Position numbers and translations under genes: made by a program
Notes under the pieces: model-generated
What the model saw: only the letters and a program-made list of their open reading frames with translations
The model's database searches: none
Told to the model about the DNA's origin: nothing
From: Xenococcaceae cyanobacterium MO_188.B19
Lineage (GTDB): Bacteria > Cyanobacteriota > Cyanobacteriia > Cyanobacteriales > Xenococcaceae
Reading direction: 5' to 3'
NCBI GenBank assembly: GCA_030065715.1
Contig: JASJDF010000001.1
Span: forward strand, 1-50,251
DNA length: 50,251 bases
Part shown: piece by piece, positions 1 to 50,251 of the stretch
How the letters are laid out: every line of letters starts with the position of its first letter
How positions within the stretch are numbered: the stretch's first letter is position 1

Positions 1-1815
1 TTTGATAAACTTCTTAGAATCCGAAACTACCATGATTTTAAGTTTCAGCATCAGAGCCATAAAGATTTTGGCTACAAGAGCAGTGCTATCATCCCCTTCA
101 TAGAAGTGAACAATTCGTCCAGATTGCTTGTAATCATTCTTGATAATAAAGGGAACTTCATCATCAGGACGCATGGCACGGAAGAAATCAACTGTGACAT
201 CATCCATGTGAGCATCGGCTAAAACTACCAATTCGGCTTTACGGACAATATATTCTAGAACTTCTAGAATTTCTGCCCGATGTTCCTTACAGGTTTTAGA
301 GTGAAGTAGATGGGCTAAATATTGACAGGCTTCATCGATGAACACACAACCGTATTCAATGAGTTGGTTTTGCAGTTTGTATAAGCTATCAATGGTAATA
401 CTCAGTCCTAGAACTTCGGCTAATTTGCCTTGTTCTAAATCGGAGTACATCTGGGTTTCTAAGCGTTCCGAGAGGTTTTTAAGCAGGTTGACCCGATGTC
501 CGAGATTGAGAAATCGCATCTGTGGATGTAATTGGCGGAACAGTGCCATGAGTTGAGTTTTCCCCGTACCCATACCACTCCAGAGAGCTATTAGCCCCCT
601 ATTGGGTAGGATAGCAGTGGGTATGTTGGTTTTACCTACATTCTTTTCCAAGTAGCTGTTTTTTATGCCTTTTGGGGTGTGCTGAGGGTCACTAACTAAG
701 ATGGATTCACTTAAATAACGAGTGTTGAGGGTAATATTAGGAGTATATTTCTTACTAAGTCCTCTGGGGCGGGGATAACAGACTTGTTTGTATTCTTTGA
801 GACTTAATGCGTCTTCGATAATCTTGGTTAATAGTGCCTCGGCTGATTCTCCCCTATTGGCTACAAAATCATCAACACCTTTTTCGTCTCCTGGTAAGGA
901 TGCTATTTCACATTCACAGCCAGCACCTTCAATAGCCTCACCAGTGCGGAGAGTAGCTTGATAAACTGCGTAACGAGTTTTAGATTTGGTTTCGTAATCA
1001 AAAAGGATAGTAAATTTACGACCAGCCTGAGCCATTGGGAGCAAGTCAGGATGTAATTTTTCCTCATGTTTGCTGCCGACTCGTCCCCCCCATATTCCTG
1101 GTAGGGCGATCGCTACAAAGCCTAGAGAGAGTAAACAAGCTGCTTTTTTCTCCCCTTCAGTGTAAATAATTGGTATTTCAGGATGTTGCTGTACCCACTC
1201 CCAGAAGCAGACGAGATTAGAATTATTTATTAATCGTAAAGCTTGGGTCGAATCAGGACGCTTGATGTTATGTCTTTGGGCGACTCGATCCCAGATGTGA
1301 GAGGGAACATCAAAATAGGTGACGCGATTAGCTACTTTGAGAGGAGATTCGTATTTGATGGGTTTATTCTTTTTGCGACAAAGACGAGGATTGTTGGACT
1401 TAAAGCGACCCCACAGCATCGGTTGCCAGTTATTAAGGGGGTCTAGTCCTGAGACCCACCAACCACCAGACTCTAGATGACCATAACGATTTAACCATCG
1501 TTCTCTTAAGCGACCATCATTACGGCGTTGACTGTCTGATAAGCCATAAAGGAGGTAGTCATAGGTAGTGAATCCTGAAAGAGAGATTACGTTAAGAGTT
1601 ATTAAATTGTCATCAACACAACTGTTTTTCCACTCTTGTCGATGACGGGGTGAAATTCGGCTAAATCTGTGATTTAGAGTTTTTTGAGAGTTTTGATTGA
1701 GTTTTGTTTGCTCTGTATCCATGAGAGAAAAGTTGTGGATAGCAGACAAACGCGATACAATTTCAAGTAAGGGCGGGTATCCTTCCATGAGAAATTGGCT
1801 CAGTTCAGTGGTCAT
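1..1815 (-). CDS. Plasmid replication protein, CyRepA1 family (partial, C-terminus outside the window)
   Basis: The minus-strand reading frame stays open from the ATG at 1815 to the window edge, so at least 605 residues are present and the C-terminus is missing. The order is an N-terminal region, a DUF3854/Toprim-like segment (containing IPIIYTEGEKKAACLLS and a downstream LFDYE acidic motif), then a helicase-like P-loop (WSGMGTGKTQLM) with a Walker-B-like VFIDEACQYL. This combination of primase-like and helicase parts is what I know from cyanobacterial plasmid CyRepA1 replication proteins, which act at the plasmid origin. Upstream of the ATG the frame remains open for 23 codons and contains a CEYC motif, until an in-frame TGA at 1885-1887; the real start could be upstream or the 5' end damaged. 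The family call rests on recalled similarity and motifs. Confidence 0.8.
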   Translation of the reverse strand, partial: MTTELSQFLMEGYPPLLEIVSRLSAIHNFSLMDTEQTKLNQNSQKTLNHRFSRISPRHRQEWKNSCVDDNLITLNVISLSGFTTYDYLLYGLSDSQRRNDGRLRERWLNRYGHLESGGWWVSGLDPLNNWQPMLWGRFKSNNPRLCRKKNKPIKYESPLKVANRVTYFDVPSHIWDRVAQRHNIKRPDSTQALRLINNSNLVCFWEWVQQHPEIPIIYTEGEKKAACLLSLGFVAIALPGIWGGRVGSKHEEKLHPDLLPMAQAGRKFTILFDYETKSKTRYAVYQATLRTGEAIEGAGCECEIASLPGDEKGVDDFVANRGESAEALLTKIIEDALSLKEYKQVCYPRPRGLSKKYTPNITLNTRYLSESILVSDPQHTPKGIKNSYLEKNVGKTNIPTAILPNRGLIALWSGMGTGKTQLMALFRQLHPQMRFLNLGHRVNLLKNLSERLETQMYSDLEQGKLAEVLGLSITIDSLYKLQNQLIEYGCVFIDEACQYLAHLLHSKTCKEHRAEILEVLEYIVRKAELVVLADAHMDDVTVDFFRAMRPDDEVPFIIKNDYKQSGRIVHFYEGDDSTALVAKIFMALMLKLKIMVVSDSKKFIK

Positions 1816-2055
1816 TGCGTCCAAACAATATTCACACTGCTCTGAGGTTGGGACTCGCGTCCGTCCTACATATTTAACTACCCATCATAATAACGCCCAG
1901 CAGTGCATCTACGGAACTGTTGAGAATAAATGTTGAAATTTTAATCCACAGAAAAAAATCTAGTGGAAATATAGTGAAGGGCTAGACTGTTTACTGGTCT
2001 TGGAATGGGTGATTTTTCTTTGATGAAAAAGAGAATACTAGATAATAAACTTTAA

Positions 2056-2664
2056 CTAATTTCTTAATAATTCTTCACTGTGAGAGGAGTCTATAGGGTC
2101 GGTGTGCCAAGATTTCAAAATCTTTTGTGTCTCTGTCGCCGTCGCTAATCTTTCGGCTGTTTGACAGTGCAAAAAACCATCACGAAAACTAGCTGTGAAC
2201 TTCCAAAATTGAGATTTTCTAACGTTGCTGGGACAATTTTTGAGGTGTAAATAGTTTACAGAAGCCAGAATTTGTTCTTCACTATAGTTTTGCCAATAAT
2301 TCAACTGCATTCTTAGTAAAACTTTTTCGGGAGTACGTTCGGCAATAGTTCCTTGAAAAGTAAACCAGTTGTCGTGTTTGATCCACTCAGGAAATTCGAG
2401 ATGAATCGAACGTAGGTCAAATCGATAATAAGGAGGTTCTTCTGTTCCCATTACCCAAGTTAAAAATCTTAATTTTTTCTCACCCTTTTCGGATTCTATA
2501 GGGTGACCTGCAATTTTGGGGAACTTTTGTCGAACCTGTTTAGATGTTTCTGCGGGAAAAATTCCATAATCGGTAAGTAAAGAGCCGTATTTAGGATGGG
2601 ATTGACTAGGCAAGTAAAAACCTTCTATTCCCCCAATACTTTGGAAAGCAATTTTCTCTACCAT
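2056..2664 (-). CDS. Hypothetical plasmid-block protein, 202 aa
   Basis: I do not recognise the family. The 202-residue protein is soluble, with no signal peptide or membrane segment. Residues about 95-125 (around WFTFQGTIAERTPEKVLLRM) alternate like beta strands, which could be an OB-type barrel, but that is speculative. It ends LLRN. It lies between the replication gene and a helix-turn-helix gene on the same strand, so it is probably part of plasmid maintenance. The ATG at 2664 is the first in frame and follows an AT-rich gap of about 100 bp. Codon use resembles its neighbours, so I take it as a real gene of unknown role. Confidence 0.6.
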   Translation of the reverse strand: MVEKIAFQSIGGIEGFYLPSQSHPKYGSLLTDYGIFPAETSKQVRQKFPKIAGHPIESEKGEKKLRFLTWVMGTEEPPYYRFDLRSIHLEFPEWIKHDNWFTFQGTIAERTPEKVLLRMQLNYWQNYSEEQILASVNYLHLKNCPSNVRKSQFWKFTASFRDGFLHCQTAERLATATETQKILKSWHTDPIDSSHSEELLRN

Positions 2665-2765
2665 AGTTTTAAGCCAGACGAAAGTTGATTCAATACTTTT
2701 TTTATACTACTTTTACCTTGCCATTTAAGATTGTAGATTGGCTCTTTTGGCAGTGTCCTGATGTT

Positions 2766-3458
2766 TCACCCCAAACCAATAAGATAATCAAAATTTCCTT
2801 CTCCGACATTCTTTCTTAAAGTCTGCATAATCTGAGTACTATTGTCATAAGGTCCTTCAATAAAATAAGGCTTACCCTGATAACCAAAAGTTAATTGTGG
2901 CTGACCGTTCCAAGTGCCTAAATGATTTTGGGTTTTTTGAAAATCCTTATGGGGTTTAAATCCTAACTCAGTAGCATAATTGATCGCACCATAGACAATT
3001 GCTTGTGCTTGCTCTAAGGTGATCTCCTGATAACCATCGGGGAATCCTTGATAAACCATGTTGAGGAATTGTTGATATTTGATGTCATTGAGTTTCTTTT
3101 CTCCCATCGTATCTTTTAACCCCAGACACCAATAATCAACCAAGTAGGAACAAACCACAAAACGCTTATAGCCTGTGGTTCGTGCCACTAAAACCATTCC
3201 CAAACCACCTACGTCATGCTCGTCAAGAGGGTGAGCTGTCAATAATCGCTCTGCACAATTAGTATTAACCAAACATTGGGCAATAGGGGCTAGTTCTCCA
3301 GTTTCGGCTCTGGCTAGGGCAATTTCTTTGGCACTTGCCTTAATCACTGAATTGACTTGAGATACTTTCAAACCCAACTTACGGGCAATTTGCTTCGAGG
3401 TTAAACGTTTGTCGCGTAGAGCTAGAATTTCTGACTCAATATCTGAAGTCATAGTCAT
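2766..3458 (-). CDS. Helix-turn-helix domain protein, 230 aa
   Basis: The N-terminus (residues about 5-40, with LTSKQIARKLGLKVSQVNSV) is a homeodomain-like helix-turn-helix of the resolvase/sigma type, suggesting DNA binding. The remaining 190 residues form a globular domain with a run VGGLGMVLVARTTGYKRFV and an EQAQAIVYGAINYATELGF helix. I have seen this type in uncharacterised bacterial proteins but cannot name a family. There is no membrane segment. The gene is on the same strand as the replication protein and the mobilization operon. Two Met codons lie close together at the start (MTMT); the first is used. The role, perhaps regulation of plasmid genes, is inference. Confidence 0.65.
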   Translation of the reverse strand: MTMTSDIESEILALRDKRLTSKQIARKLGLKVSQVNSVIKASAKEIALARAETGELAPIAQCLVNTNCAERLLTAHPLDEHDVGGLGMVLVARTTGYKRFVVCSYLVDYWCLGLKDTMGEKKLNDIKYQQFLNMVYQGFPDGYQEITLEQAQAIVYGAINYATELGFKPHKDFQKTQNHLGTWNGQPQLTFGYQGKPYFIEGPYDNSTQIMQTLRKNVGEGNFDYLIGLG

Positions 3459-3605
3459 GGGTGAGGCAATAGTGTACGAAAATACTTAACAAGAATATTA
3501 TTATTCTCTGGGACAATTCCTAACCCAAAGCATTAATACTTATTAATAATAGATTTAAGTAGATCCATCAAGGATTGAGAGCGAATCTGGGAGATGGATA
3601 GTTAC

Positions 3606-4451
3606 TTATCTTTGCTCAGGGGGAACAATCCAGAAAGTACATTTAGGATTTTTATCTTTTTGACATTTAATCAAACGAGCTAGATTCCATTCCATCAGTT
3701 CCCGTCCCGAAAGTTTAACAGAACGAGGATAGAGATATTCAGAAAACCTCATACCAATTGCCAAACAGATTCCCCCCCAAAAAAACAAAACTACTATAGG
3801 ACTAAACCAATCAGTCAACCTTACCCAAATACTATTAACCGTTAGCTTTTGAATTCGTCCGTGAGAACGATCTATCTGTGCTACCGCCTTATCTAACCCA
3901 TTCATGGTCGTACCAGTGCGGGTTAACAAAACCTTTAAAATTTCATGATTGGTCTGTCTATCTTTTTCTATTTGAGCATATAGACCTTGAATTTCATTCT
4001 TTAAGCGTCTAACTTCATCCCTAGTATCTTGAGCTTGTGCTAGGGTTTCGCTATTAGCATCAGCAATCGCACTAGTTGCAGCCGAACCAGCCTTTTTTAT
4101 ATCAGAGACACATTTATTACTAACTTTTTCTATCTTCTGGGCTATAGTCTCAGCTTGTTGTTGTTGTGTCTCTTGAACCAGTGAAATAGCGTTATAAATT
4201 TCTTCTAGACTTTTAGCATTAGATTCTTTCCAATCAGCTAAAAGTTTAGACAATTCACTAGGAGCAGCTTCTAAAAATACGCGCATCTGTCCAGTGAGAG
4301 CCAAGATTAAAAACATCGGGTCATCTGCATCTAGACCACTCACATTGATAATCTCATGAACCTTAGCTTTTATCTCTGGAGACTCCGAAGACAAACAAGC
4401 GTCTAAAACTTCACTAATCTTTCGATTTCCATTCCCATTAAATCTACTCAT
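3606..4451 (-). CDS. DUF6753-like plasmid membrane protein with coiled coil
   Basis: The 281 residues run as an N-terminal globular part (about 1-75, with DADDPMFLILALTGQMRVFL), a long coiled-coil middle (about 85-185, rich in Glu, Lys and Gln), one hydrophobic segment near 215-236 (PIVVLFFWGGICLAIGM), and a short cytosol-type tail. I recall this layout from DUF6753 proteins of cyanobacterial plasmids; that name is from memory of the N-terminal pattern. The ATG follows the stop of the ParA-like gene by one base, so the two are translationally coupled. Third gene of a mobilization operon, so a structural or coupling role at the membrane is plausible but not shown. Confidence 0.65.
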   Translation of the reverse strand: MSRFNGNGNRKISEVLDACLSSESPEIKAKVHEIINVSGLDADDPMFLILALTGQMRVFLEAAPSELSKLLADWKESNAKSLEEIYNAISLVQETQQQQAETIAQKIEKVSNKCVSDIKKAGSAATSAIADANSETLAQAQDTRDEVRRLKNEIQGLYAQIEKDRQTNHEILKVLLTRTGTTMNGLDKAVAQIDRSHGRIQKLTVNSIWVRLTDWFSPIVVLFFWGGICLAIGMRFSEYLYPRSVKLSGRELMEWNLARLIKCQKDKNPKCTFWIVPPEQR

Positions 4452-4452
4452 T

Positions 4453-5199
4453 TTATTTTTTTAATCTTGTTCCTACTTCTTCTGATGGAAATACTATTTC
4501 TGATTCATTCTCCCAAAGCCCTGTACTATCAAAAGCTAGATAGGCAGCCTTTAAAAAATTAACTACTCTTTGTTTTCCTAAAATCTTAAATTCTTGAGAG
4601 TTTCTAGCCTCGTCAAAGTTTAATTGATTTTGATTGATTATATATTTTTCACTATGACCAAGCTTAGGAAAATCAATGACCTTAACTTTATACTTTTTAA
4701 TTAACTTCTGAACCGAAGAGTCTGCCTCAATTGCTGACCAATCATCACATAGCCCAAAGTTCCGCACCAGAATATGAGTCATTTGGTCTTTATAACAATT
4801 CAGAGAAGCCAAAAAAAGTTGAACAACATCATATTCTCCGTTACAGACAAACCATTTACAGAAACTCACATCATATTCTTGACCCAACTGAAATAATTGA
4901 TTGCGGTCTATCCAAGCCTTCATCGCCCGATGAACTTGAGAAGGAAGACTAACAATCACAGGTTTATCCATCGCCATCTCAAAGATTCTATCTGCCTTAT
5001 CAGCTTGTTTTTCATCTTCACTTAAAACAGCATATTGACAGATATCTCTATAAGCTCTGGATACATCTGGATTAGACCGATCTGTTTCTACAGCAGTAAA
5101 GGGTAAATTCCGATCTAAACAATATTGAACCATAGTGCGAGCTACAAAAGATTTACCAACACCACCCTTCTCCCCATCTATCAAATGAATCGTTGCCAT
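4453..5199 (-). CDS. ParA/MobD-like P-loop ATPase
   Basis: The 248-residue protein starts with the deviant Walker A motif KGGVGKS (K11-S17), typical of ParA/MinD/MobD ATPases that act as dimers. The rest is less conserved: a region about 70-130 ends in WFVCNGEYD, and HILVRNFG lies where ParA proteins have their strand after the switch. Set between a small DNA-binding-type protein and a DUF6753-like protein, next to a MobV relaxase, it is best read as a mobilization-associated ParA-like protein such as MobD rather than the partition ATPase; a separate parA lies at 19437. It starts 10 bp after the upstream stop. The ATPase fold is certain; the mobilization role is inference from context. Confidence 0.75.
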   Translation of the reverse strand: MATIHLIDGEKGGVGKSFVARTMVQYCLDRNLPFTAVETDRSNPDVSRAYRDICQYAVLSEDEKQADKADRIFEMAMDKPVIVSLPSQVHRAMKAWIDRNQLFQLGQEYDVSFCKWFVCNGEYDVVQLFLASLNCYKDQMTHILVRNFGLCDDWSAIEADSSVQKLIKKYKVKVIDFPKLGHSEKYIINQNQLNFDEARNSQEFKILGKQRVVNFLKAAYLAFDSTGLWENESEIVFPSEEVGTRLKK

Positions 5200-5209
5200 A
5201 TTTTCTTAT

Positions 5210-5803
5210 CTAATATTGATTAAAATCACTGGATAAATCTTGATTAGAGCCTGATAATTTCTTCGGTTTAGTCTTAGTAGATGTTCTAGATTTAGACCGA
5301 GAACTAACCGACTCTTGTTTAGTATCACTCATAGGTGATTCTCTAACAGTATCAGATTCAACTTTATTCAAATCTTTATTTGATTTTTCTTTAGAAGTAT
5401 TTACATCTTTAGAAGTATCTGTATCTGATTGTGATTTAGATGATGTTGTATCTTTATCTTCCTTTAGTCTTGACTCGCTAGAAGCTATATCTTCCGATTG
5501 ACTTGTTTTACTTTGTCCTGATTTAGTTCTTTTTCTTCTCGATGCCGACTCTTTAGTGATATCCATTAAATATTGTTTGAGGGTTGAAGCAGAAATTAAT
5601 ATTCCTTGTTCTTCTAGAATCCCTGACAAGTCTTGATAACTATATCCTTTCTTCAAAGCACTCTTAAGTTTATCTCTGAGAAAATAAATGCTTTCTCTTA
5701 GGGTTAGTTCTTCTTTAGGTTTTTCTTTTAACTGACCTAACTTATCTAAAGTGGTTTTTAGTTTATCGATATGAATCTTCTGATTAGCTTTAGTCTTGAC
5801 CAT
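5210..5803 (-). CDS. Putative mobilization accessory DNA-binding protein
   Basis: Residues about 35-85 (LRESIYFLRDKLKSALKKGY, then SYQDLSGILEEQGILIS, STLKQYL) read as a compact helical DNA-binding fold. The pattern 'KGYsyqdLs.iLeeqGi.is.stlkqYl' resembles small TraK- or MobC-like oriT-binding proteins. The C-terminal 110 residues are low complexity, rich in Ser, Thr, Lys and Asp, and probably disordered. First gene of a three-gene operon with the ParA-like and DUF6753-like genes (gaps of 10 and 1 bp), divergent from the relaxase across the candidate oriT. That position fits a relaxosome accessory protein. I cannot name the family with certainty. Confidence 0.65.
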   Translation of the reverse strand: MVKTKANQKIHIDKLKTTLDKLGQLKEKPKEELTLRESIYFLRDKLKSALKKGYSYQDLSGILEEQGILISASTLKQYLMDITKESASRRKRTKSGQSKTSQSEDIASSESRLKEDKDTTSSKSQSDTDTSKDVNTSKEKSNKDLNKVESDTVRESPMSDTKQESVSSRSKSRTSTKTKPKKLSGSNQDLSSDFNQY

Positions 5804-6072
5804 TGTAGATTCTCATTTTTTTCTATTTCTCTCATCACATCATAATTAACAAGCATATCGATGTCACCAGTAAAAACTTTAATAATCTTTACTTCAATTT
5901 AACTAAAGTCTCTGAACTCAGTACAATAATTCTATATAATCTATCTCTATATATTGCCCGAAGTGTACGACTGGCTTTATAGACTATATTTATTCTCAGC
6001 TAACGAAAAACTGTTTTCTTTTTCCCAGTAGCGTTCTACTTGGGTGAAGGGAATAGAAAATTGAGCTTGATA

Positions 6073-6150
6073 CTCACTACACAATTTTGCCTTCGGCACC
6101 GCTACCGCTAAAATTGTGAGTGAGCCAAAGGGGTCAAACCCCTCTGGACA
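6073..6150. other. Candidate oriT between divergent mobilization genes
   Basis: Two stacked inverted repeats lie in the 468-bp gap between the mobilization operon and the relaxase. One pairs CTCACTACACAATTTT (6073-6088) with AAAATTGTGAGTGAG (6110-6124), differing by one missing base. The second is AGGGG/CCCCT (6129-6133 and 6139-6143) around TCAAA, followed by CTCTGGACACCCC. Inverted repeats next to a nic site, beside the relaxase gene, are the usual form of mobilizable-plasmid oriTs. The nic position is not determined. The flanking 5804-6072 is AT-rich and should hold the divergent promoters; I see no other gene there. Confidence 0.45.
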
Positions 6151-6271
6151 CCCCGAACATTCGTAGCGGAGCTTTAAAAGTTAATTGAAACGGAAAGACG
6201 GGAAAAATGCGCTTTATCACCATTGACTTAATTTAACCCCAACAGAATAAAAATCTACTGGGAAAAAGAAT

Positions 6272-8029
6272 ATGCCTCATGCCATTGCGAGAATAGCTAA
6301 ACTTAAGGGTAGCAACATTACTCCCTCTGAACAGCATACCAAAAGAGTCAAAGAAGTTCCAAATGCTAACCCAGAAATTAACAACATTAGGTTTATCGGT
6401 CAACCAGAAACTTTTGATAGTCCAAGTCTAGACACTTTAGTAAGAGAGCGCATAGGAGAGCAGACAATTCGTAAGAATGGGGTTTTATGTGTGGAAATGC
6501 TCTTAACTGCCAGTCCTGAATATTTTAGACCAGATGACCCAAGTAGAGCAGGATATTATCAACAAAAGCCTTTAGAAGATTGGAAACAAGCAGTTCATCG
6601 ATGGCTGGATAATCAATACGGCGACCGTATTGTCAGAGCCGAACTACATTTAGATGAAGCCACACCCCACATTCATGCTTATCTAGTCCCCCTAGATGAA
6701 AGAGGTAAATTAAACTGTCGCGGTTTATTTGGTGGACGAGCTAAACTCAGTAAGTTTCAAGATAGTTATGCTGAAGCTATGTCTCCTTTAGGACTAGAGC
6801 GAGGGATTAAAGGAAGTAGAGCTAAACATACTGCGGTGAAACAATACTATGCTGCGGTCAATAAAGAGCCAGATAATACTCTGGACATGACAACTATTCA
6901 ACATCAATTAGCAGACCGCAAAAGAGCGATTAAAGAAAAAGAAACTCTTAAACATACAGCCCAAGCATTAGCCAAAGAAAAAGAAGTTTTACAACAGCGT
7001 CTTAGAGATTTAGAAATTAGGGTACATACTCAAAATAGAGAACTAGAAAACTGGAAAAAGAAATATATAGAACTTGCCAATAAAGTACGGGACTTTCCTT
7101 TAGAGAAAGTAGCTTATGAATTAGGGTTAAATCCAGACCCAAAAGATAAACATAAATGGCAAAATGAACATCACATTATTAACCTCACTGGCAGCAAGTT
7201 TTATGACTGGAAAGAATTAAAAGGAGGCGGTGGAGCAATCGATTTAGTAATGCACGTAAATGATTGTGATTTTAAACAGTCAGTAGCTTGGTTAAATGAT
7301 CGTTTTGGTGAAGGAGCGACATTAGAATCTGTTACATATAAAACGAGAGAAATTATCAAAACAGAACCCATATTAATTTTTACTCCACCAACCCCAGAAG
7401 AGAGTAAATGGCAGGAGGTAAAAAAGTATTTAACTCGCTCTCGTAAATTACCAAGCGGTTTGGTTGATAGTCTGTATCAACAGGGGTTAATTTATGCCGA
7501 TGACCAACAAAATGCTGTGTTTATTCGTCGTTCTTTAGACGAGTCAAAAATCACTGGAGCGACACTAAGAGGTACAGCAGGGGAAGATAACACTTTTAAA
7601 GGATTAGTTAAAGGAACAAAACGAAGTGAGGGGTGGTTTTATTTCTCGCAGGGAGGACAATCAAGCGACCCAATAAATAGAGCTGTGTTAGTAGAGTCTC
7701 CTATTGATGCGATGTCAATAGCTGTGTTAGACCGTAATGATAGTCGAAGAACAATTTACATCTCTACTGATGGGGCGGGTCATATACCTAATGAATTTTT
7801 ACAGCAGTTAAGGGATGTAGTAATTGCTTATGACAATGACCAAGCAGGTAATTTGATGGCACAAAAGACTATCTCTCAGTTACCGAATGCTGTACGTAAA
7901 ACGCCCAAAGCTATTGATTGGAATGAAGAACTGGTAAATCGGTTTAATTGGTTGAAGGAGAAAAGAAGCAATGAAATTAAAGAGCAGCCTCAACCAGAAC
8001 GAAAACGGGATAGAGGATTGAGTTTGTAG
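6272..8029 (+). CDS. MobV-family relaxase fused to a primase-like DUF3991/Toprim region
   Basis: Residues 1-200 are a MobV (Pre/Mob) relaxase domain. The metal-binding motif HLDEATPHIH spans H126-H135, with FQDSYAEAM as the helix after it. A coiled coil follows at about 205-275. Residues about 275-350 resemble the zinc-finger-like CHC2 region of DnaG primases (DWKELKGGGGAIDLVMHV), though the cysteines are missing. The C-terminus has DUF3991 plus Toprim, with E475 in VLVESPIDAMS and D521/D523 in AYDNDQAG. A relaxase nicks oriT and pilots the single strand during conjugal transfer; a fused primase-like part could prime the complementary strand in the recipient. No Gram-positive-type strong ribosome site is seen. 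Domain calls are firm; the combined function is inference. Confidence 0.9.
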   Translation: MPHAIARIAKLKGSNITPSEQHTKRVKEVPNANPEINNIRFIGQPETFDSPSLDTLVRERIGEQTIRKNGVLCVEMLLTASPEYFRPDDPSRAGYYQQKPLEDWKQAVHRWLDNQYGDRIVRAELHLDEATPHIHAYLVPLDERGKLNCRGLFGGRAKLSKFQDSYAEAMSPLGLERGIKGSRAKHTAVKQYYAAVNKEPDNTLDMTTIQHQLADRKRAIKEKETLKHTAQALAKEKEVLQQRLRDLEIRVHTQNRELENWKKKYIELANKVRDFPLEKVAYELGLNPDPKDKHKWQNEHHIINLTGSKFYDWKELKGGGGAIDLVMHVNDCDFKQSVAWLNDRFGEGATLESVTYKTREIIKTEPILIFTPPTPEESKWQEVKKYLTRSRKLPSGLVDSLYQQGLIYADDQQNAVFIRRSLDESKITGATLRGTAGEDNTFKGLVKGTKRSEGWFYFSQGGQSSDPINRAVLVESPIDAMSIAVLDRNDSRRTIYISTDGAGHIPNEFLQQLRDVVIAYDNDQAGNLMAQKTISQLPNAVRKTPKAIDWNEELVNRFNWLKEKRSNEIKEQPQPERKRDRGLSL

Positions 8030-8178
8030 TTTGATGTCAAGATAAGACAATTTAAACATACAACAATCGTTGCCATCTCCCTAGTGCAGTAGCTACTGTT
8101 TTGTAAGTGCAGCTAACACAGCAGATGTGAAAGGAGCGAAGGTGGTGTTAGCATCGGTATTAGAAGAGATGGTACGGA

Positions 8179-9600
8179 TTGAGAAAATCCTTAGCTGACC
8201 AATCTTACGAAGGCTTGTTAGCAGAAACTTTACTCTCTTTTTACTTTGTTTTTCCTAAAATTGCCAAATCCTGTTCCGAACGTTTTATGATTTTTGATTC
8301 TCTTCTCAATTTGCTTGACAAACAACTCATTGAGATAAATGAATGCTCCTTAAATACAGTGGAAAATTTACTGTTAAAAGGAATTTTGGAAGATTTAAGT
8401 TATAGTGAAATTGGTCAACAAGAAGACTATAGTCCAGCTTACCTAACCAATGTAGCTGCCCCCAAACTATACAAAAAGCTTTCTAAGTTGTTGGGTGAAA
8501 ACGTTACTAAAAAAAATTGTCGAACACTACTAGAGTCATATAATTCTTCAATTAAATACAAAATATCAGCTTCCTATCCTAGTGGTGCAGTTTCTTTAGA
8601 CTCTTTTTTTTACATCGAACGCCCGCCAATAGAAGAGCAAGTTTATGGAGAAATTAATAAACCAGGAGCTTTGATAAGAATTAAAGCTCCCAAAGAAATG
8701 GGTAAGACTTCATTATTGCTAAGGATTTTAAATCAGGCTATTAATCAAGATTATCAGACCATTACTATTAATTTTGACCAAATTGACTGTTCTATTTTGA
8801 GCGATCTTGATCGCTTTTTACGCTTTCTTTGTGCTAGTGCCACTCAGCAACTCAATCTTGAACCAAAACTAGAAGAATATTGGGATGATGATATTGGCAG
8901 TAAAGTTAGTTGCAGCCTATATTTTCGATGTTATCTCCTAGAACAGATCAATTCGCCTATAGTCTTGGCATTTGATGATTTAAATCGAATTTTTGAATAT
9001 CCGCAGGTAGCAATGGATGTTTTACCCTTATTTCGTTCCTGGTACGAAGATGCCAAAAGAGCAGCAAGTTGGCAAAAGCTGCGGATGATTGTCGTACATT
9101 CAACAGAAGCATATATACCTCTTCAACTTCATCAGTCTCCTTTTAATGTTGGTTTGCCTATTCAATTAAAAAGCTTCAATCTTGACCAGGTAAAAAAGCT
9201 TGCCAAAAAATACAAATTAAATTGGCAAACGAACGAAGAAGCGGAACAATTAATGAATTTAGTAGGGGGTCACCCTGCACTAATTCAGATCGCTTTATAT
9301 CATCTCAGTCTCCAAGAAATTGACCTGGAGCAACTATTACAAAAAGCTTCAACTAATGACGGTATTTACCATCGTCATCTACGCCATCAGTGGTTAACCT
9401 TACAACAAGAACCTGAGTTAGGTGAGTTTTTTAAAATGATGCTTCAGACTAATCATCCTATTCAGTTAGAGCCAATTGTTGCTTATAAGTTAAGTAGTAT
9501 CGGACTGATTAAGGAAGTTGGGAATGAAGCGATAGTCAGTTGCAAGCTTTATCAAGATTTCTTTTCCCAGAATTTTCTGGAGATAAATTGCAAAACTTAA
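8179..9600 (+). CDS. AAA-like (AAA_35) ATPase with N-terminal vMAP-type helical domain
   Basis: Residues about 55-115 (LLLKGILEDLSYSEIGQQED, then YSPAYLTNVAAPKLYKKLSK) match the helical, HTH-like domain found at the start of many cyanobacterial vWA-MoxR-associated and STAND-type proteins. The AAA_35 ATPase follows from about 140, with a Walker A APKEMGKTS and a hydrophobic strand ending VLAFDDLNRIF as Walker B. The TTG at 8179 is the longest start; the ATG at 8287 (MIFDSLLNLL) gives 437 residues, fits family length better and may be the true start. It ends 14 bp from a convergent gene carrying the same ATPase domain. Such proteins are thought to be signalling or conflict NTPases; no effector domain is visible here. 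Confidence 0.8.
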   Translation: MRKSLADQSYEGLLAETLLSFYFVFPKIAKSCSERFMIFDSLLNLLDKQLIEINECSLNTVENLLLKGILEDLSYSEIGQQEDYSPAYLTNVAAPKLYKKLSKLLGENVTKKNCRTLLESYNSSIKYKISASYPSGAVSLDSFFYIERPPIEEQVYGEINKPGALIRIKAPKEMGKTSLLLRILNQAINQDYQTITINFDQIDCSILSDLDRFLRFLCASATQQLNLEPKLEEYWDDDIGSKVSCSLYFRCYLLEQINSPIVLAFDDLNRIFEYPQVAMDVLPLFRSWYEDAKRAASWQKLRMIVVHSTEAYIPLQLHQSPFNVGLPIQLKSFNLDQVKKLAKKYKLNWQTNEEAEQLMNLVGGHPALIQIALYHLSLQEIDLEQLLQKASTNDGIYHRHLRHQWLTLQQEPELGEFFKMMLQTNHPIQLEPIVAYKLSSIGLIKEVGNEAIVSCKLYQDFFSQNFLEINCKT

Positions 9601-9614
9601 GCATAATTTTTAAA

Positions 9615-12600
9615 TTATTGACGGTTCTGATTTAGGAGGAAGCTTCTAAGTTTGCTTCTTGGCTTATCCCCAAGATTGCATAATTGGCGATCGCTTTGAC
9701 TAACTTCTGTATTAGTTCGCAGATAATCTTGTATTTGATTACAGCCAGCAGCTAATAAATCTAGTTCAAACATTTGGTTGAGATTCCAAATAATAGCGGT
9801 TTTATCCTCACTAACAGAAGCAAGGGTTTTACCATCTGGACTAAAAGCAATACTCCATACTGCTTCATCATGTCCGTAAAAAGTTTTGAGCAATTTACCA
9901 CTACGATGCCAAAGTTTAATGGTGCTGTCCCCACTAGCCGAAGCAATTAATTGACCATCTGGACTAAAAACAATTTGTCTGACTGCTTCCCCATGACTTT
10001 TGAGGGATTGATTGAAGGTAACGTTAACCCGATTCGACGATTGGTCTAGTTGCCACAGTTTAATTATTCCCTCAACATCTGCTGTTGCCATCAGTTTGCC
10101 ATCAGGACTAATCTCCAATACTCCTGCCGAGCTAACGTTATAGTTATCTTGGTCAAGGGTTTCAATAATATCTCCACGAGTATTCCAAAGCTTAATCGTT
10201 TTGTCGTAACTTGCTGTCACTACGATCTGACCGTCGGGAGTAAACGCAATATCTCGCACCACATCCTGATGACCATCCAGAATAGTAATTAAATTACCCT
10301 GCCAATCCCAGAGTTTTGCCGTCTTGTCTTCACTGACAGTAGCAATTATTTGACCGTTAGGACTAATCACAATTCGCCATACACCAACTTTATGACCTTT
10401 GATCGTTTTCTCTAAAAATATTTGGGGTTGCTCTAAATCTTCGAGTTTGAGAAAGTTAATCGCACCATTCCAATGTCCAGATACCAGTTTATGTCGATCG
10501 TGACTAATCGTAATTCCTAGAACCGAGTCTTGTTCACTTTGGAAAGTATCTAGCAAAGAACCATCTTTAGCCCATAATTTAACTGTGCGATCGTCGCTTA
10601 CTGTGACAATCATCTCACCTTGAGGATGAAAAGCTACATCTATAATCGGTGCGCTGTGACTTCTTAATACTTTTAATAAAGGATTATCTAGTCTGGCTAA
10701 TTTAACGATATGTTGTCCAGAAGCAGAGGCAATAGTATTACCATCGGGGCTAATATCAATATCCCAAATTCTTCTTCTTTCAATATTAATTGTTTTTAAT
10801 AAAGCACCTTCAAGACTCCAGACTTTAACCTTACCATCCCAACTAGCAGTGATAAATTTTTGACGATCGGGATGAAAAACAACTGCAACGATAGGGGAAC
10901 TATGTCCTTCTAAAGTCTGTAGCAATTTACCGCTATCTGCTTGCCAGAGCTTGGCAGTTTGATCGTGACTCACAGAGACTATGGTCTTACCATCAGAACT
11001 AAAAGCTATATCTCTAACTTCATTAGTATGACTGTTAAGAGTTTCTTCTAGTTTAAAGCGACCCAAATCGTTGATTTTCCAGAGTTTAACGGTTTTATCC
11101 TCACTACCAGTGGCAATCATCTGACCATCGGGACTAAAAACAGCTTTCCAAACGGATTTATTATGACCGTCAAGAGTATCGATGAGCTTGCCGTCTCGCT
11201 GCCAGAGCTTGACCGTTCGATCTCTGCTGGCAGTGGCGATTATCTGACCGTTAGGGCTAAAAGCAATTCCTAAAACCTCATCTTGATGTCCTTCGAGAGT
11301 ATGTAACAATCGACCATCTCGATGCCAAAGTTTAACTGTATAATCCCGACTAACGGTAGCAATTAGCTGACTATCTGGGCTAAAAGCAACGTCCCATATG
11401 GCAGCTTGATGTCCTTCGAGAGTATGAAGTAGACTACCATCCATTTTCCAGAGTTTTACAGTTCGATCGGAACTAGCAGTAGCGATTAGTTTGCCATCAG
11501 GACTAATATCTACGCCAAAAACTACTTCGCTATGTCCTGACAAGCGATTATATTCATCAACTCCATATACTGCTTGCCGTAAAATTGATTCAATCTGTTT
11601 AGCGGTATATTCATCTTGATAGTTAAGTTTTTGCCATTTTTGCTTGACCTCGATCGCACTCATCAGAGCTTTTAATTTCCGATCCGAAGCAAAGAGAGCT
11701 TCGGAATAATTAGTCAGAGCTTTAATTTCGTTCAGCATCGCCTGACGATATTGCCGATAGGCGATCGCACCAAAACCTAAAATACTCGATAAAGTAATTA
11801 CCAGTGCTATTAAAACATAGCGTTGCAGTCGAGCAATTTCCTGCTGTTTTATGAGTCGCGCTTTAATTTCTTGAGCGCGTTCTGCTTCCAAAGCCTGTTG
11901 CGTTTCTTTTCTGTCTAATTCTTCGCTGCTGGTCAAAAAACGGTAATCGAGATCGCTTAAAATTTTATCCCAAGACCATTTTTGGGCATCTTGTAACGCT
12001 TTTCCTCGTAATAATCTGGAGGTATCTTGATATTGAGATTGCTGCCAAGCCTTCAAAGCCTCTGAATAGGGACGTAATTGAGATAGGTGTTTCTCTACCC
12101 AAGAAAGATTAAAAACTTCTTGATAGATACGGTTGCGGACTTTAAGCTTCCCTTGCTCTTTAATAATCAATCCAGAAAGCATTAGTTCTTGTTGCTCAAT
12201 ACTATTATCCGCAAGAATAAATCCTTGTTGTAGAATTTGTTGGTACATTGCCAATAAAGAACCTGTTTTTTGTTGGTTACTTACAAGGCGATCGCGGATG
12301 GTTTTTAAATGTTCTGGTTCGTCTTGAGTTTGCCAATTGTTAATAATCTGAGTTCGGATTAGCTGTTCGATCCAATCTCCTTCATTATTGAGCGACATCT
12401 GGGGAGGTGAAGCGCGAACTAATTTACATAATTTCTGGGTTAAAAAAGGTTGACCATTAGTCCAAGTTAGAATTTCTTGGAGAATTAATTGAGGGTTGCA
12501 GACAGTTTTTATTTCTTGTAGCCCTGCCAATAAAGGTTTAGCTTCTTGCAAAGTAAATCCGTTTAGTTGAATAGCTTGACCAATATTAAAAGGGGTTCGT

Positions 12601-13196
12601 CGATAATCATCGATCAGATCTGAAGGAGAGGCTACACCGAACAAAGCAAAACTCAAACGTCGATATTGAGGCTTGAGACTACGCTGATTATAACAAAAGC
12701 GAATCAGGGCAAAAAAATCATTGATCGAAAAATCTAAACTTAAAACACTATCGACTTCATCAAGACAAATCACTATTGGCGGTTCCCAAATATCATCTTG
12801 CTCTCTAGCTTCAGCTAATAATACTTCTTCAATAAATCGGCTCAAATTTTGAATTAAAGATAAATCTTGATGTGCTTGCCACCATTGCTTGAGGTTGATT
12901 TTGTTAAATAGATCAAAATTTTGCCATAATTCGACTACCAATCCTTTGTACCATTGTTCGATAGTCACTTTTTTTCCACTAATGCGGGTCAGATCGATCG
13001 CTCTACAACAATATCCATCCTGTCGCAAATGGTTCATCATCCTTACCATTAGACTGGATTTGCCCATTTGACGGGCATTGAGAACATAACAAAATTCGCC
13101 CCGTTTTAATGCTTCGTAGAGTTGGCGATCGGCAGCACGCACTACATAAGAAACTGCATCCATCGGCAAACTGCCACCAACTTGATAGTCATTCAC
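9615..13196 (-). CDS. AAA-like ATPase with transmembrane segment and 14 WD40 repeats
   Basis: The 1193-residue protein starts with an AAA_35 domain ([20 protein letters not shown], Walker [10 protein letters not shown], Walker B VICLDEVD), followed by a helical region to about 440. One membrane helix lies near 465-485 ([20 protein letters not shown]). From about 550 on I count fourteen WD40 blades of the form '[30 protein letters not shown]', enough for two seven-bladed propellers. Some blades are eroded (for example those starting IERRRIW and QSEQDSV). The predicted topology puts the ATPase and the propellers on opposite sides of the membrane, or both cytosolic with a hairpin; this is not settled. 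Likely a sensor/scaffold NTPase, common in large cyanobacterial genomes; partner and signal unknown. Confidence 0.9.
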
Positions 13197-13616
13197 AATA
13201 TCTGCTTCTGTATATCAAAGTTCTAAAATATACATTCAATTAATTTCTACCTTAACTCACATTTTTAATTTTGTTAGAGTTCGACAGTTGTAAGAAAAGT
13301 AGTAGAAATTCAAGAATTTAATCCGCTCGGCATATTATTTTGAATTTTAATATTATTAGCTTTGGTCTTTAATATTATTAGGTTTATTAGTTGCAATCTA
13401 ATTTGCTTTTTGCAATTAACTTTTTTGTAAAAATATAATAAAGTAATTATGATTGTTTTATGTTTTTATCGTGAATTTTAAATTGTTTTAAGAGATTTAC
13501 AATACAGTATTTATCAAGTTTTTTATTTTTAAATGAAATAATGATCTTGATATTACAAGTCAAATTGCTATAAAAATTAACGACTTTTAATGTTAATTAA
13601 ACTCTAATTTTTAACT
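13197..13616. promoter_or_regulatory. AT-rich divergent intergenic region
   Basis: This 420-bp gap separates the AAA-WD40 gene (leftward) from the cellulase gene (rightward), so it should hold both promoters. It is very AT-rich with runs of T and several TATAAT-like hexamers. None is convincing enough to place a start site. No open reading frame or strong hairpin is seen in it. Confidence 0.4.
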
Positions 13617-16600
13617 ATGATGTCTACACCTGATTCTATGATTCCCCATAATCACGAAGGTCACAATCACGGTGGTGAGCCAATGCCACCGCTTCCAAAC
13701 CCAGAACCCTTAGCTTCTGGTGGTCAAATTTTAAAAGTAGATGGTACTACACAGAGAATAACAAACTTCGATCCAGCTAAAGATAAGCTCGACTTAGGTA
13801 CTGATTCCATACATAATCAGATAGCTATCGATACACCCGAAGGCATAGCTTTCCAAAATTTATTTACTCCAAGTAAATCTCTTACTCTTGTTGGTGTTTC
13901 TCTCAAAGACCTCAAAGCAGAGAACTTTACAGCAATATCAGATGCTCACTTACAGCAAGACCTCAGTGCTGCCTTAGCTTGGGAGAACGGTACTGGATAC
14001 GTCAGACCCAATACAGTATATATTCGTTCTCACGAACAGAATCTCCAAGAAGAAGTAGACTTCAACCCAGCTACAGACAAAATCAGTTTCTTCTACCTAA
14101 GTGTACGTGGAGATAATCAACTAAATTTTGCAGTGGAAGAAACTGCTAAAGGAGCTAGATTCTACAGCCCAATAACTAATCAAAGTATTACCCTCAAAGG
14201 AATCAAGTTTTCTGATTTGGATAGTTCGCACTTTGAGTGGAGAGCCAATCAACTAGAAGACAATATTGCTGACAGAATGGGGCTATCCGATAAAATAGTC
14301 GATTTTAGAATCGTTGATAGCAATGTGTTTAGCGGTAAGAGTGTTCCGATGGCAGGACTCGTGGATAGAGCGCCTTATCACTCACAGCCAGAATATACTG
14401 GTACAAGAATAGACTCAAATCCAGACCCAGTCGATCCAGTTGACCCAGTCGATCCAGTTGACCCAGTCGATCCAGTTGACCCAGTCGATCCAGTTGACCC
14501 AGTCGATCCAGTTGACCCAGTCGATCCAGTTGACCCAGTCGATCCAGTCGATCCAGTTGATCCCACACCTGGCAACTCAGAAGTAGATTTTGCAATTACT
14601 AATGATTGGGGTAGTGGTTATCAAGGTCAGGTAGAAATTAGCAATAATGATAGTAGTCAACTAAATGGTTGGACTCTGAAGTTTAAATTTTCTGGCAAAA
14701 TCAATCAAATTTGGAATGCGGAAATTGTCAGTCAAAATGGGAACACTTACATCATTCGCAACGCCTCCTACAATGGCACAGTCGCCTCTGGTGAAAAAGT
14801 CACCTTTGGTTTCATTGGAGAAGGTTCAGCATCCAACTTACCTGATGTATTTGAACTGAATGGAAAAGTAGTAGGAGAAACACCCACCACACCTACAGAC
14901 CCCGATCCCATGAAGTCAACAATTGCCGAGATTGTGGCAAAAAGTGGTGGAGAATTTGACAGCAACAACCAAGACTTCGATATTCTATTTCAAGCACTCG
15001 AAGCAGCAGGTCTTACTGATGCTGTAGCCGATCCAGCATCAGACTTAACAGTCTTTGCTCCTACTGATGCAGCTTTTATCAAATTAGCGCAAGACTTGGG
15101 CTATCAGGGCAATGATGAAACTGGTGCATACAATGCTATTGTGGGCGCACTAACAGAGTTAGGAAATGGCGACCCCATTCCTGTACTGCAAGATGTTTTG
15201 AAATATCATGTTTCTGCTGGAGCAAAAACTCTCAATGAAGTGAAGGGAGCTAATTCTGTCAATACATTGCTAGATGGTGCAAAGGTTACACCTAATGGGA
15301 ATACTTTAGGAGATAAGGAACCAGATTTAGCCGATCCCAAATTTGTTAATGGTTTAACCAACGTAGAAGCTAGTAACGGTATTATTCAAGGTATTGATCG
15401 AGTATTACTTCCTTTGGATCTTCCTGGTAATAACTCCACACCTACAGACCCCACTGACCCGACAAATCCTACAGATCCTAATCCACCGACAGGAAATAAT
15501 CCAGGAGCATTTAATTACGCTGAAGCAATACAAAAGTCATTCCTATTCTACGAAGCAAATCGATCGGGTGAACTACCAGCAGACAACAGAATTCCTTGGC
15601 GTGGTGATTCTGCCCTCACTGATGGCGCAGATGTAGGTCGGGACCTAACTGGTGGTTATTATGATGCAGGAGATCATGTCAAATTTGGTCTTCCTATGGC
15701 AGCAAGTATGACTATGCTCGCTTGGGGTGCGGATGAATATAGTGATGCCTATGAAAAGATTGGTCAGCAGGACGAAGTGTTAGATGCAGTTAAATGGGGA
15801 ACTGACTATATCCTTAAAGCCTATGACGATAAAGGCACAGCCGATGTTTCCGATGATGTGTTCTACGGACAAGTAGGTAATGGACAAGCAGATCATTCCT
15901 TCTGGGGTCCTCCAGAAATTATGACTATGGATCGACCTGCATACAAAGTTGACGCTCAAAACCCAGGTTCAGATTTGACTGGTGAATCTGCTGCTGCTTT
16001 AGCCTCAGCTTCAATTATTTTCCGTTCTAGTGATTCTGCTTATGCAGATAAGTTATTAGGTCAAGCTCAAAAGCTTTATGAATTTGCCGAAACCTACAAA
16101 GGTAAATATTCAGAATCCATTACTGATGCACGAAACTTCTACAATTCCTGGAGCGGTTATACTGACGATCTAGCTTGGGGAGCTACTTGGTTACACAAAG
16201 CTACTGAAGCAGCAGGTCAAACTGATACTCAATATCTTGCTAAAGCGGAACAATACTACCAAGATACCAATGGTGTTCAATATGCACCTTGGACTCAAAA
16301 CTGGGATGATAAAAAGTATGGTACTGCCATCTTACTTGCCCAAGAAACAGGAGATAATCAATATCAAATTCAAGTAGAAGGTTGGTTAGACCGTTGGATG
16401 ATAGATAGAAGCCAAGGCGGAATTCCTAAATATACTGAAGGAGGATTAGCTTGGTTAGATCAATGGGGAGCAAATCGTTATGCTGCTAACACAGCTATGC
16501 TTGCTGGTATCTATGCGGATACAGTAAATGACAAAGGTGGTCAGTACTCTCAGTTTGCTGAGAATCAAATCAACTATATGTTGGGAGATAATCCGAATAA

Positions 16601-17003
16601 CTTTAGTTATCAAATAGGTTTTGGTGATAATTATCCTCAAAATCCCCACCACCGAGGCGCACATGCTTCTCTCAATAACAATATCAATGGCGGTGAAACC
16701 AAACATATTCTGTATGGAGCGTTAGTGGGGGGACCCAGTCAACCTAATGACAGTGCTTACAATGACAGAAGAGATGATTATATCTCCAATGAAGTAGCGA
16801 CGGATTACAATGCTGGATTCACGGGAGCTTTGGCTTATTTAGCTAATAAACATGATGATATGCCTTTGGCTGATAGTGAAATTCCTAAGCTATTTGGTTC
16901 TGATACTACACCTCCAGCATCACCATTCGCATCGGATTCTTTCGACTCAGACTTTAACTCTCAAAATACAGATGATGTGTTTGCTCAATCATCTAACTTC
17001 TAA
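13617..17003 (+). CDS. Multidomain GH9 cellulase (CBM2, FAS1 and GH9 domains)
   Basis: The 1128-residue protein has a His-rich start ([10 protein letters not shown]), an unassigned beta-rich domain to about 265, a (DPV)n linker (about 270-316), a CBM2 cellulose-binding module (about 321-420, [16 protein letters not shown]), a fasciclin FAS1 domain (about 433-603, [11 protein letters not shown]), a PTDPT linker, and a GH9 catalytic domain (about 632-1085). GH9 signatures are intact: [15 protein letters not shown] with D683 and D686, NPHHRGAH with H1011/H1012, and the acid E1059 in [12 protein letters not shown]. It should cleave beta-1,4-glucan internally. No N-terminal signal peptide is seen, so export, perhaps by type I secretion, is open. 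The ATG ATG start leaves the first Met ambiguous. The gene sits in the plasmid-type block, suggesting acquisition by transfer. Confidence 0.93.
14424..14563 (+). repeat. 18-bp tandem repeat coding the DPV linker
   Basis: The unit GACCCAGTCGATCCAGTT repeats about seven times, nearly perfectly, with a slightly altered last unit. It encodes Asp-Pro-Val triplets joining the N-terminal domain to CBM2. Alternating GTCGAT and GTTGAC codons keep an 18-bp rather than 9-bp period. Near-identity at the DNA level points to recent slippage or unequal exchange, so copy number is likely to vary between strains. Confidence 0.95.
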
Positions 17004-17045
17004 TTAGGACCAGAACTAGTTAGGGGTAAAGCTAAGGAAGCTACC

Positions 17046-17372
17046 AGGCGATCCAACAGTAAACGGACAAAAAACAACGCTCGACGTATAATTCGATAGA
17101 GTAAAATCCTGAAACCCTTATTCAGTTAACCTTTGACCAATTTTACTATCAGTACACTTTTTATTAGTTCAAAAAAACTACAAAAAGTTTCTGATAATTA
17201 TACGACCAGTTTTTTGATAGATAATTACTGTTTTTTCGTCGAATTATACGCTCAGTTAGCCAAAAGCAGACGTAGAACTTCCTTTATACGTACAGTTTTT
17301 CGATAATTCTGACTAAATAATTATAATTATACGCGCAGCGTTGTTTTCTGTCCGTTTACTGTTGGATCGCCT
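17046..17372. repeat. 327-bp element with 48-bp terminal inverted repeats and five CGTATAATT boxes
   Basis: The ends 17046-17093 and 17325-17372 are inverted copies: AGGCGATCCAACAGTAAACG and on through GGACA, AAAACAACGCT and CGTATAATT, with about four mismatches in 48 bp. Inside, the box CGTATAATT, preceded by AACTGNN or close variants, occurs on the minus strand at 17196-17204, 17242-17250, 17282-17290 (as CGTATAAAG) and 17325-17333, spaced 46, 40 and 43 bp, and once on the plus strand at 17085-17093. There is no coding capacity and no clear target-site duplication. It lies 52 bp from the stop of a short tyrosine recombinase. It could be a MITE, a recombinase attachment or resolution region, or an invertible segment. 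Confidence 0.85.
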
Positions 17373-17376
17373 AGAT

Positions 17377-17402
17377 AAAATCCTCACTATTGAGGATTTT
17401 TT
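17377..17402 (+). terminator. Intrinsic terminator
   Basis: AAAATCCTCA, loop CTAT, then TGAGGATTTTTT forms a ten-base stem with a T run. It lies between the inverted-repeat element and the convergent recombinase gene. The A run on the left means it could also stop leftward transcription. Confidence 0.75.
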
Positions 17403-17424
17403 AATTGCTATACAAAGGCGAGAT

Positions 17425-18003
17425 TTAAAATTTCAATGTTGAAATTGCATTCTCTTTTTGCTGCTCCGTCACTCCCAGATATCTTTCTAAAGCAGCTAAA
17501 GTCTTGTGTCCCGATATAGCTTGAATATGCCTTAATGGAACACCAGCATCACTCATACGGGTTAAAGCTGTCCGTCTAAAACTGTGAGTACTGACCCCTT
17601 CAATCTCAAGCTGACAACAAACATCTCTCAGTATCTTGTCAGCACTAGCTTTATGAATATGATTTCTACCATGACGACCAGGAAACAGAAAAGGGCGATC
17701 GCTCCATTGACCCTTTTTTTGATACACCTCTAAATACTCTCGAAGCTGGGGATGGACTTGAATCTCTCTAGTTTCCTGCTTCCCCTTAGTGTTGTAGCGA
17801 CGGATCACCAATACATCCCTTACTCCTTTAAGACCGATCACATCCCCTCGATTTAAGGTACAAGCTTCATTAATTCGTGCTGCTGCATAGAGACAGACAC
17901 CGAACAAAGCGAGATCGCGCGGTTTGGTAAATCCCTCGTTAAATAGTAAATTTATTTGTGTGGGAGTTAGTATTGCTGCCCGTCCAAACTTATTAACTTT
18001 CAT
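17425..18003 (-). CDS. Short tyrosine recombinase/integrase (catalytic domain only)
   Basis: At 192 residues this is only the catalytic half of a tyrosine recombinase, the size of FimB/FimE-type enzymes. The active-site set is present: Arg in AAARINEAC, Lys in the beta hairpin near RRYNTKGKQ, HSFRR (His-x-x-Arg), ISGHKTLAALERYLGV with the second His and the nucleophile Tyr. It should cut and rejoin DNA at paired sites by 3'-phosphotyrosine chemistry. The N-terminal SAM-like core-binding domain of phage integrases is missing. The nearby inverted-repeat element is the obvious candidate substrate. On cyanobacterial plasmids such enzymes may serve integration, inversion or multimer resolution; which one applies here is not shown. 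Confidence 0.88.
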   Translation of the reverse strand: MKVNKFGRAAILTPTQINLLFNEGFTKPRDLALFGVCLYAAARINEACTLNRGDVIGLKGVRDVLVIRRYNTKGKQETREIQVHPQLREYLEVYQKKGQWSDRPFLFPGRHGRNHIHKASADKILRDVCCQLEIEGVSTHSFRRTALTRMSDAGVPLRHIQAISGHKTLAALERYLGVTEQQKENAISTLKF

Positions 18004-18023
18004 GTGCCATTGCAGATTGTAGA

Positions 18024-18476
18024 TTAAAGAATTGAAGATTGAGTAGAGTTATAAATTCGAGATTCTTTGGATTTAGAGCGCAATGTTTTGAGAGATGACA
18101 CTAACATTGCTACAATTTCGTTAGTCTCCGCCATAAGACTTTGAAATTTTAGATTGATGATTGATGATTTTAGATTGTCAAAAAGCGATCGCTCTGTGCC
18201 TCGCTTTTCGAGAGGATGCAGCGATCGCCAAAAGTAGATCACCTTACTTAATTGGTCAATTACCAGTCGTTTCGTAAAACGAAATGAATCTAAAATCTGA
18301 AATCTCCAATCTACAATTGCAATTGCCCTATAGTTTGCTCCCACTGATGTGGCACATCTACATAACTGTTTTCCAATAACTTGTGCTTCCACCTTATCCT
18401 GGGGCAAGGCACTCACCAACCGAATCACCCTAATGGCTAATTTCTTTGTTCTCGCTTTGAACTCCGTTTTATCCAT
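18024..18476 (-). pseudogene. Four-helix-bundle (S23/IVP-type) protein with its middle replaced by repeat sequence
   Basis: Residues 1-51 (ending CATSVGANYRA) and about 114-135 (LMAETNEIVAMLVSSLKTLR) are the first and last parts of a four-helix-bundle protein of the 23S-intervening-sequence family, a fold shared with Avd proteins. The expected central helices, normally about 45 residues after NYRA, are absent. In their place are about 60 residues translated from dispersed-repeat DNA (18135-18335), including a HIP1-rich palindrome. The frame stays open, so a chimeric 150-residue protein could be made, but helices 2-3 of the bundle are lost. I treat it as an inactivated gene. Confidence 0.7.
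18181..18234. repeat. Small dispersed HIP1-bearing palindromic repeat
   Basis: The core GCGATCGCTCTGTGCCTCGC followed by TTTTCGAGAGGATGCAGCGATCGCC is flanked by HIP1 octamers in inverted orientation. The same GAGGCGCAGAGCGATCGC-type core occurs at 25974, 26539 and 32797. It sits inside the four-helix-bundle reading frame. Confidence 0.7.
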
Positions 18477-18621
18477 CCATCAATCAATCTGAAATCGACA
18501 ATCGACAATCTCCAATCTTACACTATCAAAGTACTCTTTAATCGCCTAACTACCTCAAATCCCTATGATTTCGTTACGATGGAGTGAGGAATTAAGCAAA
18601 ACTTATCGATTATAGGAGTAG

Positions 18622-18645
18622 CAAATAAGTATAAATGCTTATTTG
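18622..18645. promoter_or_regulatory. Palindrome CAAATAAG-N8-CTTATTTG
   Basis: Perfect 8-bp arms (18622-18629 and 18638-18645) around TATAAATG lie just beyond the stop of the coiled-coil gene. With no long T run it could be a weak terminator or an operator. The surrounding gap (18477-18656) also contains GAAATCGACAATC-type dispersed repeats. Confidence 0.4.
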
Positions 18646-18656
18646 ATAAGATGGGC

Positions 18657-18968
18657 TTATACCCTCAAGAAAAAGCGTCTTTCTTGATTATTAATCCTTT
18701 TATCTAACTGTGCCGTTGTCTTCTCTACAACTTCTTTTTGTCCCGATACTTTTTCATCTAATGTTTTGATTTGCCCTGATAATTTCTCATCTGTGGCTTT
18801 GATGTCACCTTTGATTTCTGCTTGACCTACTTCTAGCTTATTAAGGCGTTCATCAATTTTGTCAAAACGCTGATCAATTTTATTAAAACGCTCGTCTAAC
18901 CTATCGAACCTTTGATTTAATCTGTTTAAAATATCTGCTAAGTCTGTTTGAATGACTGGATTGTTCAT
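18657..18968 (-). CDS. Coiled-coil protein, 103 aa, probably truncated
   Basis: Starting at MNNPVIQTDLADIL, almost the whole protein is heptad-repeat coiled coil built from RFDKIDERLNKL-like units and TDEKLSGQIKTLDEKVSGQ. Cyanobacterial relatives usually end in a membrane segment after a similar coil. Here the frame ends at ERRFFLRV, so the C-terminal anchor looks lost. An ATG nine codons upstream (18995) gives MALDRNYIT before this start, but that leader is not typical. The function of such short coils is unknown. Confidence 0.55.
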   Translation of the reverse strand: MNNPVIQTDLADILNRLNQRFDRLDERFNKIDQRFDKIDERLNKLEVGQAEIKGDIKATDEKLSGQIKTLDEKVSGQKEVVEKTTAQLDKRINNQERRFFLRV

Positions 18969-19047
18969 TGTTATATAATTTCTATCAAGTGCCAAAAAAA
19001 TGATTTCAGAGCATCTTTACGAATCTGCTTTTTTACAGCTTCTGAGA

Positions 19048-19302
19048 TCATGATTCTAACGGTTCTCTTAAGCCTCTTGATACGGATTCACGCAAAGCTG
19101 CTGCTTTTTTTACTAGCAAAGTTTGGTAAATTTGCATTAATGTCCATAATTCTGGTCTTTCGGTTTCCTCTAATGTATCTGCTTGCTGTTTTTGAAGCAG
19201 TTGACTTAATCTAATATCTTGCTCTGATTCCATCTGTAGTTCACTTAAAGCGATCACTTCACTATCTGATAGAGATTCTATAGATTCAGTTCGAAAAATC
19301 AT
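19048..19302 (-). CDS. Conserved cyanobacterial hypothetical protein, 84 aa
   Basis: The sequence (SDSEVIALSELQMESEQDIR, LLQKQQADTLEETERPELWT and a C-terminal KKAAALRESVSRGLREPL) matches a small helical protein I recall from many cyanobacteria. It is usually encoded just before an HNH endonuclease or PIN-type gene, which suggests an antitoxin or accessory role. No such partner is present here; the next segment is a coiled-coil gene. The link to HNH genes is from memory and the function is not established. Confidence 0.65.
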   Translation of the reverse strand: MIFRTESIESLSDSEVIALSELQMESEQDIRLSQLLQKQQADTLEETERPELWTLMQIYQTLLVKKAAALRESVSRGLREPLES

Positions 19303-19436
19303 TACATCATTACATCATTACATATAGATTTAATGATTACAGTATATCATTTATTCATTAAAGCTATATATATTTATTGACTTATATACTACTATCAGTT
19401 AAAAATGATGTGCTGATAGCAGTATATATAGACAAA
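19303..19436. promoter_or_regulatory. Candidate partition operator/centromere upstream of parA
   Basis: The gap before parA has ATCATTAC in tandem three times (19299-19321), with further AATGATTACA and TATATCATTTATTCATT variants in direct and inverted orientation, and AGTATATATA-type AT tracts. In type Ib (ParF/ParG-like) systems, short repeats upstream of parA serve as operator and centromere bound by the ribbon-helix-helix partner. The assignment is by position and repeat form only. Confidence 0.45.
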
Positions 19437-20078
19437 ATGACAAAGGTAATAACTCTTTGTACCAGTAAAGGAGGGACAAGCAAGACATCGATCGCTGCCT
19501 CGCTTCTTGATTACTGGAATAAAAAAGGGTTGAAAGTAGCTGGTGTTGATGCTGACCCAAACTGTAATTTAACTCGCTGGCTGGACAAAGGAAGTCTTAA
19601 AAATATTCCCCATGTAGCTCAAACCAATGAAGGGGAAATTATCAGTACGGTAGAGAATATTAGTAACGAGCGCGATCTGGTCATAGTCGATATAGCTGGG
19701 TTTGGCAATCAATCAATGGTCTATGCCATTGGCATATCTTCTCTCGTTGTTATTCCCTCCAGACCCTCAGAAGATGATGTTTTAGAGGCACTTAAAACCA
19801 AACAGATAGTCACTAATGCCTCTAAATTAACCCGTCGAGAGATTCCCTATAAAGTAGTGCTAACTCAAGTAAAAGCAGGGACATTGGTTGTCGAACATTC
19901 CCTAAAACAGTTCCAAGCTTTTAATGTACCTTTATTTGATACGGCGATCGCTTTTCGGACGATCTATCAAACCTCTCGTTTTAGTGGTGAGACACCCATT
20001 ACCGCCGAACCCCAAGGTAAAGCCACAAAAGAGATTAAAGCATTAGCTAAAGAGATAGAAGTACAGTTAAACTTATAA
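19437..20078 (+). CDS. parA: ParA-family partition ATPase
   Basis: From MTKVITLCTSKGGTSKTS the protein has the deviant Walker A KGGTSKT (K11-T17), GVDADPNCNLTRWL as Walker A', and LVIVDIAGFGNQS as Walker B, in 213 residues without an N-terminal DNA-binding extension. This is the short type Ib ParA (ParF-like) that forms ATP-dependent assemblies to move plasmid copies apart. An upstream in-frame ATG at 19377 adds 20 residues (MTYILLSVKN...) that precede the beta strand and do not look like family sequence, so I use 19437. A ribbon-helix-helix gene follows by 46 bp. Confidence 0.88.
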   Translation: MTKVITLCTSKGGTSKTSIAASLLDYWNKKGLKVAGVDADPNCNLTRWLDKGSLKNIPHVAQTNEGEIISTVENISNERDLVIVDIAGFGNQSMVYAIGISSLVVIPSRPSEDDVLEALKTKQIVTNASKLTRREIPYKVVLTQVKAGTLVVEHSLKQFQAFNVPLFDTAIAFRTIYQTSRFSGETPITAEPQGKATKEIKALAKEIEVQLNL

Positions 20079-20124
20079 CAGTATGTAATGATATATGTAT
20101 AGCAATAAGTAATGAAATAATGAT

Positions 20125-20403
20125 ATGAGTAAAAGCAATAACTTGGGTGACATAGATGTTACTGCATTAGAAGGTTTAGCATCTAACCTTCCGACTACAC
20201 AGCCAGTAAAAGATAAACCCAATAAGGATAAAGCTGAAAAAGATGTCACTATTACTCTCAGAATTCCTCCTAGAATTGCTAAAGATTTAAAAATCAAAGC
20301 AGCTACAGCTGACAAAACTCAGAGAGAGTTGATCCTTGAAGGATTAAAGCTTATGGGCATCGACGTTAGAGATGAAGATATTGCCGACCGCCGTAAGTCT
20401 TAA
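20125..20403 (+). CDS. Ribbon-helix-helix partition partner (ParG-like)
   Basis: The 92-residue protein has a flexible, Lys/Asp-rich N-terminus and a C-terminal ribbon-helix-helix domain (about 40-80): the strand DVTITLRIPP, then helices IAKDLKIKAATADKTQ and RELILEGLKLMGI. Together with the short ParA just upstream this is the normal pair of a type Ib partition system, in which the small protein binds the centromere and represses its own operon while its disordered N-terminus stimulates the ATPase. The ParB role is inferred from order and size. Confidence 0.75.
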   Translation: MSKSNNLGDIDVTALEGLASNLPTTQPVKDKPNKDKAEKDVTITLRIPPRIAKDLKIKAATADKTQRELILEGLKLMGIDVRDEDIADRRKS

Positions 20404-20716
20404 GGTTTCAGTTAACTCTTGACTTGACGATTTACTTAACTCACCATTATCTTCATTGGTATGAACAAAATCGGTGATCGTCCCCCAGATTGATGTACAA
20501 ACCGCTGTATTTTTTAACACTTTCCGGAAAAACAACGTTGAGGTATCATAAACCAAATAGGTCCAACTCAATAAATTATTTATTTTAAATCTTCAACTTG
20601 TAAAAGGTTCTCCAAAAGATATTAAACAGATTGTATTTATCATTAAATCGAAATAAATAACAGAATTAAGCTGTTTTTCTGTTGAATAAATTGAAATTTT
20701 AGATGAAAGTTCTGAT
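20404..20716. other. Gap with a possible decayed leftward reading frame
   Basis: A minus-strand frame from 20571 (SWTYLVYDTSTLFFRKVLKN, then TAVCTSIWGTITDFVHTNED) looks protein-like in composition. It runs into the 3' end of the RHH gene in antisense, so it is at best a gene fragment. The remaining 20580-20716 is AT-rich and holds the promoter region of the pentapeptide gene. Confidence 0.3.
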
Positions 20717-21733
20717 GTGGAAGAAACTATCGAATCTAATAAATACAGTTTAGTCAAAGAGATTATTAGCCAACCAGTTAAAGGTCGAGATTTAACTGGT
20801 GCCGACCTGAGTCGTGGCATCCTCAGTCATGCCGACCTCAGAGGTGCCAACCTCAGAGGTGCCGACCTGAGTCATGCCATCCTCATTGATACCAATCTCA
20901 GTCGTGCCAACCTCAGAGGTGCCGACCTTAGTAATGCCGACCTCAGAGGTGCCGACCTCAGAGGTGCCGACCTGAGTCATGCCATCCTCATTGATACCAA
21001 TCTCATTGGTGCCAATCTCATTGGTGCCAATCTCAATGATGCCAACCTCAGTCGTATCAATCTCATTGGTGCCAATCTCATTGGTGCCGACCTGAGTCAT
21101 GCCATCCTCAGTCATGCCATCCTTAAAGGTACCGAGTTGAGTAGTACCAATCTCATTGGTGCTAACCTCAGAGGTACTGACCTGAGTCGTGTCAATTTCA
21201 TTGGTGCTGACCTGAGTCGTGTCAATTTCGTTGGTGCTGACTTGAGTCGTGCTGACCTGAGTCGTGCCAATCTCATTAGTGCTGACCTGAGTCGTGCTGA
21301 CCTGAGTGATACCAGACTCAGAGGTAGCAATCTGAGTTGTACTGACCTGAGTCGTGCCAATCTCATTGGTGCTGACCTCAGTCATGCTGACCTGAGTGAT
21401 GCTAGGCTGAGAGGTGCCAGGCTGAGTCGTGCCAATCTCATTGGTGCCAATCTAAGTCGTGTCAATTTCATTGGTGCCAATCTCATTGGTGCCAATCTAA
21501 GTCGTGTCAATTTCATTAGTGCCAATCTAAGTCGTGTCAATCTCATTGGTGCCAATCTCAGTGATGCCAACCTCAGTCGTGTCAATTTCATTGGTGCCAA
21601 CCTCAGTCGTGTCAATTTCATTGGTGCCAATCTCAATGATGCCAACCTCAGAGGTGCCATTTTTGGAGATAACCAAGGTATTTCCGAAGGACTAAAACAA
21701 AATTTGATTACACGAGGAGCTAAATTTGACTAG
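20717..21733 (+). CDS. Pentapeptide-repeat protein, 338 aa
   Basis: After a 25-residue N-terminal helix region (EETIESNKYSLVKEIISQ) the protein is almost entirely A(D/N)LXX repeats, about 57 in a row, ending FGDNQGISEGLKQNLITRGA, the usual capping tail. These form a right-handed quadrilateral beta helix. Frequent repeats are LIGAN, LSRVN, LSHAD and LRGAD. The DNA itself is a near-perfect 15-bp repeat. The start is a GTG; an in-frame TAA at 20687 limits upstream extension and no in-frame ATG precedes the repeats. Function in cyanobacteria is generally unknown; there is no membrane segment or enzymatic domain. Confidence 0.9.
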   Translation: MEETIESNKYSLVKEIISQPVKGRDLTGADLSRGILSHADLRGANLRGADLSHAILIDTNLSRANLRGADLSNADLRGADLRGADLSHAILIDTNLIGANLIGANLNDANLSRINLIGANLIGADLSHAILSHAILKGTELSSTNLIGANLRGTDLSRVNFIGADLSRVNFVGADLSRADLSRANLISADLSRADLSDTRLRGSNLSCTDLSRANLIGADLSHADLSDARLRGARLSRANLIGANLSRVNFIGANLIGANLSRVNFISANLSRVNLIGANLSDANLSRVNFIGANLSRVNFIGANLNDANLRGAIFGDNQGISEGLKQNLITRGAKFD

Positions 21734-21759
21734 CAGCTACTCTCACTTCTTTCCCATTT

Positions 21760-21794
21760 GACATAATCTCTCACGGGACGTGAGAGATTATGTC
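21760..21794. terminator. Strong hairpin between convergent genes
   Basis: GACATAATCTCTCACG and CGTGAGAGATTATGTC are perfect 16-bp arms around GGA. It lies 26 bp after the pentapeptide-repeat stop and before the stop of the convergent DM13 gene, so it likely ends transcription from both sides, although a clean T run is lacking. Confidence 0.65.
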
Positions 21795-21838
21795 AACTCT
21801 TTAATTTTCTTACCTTGTTAACATCCTTGCTACACGAC

Positions 21839-22237
21839 CTAGTATTTTGCCTCTGCTAGATAAGCATTGAATTTATCGCACCAAATTGTAACTTCATCGT
21901 ATTTAGCCGGGTTAAAATCGAACGGCAAACGATAAATTTGTTTGCCTTCATCTAAATTCAGACCAGAAAATAGAGTATCTTCGCTAAATTCATCGTTTTT
22001 AGAAAAGCCTATTTTGGGATCGGGTGCGCCATCAAATTTAAAATTATCTTGAAGAACTAAATAATGAATTTCCCCTTTTTTGATTATTTGAACTTCCCCG
22101 CTTACTGTATGACCGCCTTGCCCTGAAAAGCTAGCAGTTTCGATTAATTCTCCTCCCGCCAAAATATCTTCGGCTTTTACTAACATGGGACTCATAGCCA
22201 AGGTTAAGGCTGACAATAGCCAAATCACTCGTTTCAT
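21839..22237 (-). CDS. DM13-domain secreted protein
   Basis: A signal peptide (MKRVIWLLSALTLAMSPMLV, cut after KA) precedes one DM13 domain of about 110 residues. Features of DM13 are a first strand GQGGHTVSGEVQII, YLVLQDNFKFDGAPDP, and the C-terminal YDEVTIWCDKFNAYLAEA with the conserved Trp-Cys. DM13 has been proposed as an electron-transfer or redox domain in extracytoplasmic proteins. It should be periplasmic or exported. It is convergent with the pentapeptide gene and 160 bp downstream of the ABC exporter on the same strand. Confidence 0.85.
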   Translation of the reverse strand: MKRVIWLLSALTLAMSPMLVKAEDILAGGELIETASFSGQGGHTVSGEVQIIKKGEIHYLVLQDNFKFDGAPDPKIGFSKNDEFSEDTLFSGLNLDEGKQIYRLPFDFNPAKYDEVTIWCDKFNAYLAEAKY

Positions 22238-22396
22238 TACGTCACTCTCTCACTTACTTAATTTTGCTTCAATTTATTTTCGCTCTAGTATCTTAATCAA
22301 CCCTGAGAAAATCCTAAGAAAATAACTAACCCCGTTAAAACAATTAGGAACTCTATCAACTGATATAACTCAAAATGTTGAAAATATTTTTATTAA

Positions 22397-24538
22397 TTAA
22401 AAATGAAAAAATTCTTGATGTTCTCCAGGAATCTCTTTTAATTCTTGTGTAGTACCTTGTAAAGATAGATTTCCTACTTCTAATAAGATAATCCAATCAG
22501 ATTTGACAATTACGGGGGGGCGATGGGAAATCATAATTGTGGTTTTGCCTTGGCGGTGGTCTAAAATTTGCTCTAAGACTTTAGCTTCTGTCATCGGGTC
22601 TAAGGCAGCAGTAGATTCATCTAGGACTAAAATAGGTGGATCAGTCAAAATAGCCCTAGCTAAAGCCAATCTCTGTCTTTGTCCCCCAGAAATATTTGCC
22701 CCAAATTCCCCTAAAATAGTGTCGTATTTATTAGGCATTTCGCTGATAAAATCATCAGCTTCAGCCAAGCGACAAGCCTGTACTATGTTTTCAAAACTGG
22801 CAGAAGGAACACTCCAACGGAAATTTTCAACAATGGTGCGACTCCAGAAATAAGCGTCTTGGGGTACCAACACTACCTGGGTTCGCAGACATTCTAAATC
22901 TAGGTCTTGTTGATTGTAATTGCCATAACGGATATTACCAGACTGGGGAAGATACAATCCTGCTATTAATTTAACCAAACTACTTTTACCACAACCCGAC
23001 CGCCCGATAATAGAAGTAACTTTACCACCAGGAATAGTGAGACAAAAATCATTGAATAGGTTTTCATTACCTGGATGATAGAAATTGAGCTTAGTACATA
23101 CAATATCCCCTGCTCCTGAAAGTTCTGTCCAATGCTTGGGATGATTGGCTGTGGTTTCGGGAGTGGTCTTAATTACCTCTGTTAGACGTTCGGTGGCAGT
23201 TCTGACTCTGGTAAATTCTTCCACCCAACTCACTATATAGGCAATTAATAAAATCAAATTGCGATTTAAGCTATGAAATGCTACCAATTGTCCCACACTG
23301 AGTTGGGATTCAATGACTAAAGTACCACCATACCAAAGCACGGCAATAGTACCCAAATTGGAGAAGAGACGGGATGAGACTAGATTAACAATGCCAATTT
23401 GAACAGTACGAAAACTGAGACTAGAAAAGCGAACAAAACGATGTTGCACTTCTGACCAAGCTTGAGGTGCAGCGTTAATGGCTTTGAGAGTTAATGCACC
23501 TTTGAAAGATTCTAGTAATAGTCCTTGATTTTCGGCATCAGTAACAATCACAGAGCGAGTTTTTTGCTTGAGGATTGGCAGAAATAGAATTGTGGAGATG
23601 GACATACATAGCAAAATTGCCAGCACCACAAAAGTTAGTTTGCTACTATAAAACAGCATTAATCCCAGAGAAACTACTCCTGTAAAAAACATCACAGGTA
23701 GCTGTAGTAATACTTGAGAAAGAAGCTGATTAACTTCCCGAATATCCCGCAGACGACTTATCACTTCATTACTGCGATGGGTTTCGTAATAAGCTAGGGG
23801 TAAACGGAGAACTTGACGACCAAATTCTAGTGCCAATCCTAATTCCAGACGTTGACCAAAATGAGCAATCAGATTTGCCTGGACTAATTCTAAACCACTA
23901 GCAATCAAATTCATTATTGCCATTGCTAAGGCAACTCTCACCAAAAGTTGACTATCTCCTCGTACCAGCACATCATCAGTCAGAATTTGAATCAGTATGG
24001 GTGTAGTGAGAAATAACAGTCCAACCACTAAATTCAGCAATAAAGCTTCTAGCAAAATCAAGCTATAAGGACGCAATCGCTTCAGAAAATGCCAAAAACC
24101 AGGAATATCATCATCATCCTGGGCAAAAAAGTTTTCTTGTGGCTCTAACAACAACATTACGCCATTATCCCAACCCTCTTGTAATTGAGTTCGAGTTAAA
24201 TAACGAATACCCACAGCAGGATCTGCTACCACATATTTTTTGCCTTTTTGTCCGTGTAAAACTACCCAGTGATTACCTTTCCAATGAATAATAGCTGGTA
24301 AGGGAGCTTGATCTAGTTGTTCTAGGAGTTCAGAAGTAGCACGAACAGCATAGGCATTAAACCCCAATGCTTCTGCACCTTTACGCAATCCCAAGATGGT
24401 AGTTCCCATTTGCCCAGTTCCAACCACTTGGCGCATATGGTTAAGAGTAAAATTACGTCCATATTGTTTAGCAATAGTAGCAAGACAAGCAGCACCACAA
24501 TCTTCTTCATTATGTTGGCGGATGCTTTGATAAGGCAT
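22397..24538 (-). CDS. C39-peptidase-containing ABC exporter
   Basis: A 713-residue bacteriocin-type exporter. Residues 1-135 are a C39 peptidase with the catalytic C14 (QHNEEDCGAACLA), H90 (KGNHWVVLHG) and D106 (VADPAVG). An ABC membrane domain follows (about 155-450), then the ATPase with Walker A GRSGCGKSSL (512-521), signature ISGGQRQRL and Walker B ILVLDESTAALD. Such proteins cleave a double-glycine leader and export the peptide, or work in type I secretion with an HlyD-type adaptor. Neither a leader-peptide gene nor an adaptor lies next to it. No functional residue is missing. The substrate is unknown. Confidence 0.93.
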   Translation of the reverse strand: MPYQSIRQHNEEDCGAACLATIAKQYGRNFTLNHMRQVVGTGQMGTTILGLRKGAEALGFNAYAVRATSELLEQLDQAPLPAIIHWKGNHWVVLHGQKGKKYVVADPAVGIRYLTRTQLQEGWDNGVMLLLEPQENFFAQDDDDIPGFWHFLKRLRPYSLILLEALLLNLVVGLLFLTTPILIQILTDDVLVRGDSQLLVRVALAMAIMNLIASGLELVQANLIAHFGQRLELGLALEFGRQVLRLPLAYYETHRSNEVISRLRDIREVNQLLSQVLLQLPVMFFTGVVSLGLMLFYSSKLTFVVLAILLCMSISTILFLPILKQKTRSVIVTDAENQGLLLESFKGALTLKAINAAPQAWSEVQHRFVRFSSLSFRTVQIGIVNLVSSRLFSNLGTIAVLWYGGTLVIESQLSVGQLVAFHSLNRNLILLIAYIVSWVEEFTRVRTATERLTEVIKTTPETTANHPKHWTELSGAGDIVCTKLNFYHPGNENLFNDFCLTIPGGKVTSIIGRSGCGKSSLVKLIAGLYLPQSGNIRYGNYNQQDLDLECLRTQVVLVPQDAYFWSRTIVENFRWSVPSASFENIVQACRLAEADDFISEMPNKYDTILGEFGANISGGQRQRLALARAILTDPPILVLDESTAALDPMTEAKVLEQILDHRQGKTTIMISHRPPVIVKSDWIILLEVGNLSLQGTTQELKEIPGEHQEFFHF

Positions 24539-24708
24539 AGTATAGATGAGATATGAGATGTCACTAACAAGACTTTTTCATTGTTCCCAAATCTTGTCAA
24601 ACCATTGTTATTAGGGGCAGAATTAACAATTTAAACTGGCAAATTAGAATTATTAAATAAATTTTTATGCAACATCTTTATTTGTCTGGGGATTTTGGGA
24701 ACTATACA

Positions 24709-24860
24709 ACGTGAGTTCGGAATTCGGAATTCGGAATTCGCCCTAAAGGATATATGCGCTTGCGTAGCTCTACCCGTTCCCGTTCCCGAAGGGACTACCG
24801 TAAGGTCAGGGGCAGCGGTATCCCCTTGCCGGACACCTTCGGATAGAATTCGGAGTTGGG
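24709..24860. repeat. Dispersed intergenic repeat with GGAATTC units
   Basis: CGTGAGTTCGGAATTCGGAA starts a block with three tandem GGAATTC units, a GC-rich centre with inverted segments (CCCGTTCCCGAAGGGAC, GGGGCAGCGGTATCCCC) and an end GAATTCGGAGTTGGG. The outer parts recur at 42565-42622. It lies in the 613-bp gap between the exporter and the CHAT gene; I see no gene in the rest of that gap. Confidence 0.6.
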
Positions 24861-25151
24861 ATTTTTATATCAAATCACTCTAAATATGCTATGAATACTA
24901 CTATGCGATCGCGTAACAGAAAAACATTAGTTCAATTACTTACTATCGATTTTTTGTCGATGTTTTATGTGTAGCAAACATTTGGTGATTTGATATTACA
25001 ACGAAACAAGGAAGGATTCAGACACCTAAAAACTTATAAATTTTAAATTAAATGACTTTAAATATACTACTTATTAATCTCCGTTATCTTCCTTATCGCT
25101 TTTGTCTCTTTATCAATCATCTGTAGCAATCTCAAAGGGAAATTATATAAG

Positions 25152-27848
25152 ATGTCTAATAGGTCAATGACTAAAAGAAGATTCAATTCAGTTCATCACA
25201 ATTTTTGGGGAATTTTGTTGGTTTTAGGTGCAATTACTTCTGTAACACCAGTATTGGCACAATCAACATTGGTAGCAAGGGAAATATCAATTTCGTCTCA
25301 CTCTAGTTCGGCTTCTGTCTCGACTCTCCTCAGACAAGGTAAAACAGCCTATGAAGCAGGTAACTATACTAAAGCAACAGCGACTTGGCAAAAAGCCTAT
25401 CAACAATATCAGGCTGAAGGAAATTTGATTAATCAGGCTCTTAGCCTGAGTTATCTCTCTTTAAGCAGCCAGAAACAGGGTAATTGGCAAGCAGCAAAGG
25501 AATATATCGCTCAAAGCTTAGATATCTTAGAATCTGAACCCAAATTAAAAGCTAAAAATTTGGCAATATACGCTCAAGTTATTAATACTCAGGGGAGATT
25601 ACAGTTAGCCACCGGCAAAATAGAAGCAGCCATTGTAAGTTGGAAACAAGCTGCTGAAGCTTATCAAAAAGCTGGGGATGATATTGGGACTTTGGGCAGT
25701 CAGATTAATCAAGCTCAAGCTTTACAAAGCCTGGGATTATATCGACGCTCTCAGAAATTATTAATTGAAATTGCCTCCCAACTCCAAGAAAAACCCGATT
25801 CAAGGCTAAAAATATCAGGATTGAGAACTTTGGGGATTGCATTACAAGTTAGTGGCAATCTCAATGATGCTCAAGAAATACTCCAAGAGAGTCTGGCTAT
25901 TTCTGAAAAACTCAATTTACCAGAAGAAAGCAGTGCGACTTTATTGAGCCTAGGGGATACAGTAAGAGCTTCTGGCGATCTCCCCAAGGGTGAGGCGCAG
26001 AGCGATCGCAATAAACGACGTAATTCTGATAATACACCAGCCTATGCTTTTTATGAACAAGCAGCAGCAATTACTTCACAACCTTTATTAAAAGTAGAGG
26101 CTCAATTAAATCAACTTAGTACTTTGATTGCTTTTGAGCAATGGCGAGCAGCCAAAAACTTAGTCCCTGAAATTCAGACTAATATTAGTCAATTATCCAA
26201 TAGAGCAAATCGACGTTCAATTTATGCTCAAATTAACCTAGCTAACAGTTTAATTGATTTAGCAGCTCAAGATTCTGTGAATCCAACTTATCTCAACCAA
26301 TCTCAAAACCTATTGACTAAAGCTGTTGAACAAGCTGAACAGCTTCAAGATATTAAAGCCGAGTCTTATGGTTTGGGAATCCTGGGTCACTTGTCTGAAC
26401 AACGGCAACAATGGTCATTGGGGCAAAAATATACGGAGCAAGCTATCGACTTAGCTCAAAGAATTAATGAACCTGAACTTATTTACCAATGGCAATGGCA
26501 ACTAGGTAGATTACAAGTAGCCCAGAATAATTATAGCAGCGGGATCTCGCCAGAGGCGAGGCGCAGAGCGATCGCGTCTTATTCAGAAGCAGTTAATGCT
26601 CTAGAATCCCTTCGTAGCGATTTGGCATTAACCAATCTAGATGTACAGTATTCCTTTCGGGATGGTGTTGAACCAGTCTATCGAGAGCTAGTCAGATTAC
26701 TACTACAACCCGAAAATAATCAAGCAATTAGTCAGGCTAATTTAATCCGAGCTAGAGATACTATTGAATCTTTGCAATTAGCGGAATTAAATGATTTTTT
26801 TCGCGAAGCCTGCCTTGATGCTACTCCTATTTCCATCGAAAATGTTGATCCTGAAGCTGCGGTAATTTATCCGATTATTTTACGCGATCGCTTAGAAGTA
26901 ATACTTAGTTTACCAGGAAAACCCTTACAACACTACTCTACCCCAATTTCCCAAACTGAATTGGAAGCAGAAATTCAAGAACTGCGTGAAACAGTGGTGA
27001 TTAGGAGTCAACGCACATTTCGTAAACCTGCCCAAAATTTATATGACTGGTTAATTCGTCCGACTTTACAGGATTTAGTTGCCAGTGAAATTAAAACTTT
27101 AGTCTTTGTCCCTGATGGCAGTTTTCGTAATATTCCTATGGGAGTTTTACATGACAAAGAAAATTACTTAATCGAAAAGTATAATATCGCTCTTACCCCA
27201 GGATTACAGTTATTAGCACCTCGTCCTTTAAAAGAATTAGAACTAAAAACTTTAGCAGCAGGTTTAACAGAAGAAAGACAAGGTTTTGCCCCTCTTGATT
27301 ATGTTCAAGTTGAATTAGAAGATATCCAAAAACAATTGGACAGTACTCTTTTAATCGATCAAGAATTTACTAGAGAGAAGTTACAAAATACTATGGAATC
27401 TCAGAGTTATCCCATAGTCCACATTGCCACTCATGGTCAATTTAGTTCGATTCTAGAGGATACTTTTTTATTAGCTTGGGACAGTCGTATTCAGATTAAT
27501 CAACTCAGTTCTATTCTGCAAAACCGCAATCTTCCAGAACAACAAGCGATTGAACTTTTAGTACTAAGTGCTTGTGAAACTGCGGTGGGAGATGACCGAG
27601 CAGCTTTGGGTTTGGCTGGTATGGCAGTTAGGGCTGGAGCTAGAAGTACTTTGGCTACTTTATGGTCAGTTAACGATCAAGCCACCGCCTTAGCAATTAA
27701 TAATTTTTATCAGCAATTAACTAAGCCTACAGTTCCGATGACGAAAACTGAGGCTCTAAGGGAAGCCCAATTAACATTAATTAATTTGCCTAGATTTAAT
27801 CATCCTTACTACTGGTCTTCCTTTATCTTAATTGGTAATTGGTTGTAA
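25152..27848 (+). CDS. TPR-CHAT protein, exported
   Basis: After a Sec signal (hydrophobic WGILLVLGAITSVTPVLA, cleavage near AQ) there are TPR repeats (about 50-470) and a C-terminal CHAT domain (about 590-898). CHAT is a caspase-like cysteine protease fold; the catalytic pair is present as H761 (HIATHGQ) and C808 (LSACETAVG). In cyanobacteria, exported TPR-CHAT proteins are frequent and mostly uncharacterised, while relatives in CRISPR-Craspase are activated proteases. Two HIP1-bearing small repeats are inserted in frame near residues 275-287 and 463-475, adding surface-loop-like sequence to the TPR part. A second Met (MTKRRF) lies five codons in. Substrate unknown. Confidence 0.9.
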   Translation: MSNRSMTKRRFNSVHHNFWGILLVLGAITSVTPVLAQSTLVAREISISSHSSSASVSTLLRQGKTAYEAGNYTKATATWQKAYQQYQAEGNLINQALSLSYLSLSSQKQGNWQAAKEYIAQSLDILESEPKLKAKNLAIYAQVINTQGRLQLATGKIEAAIVSWKQAAEAYQKAGDDIGTLGSQINQAQALQSLGLYRRSQKLLIEIASQLQEKPDSRLKISGLRTLGIALQVSGNLNDAQEILQESLAISEKLNLPEESSATLLSLGDTVRASGDLPKGEAQSDRNKRRNSDNTPAYAFYEQAAAITSQPLLKVEAQLNQLSTLIAFEQWRAAKNLVPEIQTNISQLSNRANRRSIYAQINLANSLIDLAAQDSVNPTYLNQSQNLLTKAVEQAEQLQDIKAESYGLGILGHLSEQRQQWSLGQKYTEQAIDLAQRINEPELIYQWQWQLGRLQVAQNNYSSGISPEARRRAIASYSEAVNALESLRSDLALTNLDVQYSFRDGVEPVYRELVRLLLQPENNQAISQANLIRARDTIESLQLAELNDFFREACLDATPISIENVDPEAAVIYPIILRDRLEVILSLPGKPLQHYSTPISQTELEAEIQELRETVVIRSQRTFRKPAQNLYDWLIRPTLQDLVASEIKTLVFVPDGSFRNIPMGVLHDKENYLIEKYNIALTPGLQLLAPRPLKELELKTLAAGLTEERQGFAPLDYVQVELEDIQKQLDSTLLIDQEFTREKLQNTMESQSYPIVHIATHGQFSSILEDTFLLAWDSRIQINQLSSILQNRNLPEQQAIELLVLSACETAVGDDRAALGLAGMAVRAGARSTLATLWSVNDQATALAINNFYQQLTKPTVPMTKTEALREAQLTLINLPRFNHPYYWSSFILIGNWL
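25974..26009. repeat. Small dispersed repeat inserted in frame in the CHAT gene (copy 1)
   Basis: GGCGATCTCCCCAAGGGTGA then GGCGCAGAGCGATCGC, 36 bp, encodes about GDLPKGEAQSDR between two TPR helices. It shares GAGGCGCAGAGCGATCGC with the copy at 26539 and the inverted cores at 18181 and 32797. Confidence 0.7.
26539..26575. repeat. Small dispersed repeat inserted in frame in the CHAT gene (copy 2)
   Basis: GCGGGATCTCGCCAGAGGCG then AGGCGCAGAGCGATCGC encodes SGISPEARRRAIA in a TPR region. It is a second copy of the same repeat family within one gene, again keeping the frame. Confidence 0.7.
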
Positions 27849-27869
27849 ATTATTAACTTGGGATTTAGG

Positions 27870-28073
27870 TTATTTATAAGCTTTAGCAGAAGCTCTAATC
27901 CAAGTTATAGCAGCAATCAAAAAGGGAATTAGAATAAATAAGGCTCCAGAAATTAAGGCATGTTCTCTAATTGTTTCATTAGTCACCATCAAACTTATCC
28001 CAATTCCACAATAGACAAGACCGATTAAAGGCGTCCCAATTACTAACAAGGCAAATTTATCATCTGAGTTCAT
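27870..28073 (-). CDS. Small membrane protein, 67 aa
   Basis: Two hydrophobic segments (about 8-30, FALLVIGTPLIGLVYCGIGI, and about 40-60, LISGALFILIPFLIAAITWI) joined by a short charged loop predict a hairpin membrane protein with a positively charged C-terminus (RASAKAYK). I do not recognise a family. It is convergent with the CHAT gene (21 bp gap). Its composition and clean start support a real gene. Confidence 0.6.
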   Translation of the reverse strand: MNSDDKFALLVIGTPLIGLVYCGIGISLMVTNETIREHALISGALFILIPFLIAAITWIRASAKAYK

Positions 28074-28168
28074 TTTTGGTTCATTAGTATAATCTAGGGG
28101 GATGTCTCAATTATCAAGCAACTGTCAAGAACAACTTGAGTCGAATTAAATGACAATCTTTTAAAAAT

Positions 28169-28204
28169 AGCGATCGCAAATTTTTTTAATTATTTGCGAT
28201 CGCT
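28169..28204. repeat. HIP1-containing palindrome
   Basis: AGCGATCGCAAAT and ATTTGCGATCGCT are perfect 13-bp inverted arms around a T-rich loop, each holding a HIP1 octamer. It lies in the 279-bp gap between the small membrane protein and the methylglyoxal synthase gene. It may act as a hairpin in RNA; nothing else is seen in the gap. Confidence 0.8.
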
Positions 28205-28352
28205 ATAATACTTTATAGCCGTTCCAATTAATTTCCCCATACTCTAAGTTATCGTTTTGAGGGAACAATAAATACTACGTTTTTCTCTATGGTTTTTATT
28301 TGGAATGACTATAAAATCTTCCAAAGGATAAAAAAATAATTTTTTAGAAAAT

Positions 28353-29627
28353 ATGGCTCGTACTATTGCCCTGATCGCTCAAGATCGCGCTAAAGAACAG
28401 ATGGTAGAATTTACCCTACGCCACCAACCTGTATTATCCCGCTATCGTCTAATTGCTACAGGAACAACGGGTAAAAAAATTGAATCTGCCACAGATTTAA
28501 AAATTGAGCGCATGGAATCGGGAAATTTAGGAGGATATGCCCAAATTACAGCCGAAGTGGTTGAAGAAAATATAGTAGCAGTAATCTTTCTGATTGATCC
28601 TCTTTCTGTTCAACCCCATGAGTCAGACATTCAGGCTTTATTAAGAATCTGTAACCTTAAAAATGTCCTATTAGCTACTAATTTAGCGACAGCAAAAGCG
28701 ATCATGAGAAGCTTGGCTAATGCTGTTACAGCCCACCTTATATTTAATCCTGTATCAGGTCAGGGTAACCCAGAGCAAGAGTTAGAAATTATTAAAGAAA
28801 TCCTCGAACCCCATTTACATCTGGAAGTTCATCAGACGACTATAGAAACCGATCCCAAAGAATTAGCAGAAAACGCGATCGCAGCTAAAGCTGATATAAT
28901 TATTGCTTCGGGAGGAGATGGCACAGTATCAGCAGTTGCAGGAGCCGTCATTGGTACAAAAATTCCTTTGGGTATTATTCCCAGAGGTACAGCCAATGCT
29001 TTTGCTATGGCATTAGGGATTACCCAACAAATTACCCCTATTAGAAAAGCTTGCGAAATTATTTTAGCTGGTAAAACCAGAATCGTAGATGCAGCTCGGT
29101 GCAACGGCAAGCCATTAATCTTATTAGCAGGAGTAGGATTTGAAGCCGAAACAGTAGCTCAAGCGGATCGAGAAGCAAAAACCCGTTGGGGTTCTCTGGC
29201 GTATCTAGTTGCAGGTTGGCAGCAATTAGATCAACAGGAATTATTTGAAGCAGAAATTACAATCAATGAAGAAACCCAAACTTTTCAAGCAGCAGCAATT
29301 ACAGTTGCTAATGCTGCCCCTTTAACTTCGATTTTGGCTCAGGGTAAAGGAGAAGTAATTGTCGATGATGGACTGCTAGATATTACAATTGCCACAGTAG
29401 AAACTAAATTGCAAGCGGTAATCTCTATGTTGGGAATGCTGGAATCGGCTCTAGTTCGCAACAATACGGAATTAGAAAATATAGTTCACTTGCGTACTAA
29501 TCAAATTTCTATTGCTGCCAATCCTCCCCAAAAAGTTGTTTTAGATGGAGAAATTATTGGCACTACTCCCTTAGAAATTGTTTCTATTCCTCAAGGATTA
29601 ACTGTTCTTGCTCCTCCGACAAAATAA
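28353..29627 (+). CDS. Methylglyoxal synthase fused to a diacylglycerol-kinase-type lipid kinase
   Basis: Residues 1-125 are methylglyoxal synthase-like, with the phosphate-binding ATGTTGKKIE and the catalytic Asp region FLIDPLSVQPHESD and LLATNLATA. This enzyme turns dihydroxyacetone phosphate into methylglyoxal and phosphate. Residues 127-424 are a YegS/BmrU-type lipid kinase: HLIFNPVSGQGNPEQELE, the GGDGTVSAVAGAV nucleotide loop and LGIIPRGTANAFA. I recall this fusion from several cyanobacteria, where it is annotated as methylglyoxal synthase. Both active-site motifs look intact. The joint role, perhaps balancing triose phosphate and lipid phosphorylation, is not known. A terminator lies 97 bp after the stop. 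Confidence 0.9.
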   Translation: MARTIALIAQDRAKEQMVEFTLRHQPVLSRYRLIATGTTGKKIESATDLKIERMESGNLGGYAQITAEVVEENIVAVIFLIDPLSVQPHESDIQALLRICNLKNVLLATNLATAKAIMRSLANAVTAHLIFNPVSGQGNPEQELEIIKEILEPHLHLEVHQTTIETDPKELAENAIAAKADIIIASGGDGTVSAVAGAVIGTKIPLGIIPRGTANAFAMALGITQQITPIRKACEIILAGKTRIVDAARCNGKPLILLAGVGFEAETVAQADREAKTRWGSLAYLVAGWQQLDQQELFEAEITINEETQTFQAAAITVANAAPLTSILAQGKGEVIVDDGLLDITIATVETKLQAVISMLGMLESALVRNNTELENIVHLRTNQISIAANPPQKVVLDGEIIGTTPLEIVSIPQGLTVLAPPTK

Positions 29628-29723
29628 TATCATTTCCCTTTAAATTTTCGTGATTATGATTGATGGTGACAAGGGTGACAAGGGATTTAGAGCAAAATAT
29701 ACAATATCAAACTATTAAAAACC

Positions 29724-29748
29724 AAAAGTCTTGCACAGCAAGACTTTT
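29724..29748. terminator. Bidirectional intrinsic terminator
   Basis: AAAAGTCTTG, loop CACAG, CAAGACTTTT: perfect 10-bp stem with A and T runs at both ends, between the convergent methylglyoxal synthase and DUF29 genes. Confidence 0.85.
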
Positions 29749-29802
29749 AAGTACCAGTTTCTAACAGTTTGGCATGACCAAATCGGAAGAGCCTAAATTT
29801 TG

Positions 29803-30234
29803 CTACCCAAAATATTTTTTATCTAAAACTTTTTCTAAAGTAATTGGTTCGTGATCTGGAATATCAAACTCAAATCTTTTAGACTCCAAAGCATCTTGAT
29901 AAGTCTCTAGATATATCTCAATCAAATAGTTTTTAAGGCTAGGACTACGCCTAATTAATTTTTTTATTTGATTGCGGAAATTATTTATTTCTGATTTCCA
30001 GTGTCTATGATTATATTCATATTCTGACTTCCAATACTGAAGCTTAAAGAGATGTTCAATTAATCTTTGCAAATAACTTTCAAGAGAACGTTTCTCCGAT
30101 TTTCCCATATCTTCGATTTCTTCAACCAAGTTATCATAATCTAACCTCGTAAATTGTCGGGCTTTTAAAGCAGAAGCCTGTTCTTCTGCCCACATAACAA
30201 AATCTTTTTTGTAAGGGGTTTTTGAATTCAACAT
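29803..30234 (-). CDS. DUF29 family protein
   Basis: A 143-residue, mostly helical protein with the family signature WAEEQASALKARQFTRLDYD, LVEEIEDMGKSEKRSLESYL and LIEHLFKLQYW. DUF29 is abundant in cyanobacteria and of unknown function; length is normal (about 140-150). No membrane segment. It is flanked by a terminator on its 3' side and a TauE-type gene on its 5' side, on the same strand but 66 bp apart. Confidence 0.9.
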   Translation of the reverse strand: MLNSKTPYKKDFVMWAEEQASALKARQFTRLDYDNLVEEIEDMGKSEKRSLESYLQRLIEHLFKLQYWKSEYEYNHRHWKSEINNFRNQIKKLIRRSPSLKNYLIEIYLETYQDALESKRFEFDIPDHEPITLEKVLDKKYFG

Positions 30235-30300
30235 GATAACTGAGTGTTTTTAGCCTTTACTATCAAGAATATTTCAAATAAATCAGCAAACAAAAACTTT

Positions 30301-30666
30301 CTAATGACGAAAAATCATTTTTAGAGCAATTAAAAGCAACACTATGCCAAAAACCTTTTCCAAAACGGCACTGGGCAAATCAACCGCTATTTTAGCTCCC
30401 AGCAGCCCTCCTAAAACAAAACCGAAGCAAATCAAAGCTGCTACTTGAAAGTTGACATATCCTTGTTGATAGTATGTCCAAGCTGCCAAAATTCCAATCG
30501 GTGGCACTAATAAACCCAAGGTTGTGCCTTGAGCTTCTTGTGGGGAAAAGCCAAACAAAAAGATTAATGAAGGAACGATAATCACTCCACCTCCAATTCC
30601 AATCAGTCCGCTTAACACTCCAGCTAATAATCCTAAAAGTATGTAGAATAATAAGCTCATTGACAA
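30301..30666 (-). CDS. TauE/SafE-family membrane transporter, half-size
   Basis: Four hydrophobic helices in 121 residues, with the family's GLIGIGGGVIIVPSLIFLFG and the GTTLGLLVPPIGI loop. TauE/SafE proteins export sulfur-containing or other small anions. Full-length members have two such repeats (about 250 residues); half-size members exist and presumably work as dimers. Start MSMSLLFYILLGLLAGVLSG is well placed. Substrate cannot be told from sequence. Confidence 0.88.
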   Translation of the reverse strand: MSMSLLFYILLGLLAGVLSGLIGIGGGVIIVPSLIFLFGFSPQEAQGTTLGLLVPPIGILAAWTYYQQGYVNFQVAALICFGFVLGGLLGAKIAVDLPSAVLEKVFGIVLLLIALKMIFRH

Positions 30667-30827
30667 TAAGACAAGATTTAACTATTCTTCCATGTTAACT
30701 GTGATATCCTCGCAACAAAAAATGTCAATTTCTCAAAACCATCGTTTTTAACCAACAGCGTTGTTTAAACTGCGGAAATTTTGCCTAGATTCTGATACAT
30801 AATCCTTGTCTAAAAACCAGTTACAAG

Positions 30828-31652
30828 TTATTTGACAGTGCCAATTAGAGCCATCTGTAGAAGTTGCTGCCAAATCGGGGCAAGGATAGCTTTGACGAGT
30901 AGGTCTCCCAGTAACAAACCCAGTCCCATCAGAAAATACTGGCGTGGAAAGTCAAGCTGGGGGAATTTTCTACTGAAGTAGTGACCAAGATTTAATGCTA
31001 AAGCGGTGAGAGCCAAGCCAGTGGCAATATAGCCGACTACTCGCAGCATAGACCAGGGTGGCCATCCTACCAGAGCAGCTAGCCAGGGATTACTGCTTTG
31101 ATAAACAAGCTGCCCCACATAAAAATTCATGTAATTGAGCAAATAAGTTCCCAGAATTAAAGCTGCACTACCAAAAGTGACCAGTGACAATAACGAAAAC
31201 AGTGCGTACTCTCGCAAATGAATGGGCAGAAAAAGTTGAACTGACCCCTCTGCTCCTTCTCCTGTCCGAATCCAGTGAAACATATCTTCTGTGTAAACAG
31301 CCCCATTGACTACTACCTCAGTAGCTTGTTCTGGAGCTAAAACCGTTGCCCCAACTACTGCCAAACTTTGACAGATAGCCCACCAAAGAACCCAGAACAT
31401 CGCCTGATTATAGCAACGGCGAGCAATGAGCAAGAGGTAGAGAGGATAAATGACTGCTGCACCTAAAAAGGGCATCAACTTCGGAATGGAGAAGCTGAAA
31501 CTAGCTCCAGTAGTCAAAACCGTGCCAATTGCCAAGAGTATAGCGGTCAAGATATTTCGTCTCAACCCACATTTCGTTTTGCTTATCGTGGGCATAACTA
31601 GAAAACAAGATAGGTCTTGGAAAGTTATATTCTCAAGAGCTATCAATACCAT
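30828..31652 (-). CDS. Multi-pass membrane protein, 274 aa, unknown family
   Basis: About six or seven hydrophobic segments: near 35-55, 57-75, 80-100, 155-180, 200-225 and 235-270. A hydrophilic loop at about 105-145 contains YTEDMFHWIRTGEGAEGS. I do not recognise the family. The ATG at 31652 has AGG seven bases upstream, which supports this start over the later Met at residue 20 (MPTISK). There is no obvious operon partner; the divergent aldo/keto reductase begins 154 bp away. Confidence 0.6.
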   Translation of the reverse strand: MVLIALENITFQDLSCFLVMPTISKTKCGLRRNILTAILLAIGTVLTTGASFSFSIPKLMPFLGAAVIYPLYLLLIARRCYNQAMFWVLWWAICQSLAVVGATVLAPEQATEVVVNGAVYTEDMFHWIRTGEGAEGSVQLFLPIHLREYALFSLLSLVTFGSAALILGTYLLNYMNFYVGQLVYQSSNPWLAALVGWPPWSMLRVVGYIATGLALTALALNLGHYFSRKFPQLDFPRQYFLMGLGLLLGDLLVKAILAPIWQQLLQMALIGTVK

Positions 31653-31806
31653 GAATTTACCTACTTGTCCGATTTAATATTCTATATTTAATAGAAGCGA
31701 TCGCTCTTCTGGTCGATTAACTTATGATATTTATTTATACTACTGGTATTAAGGTAGAGGAAATTATTTCCTCTACTTTTATTTTCAATCGAGATTAGTA
31801 ACTAAA

Positions 31807-32766
31807 ATGGAAAAGCGTTCGCTGGGAAGTTCCGAAGTTCAAATTACCCCAATTCTCATGGGAACATGGCAAGCCGGGAAAAAAATGTGGGCGGGGATTG
31901 ACGACAGTGAAAGTATTCGAGCAATTCGGGCTGCTGTAGAAGCAGGAATAACTACCATAGATACGGCAGAGGTTTACGGCGAGGGACATTCAGAGCAAAT
32001 TGTAGCTCAGGCTGTGTCTGACATTCGCGATCGCGTAGAATATGCCTCTAAAGTATTTGCCAACCACCTTAAATACAACCAAGTAATCGAAGCTTGTAAC
32101 CGTTCTTTAAAAAATCTCCAGACAGACTATCTCGATCTCTATCAAATTCATTGGCCCTCTGGTTCGTTTGGTAGTGAATCAGTACCGATAGAAGAAACAA
32201 TGAGTGCTTTGAATAAACTCAAAGAGGATGGCAAAATCAGAGCAATTGGTGTTTCTAATTTCAATCGCCAACAACTAGAAGAAGCATCTCAGTTTGGCAG
32301 AATTGACAGTTTACAGCCACCCTATTCTCTATTTTGGCGCAAGATCGAAAACGATGCCGTACCTTATTGTATAGAGCATAATATCTCGATTTTGGCTTAT
32401 TCTTCCTTAGCTCAAGGATTGCTGACGGGCAAATTCACCCCTGGTCATAAATTTGAGGAAGGAGATCATCGCAGTGCAAATGTTTTATTTCAGGGTGAAA
32501 ACTTCAAACGCGCTCAACAAGCTTTAAAACAGTTAAAGCCTATTGCTTCAAAGCATAGTTGTACTTTGGCTCAACTTTCTTTAGCTTGGTTAATCGCTCA
32601 ACCTCAAAGTAATGCGATTGCAGGAGCTAGAACCCCAGAACAAGCAGAGGACAATGCTAAAGCAGCACAAGTCACCTTATCTACTGAAGAATTACAGGAA
32701 ATAGATCGTATTGGCAGACAAGTAACGGATCGTCTCGATGATAATCCTGTGATGTGGGACTGGTAA
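31807..32766 (+). CDS. Aldo/keto reductase
   Basis: A complete (alpha/beta)8 aldo/keto reductase of 319 residues. The active-site tetrad is visible: Asp and Tyr in TIDTAEVYGEGHSE, Lys in YASKVF, His in LYQIHWPSG. NADP(H) binding is served by the C-terminal IAGARTPEQAEDNAKAAQV segment. It belongs to the AKR13/YajO-like side of the superfamily by length and by the LAYSSLAQGLLTGKF motif. It should reduce aldehydes or ketones; the physiological substrate is unknown. Gene stands alone. Confidence 0.93.
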   Translation: MEKRSLGSSEVQITPILMGTWQAGKKMWAGIDDSESIRAIRAAVEAGITTIDTAEVYGEGHSEQIVAQAVSDIRDRVEYASKVFANHLKYNQVIEACNRSLKNLQTDYLDLYQIHWPSGSFGSESVPIEETMSALNKLKEDGKIRAIGVSNFNRQQLEEASQFGRIDSLQPPYSLFWRKIENDAVPYCIEHNISILAYSSLAQGLLTGKFTPGHKFEEGDHRSANVLFQGENFKRAQQALKQLKPIASKHSCTLAQLSLAWLIAQPQSNAIAGARTPEQAEDNAKAAQVTLSTEELQEIDRIGRQVTDRLDDNPVMWDW

Positions 32767-32796
32767 TTATTCGATCTAATACTTTATATTTAGAAG

Positions 32797-32830
32797 TAGC
32801 GATCACGCAGTGCCTCGCTTCGCGAGAAAG
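32797..32830. repeat. Small dispersed HIP1-like repeat
   Basis: TAGCGATCACGCAGTGCCTC then GCTTCGCGAGAAAG, another inverted copy of the repeat core seen at 18181, 25974 and 26539. The HIP1 octamer is mutated (GCGATCAC). Confidence 0.55.
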
Positions 32831-32871
32831 ACAAACCAATTCTAAATATGGTCTATTAAACTTAATTACAA

Positions 32872-33099
32872 CTAACTTTTATCGTATTTAGATTTATATT
32901 TATTCCAAGCATTTTCAAAAGATTGTTTGACATCATTTATTTCTGATTCAGCCATATCTTTGAGTAAAGATAGAGCAGCCAAACAATCACCAATAGCAGC
33001 ATGATTACCGCCTAAAGGTTGCCATTTATATGACTCATAATAATCACTCCAATCGCCATAAAATTGAGCGTACCATTCGAGGAAATCCATTATCCTCAA
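32872..33099 (-). pseudogene. C-terminal remnant of a DnaQ-type 3'-5' exonuclease
   Basis: The 75-residue frame includes WYAQFYGDWSDYYESYKWQP and GGNHAAIGDCLAALSLLKDM, which match the last motif (H-x-A-x-x-D) region of DnaQ-like exonucleases, normally about 180-200 residues. The upstream ExoI and ExoII parts are not found; the frame reads into stops a few codons before the Met. It is therefore a decayed gene. The gap to 33364 holds AT-rich sequence and a duplicated relic segment. Confidence 0.65.
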
Positions 33100-33284
33100 A
33101 TTTAATCAAAGCATTCTCGCAAAATGTATTTATTTCACTTAAATATGAACTTGTACAAAGTAATAATCCTGAAAATACTAGTGTTATGGAGCAAAAACTT
33201 TGTCCTGCTTCAGTAGAATCTGATTCTGGTAATTAGAGATTGAATCACTTTCAATATTAATAATCTAAATTTATTCATTACATT

Positions 33285-33345
33285 TGAACTACTTTAACCT
33301 CCACGCTACCCACTGCATACTGATCCTTTAAAAGTGCGATCGCGT
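33285..33345 (-). repeat. Relic duplicated with 34196-34255
   Basis: Read leftward this encodes AIALLKDQYAVGSVEVKVVQ; the copy at 34196-34255 encodes AIALLREQYAMGTVEIKVLR. Both end a frame and both contain a HIP1 site at the same place. They are probably two copies of the end of one ancestral gene that I cannot name, separated by a membrane-protein gene. Confidence 0.5.
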
Positions 33346-33364
33346 TGCTCCAACAAACTAATAC

Positions 33365-34075
33365 CTACTTCTCCAGTTGAGACTCATTAATTTCTATAGT
33401 CTTGACAATCCAGTAAGCACTGAAGACCCAAACAGCTACAAGTTCCAGCTTAAAAACAAGAATTCCCGTATCACCATAAAAAAACCATACCAACAATGGT
33501 AGGGCAATCATGGCAGCACCAAGAATTCTGTATATTAGTATGTAAATTTTTTTCCGCGATTCACTTATTTGATTTTTTTCATCTATTTCCTCGTTATTGA
33601 GCGTATCTGACCATCTGAAAATACAGATATAGGCGATCGCAATAAAAAACGAGATAGCAGATACACCATGCCAAAAAGGTGCGGTAAAAGTATCGCACTG
33701 TTCGTTCATAGGACATGAAATTGGTAATAGAGCGATGCAAACGGCAAGGATACCAGCAGCATCTAAAACAAAGTCCTCTACTGTACTATAGCCCTTGTAT
33801 AAGTAAAGAGATGCTCCAATTGCAAACAAAATTCCCACAAATACATCTCGCATAGGAGTGTGATAGTAATCACTTATAGAGCTTTGTAATTCTACGTCAA
33901 GCATAAGCCCAACAAGCCAGAGAATCAGGGGAAATAATATACCAATAATAGCTATGCCGATTCTGGTGGAGAAATATGTATCTCGAATATGTTGACGGAA
34001 ACGATTAGGTTTTATAGGAAGTATTCTAAGTTTATCTAGAACATCTATGCGAAAAGTATCAAAGTTCATCTTCAA
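33365..34075 (-). CDS. Multi-pass membrane protein, 236 aa
   Basis: About six hydrophobic segments (near 37-58, 78-95, 102-120, 130-152, 178-198 and 204-222). The SISDYYHTPMRDVFVGILFA segment with DVFVG recalls a family of uncharacterised bacterial six-helix membrane proteins; I cannot give it a reliable name. A cytosolic-type loop (about 155-175) is rich in Asn, Glu and Lys. Function unknown. It lies between the two copies of the relic duplicate. Confidence 0.65.
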   Translation of the reverse strand: MKMNFDTFRIDVLDKLRILPIKPNRFRQHIRDTYFSTRIGIAIIGILFPLILWLVGLMLDVELQSSISDYYHTPMRDVFVGILFAIGASLYLYKGYSTVEDFVLDAAGILAVCIALLPISCPMNEQCDTFTAPFWHGVSAISFFIAIAYICIFRWSDTLNNEEIDEKNQISESRKKIYILIYRILGAAMIALPLLVWFFYGDTGILVFKLELVAVWVFSAYWIVKTIEINESQLEK

Positions 34076-34195
34076 TATCTAATTTTAGATTTTTTACAGT
34101 AAAGCCTCATATATTACTTCGTCTTTAACTTGAGGATTTATGTGTTTATTGATAAATATTTACAAAGATTAAATCTAAATTTCTGCTTTTTCTAA

Positions 34196-34255
34196 CGTAA
34201 TACTTTAATTTCCACTGTCCCCATCGCATACTGTTCTCTCAAAAGTGCGATCGCC
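34196..34255 (-). repeat. Relic duplicated with 33285-33345
   Basis: Partner of the relic above; encodes AIALLREQYAMGTVEIKVLR before a stop. It lies in the gap downstream of the damaged ruvC-type gene and before the membrane-protein gene. Confidence 0.5.
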
Positions 34256-34331
34256 CTATCCACCCCACAATAGTCAAACTTAACCCTACTCCCCACTAAC
34301 TGAGCCGTAATATCGTTTCCCTTTAAATTTG

Positions 34332-34817
34332 CTACAGATGACTGATGGGGAGACAGGGGGGACAAGGGGGACAAGGGAGACTGGGGCGATTAATGTGCAG
34401 CATCTCTAAAGTGATTTGATATAATCCCTGTACCATATCAGCTACTTCATTTTTATCAGCTTTGCCATAACCTAAATGACATTTCCAACTAGATTGATGC
34501 AGATATACTGGTACAACTCCTGTTTCTCGATGGCAGACTAGATTGATTACCCCAAAAGCTTGTAATACTCCCCCTGCTGCTTTGATAGTGCGATTGAAAA
34601 AAGGCATTTCAATCGCAACATTATGGGGTTGAAATTCATTGAGCAACTCCACCATATCTTGCTCGATTTCTAATAACCTTTCTGCTGTAGTTAATTGTTT
34701 GTTAGTTTCTATCGTGCCGTAGTCGAGTAAATTCGCATCTCCATATTGACCTTCTTCCAATACTGCCCAACCAATTATGGCTAGTCCTGGGTCAATTCCC
34801 AACCAAGTTTGACTCAT
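34332..34817 (-). pseudogene. RuvC-type Holliday junction resolvase, C-terminus replaced
   Basis: Residues 1-140 are RuvC-like: the first catalytic Asp in LGIDPGLAIIGW, the Glu in NVAIEMPFF, and the DNA-binding SSWKCHLGYGKADKNEVADM. RuvC needs a final DD-x-x-DA motif for the last two metal ligands. Here the sequence goes from LEMLHINR into a low-complexity PPCPPCLPISHL, encoded by a repeat of GGGGGACAA type (about 34350-34385). The last catalytic acids are missing. The normal total length arises only because junk codons fill the end. Probably inactive. Confidence 0.7.
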
Positions 34818-34865
34818 TATCGCTCATCAATAATTTATCAATACATTACCAATTTAGTTAGACAA

Positions 34866-34896
34866 CAAAAAACCTTGATACGCACATACCAAGGTT
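34866..34896 (-). terminator. Intrinsic terminator for the psb34-type operon
   Basis: Read leftward: AACCTTG, 12-base loop, CAAGGTT, then a run of T. It lies 40 bp after the stop of the 65-residue protein gene. Confidence 0.8.
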
Positions 34897-34935
34897 AAGT
34901 AGGAGAAATTCAATTGTTGACGAGAGAAAAATCTT

Positions 34936-35133
34936 TTAAGCGAGAAAACCTAACTTTTTACCATTGTCGCGAGCAGTTCTAATTAGGTTTTGTCTAGTGG
35001 TTCTTTCGATACCAATACGATTACAAACTGCTGTAATAACTTGAGAGTGTTTAGCAATCATTTGTCCCCGAAGCTTATTAAACTTAGCTTTACCTAGATA
35101 GTTACGAACCAGAATGACGATTGGTGCAAACAT
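34936..35133 (-). CDS. Conserved small cyanobacterial protein, 65 aa
   Basis: MFAPIVILVRNYLGKAKFNK and RQNLIRTARDNGKKLGFLA are close to a very conserved 65-residue cyanobacterial protein. I recall it only as 'hypothetical' or 'electron transporter', and that label has little support. It is basic, helical and without a clear membrane segment. It is 68 bp downstream of the psb34-type gene, same strand, and shares a terminator, so they are likely co-transcribed. A link to photosystem assembly is inference from that pairing. Confidence 0.8.
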   Translation of the reverse strand: MFAPIVILVRNYLGKAKFNKLRGQMIAKHSQVITAVCNRIGIERTTRQNLIRTARDNGKKLGFLA

Positions 35134-35201
35134 TGTTATCTTCTAGACCTCGATTAAAAGTTGATTAAAAGTTGTTGTTTAAATTGAACTGTCTGAAACG
35201 A

Positions 35202-35372
35202 TTAGCTGATAGCAAAAGAAACTAGAACTAATGCTGAAACTAAGAATGCTGCCACTGCGCCTTGTTTGAGGTAATTCTTTTGTTCCCATACTGTAGGAAA
35301 TTCTTGATAAGTCATTTCAGGCTCAACAGCGTAGTTGTTAAGAATTCCGTTATCTAATTGAGTGGTGTACAT
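35202..35372 (-). CDS. Psb34-like photosystem II assembly protein, 56 aa
   Basis: The 56-residue frame begins MYTTQLDNGILNNYAVEPEM and ends in one membrane helix (GAVAAFLVSALVLVSFAIS). The N-terminus resembles high-light-inducible proteins and the small photosystem II assembly factor Psb34, which binds CP47 assembly intermediates. Members are 55-65 residues. No chlorophyll-binding ExxNxR motif is present in the helix, which fits Psb34 rather than Hli. I rate the Psb34 name as probable, from recalled similarity. The ATG at 35372 has AGAGAAATTACT upstream. It leads a two-gene operon with the 65-residue protein. Confidence 0.75.
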   Translation of the reverse strand: MYTTQLDNGILNNYAVEPEMTYQEFPTVWEQKNYLKQGAVAAFLVSALVLVSFAIS

Positions 35373-35539
35373 AGTAATTTCTCTTTATTTGGTTCTTATA
35401 TTTAGTTCTCTATGTAAATTAATGTAACAAATATATTTAGTTTTGTAAAGCAAACTTGACAAATAGATATTTATTGTATCAATAAGATTAGTTAATCATT
35501 GTTGTACACTGTTAGCGGAATTAGTAGAACAATTGTTTT

Positions 35540-35782
35540 ATGACAGCATCAAATGTCACTGCACCGTTATCATCGTTGACGGGAGTTATCGAGCGAATTA
35601 CGTATCATTCTGAAGAATCGGGATATACCGTAGCCAGGTTGAATAGATTGACTCGCAGTAAGAAACTAGCGTTAATTGTTGGTTCGGAAAAAGCTATCGC
35701 GATCGCAGTAAAACAAGTCAAGCAGCAGCAGAGATATACGAGGTTGAGAGAAAGGTTAGAAGAGAGGAATAAAAAAAAGTAG
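35540..35782 (+). pseudogene. RecD2-like helicase with a large internal deletion
   Basis: Residues 10-33 (SLTGVIERITYHSEESGYTV) are the start of RecD2/TraA-type helicases. From about residue 34 (LTRSKKLALIVGSEKAIAIA) the sequence is the very last motif and tail of the same helicase, normally about 700 residues later. The join is in frame, so an 80-residue protein could be made, but all helicase motifs except part of motif VI are gone. A deletion between the two ends explains it. Confidence 0.8.
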
Positions 35783-35818
35783 TGTAATAAACCTCCTTTT
35801 GTATTATTAAAGAATTAT

Positions 35819-36799
35819 TCATATTACAAAAAAATTTTTGAGCGCACAGCGTAAGAGAGCAAAAAGGGCAAAGAGCCATGTAGTCCTGGGAGCGACACAC
35901 ACAACACGAAAACCGATAATGTAGTAACGATCATCGCGCGAATAACCGTAGCGAAACGCAGAACGGCAGAAATCAGGATCGCTGCCCCAAGAACCACCGC
36001 GTATTACTTTAGTACTACTTAGTTCTGATAACCAAGCAGTACCATTATTAGGTGCGTCGTTGTAACTGTCATGATAATCATCCTCGCACCATTCCCAGAC
36101 ATTTCCGTGCATATCACTTAAGCCAAAGTTATTAGCCACCTTGAAATATCCTACTGGTGTTGTTTGTTCTCTATAGATACCTTTAACTCCTCTGCCATAA
36201 GAGCCTTTCCAGCCCAGGCTTTCATCATCTGTTCCTCTATAGTTAGCTAATTCTGTACTAATAGTTTCGCCAAAATGAAATGCTTGATGATATTTCTCGT
36301 TCCATTCTTCTACCGTTAAATCTTGACCTTTCACCCCACGACAGGCATATTCCCATTCAGCTTCTGTTGGTAATCGGTATTCTCTTTTCGTTTTCTTACT
36401 TAAGCGATCGCAAAATTCTTTAGCCTCTTCCCAAGATATACTTTCCACTGGTCTAGTCCACCTATCTATGCCTTCGTAGTCCTCTTTAAAATCAGATGGG
36501 TCAGAATCTAATTCTCTTTCTACTTGTTCCCATCCCGCTACTATGCGCCATTGAGCTTGGGTGATGGGATAACGTCCCATAAAAAAGCGGGAAATATTTA
36601 CTTTATGCTGCGGTTTTTCTCTTCTATAACCTTCCCATTCATATTCTTTAACTAAACTTTCTATTTCTCGATCTTCCGTTCCCATCCAAAAACTACCACC
36701 AGGGATGAGAACCATATCTAGTCCTATATTATCCCCTAAGTCTTCAGTAAAATATTGGGCTTGTTTTGATTCTCGCCGAATAATTAATTTTTTAGACAT
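35819..36799 (-). CDS. Formylglycine-generating-enzyme/C-type-lectin-fold protein, variable protein of a diversity-generating retroelement
   Basis: The protein (326 residues) has the FGE-sulfatase fold from about residue 27: MVLIPGGSFWMGTEDRE, GRYPITQAQW, YRLPTEAEWEYACRG, LSDMHGNVWEWCEDD and VIRGGSWGSDPDFCRS. This fold hosts most known DGR variable regions. Residues about 270-304 correspond to the variable repeat (35887-35992). Ligand-facing codons there have diverged from the template copy at 37035-37140 (for example GSDPDF against NNNPNN, YGY against NNN, YYI against NNN). The C-terminal tail after CVAPRTT is low complexity. No signal peptide, so probably cytosolic; such proteins in cyanobacteria are thought to be diversifying binders. 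The binding target is unknown. The ATG at 36799 gives MSKKLIIRRESKQ. Confidence 0.9.
   Translation of the reverse strand: MSKKLIIRRESKQAQYFTEDLGDNIGLDMVLIPGGSFWMGTEDREIESLVKEYEWEGYRREKPQHKVNISRFFMGRYPITQAQWRIVAGWEQVERELDSDPSDFKEDYEGIDRWTRPVESISWEEAKEFCDRLSKKTKREYRLPTEAEWEYACRGVKGQDLTVEEWNEKYHQAFHFGETISTELANYRGTDDESLGWKGSYGRGVKGIYREQTTPVGYFKVANNFGLSDMHGNVWEWCEDDYHDSYNDAPNNGTAWLSELSSTKVIRGGSWGSDPDFCRSAFRYGYSRDDRYYIIGFRVVCVAPRTTWLFALFALLRCALKNFFVI
35887..35992 (-). other. DGR variable repeat (VR), 106 bp
   Basis: This 106-bp segment at the 3' end of the FGE-fold gene aligns without gaps to 37035-37140. I count 20 mismatches; in 19 the template copy has A on the coding strand. The first 30 bases on the plus strand (35887 on) are identical in both copies, matching the conserved initiation-of-homing end of known VR/TR pairs. 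Confidence 0.9.
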
Positions 36800-36920
36800 T
36801 AATTATCGATAACTGTTCACTTATAACTGAATGAGGTGGAATTAGCTAACGTTTCAGTTGTCCTTACTAAGCTAACCAATTCCTGATTATTTTCGGATGC
36901 TCAGAAAGCATCACTGGAAG

Positions 36921-36964
36921 CGGTGCGACCCTGCGGAATTTTAATCCGCAAAGGAACGCGCACC
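36921..36964. repeat. Small palindromic dispersed repeat
   Basis: CGGTGCGACCCTGCGGAATT and TTAATCCGCAAAGGAACGCG, ending CACC, form an imperfect hairpin between the template repeat and the variable-protein gene. A related core (CGGTGCGCGTTCCC...CGCACCG) occurs at 49455-49525. Confidence 0.5.
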
Positions 36965-37034
36965 AAGACAGGTCTGGACTCCTTATAGCACGCCCGACAA
37001 ATTCCCATTTGCCAGCTCTGGCAGCAAAGAGTGG

Positions 37035-37140
37035 TGGGAGCGACACACACAACACGAAAACCGATATTGTTGTTACGATTATCGCGCGAATTATTGTTGC
37101 GGTACGCTGAACGGCAGTTATTAGGATTGTTGTTCCTTGA
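37035..37140 (-). other. DGR template repeat (TR), 106 bp
   Basis: Read leftward the copy is adenine-rich at exactly the codons that vary in the gene: AGGAACAACAATCCTAATAA, CGCAACAATAATTCG, GATAATCGTAACAACAAT, coding Asn runs. It is non-coding as such; the frame has no FGE domain upstream. It lies 235 bp from the start of the variable-protein gene, 5' of it. Its left end in template direction (37140) coincides with the TTGAC after which a tnpB insertion sequence starts, so the 5' part may be lost. The rest of the gap (36800-37034) holds repeat-like sequence and the promoter of the variable gene. Confidence 0.88.
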
Positions 37141-38590
37141 CACTCTCACGGCTGAAAGCGCGTGAGATTCTTAAGAGATAAGAATCCTTAAAGGGTTAGC
37201 CAAAAACCCGCTACTCTCTCGCCCATTTCTGGGTCTGAGCCTACTTTTAAATTTAGCAAAATCAGCGAGAATCCTACGATTGTAATCTCTGATTCAATCG
37301 CTAGATGAATCGCGGTCTTTTTTGTGCTATAATTATTGAAGCAAACTAAGTTCACTCTAAATGCTCCGAGTAGTCAAAGTAAGACTATATCCCAATAGTC
37401 AGCAGCAACAAGCCTTAAGCCAGTCTTTCGGAAATTGTCGTTGGCTGTGGAATTATTGTCTTAATTTGATCAATCAAACTTATATAGATACAGGATTTGG
37501 CTTGTCGGGATACGAAGTTAAAAAAAGAATACCACAACTGAAAAAAGAGTATCAGTGGTTAAAGTTAACTTATTCTCAATGTTTGCAGCAAGTTTGCTTA
37601 AATCTTGGTGTTGCTTTTAACAACTTCTTTGAAAGGAGAAACAAATATCCTCGTTTTAAGTCAAAGCACGGCCAACAATCTCTACAATATCCTCAAAACG
37701 TTAAAAGGGTAAAAAATTGTTTGAGATTGCCGATGATTGGGGAGGTTAAAGCAGTATTTCATCGAGAAATAGAAGGAAAAATTAAGACGGTAACTGTATC
37801 TAAGAATAAATCTGGTCAATACTTTGCCGCTATTTTATTTGAGGATAGCAAAGATAAGCCAACAACAAAGACTGAGGGGAAAGCAATAGGTATAGACCTA
37901 GGGATTAATCATTTGGCTATAACCAGTGATGGCAGCAAATTTGATCATCCTAGGTGGCTAGCCAAACACGAACGAAATTTAAAGATTAAACAACAAAAAT
38001 TATCGAGAAAAGAACCAGGCTCTAATAACAGAAATAAAGCCAGAAAAACTGTAGCCAAAGTACATAACAAAATCCGATTATGTCGCTCTGATTTTCATCA
38101 CAAACTATCGCGCAGGATAGTTAACGAAAACCAAGTTATTGTTGTGGAAAATCTAGCCGTGTCAAACATGGTTAAAAACCCCAAACTATCCCAAGCTATA
38201 AGTCAGGTTGGCTGGGGACACTTTTGTACCAGGCTTAAATATAAGGCAGAACTTGAAGGAAAAGTATATCAAGAAGTAGATAGATTTTTCCCGAGTTCTA
38301 AAACTTGTAATGTTTGCCTTAACCAAGTAGATAGTTTGCCTCTTGAAATAAGATTTTGGGACTGTTCTAGCTGTGGCACCAAACGTATCGATCGAGATGT
38401 TAATGCAGCGAAAAACATCCGAGATGAAGGACTGCGAATACTTAAGACCTCTGGGACGGGGGATAAAGCCTATCGCCAAACTGTAAGACGGAGTAGAGGA
38501 GGACGTAAGAAATCCACTATTCCGCTTGTTTCTGGGTAGGAAGCCCACGCTGTAACTGTAAGGTCAGCGTGCGGTAGTTCACGGAGTATC
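37141..38590 (+). mobile_element. IS200/IS605-type (IS1341-group) element with tnpB only
   Basis: The left end follows TTGAC and has two subterminal hairpins (CTCACG...CGTGAG at about 37143-37165 and GATTCTT...AAGAATC at about 37166-37186). The right end holds CACGCTG...CAGCGTG (about 38548-38571) and finishes near GGTAGTTCAC (about 38582). There is no tnpA, so movement would need TnpA in trans. Hairpin ends instead of inverted repeats and an AT-rich 5' target motif agree with the family. Exact tips are estimated. Confidence 0.75.
37361..38539 (+). CDS. tnpB: TnpB RNA-guided nuclease
   Basis: A full-length TnpB of 392 residues: N-terminal RLYPNSQQQQALSQSFGNCR, RuvC-like nuclease with D179 (GIDLGINHLA), E263 (VVVENLAV) and D346 (IDRDVNAAKNI), and a zinc ribbon CNVC...CSSCG between them. 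TnpB proteins are omega-RNA-guided DNA nucleases that help the element persist after excision, and are the ancestors of Cas12. All catalytic residues are present, so it may be active. It is transcribed toward the ABC ATPase gene. The ATG at 37361 follows a TATAAT (37329-37334). Confidence 0.93.
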   Translation: MLRVVKVRLYPNSQQQQALSQSFGNCRWLWNYCLNLINQTYIDTGFGLSGYEVKKRIPQLKKEYQWLKLTYSQCLQQVCLNLGVAFNNFFERRNKYPRFKSKHGQQSLQYPQNVKRVKNCLRLPMIGEVKAVFHREIEGKIKTVTVSKNKSGQYFAAILFEDSKDKPTTKTEGKAIGIDLGINHLAITSDGSKFDHPRWLAKHERNLKIKQQKLSRKEPGSNNRNKARKTVAKVHNKIRLCRSDFHHKLSRRIVNENQVIVVENLAVSNMVKNPKLSQAISQVGWGHFCTRLKYKAELEGKVYQEVDRFFPSSKTCNVCLNQVDSLPLEIRFWDCSSCGTKRIDRDVNAAKNIRDEGLRILKTSGTGDKAYRQTVRRSRGGRKKSTIPLVSG

Positions 38591-38600
38591 CTTGGCAGGG
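38547..38600 (+). ncRNA. Candidate omega RNA 3' scaffold and guide at the tnpB right end
   Basis: Right-end sequence after the tnpB stop forms a hairpin (CACGCTG...CAGCGTG) followed by CGGTAGTTCAC; in the family, the omega RNA ends here and the next about 16-20 bases (GGAGTATCCTTGGCAGGGAG) act as guide. The 5' part of the RNA would overlap the end of tnpB. Assigned by position in the family, not by transcription data. Confidence 0.55.
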
Positions 38601-38601
38601 A

Positions 38602-38630
38602 GTCACAAAGTTTTGGCTTTGTGGCTTTTT
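38602..38630 (+). terminator. Intrinsic terminator
   Basis: GTCACAAAG, loop TTTTGG, CTTTGTGGC, then TTTTT. It ends rightward transcription from tnpB just before the convergent ABC ATPase gene. Confidence 0.85.
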
Positions 38631-38635
38631 AAGGT

Positions 38636-39616
38636 TCATATTTGACCCGTACTAAACAAACGACCGATAACTTCTTCGATAGGAGGGTCATTGACGCTTA
38701 AATCTCTAATAGGTAACTGAGCCAAAATGCGAGAAATAGTTGCAGTTAAATTTTCCCTAGGGACAAAAAATTTGACCTCTTGTCCTTCTATAGACTCTAT
38801 ATCTCCATACTCTCTTAAAACTGCTTCTGATAGAGGTTGAGCCAATTCTACTTTGACTTCTCGACAAGGAGCAAAACGTTCTAGTAAGCCATGGAGACTA
38901 CCATCATATATAAGACGACCTTGATGAATTAGTAAAACGCGATCGCATAATGCGGTAATATCAGTCATGTAGTGACTGGTTAACAAAATAGTTGCTTGAT
39001 ACTGTTGATTGTAATCTTTCAAGAATTCTCTAACAGCAACTTGAGCATTAACATCTAGACCCAGAGTCGGCTCATCCAAAAATAATACTTGGGGATGATG
39101 TAATAGTGCAGCTAACAATTCTGCTTTCATTCTTTCCCCTAAAGAAAGTTTTCGTACTGGTTGAGTGAGTTTATCTTCTAAAGACAACATAGAACTTAAC
39201 CGTTCTAGACGTTGGTGAAATATTTGGTCAGATAGTTCATAAACCGCAGCATTAATCCTTAAGGAGTCGAGAGCAGGTAAATCCCAGAGTAATTGCTGTT
39301 TTTGTCCCATCACTAAACTAGTTTTCTGCAAAAACTGTGGCTGACGACGAAAAGGAGTATAACCGGCTACCCTTACTTTCCCTTCAGAAGGATGAATTAA
39401 CCCTGTTAACATTTTCAGAGTTGTGGTTTTCCCTGCGCCATTTGCCCCCAAAAAACCCACTACTTCCCCAGGTTCAATATAGAATGTTACATTCTGTACC
39501 GCTTTTACTTGACGATAAGTACGGCGAAAAAAGTGATTTAAAGTACCTTTAAGACCAGGCTGTTTAACAGCAACAGGGTAAATTTTGCTTAAGTTTTCAA
39601 CAGCAATGATAGACAC
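38636..39616 (-). CDS. ABC transporter ATP-binding protein (ABC-2 type partner)
   Basis: A single ATPase of 326 residues: Walker A GANGAGKTTT, Q-loop VMGQKQQLLWDLP, signature LSLGERMKAELLAAL, Walker B VLFLDEPTLGLD, H-loop TSHYMTD. The extended C-terminus (about 240-326) is as in ATPases that pair with ABC-2/DUF990-type permeases for export. In many cyanobacteria the permease genes are adjacent; here neither side encodes one, so the partner is elsewhere. The substrate is unknown. Confidence 0.9.
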   Translation of the reverse strand: MSIIAVENLSKIYPVAVKQPGLKGTLNHFFRRTYRQVKAVQNVTFYIEPGEVVGFLGANGAGKTTTLKMLTGLIHPSEGKVRVAGYTPFRRQPQFLQKTSLVMGQKQQLLWDLPALDSLRINAAVYELSDQIFHQRLERLSSMLSLEDKLTQPVRKLSLGERMKAELLAALLHHPQVLFLDEPTLGLDVNAQVAVREFLKDYNQQYQATILLTSHYMTDITALCDRVLLIHQGRLIYDGSLHGLLERFAPCREVKVELAQPLSEAVLREYGDIESIEGQEVKFFVPRENLTATISRILAQLPIRDLSVNDPPIEEVIGRLFSTGQI

Positions 39617-39704
39617 TATGACTTTCCTAAGTTTGATTATGATGATAAAAAAAGAGTTAGAGACTTTATAATAGTTAAGGTCTGATCATAAAATCAAAAG
39701 TAAA

Positions 39705-39732
39705 TAGGGCTTGCTGAAAAAGTCATAATTCT
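39705..39732. repeat. Insertion-sequence end, inverted copy of 42689-42716
   Basis: TAGGGCTTGCTGAAAAAGTC then ATAATTCT is a perfect 28-bp inverted copy of 42689-42716. GGGCTTGCTGAAAAAGTC looks like a transposon tip. It is bordered by TA, the target duplicated by IS630-like elements. No transposase follows, so it is a relic or a solo end. Confidence 0.7.
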
Positions 39733-39780
39733 ATTAAAAACATACACTTGAAAGCTGAACGGGATGGGTATTCCCACTCG

Positions 39781-39927
39781 CCCTATAAATCTTTATATTA
39801 TGATTATCTTAAAAACTGTATTGATTTTAAATATCAAATTTTAGCCGAGTTAAAAGCAATTGAAAATCCTAAAGATATTGCTCATTTAGTCAAATATTAC
39901 CCTATTTTTCTTTTGGGAATGTTCTAA
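39781..39927 (+). pseudogene. C-terminal protein fragment
   Basis: An open frame without a start reads LKNCIDFKYQILAELKAIEN then PKDIAHLVKYYPIFLLGMF and a stop. Its composition is protein-like, but nothing upstream continues it beyond the inserted-sequence end, so it is the tail of a broken gene. I do not recognise it. Confidence 0.4.
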
Positions 39928-39934
39928 ATCTAAG

Positions 39935-40561
39935 TTAGAAACAATTAGGGAAAATTGATAACTGCTTGGGAACAGAAGTCAATACTTTTGGTTCAGATAT
40001 ATCTGCTACTCGCAATTGATTAAGTACATTAATTTCTGGGGTGTATATTTGATTTGATTTCACAGGCAAGCGATCGCTGATATATTGCACTTGATAGTTA
40101 CTATAGCTTAGTTCATGAAAAATTTGAACTCTTGGGTCATAACTCACTTGAGGACAGTTTTGGGAAAGAGAATTTTCAACTATGAGGGTGTTGCCGTTTC
40201 TTTGTATTTTTAAAATAGCTTCTGTGGTTTTAATTTCCACAATATAGGAAATATTGCCATTGTCTGCTTGGTAGGTATTGAGTTGCTCAGTAGCATAAGC
40301 AGGGATAAAAATTGATTCTACACTGTTATTTTTGGCTGTTCCAGCATAGAAGTACTGATCCCCTTTTTGACAAAGATTGACGTAAAAATTAGCAGTCTCA
40401 AAAGTCCTAATTTTTTGATAAGCTTCTCCAAGATGTTTGCAGTCGTGCCATGATTGATCAACGATGAAGAGGTAGTCGGTACTAGAAGTATCGGCGAGAG
40501 TCGGAAATGGGGAAATTGTAGCTGCGCTCGCTAATAAACTTGACCAGAATCTGTTATTCAT
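39935..40561 (-). CDS. Secreted hypothetical protein, 208 aa
   Basis: A signal peptide (MNNRFWSSLLASAATISPFP, cleavage near LADTSS) is followed by about 185 residues rich in beta-prone sequence and Tyr, with Cys at CKHLG, NLCQKGDQ, NCPQV and the final NCF, possibly two disulfides. I do not recognise the family, though DYLFIVDQSWHDCKHLGEAY and LCQKGDQYFYAG recall cyanobacterial exported proteins of unknown role. Gene is alone, on the minus strand. Confidence 0.7.
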   Translation of the reverse strand: MNNRFWSSLLASAATISPFPTLADTSSTDYLFIVDQSWHDCKHLGEAYQKIRTFETANFYVNLCQKGDQYFYAGTAKNNSVESIFIPAYATEQLNTYQADNGNISYIVEIKTTEAILKIQRNGNTLIVENSLSQNCPQVSYDPRVQIFHELSYSNYQVQYISDRLPVKSNQIYTPEINVLNQLRVADISEPKVLTSVPKQLSIFPNCF

Positions 40562-40783
40562 GATTACTCCTCACCATGCGAGTAGGTAGTTTTCACAGTG
40601 ACTAACTATGAGATATAGAGTTCCCTTTGATTAAAATATGTAAACTAAGTCTATCTAAAATTGCAAGTTACAGTTATAAAATCGTCCACTGTAAAGTTGA
40701 ATAACTATTGTTGCCCACTTCCAGAAAACGTTAGGATCAATCCATAATAAATACAATAGTAGATAGCCAATAAGAATAAGATT

Positions 40784-40996
40784 ATGGGAGAAGCAAAACG
40801 CCGTAAATCTATCTTAGGAGAGAAATATGGTCAAGAATCTCGGATTCTACCTGGAATACCCATTACCAAATCTCAGGCGGAGCAGTTTGTTAAATTGACA
40901 AGTAGGGGTGCTTGGATTGGAATTGGTATTATGATTACTGCTTGGTTGACAGTAAGGTTTATCGGCCCTGCTTTTGGATGGTGGGAAGTTTATTAA
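40784..40996 (+). CDS. DUF2839 protein
   Basis: A 70-residue cyanobacterial protein starting MGEAKRRKSILGEKYGQESR, with a basic N-terminus and one membrane helix (GAWIGIGIMITAWLTVRFIG) followed by PAFGWWEVY. That is the DUF2839 layout; function unknown, probably thylakoid or plasma membrane. It precedes the CPP1-like gene by 60 bp on the same strand and may be co-transcribed. Confidence 0.9.
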   Translation: MGEAKRRKSILGEKYGQESRILPGIPITKSQAEQFVKLTSRGAWIGIGIMITAWLTVRFIGPAFGWWEVY

Positions 40997-41056
40997 TTCA
41001 ACTAATAACGATATATAGAGAACAACATTAGATCAGAAAACTGGGAGAAATAACGA

Positions 41057-41680
41057 ATGAGTGAAAACAATCCCTATGAGATACTTGGAGTTACGGAAAA
41101 TGCTTCTTTTGAAGAAATACAAGCTGCTAAACAGCGTATCTCCAAGCAATATAGTGAAGATAACAAGATGGTAGAAAGGGTCGAAACTGCCTATGATTCT
41201 ATTATTATGGAGCGTCTGCGGTTGCGACAAGAAGGAAAAATTAAAGTCCCTGAAAGAATCAGATTTCCTGAACGTAGTGTAGAACTTCCTGCGCCGAAAA
41301 CTCCTATTCTTCGGCAAAACACGACCAATTGGTGGCAGCAGTTGGTAGATAATCCCTCTCAGAGAGAAATCCTGATTCCCACAGGAGTATTCTTAAGTTT
41401 AGCGATTATTACAGTGATTTCTCTCAACAACAATAATTATTCGTCATTATCTTTGCTCATGGGTTTGGGCTTTATGAGTAGTCTTTACTTTCTCAATCGC
41501 AAAGAAAAGCGTTTTGGTCGTTCACTATTGATCAGCCTAGTGGCTTTACTGGGTGGGGTTGGTTTGGGAGCAGCGATCGCGGGAACGTTAAAAGGTAGTG
41601 GTGTCTTTATCTCCACTGAACAAGTTGGTTCTGCGGTAACTTTTACCTTATTCTGGTTCGCTAGTTGTTTTCTGCGTTGA
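41057..41680 (+). CDS. CPP1-like protein (J-like domain, membrane)
   Basis: The N-terminus (about 1-60: NPYEILGVTENASFEEIQAA) is a J-like domain lacking the HPD motif; three or four membrane helices follow (about 112-130, 134-150, 160-180 and 188-205). This matches CPP1-like proteins, relatives of the plant chaperone-like protein of protochlorophyllide oxidoreductase (CPP1/CDF1), which stabilises the light-dependent enzyme. The cyanobacterial role is less known. Length 207 is normal. A GAAAAC-type spacer separates a weak GGGAGAAATAACG ribosome site from the ATG. Confidence 0.9.
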   Translation: MSENNPYEILGVTENASFEEIQAAKQRISKQYSEDNKMVERVETAYDSIIMERLRLRQEGKIKVPERIRFPERSVELPAPKTPILRQNTTNWWQQLVDNPSQREILIPTGVFLSLAIITVISLNNNNYSSLSLLMGLGFMSSLYFLNRKEKRFGRSLLISLVALLGGVGLGAAIAGTLKGSGVFISTEQVGSAVTFTLFWFASCFLR

Positions 41681-41731
41681 GCAATACCCAATTAGGAGAC
41701 GTTCAAAAATAACTTCATACTTTAGCTCTGT

Positions 41732-41752
41732 GTAAGCCTTTCAGGCTTTTAC
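41732..41752. terminator. Hairpin between convergent genes
   Basis: AAGCCT, TTC, AGGCTT with flanking GT/AC and a short T run lies between the convergent CPP1-like and HAD genes. Confidence 0.6.
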
Positions 41753-41787
41753 CATGCTGCTGAAGTTAATTCTGCATGCGCCCTTAA

Positions 41788-42486
41788 TTATAACCGTGTA
41801 TAGGGGATCAAAGAAGTAATTTTAACCACAGCTTGTTGCAGATTATCGGTAATAAAATCAGGTTCGTAGCACTCTAATTGGTTGCGATCGCGAATTCCTG
41901 ATAATACGCCAACCATTTTGATCTTATGAGTTTTTGCTGCTACGATATCCGCCTCAGTATCCCCTACCATCCATACATCAGTAGCAGTAGGTAACTCTTT
42001 TAAAGCTCTAGCCATTAATAGAGGTTTATCCTTAACATCAGCAGTTTTCACATAATCATTAGGCAGACAGTAGCGACGCTCAGGAGGAAAAAATCTTGCT
42101 AAATCGTACTTATCAAAAGCTGCATTGAGTTCCTTTTGTTTGCGCATGGTCATCACCACTAAATCAATACCCAATTTTTGCACCTCTTCTAAAGCTGCAA
42201 TCGCACCAGAAATAACAGTGTCATGAACTAAATAAGGCAAACTATGAACAGTATCCTTGCGTAAACGGGCAAAATCTTCTGCTTGAGTGGCATTTAGTCC
42301 CGAAAGTAAGCCAATTTTTCTTTCTGGTACACGGGAACGTTTGAGTTGCCAAAATTCGGCTTTTGATAAGGGACTTATTTTTTGGTTAGGATGTTTGATT
42401 TGTTCTAGACAATACTGATAAACATAATAATAGCGAGGGGAAACATCCATTATGGGGCCGTCAAAGTCTGTGATCAGTCGCAGCAT
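41788..42486 (-). CDS. HAD-family hydrolase
   Basis: The 232 residues contain motif I as DFDGPIMD (D-x-D nucleophile and acid), motif II VVMTMR, motif III Lys near DKPLLMARAL, and motif IV VWMVGDTEADIVAA. A helical cap lies between about 20 and 100. It is a phosphatase of the HAD superfamily, phosphoglycolate-phosphatase-like by its cap size. Substrate unknown. Codon use and start (MLRLITDFDGP) are normal. The gene stands alone. Confidence 0.9.
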   Translation of the reverse strand: MLRLITDFDGPIMDVSPRYYYVYQYCLEQIKHPNQKISPLSKAEFWQLKRSRVPERKIGLLSGLNATQAEDFARLRKDTVHSLPYLVHDTVISGAIAALEEVQKLGIDLVVMTMRKQKELNAAFDKYDLARFFPPERRYCLPNDYVKTADVKDKPLLMARALKELPTATDVWMVGDTEADIVAAKTHKIKMVGVLSGIRDRNQLECYEPDFITDNLQQAVVKITSLIPYTRL

Positions 42487-42564
42487 TCTCTAGTCTTTAT
42501 TAAGCTTTGTTACAAATTAATATTAAACCATTAAACATTAAAGATTGTCTCAGTATTTTGATGA

Positions 42565-42622
42565 ACGTGAGTTCGGAGTGGTTCCCTTACTGCCTTCGCG
42601 AGGGTAATTCAGAGTTGAGGTT
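42565..42622. repeat. Dispersed repeat related to 24709-24860
   Basis: ACGTGAGTTCGGAGTGGTTC ... AATTCAGAGTTGAGGTTG shares its outer segments with the repeat at 24709, with a different GC-rich core (CCCTTACTGCCTTCGCGAGGG, a hairpin). Confidence 0.5.
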
Positions 42623-42688
42623 GCACCAATTCCTAAGAAAATCCCCCGCTCCACCTACCACTGTTCCACCTAACACCTATCACAACCA

Positions 42689-42716
42689 AGAATTATGACT
42701 TTTTCAGCAAGCCCTA
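42689..42716. repeat. Insertion-sequence end, inverted copy of 39705-39732
   Basis: AGAATTATGACTTTTTCAGC then AAGCCCTA is the exact reverse complement of 39705-39732. Its tip supplies the TAG stop of the TolB-like gene. No transposase lies next to it. Confidence 0.7.
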
Positions 42717-43208
42717 GTTAGTATTGCGCTCAACTAAAACAATTTTCCATTGTCCTAATTGGCTAGCTTGAAAGGCGATCTTACTGCCGTCGCCACTAAT
42801 AGTAGGATGACTGACAGAGCCTTTGATATCTGAAGTAATTAATTCTGCTCGTTGTCTTTGTCGATCATAGACAAATATATCGCTTTTTCCTCTTTCGGTA
42901 GAAACATAAGCAATGTAACGTCCATCTTGGCTGATGGATGGTTGATCTTGGCTAGAATTATTGCGATTGAGATTGGGAAGAGGTACTAATTGACGTTGGA
43001 AAAAATCATAGAGGAAGATATCTCTGTGACCACGGCGATCAGAAGCAAAAACTAAGTAGTTACCATCTCCACTGTAGTTGGGATATTCTTCAGTAAAATT
43101 GCTGTTAATACCACCTGGTAAAAGTTGTACTGTTTTAGCACAGCCTCCAATTATATTAAAAATCAGCAAATTTAAGAGTGTAAGACGAATAATTAGGATT
43201 GTCTTCAT
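42714..43208 (-). CDS. TolB-like (PD40 beta-propeller) lipoprotein, probably truncated
   Basis: A lipoprotein signal ends in the lipobox IGGC (after LLNLLIFNI), followed by three WD40-like PD40 repeats: YPNYSGDGNYLVFASDRRGH, QPSISQDGRYIAYVSTERGK and HPTISGDGSKIAFQASQLGQ. This is the TolB-type propeller; a full propeller needs six, and three is short even for cyanobacterial small versions. The stop TAG lies in the tip of an insertion-sequence end, so the C-terminus may have been cut by that insertion. It should be anchored to a membrane facing the periplasm. Function unknown. Confidence 0.8.
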   Translation of the reverse strand: MKTILIIRLTLLNLLIFNIIGGCAKTVQLLPGGINSNFTEEYPNYSGDGNYLVFASDRRGHRDIFLYDFFQRQLVPLPNLNRNNSSQDQPSISQDGRYIAYVSTERGKSDIFVYDRQRQRAELITSDIKGSVSHPTISGDGSKIAFQASQLGQWKIVLVERNTN

Positions 43209-44222
43209 TAATTCCTCATAAAAGCTCTCTTTATGTCAAGTTATTTCCTAGGAATTACCATTTTGTAATGTAGAATAAAACGTAAATTTATCAATATGCG
43301 ACTTTATACTTAAATTTTATAAAGATTTTATAAAGTCGTCTGCTCTCTAAGGCTCTGAGATTACTGATGAATCTTACTGTTTCTCGTCTTCCCTTTACTT
43401 GGTTTCTTTTGGCTAGCGATCTTACAGGACTACTTCTCTAAGAAGGTTTTGAATCAGCCGTTGTAGTAACTAAAAACTCTAGACTTGACGCATACGCATG
43501 ACCTTAAGGTATGCAACAGCAGCTTCCTCAGCGCATTCAGAGCGGGTAACTGTCGCCGAACGTAGCGAACGATAAATTAATGAAGTCTAGCGCCTCAAAC
43601 AGTTCTCCTCGCGCAATTTTGCCCGTTCCGTAGTGAATCCATATCCAGAATCGATCCTCGATCCACTGCTCATCTGGTAAGGGGTAAGCTTATCTTCATT
43701 CAAATTGCATGGGTTTTGGCAGCAGGGGAGCAGGGGAGCTTCAGGTGCAGGGGAGCAAGGTTGATGCTTTCTGAACAAATTGTAAATTATGCAAATTAAA
43801 TGCGTATTAGCTTACTACTAAGCTTGGTTGCATTTAGTTTGACTATTGGTGAGGGTAAGGCAGGAGGCAGAAGCTTTTTCACATTCTTTTTTGAAGATTA
43901 AATATCCAAGTTAAATGCGTCTAAGCTTACCAATCTTTTATTCAGTTCTTAATTCTATTTCCCTAGGTATGTCGCCCCCGCAAATCGGGTATTTGTCCTT
44001 GGTCGAGCATCTAGGTTGGGTAGTTCCCAATCCTGGGTCAATTCAGGTTCATACCTTGCGCCCAAAAAATATTATACGACAACCGAAAGCTTTGTTAGAT
44101 GAAGATTTGGTATCAAAACTGTAAACCTATGACTGACGACTTATCGTGTTCGCTCTCATCCCCCGATTTATCGGGGGACTTCCCGCTCACGAAGTTAACA
44201 ATTACTGGTTACTGATTACTGA
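43209..44222. other. Gene-poor region of about 1 kb
   Basis: Here I see AT-rich sequence, a segment of GC-richer repeat-like DNA (43480-43680), a tract with GCAGGGGAGCAGGGGAGC and GCAGGGGAGCAAGG (43721-43761), and two small frames with similar start regions at 43800 (33 codons, MRISLLLSLVAFSL) and 43915. Apart from the weak candidate at 43915 no gene can be supported. Confidence 0.4.
43915..44124 (+). CDS. Possible small protein, 69 aa
   Basis: MRLSLPIFYSVLNSISLGMS followed by PPQIGYLSLVEHLGWVVPNP and HTLRPKNIIRQPKALL has a plausible protein composition and a hydrophobic N-terminus. I do not recognise it. The region before the start repeats (TTAAATGCGTnTnAGCTTAC) at 43798, suggesting a small duplication. 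No clear ribosome site. Reality is uncertain. Confidence 0.3.
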   Translation: MRLSLPIFYSVLNSISLGMSPPQIGYLSLVEHLGWVVPNPGSIQVHTLRPKNIIRQPKALLDEDLVSKL

Positions 44223-44474
44223 TTACCAAGCAGGATCATCGTAAAGATTGACGGTTAGCTCTGATTTTCCACTAGGAACAGTAGGAACAGAACTAATACA
44301 AGCACAAATAGCAGTACCATCACCCAATTCTACTTCACAGGCGTGACAAGAACCCATGAGACACCCAGTAGGAATCAACACTCCTGCTTTTGCTGCTACT
44401 TCTAAGAGTGGTTCTCCGGGCTGCGCTTCTGTGACGACATCGTCTGGTAAAAACCGAACTTTAACATTTATCAT
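44223..44474 (-). CDS. 2Fe-2S ferredoxin
   Basis: An 83-residue ferredoxin fold: the strand INVKVRFLPDDVVTEAQPGE, and cysteines C38, C43 and C46 in CLMGSCHACEVELGDG, plus C57/C59 in TAICACISSVP. Spacing C-x4-C-x2-C agrees with the 2Fe-2S plant/bacterial type, with a short distance to the fourth Cys. It should carry one electron in the cytosol. It is the 3'-most gene before a 147-bp gap to cobQ on the same strand. Redox partners are unknown. Confidence 0.92.
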   Translation of the reverse strand: MINVKVRFLPDDVVTEAQPGEPLLEVAAKAGVLIPTGCLMGSCHACEVELGDGTAICACISSVPTVPSGKSELTVNLYDDPAW

Positions 44475-44621
44475 TTAACATTTACCATTTATCATTTTCT
44501 TTCTCTAATAGGTGAAGTACACAAAATTATGCACTCTAGACGCGAAGCGCGAGTACGGTCGGTTTCTCTAAACTTATTTTAACCAAGGTGTACTCCACAT
44601 AATTTAATAATCGCTATATGG

Positions 44622-46115
44622 CTAATAGTAATTATTGGAAATAATAGATTTGAGATTGAGATGGCTTTCTATCAAGTCCGCTAAAGAATTTAAGGTTACT
44701 TCTCTTTGTTCTCGATAATTAGAAATTCCCGTCGCCAGAGAAGACATCCCCCTTTGTTTCCGTAAATGATTTAACCAAGAACGCCGCCAAGGGCCATTAT
44801 CAAAAAGACCATGAAGATAACAACCCCAAATCGACTTACTCTCATCTACTAGACCCAAATTAGGATCGTCAAAAATAGGTTGATATTTATGTTCTATTTC
44901 TTTGGCTCTTTGAGGAATACGAGTGCGTCCTTGATGGATTTCGTAGCCGTCAACGGGTAACCCCGCTTGAGGATAATTAGAAAATACTTGTCTCTGGCGA
45001 GCAATTTTGTTATCCGAAAGTATTGTAATAACTGGCAATAATCCTAATCCCCGATACTCTCCTGGTTCACCTTCATAACCTTCTGGGTCAATAATGCGTT
45101 GACCTAGCATTTGAAAACCACCGCAGATCCCAATTACAGTTCCTCCTGCTGCTGCATAATCCTGCAATTGTTTTGCCATACCACTTTTTTCCATTGCCAT
45201 CAGATCGGAAATAGTGGTTTTAGACCCAGGAATAATTACGGCATCAGGATGTCCTAGAGAGTCTTTGAGGGAAAGATAGGTAACTCCTACGGTAGATTCT
45301 GCTTCTAGAGGGTCAAAATCGGTAAAGTTAGAGATTCGCGGCAGACGAATAACACTGATGTTTAAATCAGGATTTGTTGGAGTTGCTTTGCGATCTAACA
45401 AATCGAGAGAATCTTCTGCGGGTAAAGTATTATCCATCCAAGGAATAACGCCCAAAACAGGAATTCCTGTATGCTTCTCTAGCCATTCAATCCCTGATGT
45501 CAATAACTCTTTGTGTCCGCGAAATTTATTGATCACGATGCCTTTTATTAGCGATCGCTCATTAGGTTCTAATAGTTCTAAAGTTCCCACTATATGAGCA
45601 AAAGCACCACCCCGTTCAATATCTGTTACTAATATAGTTGTAGCATTGAGATGCTTGGCAATACGCATATTAGTCAAATCTCGATGCTTGAGATTGATTT
45701 CCGCAGGACTTCCTGCTCCTTCACAGATAATCAGGTCAAATTCCAACGATAGGCGATAGAGGGAGTCTTGGATCACTTCCCAACCCAAGTCAAAATAATT
45801 TTCGTAATACTCTATAGCTGATACTGTTCCAACAGGTTTACCCTTCATAATGACTTGAGAAGTCATATTGCCCTGTGGTTTAAGCAAAATTGGGTTCATT
45901 TCCACCCTTGGAATTATTCCTGCTGCCCAAGCCTGTACCGCTTGGGCATAGCCAATTTCCCCCCCAGTAGCTGTAACATAGGCGTTTAAAGCCATGTTTT
46001 GTCCCTTAAAGGGTGCTACGCGCCAGCCGTGTCTAGCTAAAGTTCGACACAAAGCAGCGGTCAGGAACGATTTTCCTGCATGGGAGGTTGTCCCCACCAC
46101 CATAATCGCTTTCAT
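44622..46115 (-). CDS. cobQ: Cobyric acid synthase CobQ
   Basis: The 497-residue length is normal. The N-terminal ATP-binding domain has VVGTTSHAGKSFLTAALCR as P-loop and the QNMALNAYVTATGGEIG substrate loop; the C-terminal class-I glutaminase-type domain has C331 in VIGICGGFQMLG and the late His in CYLHGLFDN. The enzyme amidates side chains b, d, e and g of adenosylcobyrinic a,c-diamide with ATP and glutamine, a late step to (pseudo)cobalamin. All key residues are present. The start MKAIMVVGTTSH is well placed. Confidence 0.97.
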   Translation of the reverse strand: MKAIMVVGTTSHAGKSFLTAALCRTLARHGWRVAPFKGQNMALNAYVTATGGEIGYAQAVQAWAAGIIPRVEMNPILLKPQGNMTSQVIMKGKPVGTVSAIEYYENYFDLGWEVIQDSLYRLSLEFDLIICEGAGSPAEINLKHRDLTNMRIAKHLNATTILVTDIERGGAFAHIVGTLELLEPNERSLIKGIVINKFRGHKELLTSGIEWLEKHTGIPVLGVIPWMDNTLPAEDSLDLLDRKATPTNPDLNISVIRLPRISNFTDFDPLEAESTVGVTYLSLKDSLGHPDAVIIPGSKTTISDLMAMEKSGMAKQLQDYAAAGGTVIGICGGFQMLGQRIIDPEGYEGEPGEYRGLGLLPVITILSDNKIARQRQVFSNYPQAGLPVDGYEIHQGRTRIPQRAKEIEHKYQPIFDDPNLGLVDESKSIWGCYLHGLFDNGPWRRSWLNHLRKQRGMSSLATGISNYREQREVTLNSLADLIESHLNLKSIISNNYY

Positions 46116-46174
46116 TAGTTAATTAGTCCTTTGCTGGAATATATCCACCTTTATAACAATTACATATAGCTATG

Positions 46175-46576
46175 TTAAAGTGACCATTGTAACCAACGAT
46201 TTAGCCAGTTGGAAATGCGGTCTTGCCAAGAAGGGTTAGGAAAATCACCTTGAGGTTGCCATTTTTCAACAATTTGTCTGCCTAGAGGGGTGAGACGAAA
46301 ACTATCAGTAAGTCCTTGTCCATCTACTTCTCTTCGTAAAATACCCACTTTAATCAACCAAATTAAATAGGATTCTGCGGAATTTTCAGGTATCGCTTTC
46401 TTAGTGTAATTTTTCTCTATTCCTGTGGTTTCTGCGATATTTTGGAGGGGAATACTCTGATCGCCCATTGCCGTAAATAAATTTAGCTTAAAGGGAGAAC
46501 AAAACAAAGCTCTGGCTGCCCTATGAATAGTATTTTGGGGATAATTAATGGATTTAGTAAATACTTTAGAAGTCAT
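46175..46576 (-). CDS. Npun_F0494-type winged-helix-like cyanobacterial protein
   Basis: A 133-residue protein with RAARALFCSPFKLNLFTAMG, a helical domain to about 80, and VGILRREVDGQGLTDSFRLT with LTPLGRQIVEKW, resembling a winged-helix DNA-binding fold in the second half. I recall it as the Npun_F0494 family, restricted to cyanobacteria and uncharacterised. It starts 84 bp from the divergent ArsR gene, so the two might share a regulatory region. Confidence 0.8.
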   Translation of the reverse strand: MTSKVFTKSINYPQNTIHRAARALFCSPFKLNLFTAMGDQSIPLQNIAETTGIEKNYTKKAIPENSAESYLIWLIKVGILRREVDGQGLTDSFRLTPLGRQIVEKWQPQGDFPNPSWQDRISNWLNRWLQWSL

Positions 46577-46660
46577 TGGCTAAAATTAAGAATGTCAATA
46601 CGGTGATTCTGTAAGCTGAGGGAGCCTCGGCACATCTCGCCGTCAATTCCAGAAAACTTG

Positions 46661-46981
46661 ATGCAAGCAACTTCATCTTCCGATATAAATCTTATTATGG
46701 CAGGTTTTCAAGCTCTCTCTGATCCTCTAAGAATTGGAATTATTGATTCTCTGCAACAACAGGAGTTATGTGTCTGCGATTTATGCGATCGCCTTCAAGT
46801 TAATCAGTCTAAACTTTCGTTTCATCTCAAAACCCTAAAAGAAGCTGGTTTAATTACTCCCCGTCAATCGGGGCGTTGGATTTACTACAGTTTGAATTTA
46901 CGTCAATTTGTCTTGCTAGAGCAGTATTTAGCCAAGATTCGCTCCAATACAAAGATCGTTTTGCGTCAAGCCTGTGAGTAA
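46661..46981 (+). CDS. ArsR-family transcriptional regulator
   Basis: A 106-residue winged helix-turn-helix regulator: FQALSDPLRIGIIDSLQQQE, then ELCVCDLCDRL, whose Cys pair is the arsenite/antimonite-sensing motif of ArsR-type repressors, QSKLSFHLKTLKEAGLI as recognition helix, and SGRWIYYSLN as the wing. Such repressors leave DNA on metal(loid) binding. No arsenic resistance gene is adjacent, so its target may be its own promoter or the divergent Npun_F0494-type gene. The ATG at 46661 is preferred over the TTG just before it. Confidence 0.9.
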   Translation: MQATSSSDINLIMAGFQALSDPLRIGIIDSLQQQELCVCDLCDRLQVNQSKLSFHLKTLKEAGLITPRQSGRWIYYSLNLRQFVLLEQYLAKIRSNTKIVLRQACE

Positions 46982-47147
46982 GCTCACCTCTGCCTGAAGT
47001 CAGAGGCTTTCGCCACGCTTCAATACTTTGGTGTTGTGGTAGCCCTGAGCTTAATACCCCTTCGCAATTAACTGTGGGACTGATATTAATCTCGAACCTC
47101 TAAGGCGTGCTTACTTACTTACTTTCTGATCTACTTTGGTTCAAGTT

Positions 47148-47543
47148 ATGCACAAAACAAAATTAGAACTTTTTCAACCAAATTTCATTGTCAGGACTCC
47201 CCTGTCCCAGGATGGTTTTATCTCCCACCCACGCCCCACAAAGTCTGTTATTTCTAGACTTCTAGCTAGTTTGCGTATCTACTCGCAAGATACTAGCCTA
47301 CTGGATAGCCGTTTACTTCAGCTTAAAAAGTGCCTTTCCTTAATTCAGCTTAAAGCAATTATACAATGGCTGAACCCTTTGCTATATAAAAATTTTGTAT
47401 CTTTTCTGTACAGTTATCTATTAGCAAAACTCAAGGGTGTTGAAGAGGGGCTGTCATCTGAGGTCTCCTCAGATGTTTATACGCCCCGTCCCATCGTTGA
47501 CTTCAAACTTAAATGCAGATCGTGCATGAAACCTATGCTGTAA
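47148..47543 (+). CDS. Doubtful hypothetical protein, 131 aa
   Basis: The frame (MHKTKLELFQPNFIVRTPLS...KLKCRSCMKPML) has no recognised domain; the middle (LLQLKKCLSLIQLKAIIQWL) is helix-like. Its 3' end overlaps the NtcB-type motif of the nirA promoter region. A TTG four codons upstream is an alternative start. It could be a real small gene or chance coding in the long leader region before nirA. The sequence between 46982 and 47147 has a CCTCTG/CAGAGG hairpin (46987-47006), possibly the arsR terminator. Confidence 0.3.
   Translation: MHKTKLELFQPNFIVRTPLSQDGFISHPRPTKSVISRLLASLRIYSQDTSLLDSRLLQLKKCLSLIQLKAIIQWLNPLLYKNFVSFLYSYLLAKLKGVEEGLSSEVSSDVYTPRPIVDFKLKCRSCMKPML
47514..47526. promoter_or_regulatory. 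NtcB-type motif TGCA-N5-TGCA
   Basis: TGCAGATCGTGCA matches the TGCA-N5-TGCA element described for NtcB, the LysR-type activator of cyanobacterial nitrate assimilation genes. It lies 38 bp upstream of an NtcA-type box and upstream of nirA, in the known order. Confidence 0.6.
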
Positions 47544-47564
47544 ATTTACAACCTGCAATTTTTT

Positions 47565-47578
47565 GTAACTAAATATAC
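47565..47578. promoter_or_regulatory. NtcA-type box GTA-N8-TAC
   Basis: GTAACTAAATATAC is a perfect GTA-N8-TAC core. About 20-23 bases downstream is an AT-rich TTAAAT/TAATTA segment where a -10 box is expected. It would give nirA a leader of nearly 300 nt. Confidence 0.65.
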
Positions 47579-47904
47579 AAAATATATTGATTTTCACTAA
47601 TTAAATAAAAGTACATGATAAGTAAACTTTCTTTAGTTTAACAACTGCTATCTTGAGAAAGAAAATTGGAAAGAAACAACAAAGGTCTTGTTTGTGGCAA
47701 CAATAGACTTCTTGCAAAAGTCAGGGGAAAGTCAGGGGAAAGGAGAAAGGGGAAAAAAACGTAAAAATAACCTTTTCCCTCGTGCAAGGGGACTTATACA
47801 AGAGTTGTAATAACCATCGCTGGGAAAATGCAAAGGGTTAAGTAGAAAAATTAACAGTAATTATTAAGTTATTAACAGTTAATAGTATATGGGGAGAATT
47901 ACAG

Positions 47905-49437
47905 ATGGTGAATACCGCGAAACCAGCTAAATTAAACAAGTTTGAGAAATTTAAAGCCGACAAAGATGGCTTGGCTGTTCAAGATGAAATCGAAAAATTT
48001 GCTCAACAAGGTTGGGAAGCCATAGACAAAACCGACTTAGAACATAGGTTGAAATGGTTAGGGATATTTTATCGTCCTGTAACCCCAGGAAAATTTATGC
48101 TCAGAATGCGAACCCCTAGTGGTATCGTCACCAGTGAACAGATGCAAGTTTATGGTTCAATCGTACAGAAGTATGGAGAAGATGGTAGCGCCGATATTAC
48201 CACTAGACAAAATATCCAGTTACGGGGAGTGCGTCTCGAAGATATCCCTGATATTTTCCGTCAATTTGAAGTAGTGGGATTAACTTCTGTTCAGTCGGGA
48301 ATGGATAATGTTCGCAACATAACAGGTTCTCCCATGGCGGGAATTGATGGGGATGAAATTATTGACACTCGTGAATTAGTCCAGAAAGTCCAAGACATGA
48401 TTACCAATGAAGGAAAAGGTAATTATGACTTTACCAATTTGCCCCGTAAGTTTAATATTGCGATCGAAGGAGGTCGAGACAACTCAGTTCATGCAGAAAT
48501 AAACGATATTGCCTTTGTTCCAGCTTATAAAGAGGGTGTATTAGGGTTTAATGTGGTAGTTGGAGGCTTTTTCTCTGCTAAACGAGCTGAAGCTGCTATT
48601 CCTCTTAATGCTTGGGTACATCCCAATGAAGATGTAGTAGAAATATCTAGAGCCATCTTAACAGTATTTCGCGATCGCGGTTCGAGAGCCAATCGCCAAA
48701 AATCTCGTTTGATGTGGTTAATTGATGAACTAGGATTAGAACAATTCCGTTCTCTCGTCGAAGCAGAATTTGGTAGCCCTCTGCTTCCTGCTGCGGAAAA
48801 AGACGAACTAGACTGGGAAAAACGAGATCATTTGGGAGTATTTAAACAAAAACAACCAGGATTAAATTATGTGGGAATGCACGTTCCCGCAGGGAGACTT
48901 TCTGCTCAAGATATGTTTGATATCGCGAGAATAGCGGAAGTTTATGGTAATGGAGAAATCCGTTTAACTGTTGAGCAAAATGTCATTATTCCCCATATTC
49001 CTGATGCCAATCTTGACCCGTTTTTAGCAGAACCTTTACTGCAAAAATTTGTCCTTGAACCTAAACCTCTAGAAAGGTCTTTAGTATCCTGTACAGGGTC
49101 ACAATTCTGCAATTTTGCTTTAGTAGAAACTAAAAATCAGGGTTTAAAATTAGCCAGAGAATTAGATGCAGAATTAAACATACCAAACAAAGTCAGAATT
49201 CATTGGACTGGTTGTCCCAACTCTTGTGGTCAACCCCAAGTAGCAGATATTGGTTTTATGGGAACAAAGGTTCGTAAAGATGGGAAAAGCGTGGAAGGGG
49301 TAAATTTGTTTATGGGGGGAAAAGTTGGGAAAGAAGCTAAGTTAGGAGATGTTGTTCAGAAAGGAATTGCTTGTGAAGACCTTAAACCCTTACTCAAAGA
49401 ACTTTTAATCAAAGAATTTGGTGCAACCCCAAAGTAG
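47905..49437 (+). CDS. nirA: Ferredoxin-nitrite reductase NirA
   Basis: A 510-residue siroheme reductase: two ferredoxin-like halves (RTPSGIVTSEQMQVYGSIVQ and VGMHVPAGRLSAQDMFDIAR), with cysteines C396, C402 (CTGSQFCNF) and C437, C441 (GCPNSCGQ) holding the 4Fe-4S cluster and siroheme. It reduces nitrite to ammonium with six electrons from reduced ferredoxin. Length is normal for cyanobacterial NirA without the C-terminal ferredoxin extension. The ATG at 47905 has GGGGAGAATTACAG upstream. NtcB/NtcA-type sites lie far upstream. No nrt or narB genes are seen in the following 800 bp. Confidence 0.97.
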   Translation: MVNTAKPAKLNKFEKFKADKDGLAVQDEIEKFAQQGWEAIDKTDLEHRLKWLGIFYRPVTPGKFMLRMRTPSGIVTSEQMQVYGSIVQKYGEDGSADITTRQNIQLRGVRLEDIPDIFRQFEVVGLTSVQSGMDNVRNITGSPMAGIDGDEIIDTRELVQKVQDMITNEGKGNYDFTNLPRKFNIAIEGGRDNSVHAEINDIAFVPAYKEGVLGFNVVVGGFFSAKRAEAAIPLNAWVHPNEDVVEISRAILTVFRDRGSRANRQKSRLMWLIDELGLEQFRSLVEAEFGSPLLPAAEKDELDWEKRDHLGVFKQKQPGLNYVGMHVPAGRLSAQDMFDIARIAEVYGNGEIRLTVEQNVIIPHIPDANLDPFLAEPLLQKFVLEPKPLERSLVSCTGSQFCNFALVETKNQGLKLARELDAELNIPNKVRIHWTGCPNSCGQPQVADIGFMGTKVRKDGKSVEGVNLFMGGKVGKEAKLGDVVQKGIACEDLKPLLKELLIKEFGATPK

Positions 49438-49545
49438 TTAAGTAGCAAGTAGCAACGGTGCGCGTTCCCTTGCGTCTTGCGCCGACGCGGGAGACCTGAC
49501 GGTAGTCGCTCCGCGGACGCACCGCAAGTAGCAAGTAGCAAGTTA
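49438..49545. repeat. Repeat block AAGTAGCAAGTAGCAA with GC-rich palindromic insert
   Basis: Direct repeats AAGTAGCAAGTAGCAA flank a GC-rich inverted-repeat core (CGGTGCGCGTTCCC ... CGGACGCACCG) with an inner GACGCGGGAGACCTGACGGT. The same core type occurs at 36921. The core seems to have inserted inside a short tandem repeat. Confidence 0.65.
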
Positions 49546-49942
49546 GGAATTTTGATGGTGAAGGACGCGCTTTGTACCCTTTGCTTGTCCAACAGCGTGG
49601 TTGCAGATGACGAACGGGACGTACAGGGTTTCGAGGAAACCTCACTCTGCCCCACACTCAATCACAATGTTGATGAAAAGGTTACTTATTGCAAGATATC
49701 TAAGTAAATAACCCAAGTTGCTAGTTACAACTCTAAAGTTGATCAAAGGTATCAAGATCAGTGTTTCTACGGAAAAAAATCAGTAAGATACATCAAAAAT
49801 CAGTAATTTTTTGGTAGAAAATTTTCTGAGATAATAATATTTTTATAACTAGCAACTTGAGTTAAATAGGTAAAATTAAATAGAAAATGGTGAGAGAGGT
49901 AATGGGTAATGGTTAATAGGTAATAGTGTTTTCTAGTTTTTT

Positions 49943-50137
49943 ATGCCTACCTACTTATTAATTCCTCACAAAAATTTAGAAGTTAAACTTAAGATGTTTG
50001 AAGGATTAGAAGCTTATATGGTTTCTGCTCCTTTTTTTTTGCTTCTGACAATGATTTTGACAATGATGTTGATTAATACCATTTCTCTTTTTAGATACTT
50101 AGGACTGATCGTGTATCAATTAAGACAAAGATTCTAG
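49943..50137 (+). CDS. Small membrane protein, 64 aa
   Basis: One strong hydrophobic segment (about 27-50, YMVSAPFFLLLTMILTMMLI) and a basic C-terminus (YQLRQRF). I do not recognise it. The Met at residue 18 (MFEGLEAYM, 49994) is an alternative start. The preceding 49546-49942 shows only AT-rich sequence and a short tandem GTAATGGGTAATGG tract. Confidence 0.4.
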   Translation: MPTYLLIPHKNLEVKLKMFEGLEAYMVSAPFFLLLTMILTMMLINTISLFRYLGLIVYQLRQRF

Positions 50138-50251
50138 TTTTAATCTAGCAAAAAACATTGGTTGACAATGAACAAAATAGCTTAAATGCAACAAAAGTAT
50201 TCTAATTATGCAAAAAAATCATTACATGACTTGAATCGGGAATTTTTTGTA

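Follow-up and report, generated by a model that had tools for sequence, protein, structure and literature searches.

The question raised by the gene at 25152-27848 (+) is how a small repeat can have entered the same coding sequence twice without destroying it. This gene lies in the window, by which we mean the whole stretch of 50,251 nucleotides of Xenococcaceae cyanobacterium MO_188.B19 that was analysed (contig 248 of a source genome of 4.67 Mb and 76% completeness, whose nearest relatives among named genomes are metagenome-assembled Xenococcaceae). It encodes a TPR and CHAT domain protein of 898 aa, in which the CHAT domain is C-terminal and the reading frame is uninterrupted across both of the 27-nt insertions discussed here; some 20 homologues of the protein are found within one incomplete genome (G000). 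Repeats of other kinds also occur in the window, including a MITE-like structure at 17046-17372 (inverted arms of 48 nt, 92% complementary, with a spacing of 231 nt), tandem 9-bp repeats with an Asp-Pro-Val motif at 14406-14590 within the gene 13617-17003, and a long array of 15-bp repeats at 20684-21700, likely a pentapeptide-repeat gene.

Copies in the window and their empty sites

A preliminary description of this DNA had drawn attention to a core present twice in the CHAT gene, and GAGGCGCAGAGCGATCGC is indeed exact at 25992-26009 and 26558-26575, both on the plus strand, with 0 matches in shuffled sequence. The same core had been placed, inverted, at 18181 and 32797. The first of these stands as a copy with one mismatch at 18185-18202 (-), which has in common with both CHAT copies an uncommon AGA loop, but the second, a minus-strand GCGAGGCACTGCGTGATCGC whose 5' side lacks GCG, is a diverged member and not the same core (Table 1).

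Table 1. Copies of the repeat in the window, with covariance-model scores
Feature	Positions	Strand	Score	Description
Insertion 1	25978..26004	+	50.5 bits (model R1)	27-nt ATCTCCCCAAGGGTGAGGCGCAGAGCG between GCG (25975-25977) and ATCGC (26005-26009) of a HIP1 site
Insertion 2	26544..26570	+	50.8 bits (model R1)	27-nt ATCTCGCCAGAGGCGAGGCGCAGAGCG between GGG (26541-26543; one change from the GCG of the 5' HIP1 half) and ATCGC (26571-26575)
Diverged copy	18185..18228	-	18.7 bits, E 0.024	Flanked by two HIP1 octamers
Diverged copy	32797..32824	-	Under threshold	CTCGC-GAA-GCGAG, GCAC-TGC-GTG, ATCGC; 5' HIP1 half missing

Relative to the nearest orthologue (L004, 90% identical), in which the empty site reads GGCGATCGC, insertion 1 amounts to an additional 27 bp. 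Insertion 2 adds exactly nine residues, found in the window protein alone when this is compared with 19 homologues, and missing also from the paralogue; at this second site the nearest orthologue reads GCGATTGC, and HIP1, GCGATCGC, stands there in most of the homologues that were compared at the DNA level. Each CHAT insertion is, on these alignments, exactly 27 bp or 9 codons long and not the 12-13 codons originally proposed. The proposal that a HIP1-linked repeat had been inserted in frame is borne out by the open frame and by the empty or one-off HIP1 that near relatives have at both places, and the same extra residues, whose presence in orthologues had been named as the finding that would speak against it, are missing from the 19 homologues at site 2 and from L004 at site 1. 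Counts made against distant proteins overstate insertion 1, because it adjoins an older clade-specific extension of at least 8 codons, which the window has in common with L004 and L005 as well as with the paralogue and which is missing in more distant homologues, so that at site 1 those outside the clade lack 8 codons in addition to the repeat. The extension itself, 8-11 codons long, lies at the TPR turn of insertion 1 (window 25976-26040, L005, L038) and is common to the clade and the paralogue.

A further exact pair is provided by scpB (Pfam SMC_ScpB), which in the source genome contains a 27-bp insert at a place where a congener (G003) has GGCGATCGCC. The exact empty/filled pairs, three in number (the two CHAT sites and scpB), are compatible with insertion between HIP1 nucleotides 3 and 4. 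In a TPR/glycosyltransferase-2 gene a copy is common to the source genome and G003 and is missing in two other genomes, G001 and G002.

Where the added residues fall in the protein can be judged from an AlphaFold model, although its mean pLDDT of 55.5 reflects good confidence over the TPR part alone, so that the placement at turns is indicative. Insert 1 (residues 276-285) maps to loop 276-295, which separates two helices and is modelled with low confidence, and for insert 2 (465-473) the position is the turn and N-terminal end of helix 467-492; nine extra residues can apparently be tolerated at such turns between TPR helices, where both CHAT insertions fall. Moreover, GCGATCGC read in one frame spells Ala-Ile-Ala, which in many homologues is the start of TPR helix B, and TPR genes are therefore likely hosts, which would offer HIP1 targets at exactly such turns.

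Fold, boundaries and dispersal

The consensus of the repeat is ATC-TCGCC-nnn-GGCGA-GGCGC-nnn-GCG, placed between the HIP1 halves GCG and ATCGC, and comprises two adjacent hairpins, the first of 6 bp with a 3-nt loop and the second of 3 bp with a 3-nt loop. Both are backed by compensatory changes, with 97% of cells pairing and with pairs changing on both sides at 5/6 positions of the first helix and 2/3 of the second. In an alignment (A3) which takes in the more diverged units found with the covariance model, covariation scores 0.469, compared with 0.159 after shuffling, none of 500 shuffles reaches the observed value, and the signal is lost when the pairing partners are slid. Since the 3' GCG changes together with the inner strand (CAC...GTG, CTC...GAG, CGT...ACG), as for example in GGCACTGCGTGATCGC, it belongs to the element and the following ATCGC to the host, which sets the right junction at GCG|ATCGC. 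Of the 101 copies analysed, which come from the source and relative genomes, 82 have an insert of 27 nt and the others one of 25-30 nt. Tandem or nested units have 50-55 nt between the HIP1 halves (L215, L219-L225); the tandems of 52-55 nt look like insertions into an existing copy, and some of them have a different but paired stem. One double copy of 54 nt preserves the reading frame of a long gene resembling a hybrid sensor kinase/response regulator.

How widely the repeat is dispersed is easily underestimated, because its stems vary and a simple core search of the source genome finds three copies only. By covariance model this genome has 19 copies, the congener G001 61 and G013 36, while G006, a member of the family which is rich in HIP1, has 0. 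When the source genome and 60 relatives were searched by pattern, 17 of the 60 had matches, the reversed pattern giving 0 matches in the same set; the pattern required the HIP1 parts, so that these matches cover HIP1-flanked copies alone. Class-wide searches outside the family returned stemless chance matches only, except in the order-mate G049, and the exact sequence type is missing from the sampled genomes of an order-mate family (f33) which is probably Nostocaceae. Plasmids searched by BLAST with a query of 35 nt returned weak matches in Stanieria together with chance matches, a search of Rfam gave no match, and a generic search for split HIP1 sites was abandoned as swamped by chance HIP1 pairs.

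These data also bear on an alternative, that nothing has moved and that local duplication at HIP1, or slippage there during replication, produced the insertions, the hairpin having grown in place or having been copied between the CHAT sites. The AGA loop common to both CHAT copies and the copy at 18185 could be so read, and one CHAT copy may be the source of the other. However, many genomes contain the structured element, at some 100 loci unrelated to one another, no fewer than two unrelated genes (CHAT and scpB) have exact empty sites, and for one genome (G009) nine identical copies are listed, each at a different locus. The dispersal of the copies largely refutes local duplication, which we regard as very improbable.

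Length, frame and selection in genes

Given a mobile repeat of this length, one question is whether its compatibility with coding sequence is a property of the repeat, a consequence of selection or both. Flanks were taken for nearly all copies, and genic status was assigned from 180-bp flanks with a codon-usage classifier rather than a gene finder, with one locus (L095) left out of the counts. All 28 of the 28 copies in continuous coding frames are 27 nt long, as against 54 of the remaining 73, of which the other 19 measure 25, 28, 29 or 30 nt (Fisher p 0.0026, and p 0.001 to 0.005 with other flank sizes and thresholds); these length and frame statistics, however, treat as separate observations copies which within a genome are not independent, one genome contributing many identical copies. 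Copies are also fewer in genes than expected, 28/101 being genic, whereas 99/177 of the HIP1 sites at these loci are (odds ratio 0.30, p 6e-6).

Two inferences follow. Because 27 nt prevails also in copies outside genes, frame-neutrality is built into the length of the fold; and because genic copies are all 27 nt long and fewer than expected, selection acts too. The preliminary description had offered selection on survivors and a repeat adapted to be translated as its two options, the first of which is upheld by the length and depletion data just given. What it overlooked is that the two-hairpin fold is itself 27 nt even outside genes, and this explains most of the pattern.

The second option, in which both the length and the stop-poor sequence would have been selected for life in genes as a peptide module, has several observations in its favour: 27 nt is frame-neutral, stops occur in 54 of 606 element frames (9%) compared with 18% in shuffles, a gene accommodates the 54-nt double in frame and the 52-nt doubles lie outside genes, and a Nostocaceae element of 24-26 nt which also splits HIP1 (see below) has 0/10 copies inside genes. 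On the other hand, copies of the CHAT element are depleted in genes, those outside genes are mostly 27 nt too, and a GC-rich two-hairpin sequence is stop-poor in any case. Further, genic copies use all six element frames in the proportions set by HIP1 itself, the gene-strand HIP1 frames being (12, 4, 12) for filled sites and (175, 35, 130) for HIP1 in genes (chi-square p=0.63), and the insert peptides vary by frame, as with DLPKGEAQS at site 1 and ISPEARRRA at site 2. Adaptation to one way of translation does not fit these frame and peptide data, and we consider a translation-adapted repeat very unlikely.

Related elements and the mode of movement

Small mobile repeats have precedents among the cyanobacteria. 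Elhai et al. 2008 (Genome Res) reportedly described families of small dispersed repeats of 21-27 nt with compensatory changes and recent mobility, one of which, SDR5, is said to occur inside HIP1 only. The insertion point of SDR5 is given as lying precisely between HIP1 nucleotides 3 and 4 (Elhai 2015, PMC4390886). The features compared are insertion point, very small size and fold, and in these the CHAT element resembles SDR5; its 27 nt in 82/101 copies and its compensatory structure agree with the SDR5 pattern. As to occurrence inside HIP1, the copies were gathered with a pattern that includes HIP1 parts, and the copy at 32797 has no 5' HIP1 half. The CHAT element works like SDR5, to which it is probably related.

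Taken together, the exact empty and filled sites, the single insertion point, the covarying hairpins, the many copies and the self-tandems argue, with a probability that we put at about 0.8, that the CHAT repeat belongs among the very small, non-autonomous mobile repeats of which SDR5 is an example, HIP1-precise, frame-neutral and filtered by selection. Mechanistically, the 27-nt two-hairpin unit inserts exactly between HIP1 nucleotides 3 and 4 (GCG|ATCGC), and it would be copied through a folded single-stranded intermediate, which could be RNA or DNA, by a putative HIP1-cutting enzyme of the host or of the element. An insertion in a gene adds nine residues in whichever frame HIP1 is read, since the 27 nt of the unit are divisible by three and contain few stop codons, and frameshifting insertions and those harmful to the protein are cleared by selection.

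Elements of other bacteria share some of these properties. Rickettsia palindromic elements are mobile palindromic repeats found in frame in conserved protein genes and between genes (PMC2229807), as is the CHAT element, and are 105-146 bp long with terminal inverted repeats (PMC2229807). They are four to five times as long and have no HIP1 target, whereas the CHAT element has 27 nt, two short internal hairpins and is read in six frames. REP and REPIN sequences with their RAYT transposases are likewise hairpin repeats of tiny size, for which movement in single-stranded form has been proposed (PMC3116915), but REPs are mostly extragenic, tagged and arranged as doublets, and have no HIP1 target.

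If the element were REP/REPIN-like and its single-stranded hairpin were the substrate on which a RAYT (Y1) transposase acts to move it, this would agree with the hairpin ends, the precise target and the lack of an obvious target duplication, and Y1_Tnp genes are present in most relatives. Among the genomes compared no mobilising enzyme was identified, counts of the Y1 transposase family (PF01797) having a positive but weak correlation with copy number (Spearman 0.44, p 0.02, uncorrected for relatedness) and tracking it poorly: G020 has 18 Y1 genes and 0 elements, and G011, in reverse, 22 copies and 3 PF01797 matches only. In addition, the GTAG and CGTC tags are both missing, and the CHAT element is a single compact unit targeted to HIP1, not a REP doublet, such that movement by RAYT appears unlikely.

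A closer comparison is afforded by a second HIP1-splitting hairpin element, GCGATGGCACnnnGTGCCCGCCnnnGCGATCGC, with inserts of 24-26 nt, which is present in genomes of f33 and in a Nostoc plasmid (L229-L238; the Nostocaceae-like genomes G171, G183 and G241 and the plasmid pNsp_b); 150 kb of Nostoc ATCC 53789 plasmids yielded this Nostocaceae type. It differs from the CHAT element, which at 27 nt is nearly confined to Xenococcaceae, in stem and length. The GCGATGGCACnnnGTGCCCGCCnnnGCGATCGC element may well be SDR5 proper, and the CHAT element would then be its 27-nt Xenococcaceae counterpart. One could go further and suppose, as a conjecture that we think quite unlikely, that a HIP1-targeted repeat shifted from the Nostocaceae-type 24-26 nt to 27 nt, and would thereby have become frame-neutral and nearly stop-free, persisting in genes as a recurrent source of nine-residue protein insertions.

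The CHAT gene and scpB supply clean pairs of empty and filled sites for a mobile unit that ranks among the smallest on record, and the relatives, with 0 to 61 copies, constitute a panel in which the copying enzyme can be sought. The two causes of frame-neutral insertion, the built-in length of the fold and purifying selection, are told apart with numbers, and in these cyanobacteria a HIP1-targeted repeat enters protein genes and leaves them unbroken, examples being scpB and a gene with a formyltransferase domain.
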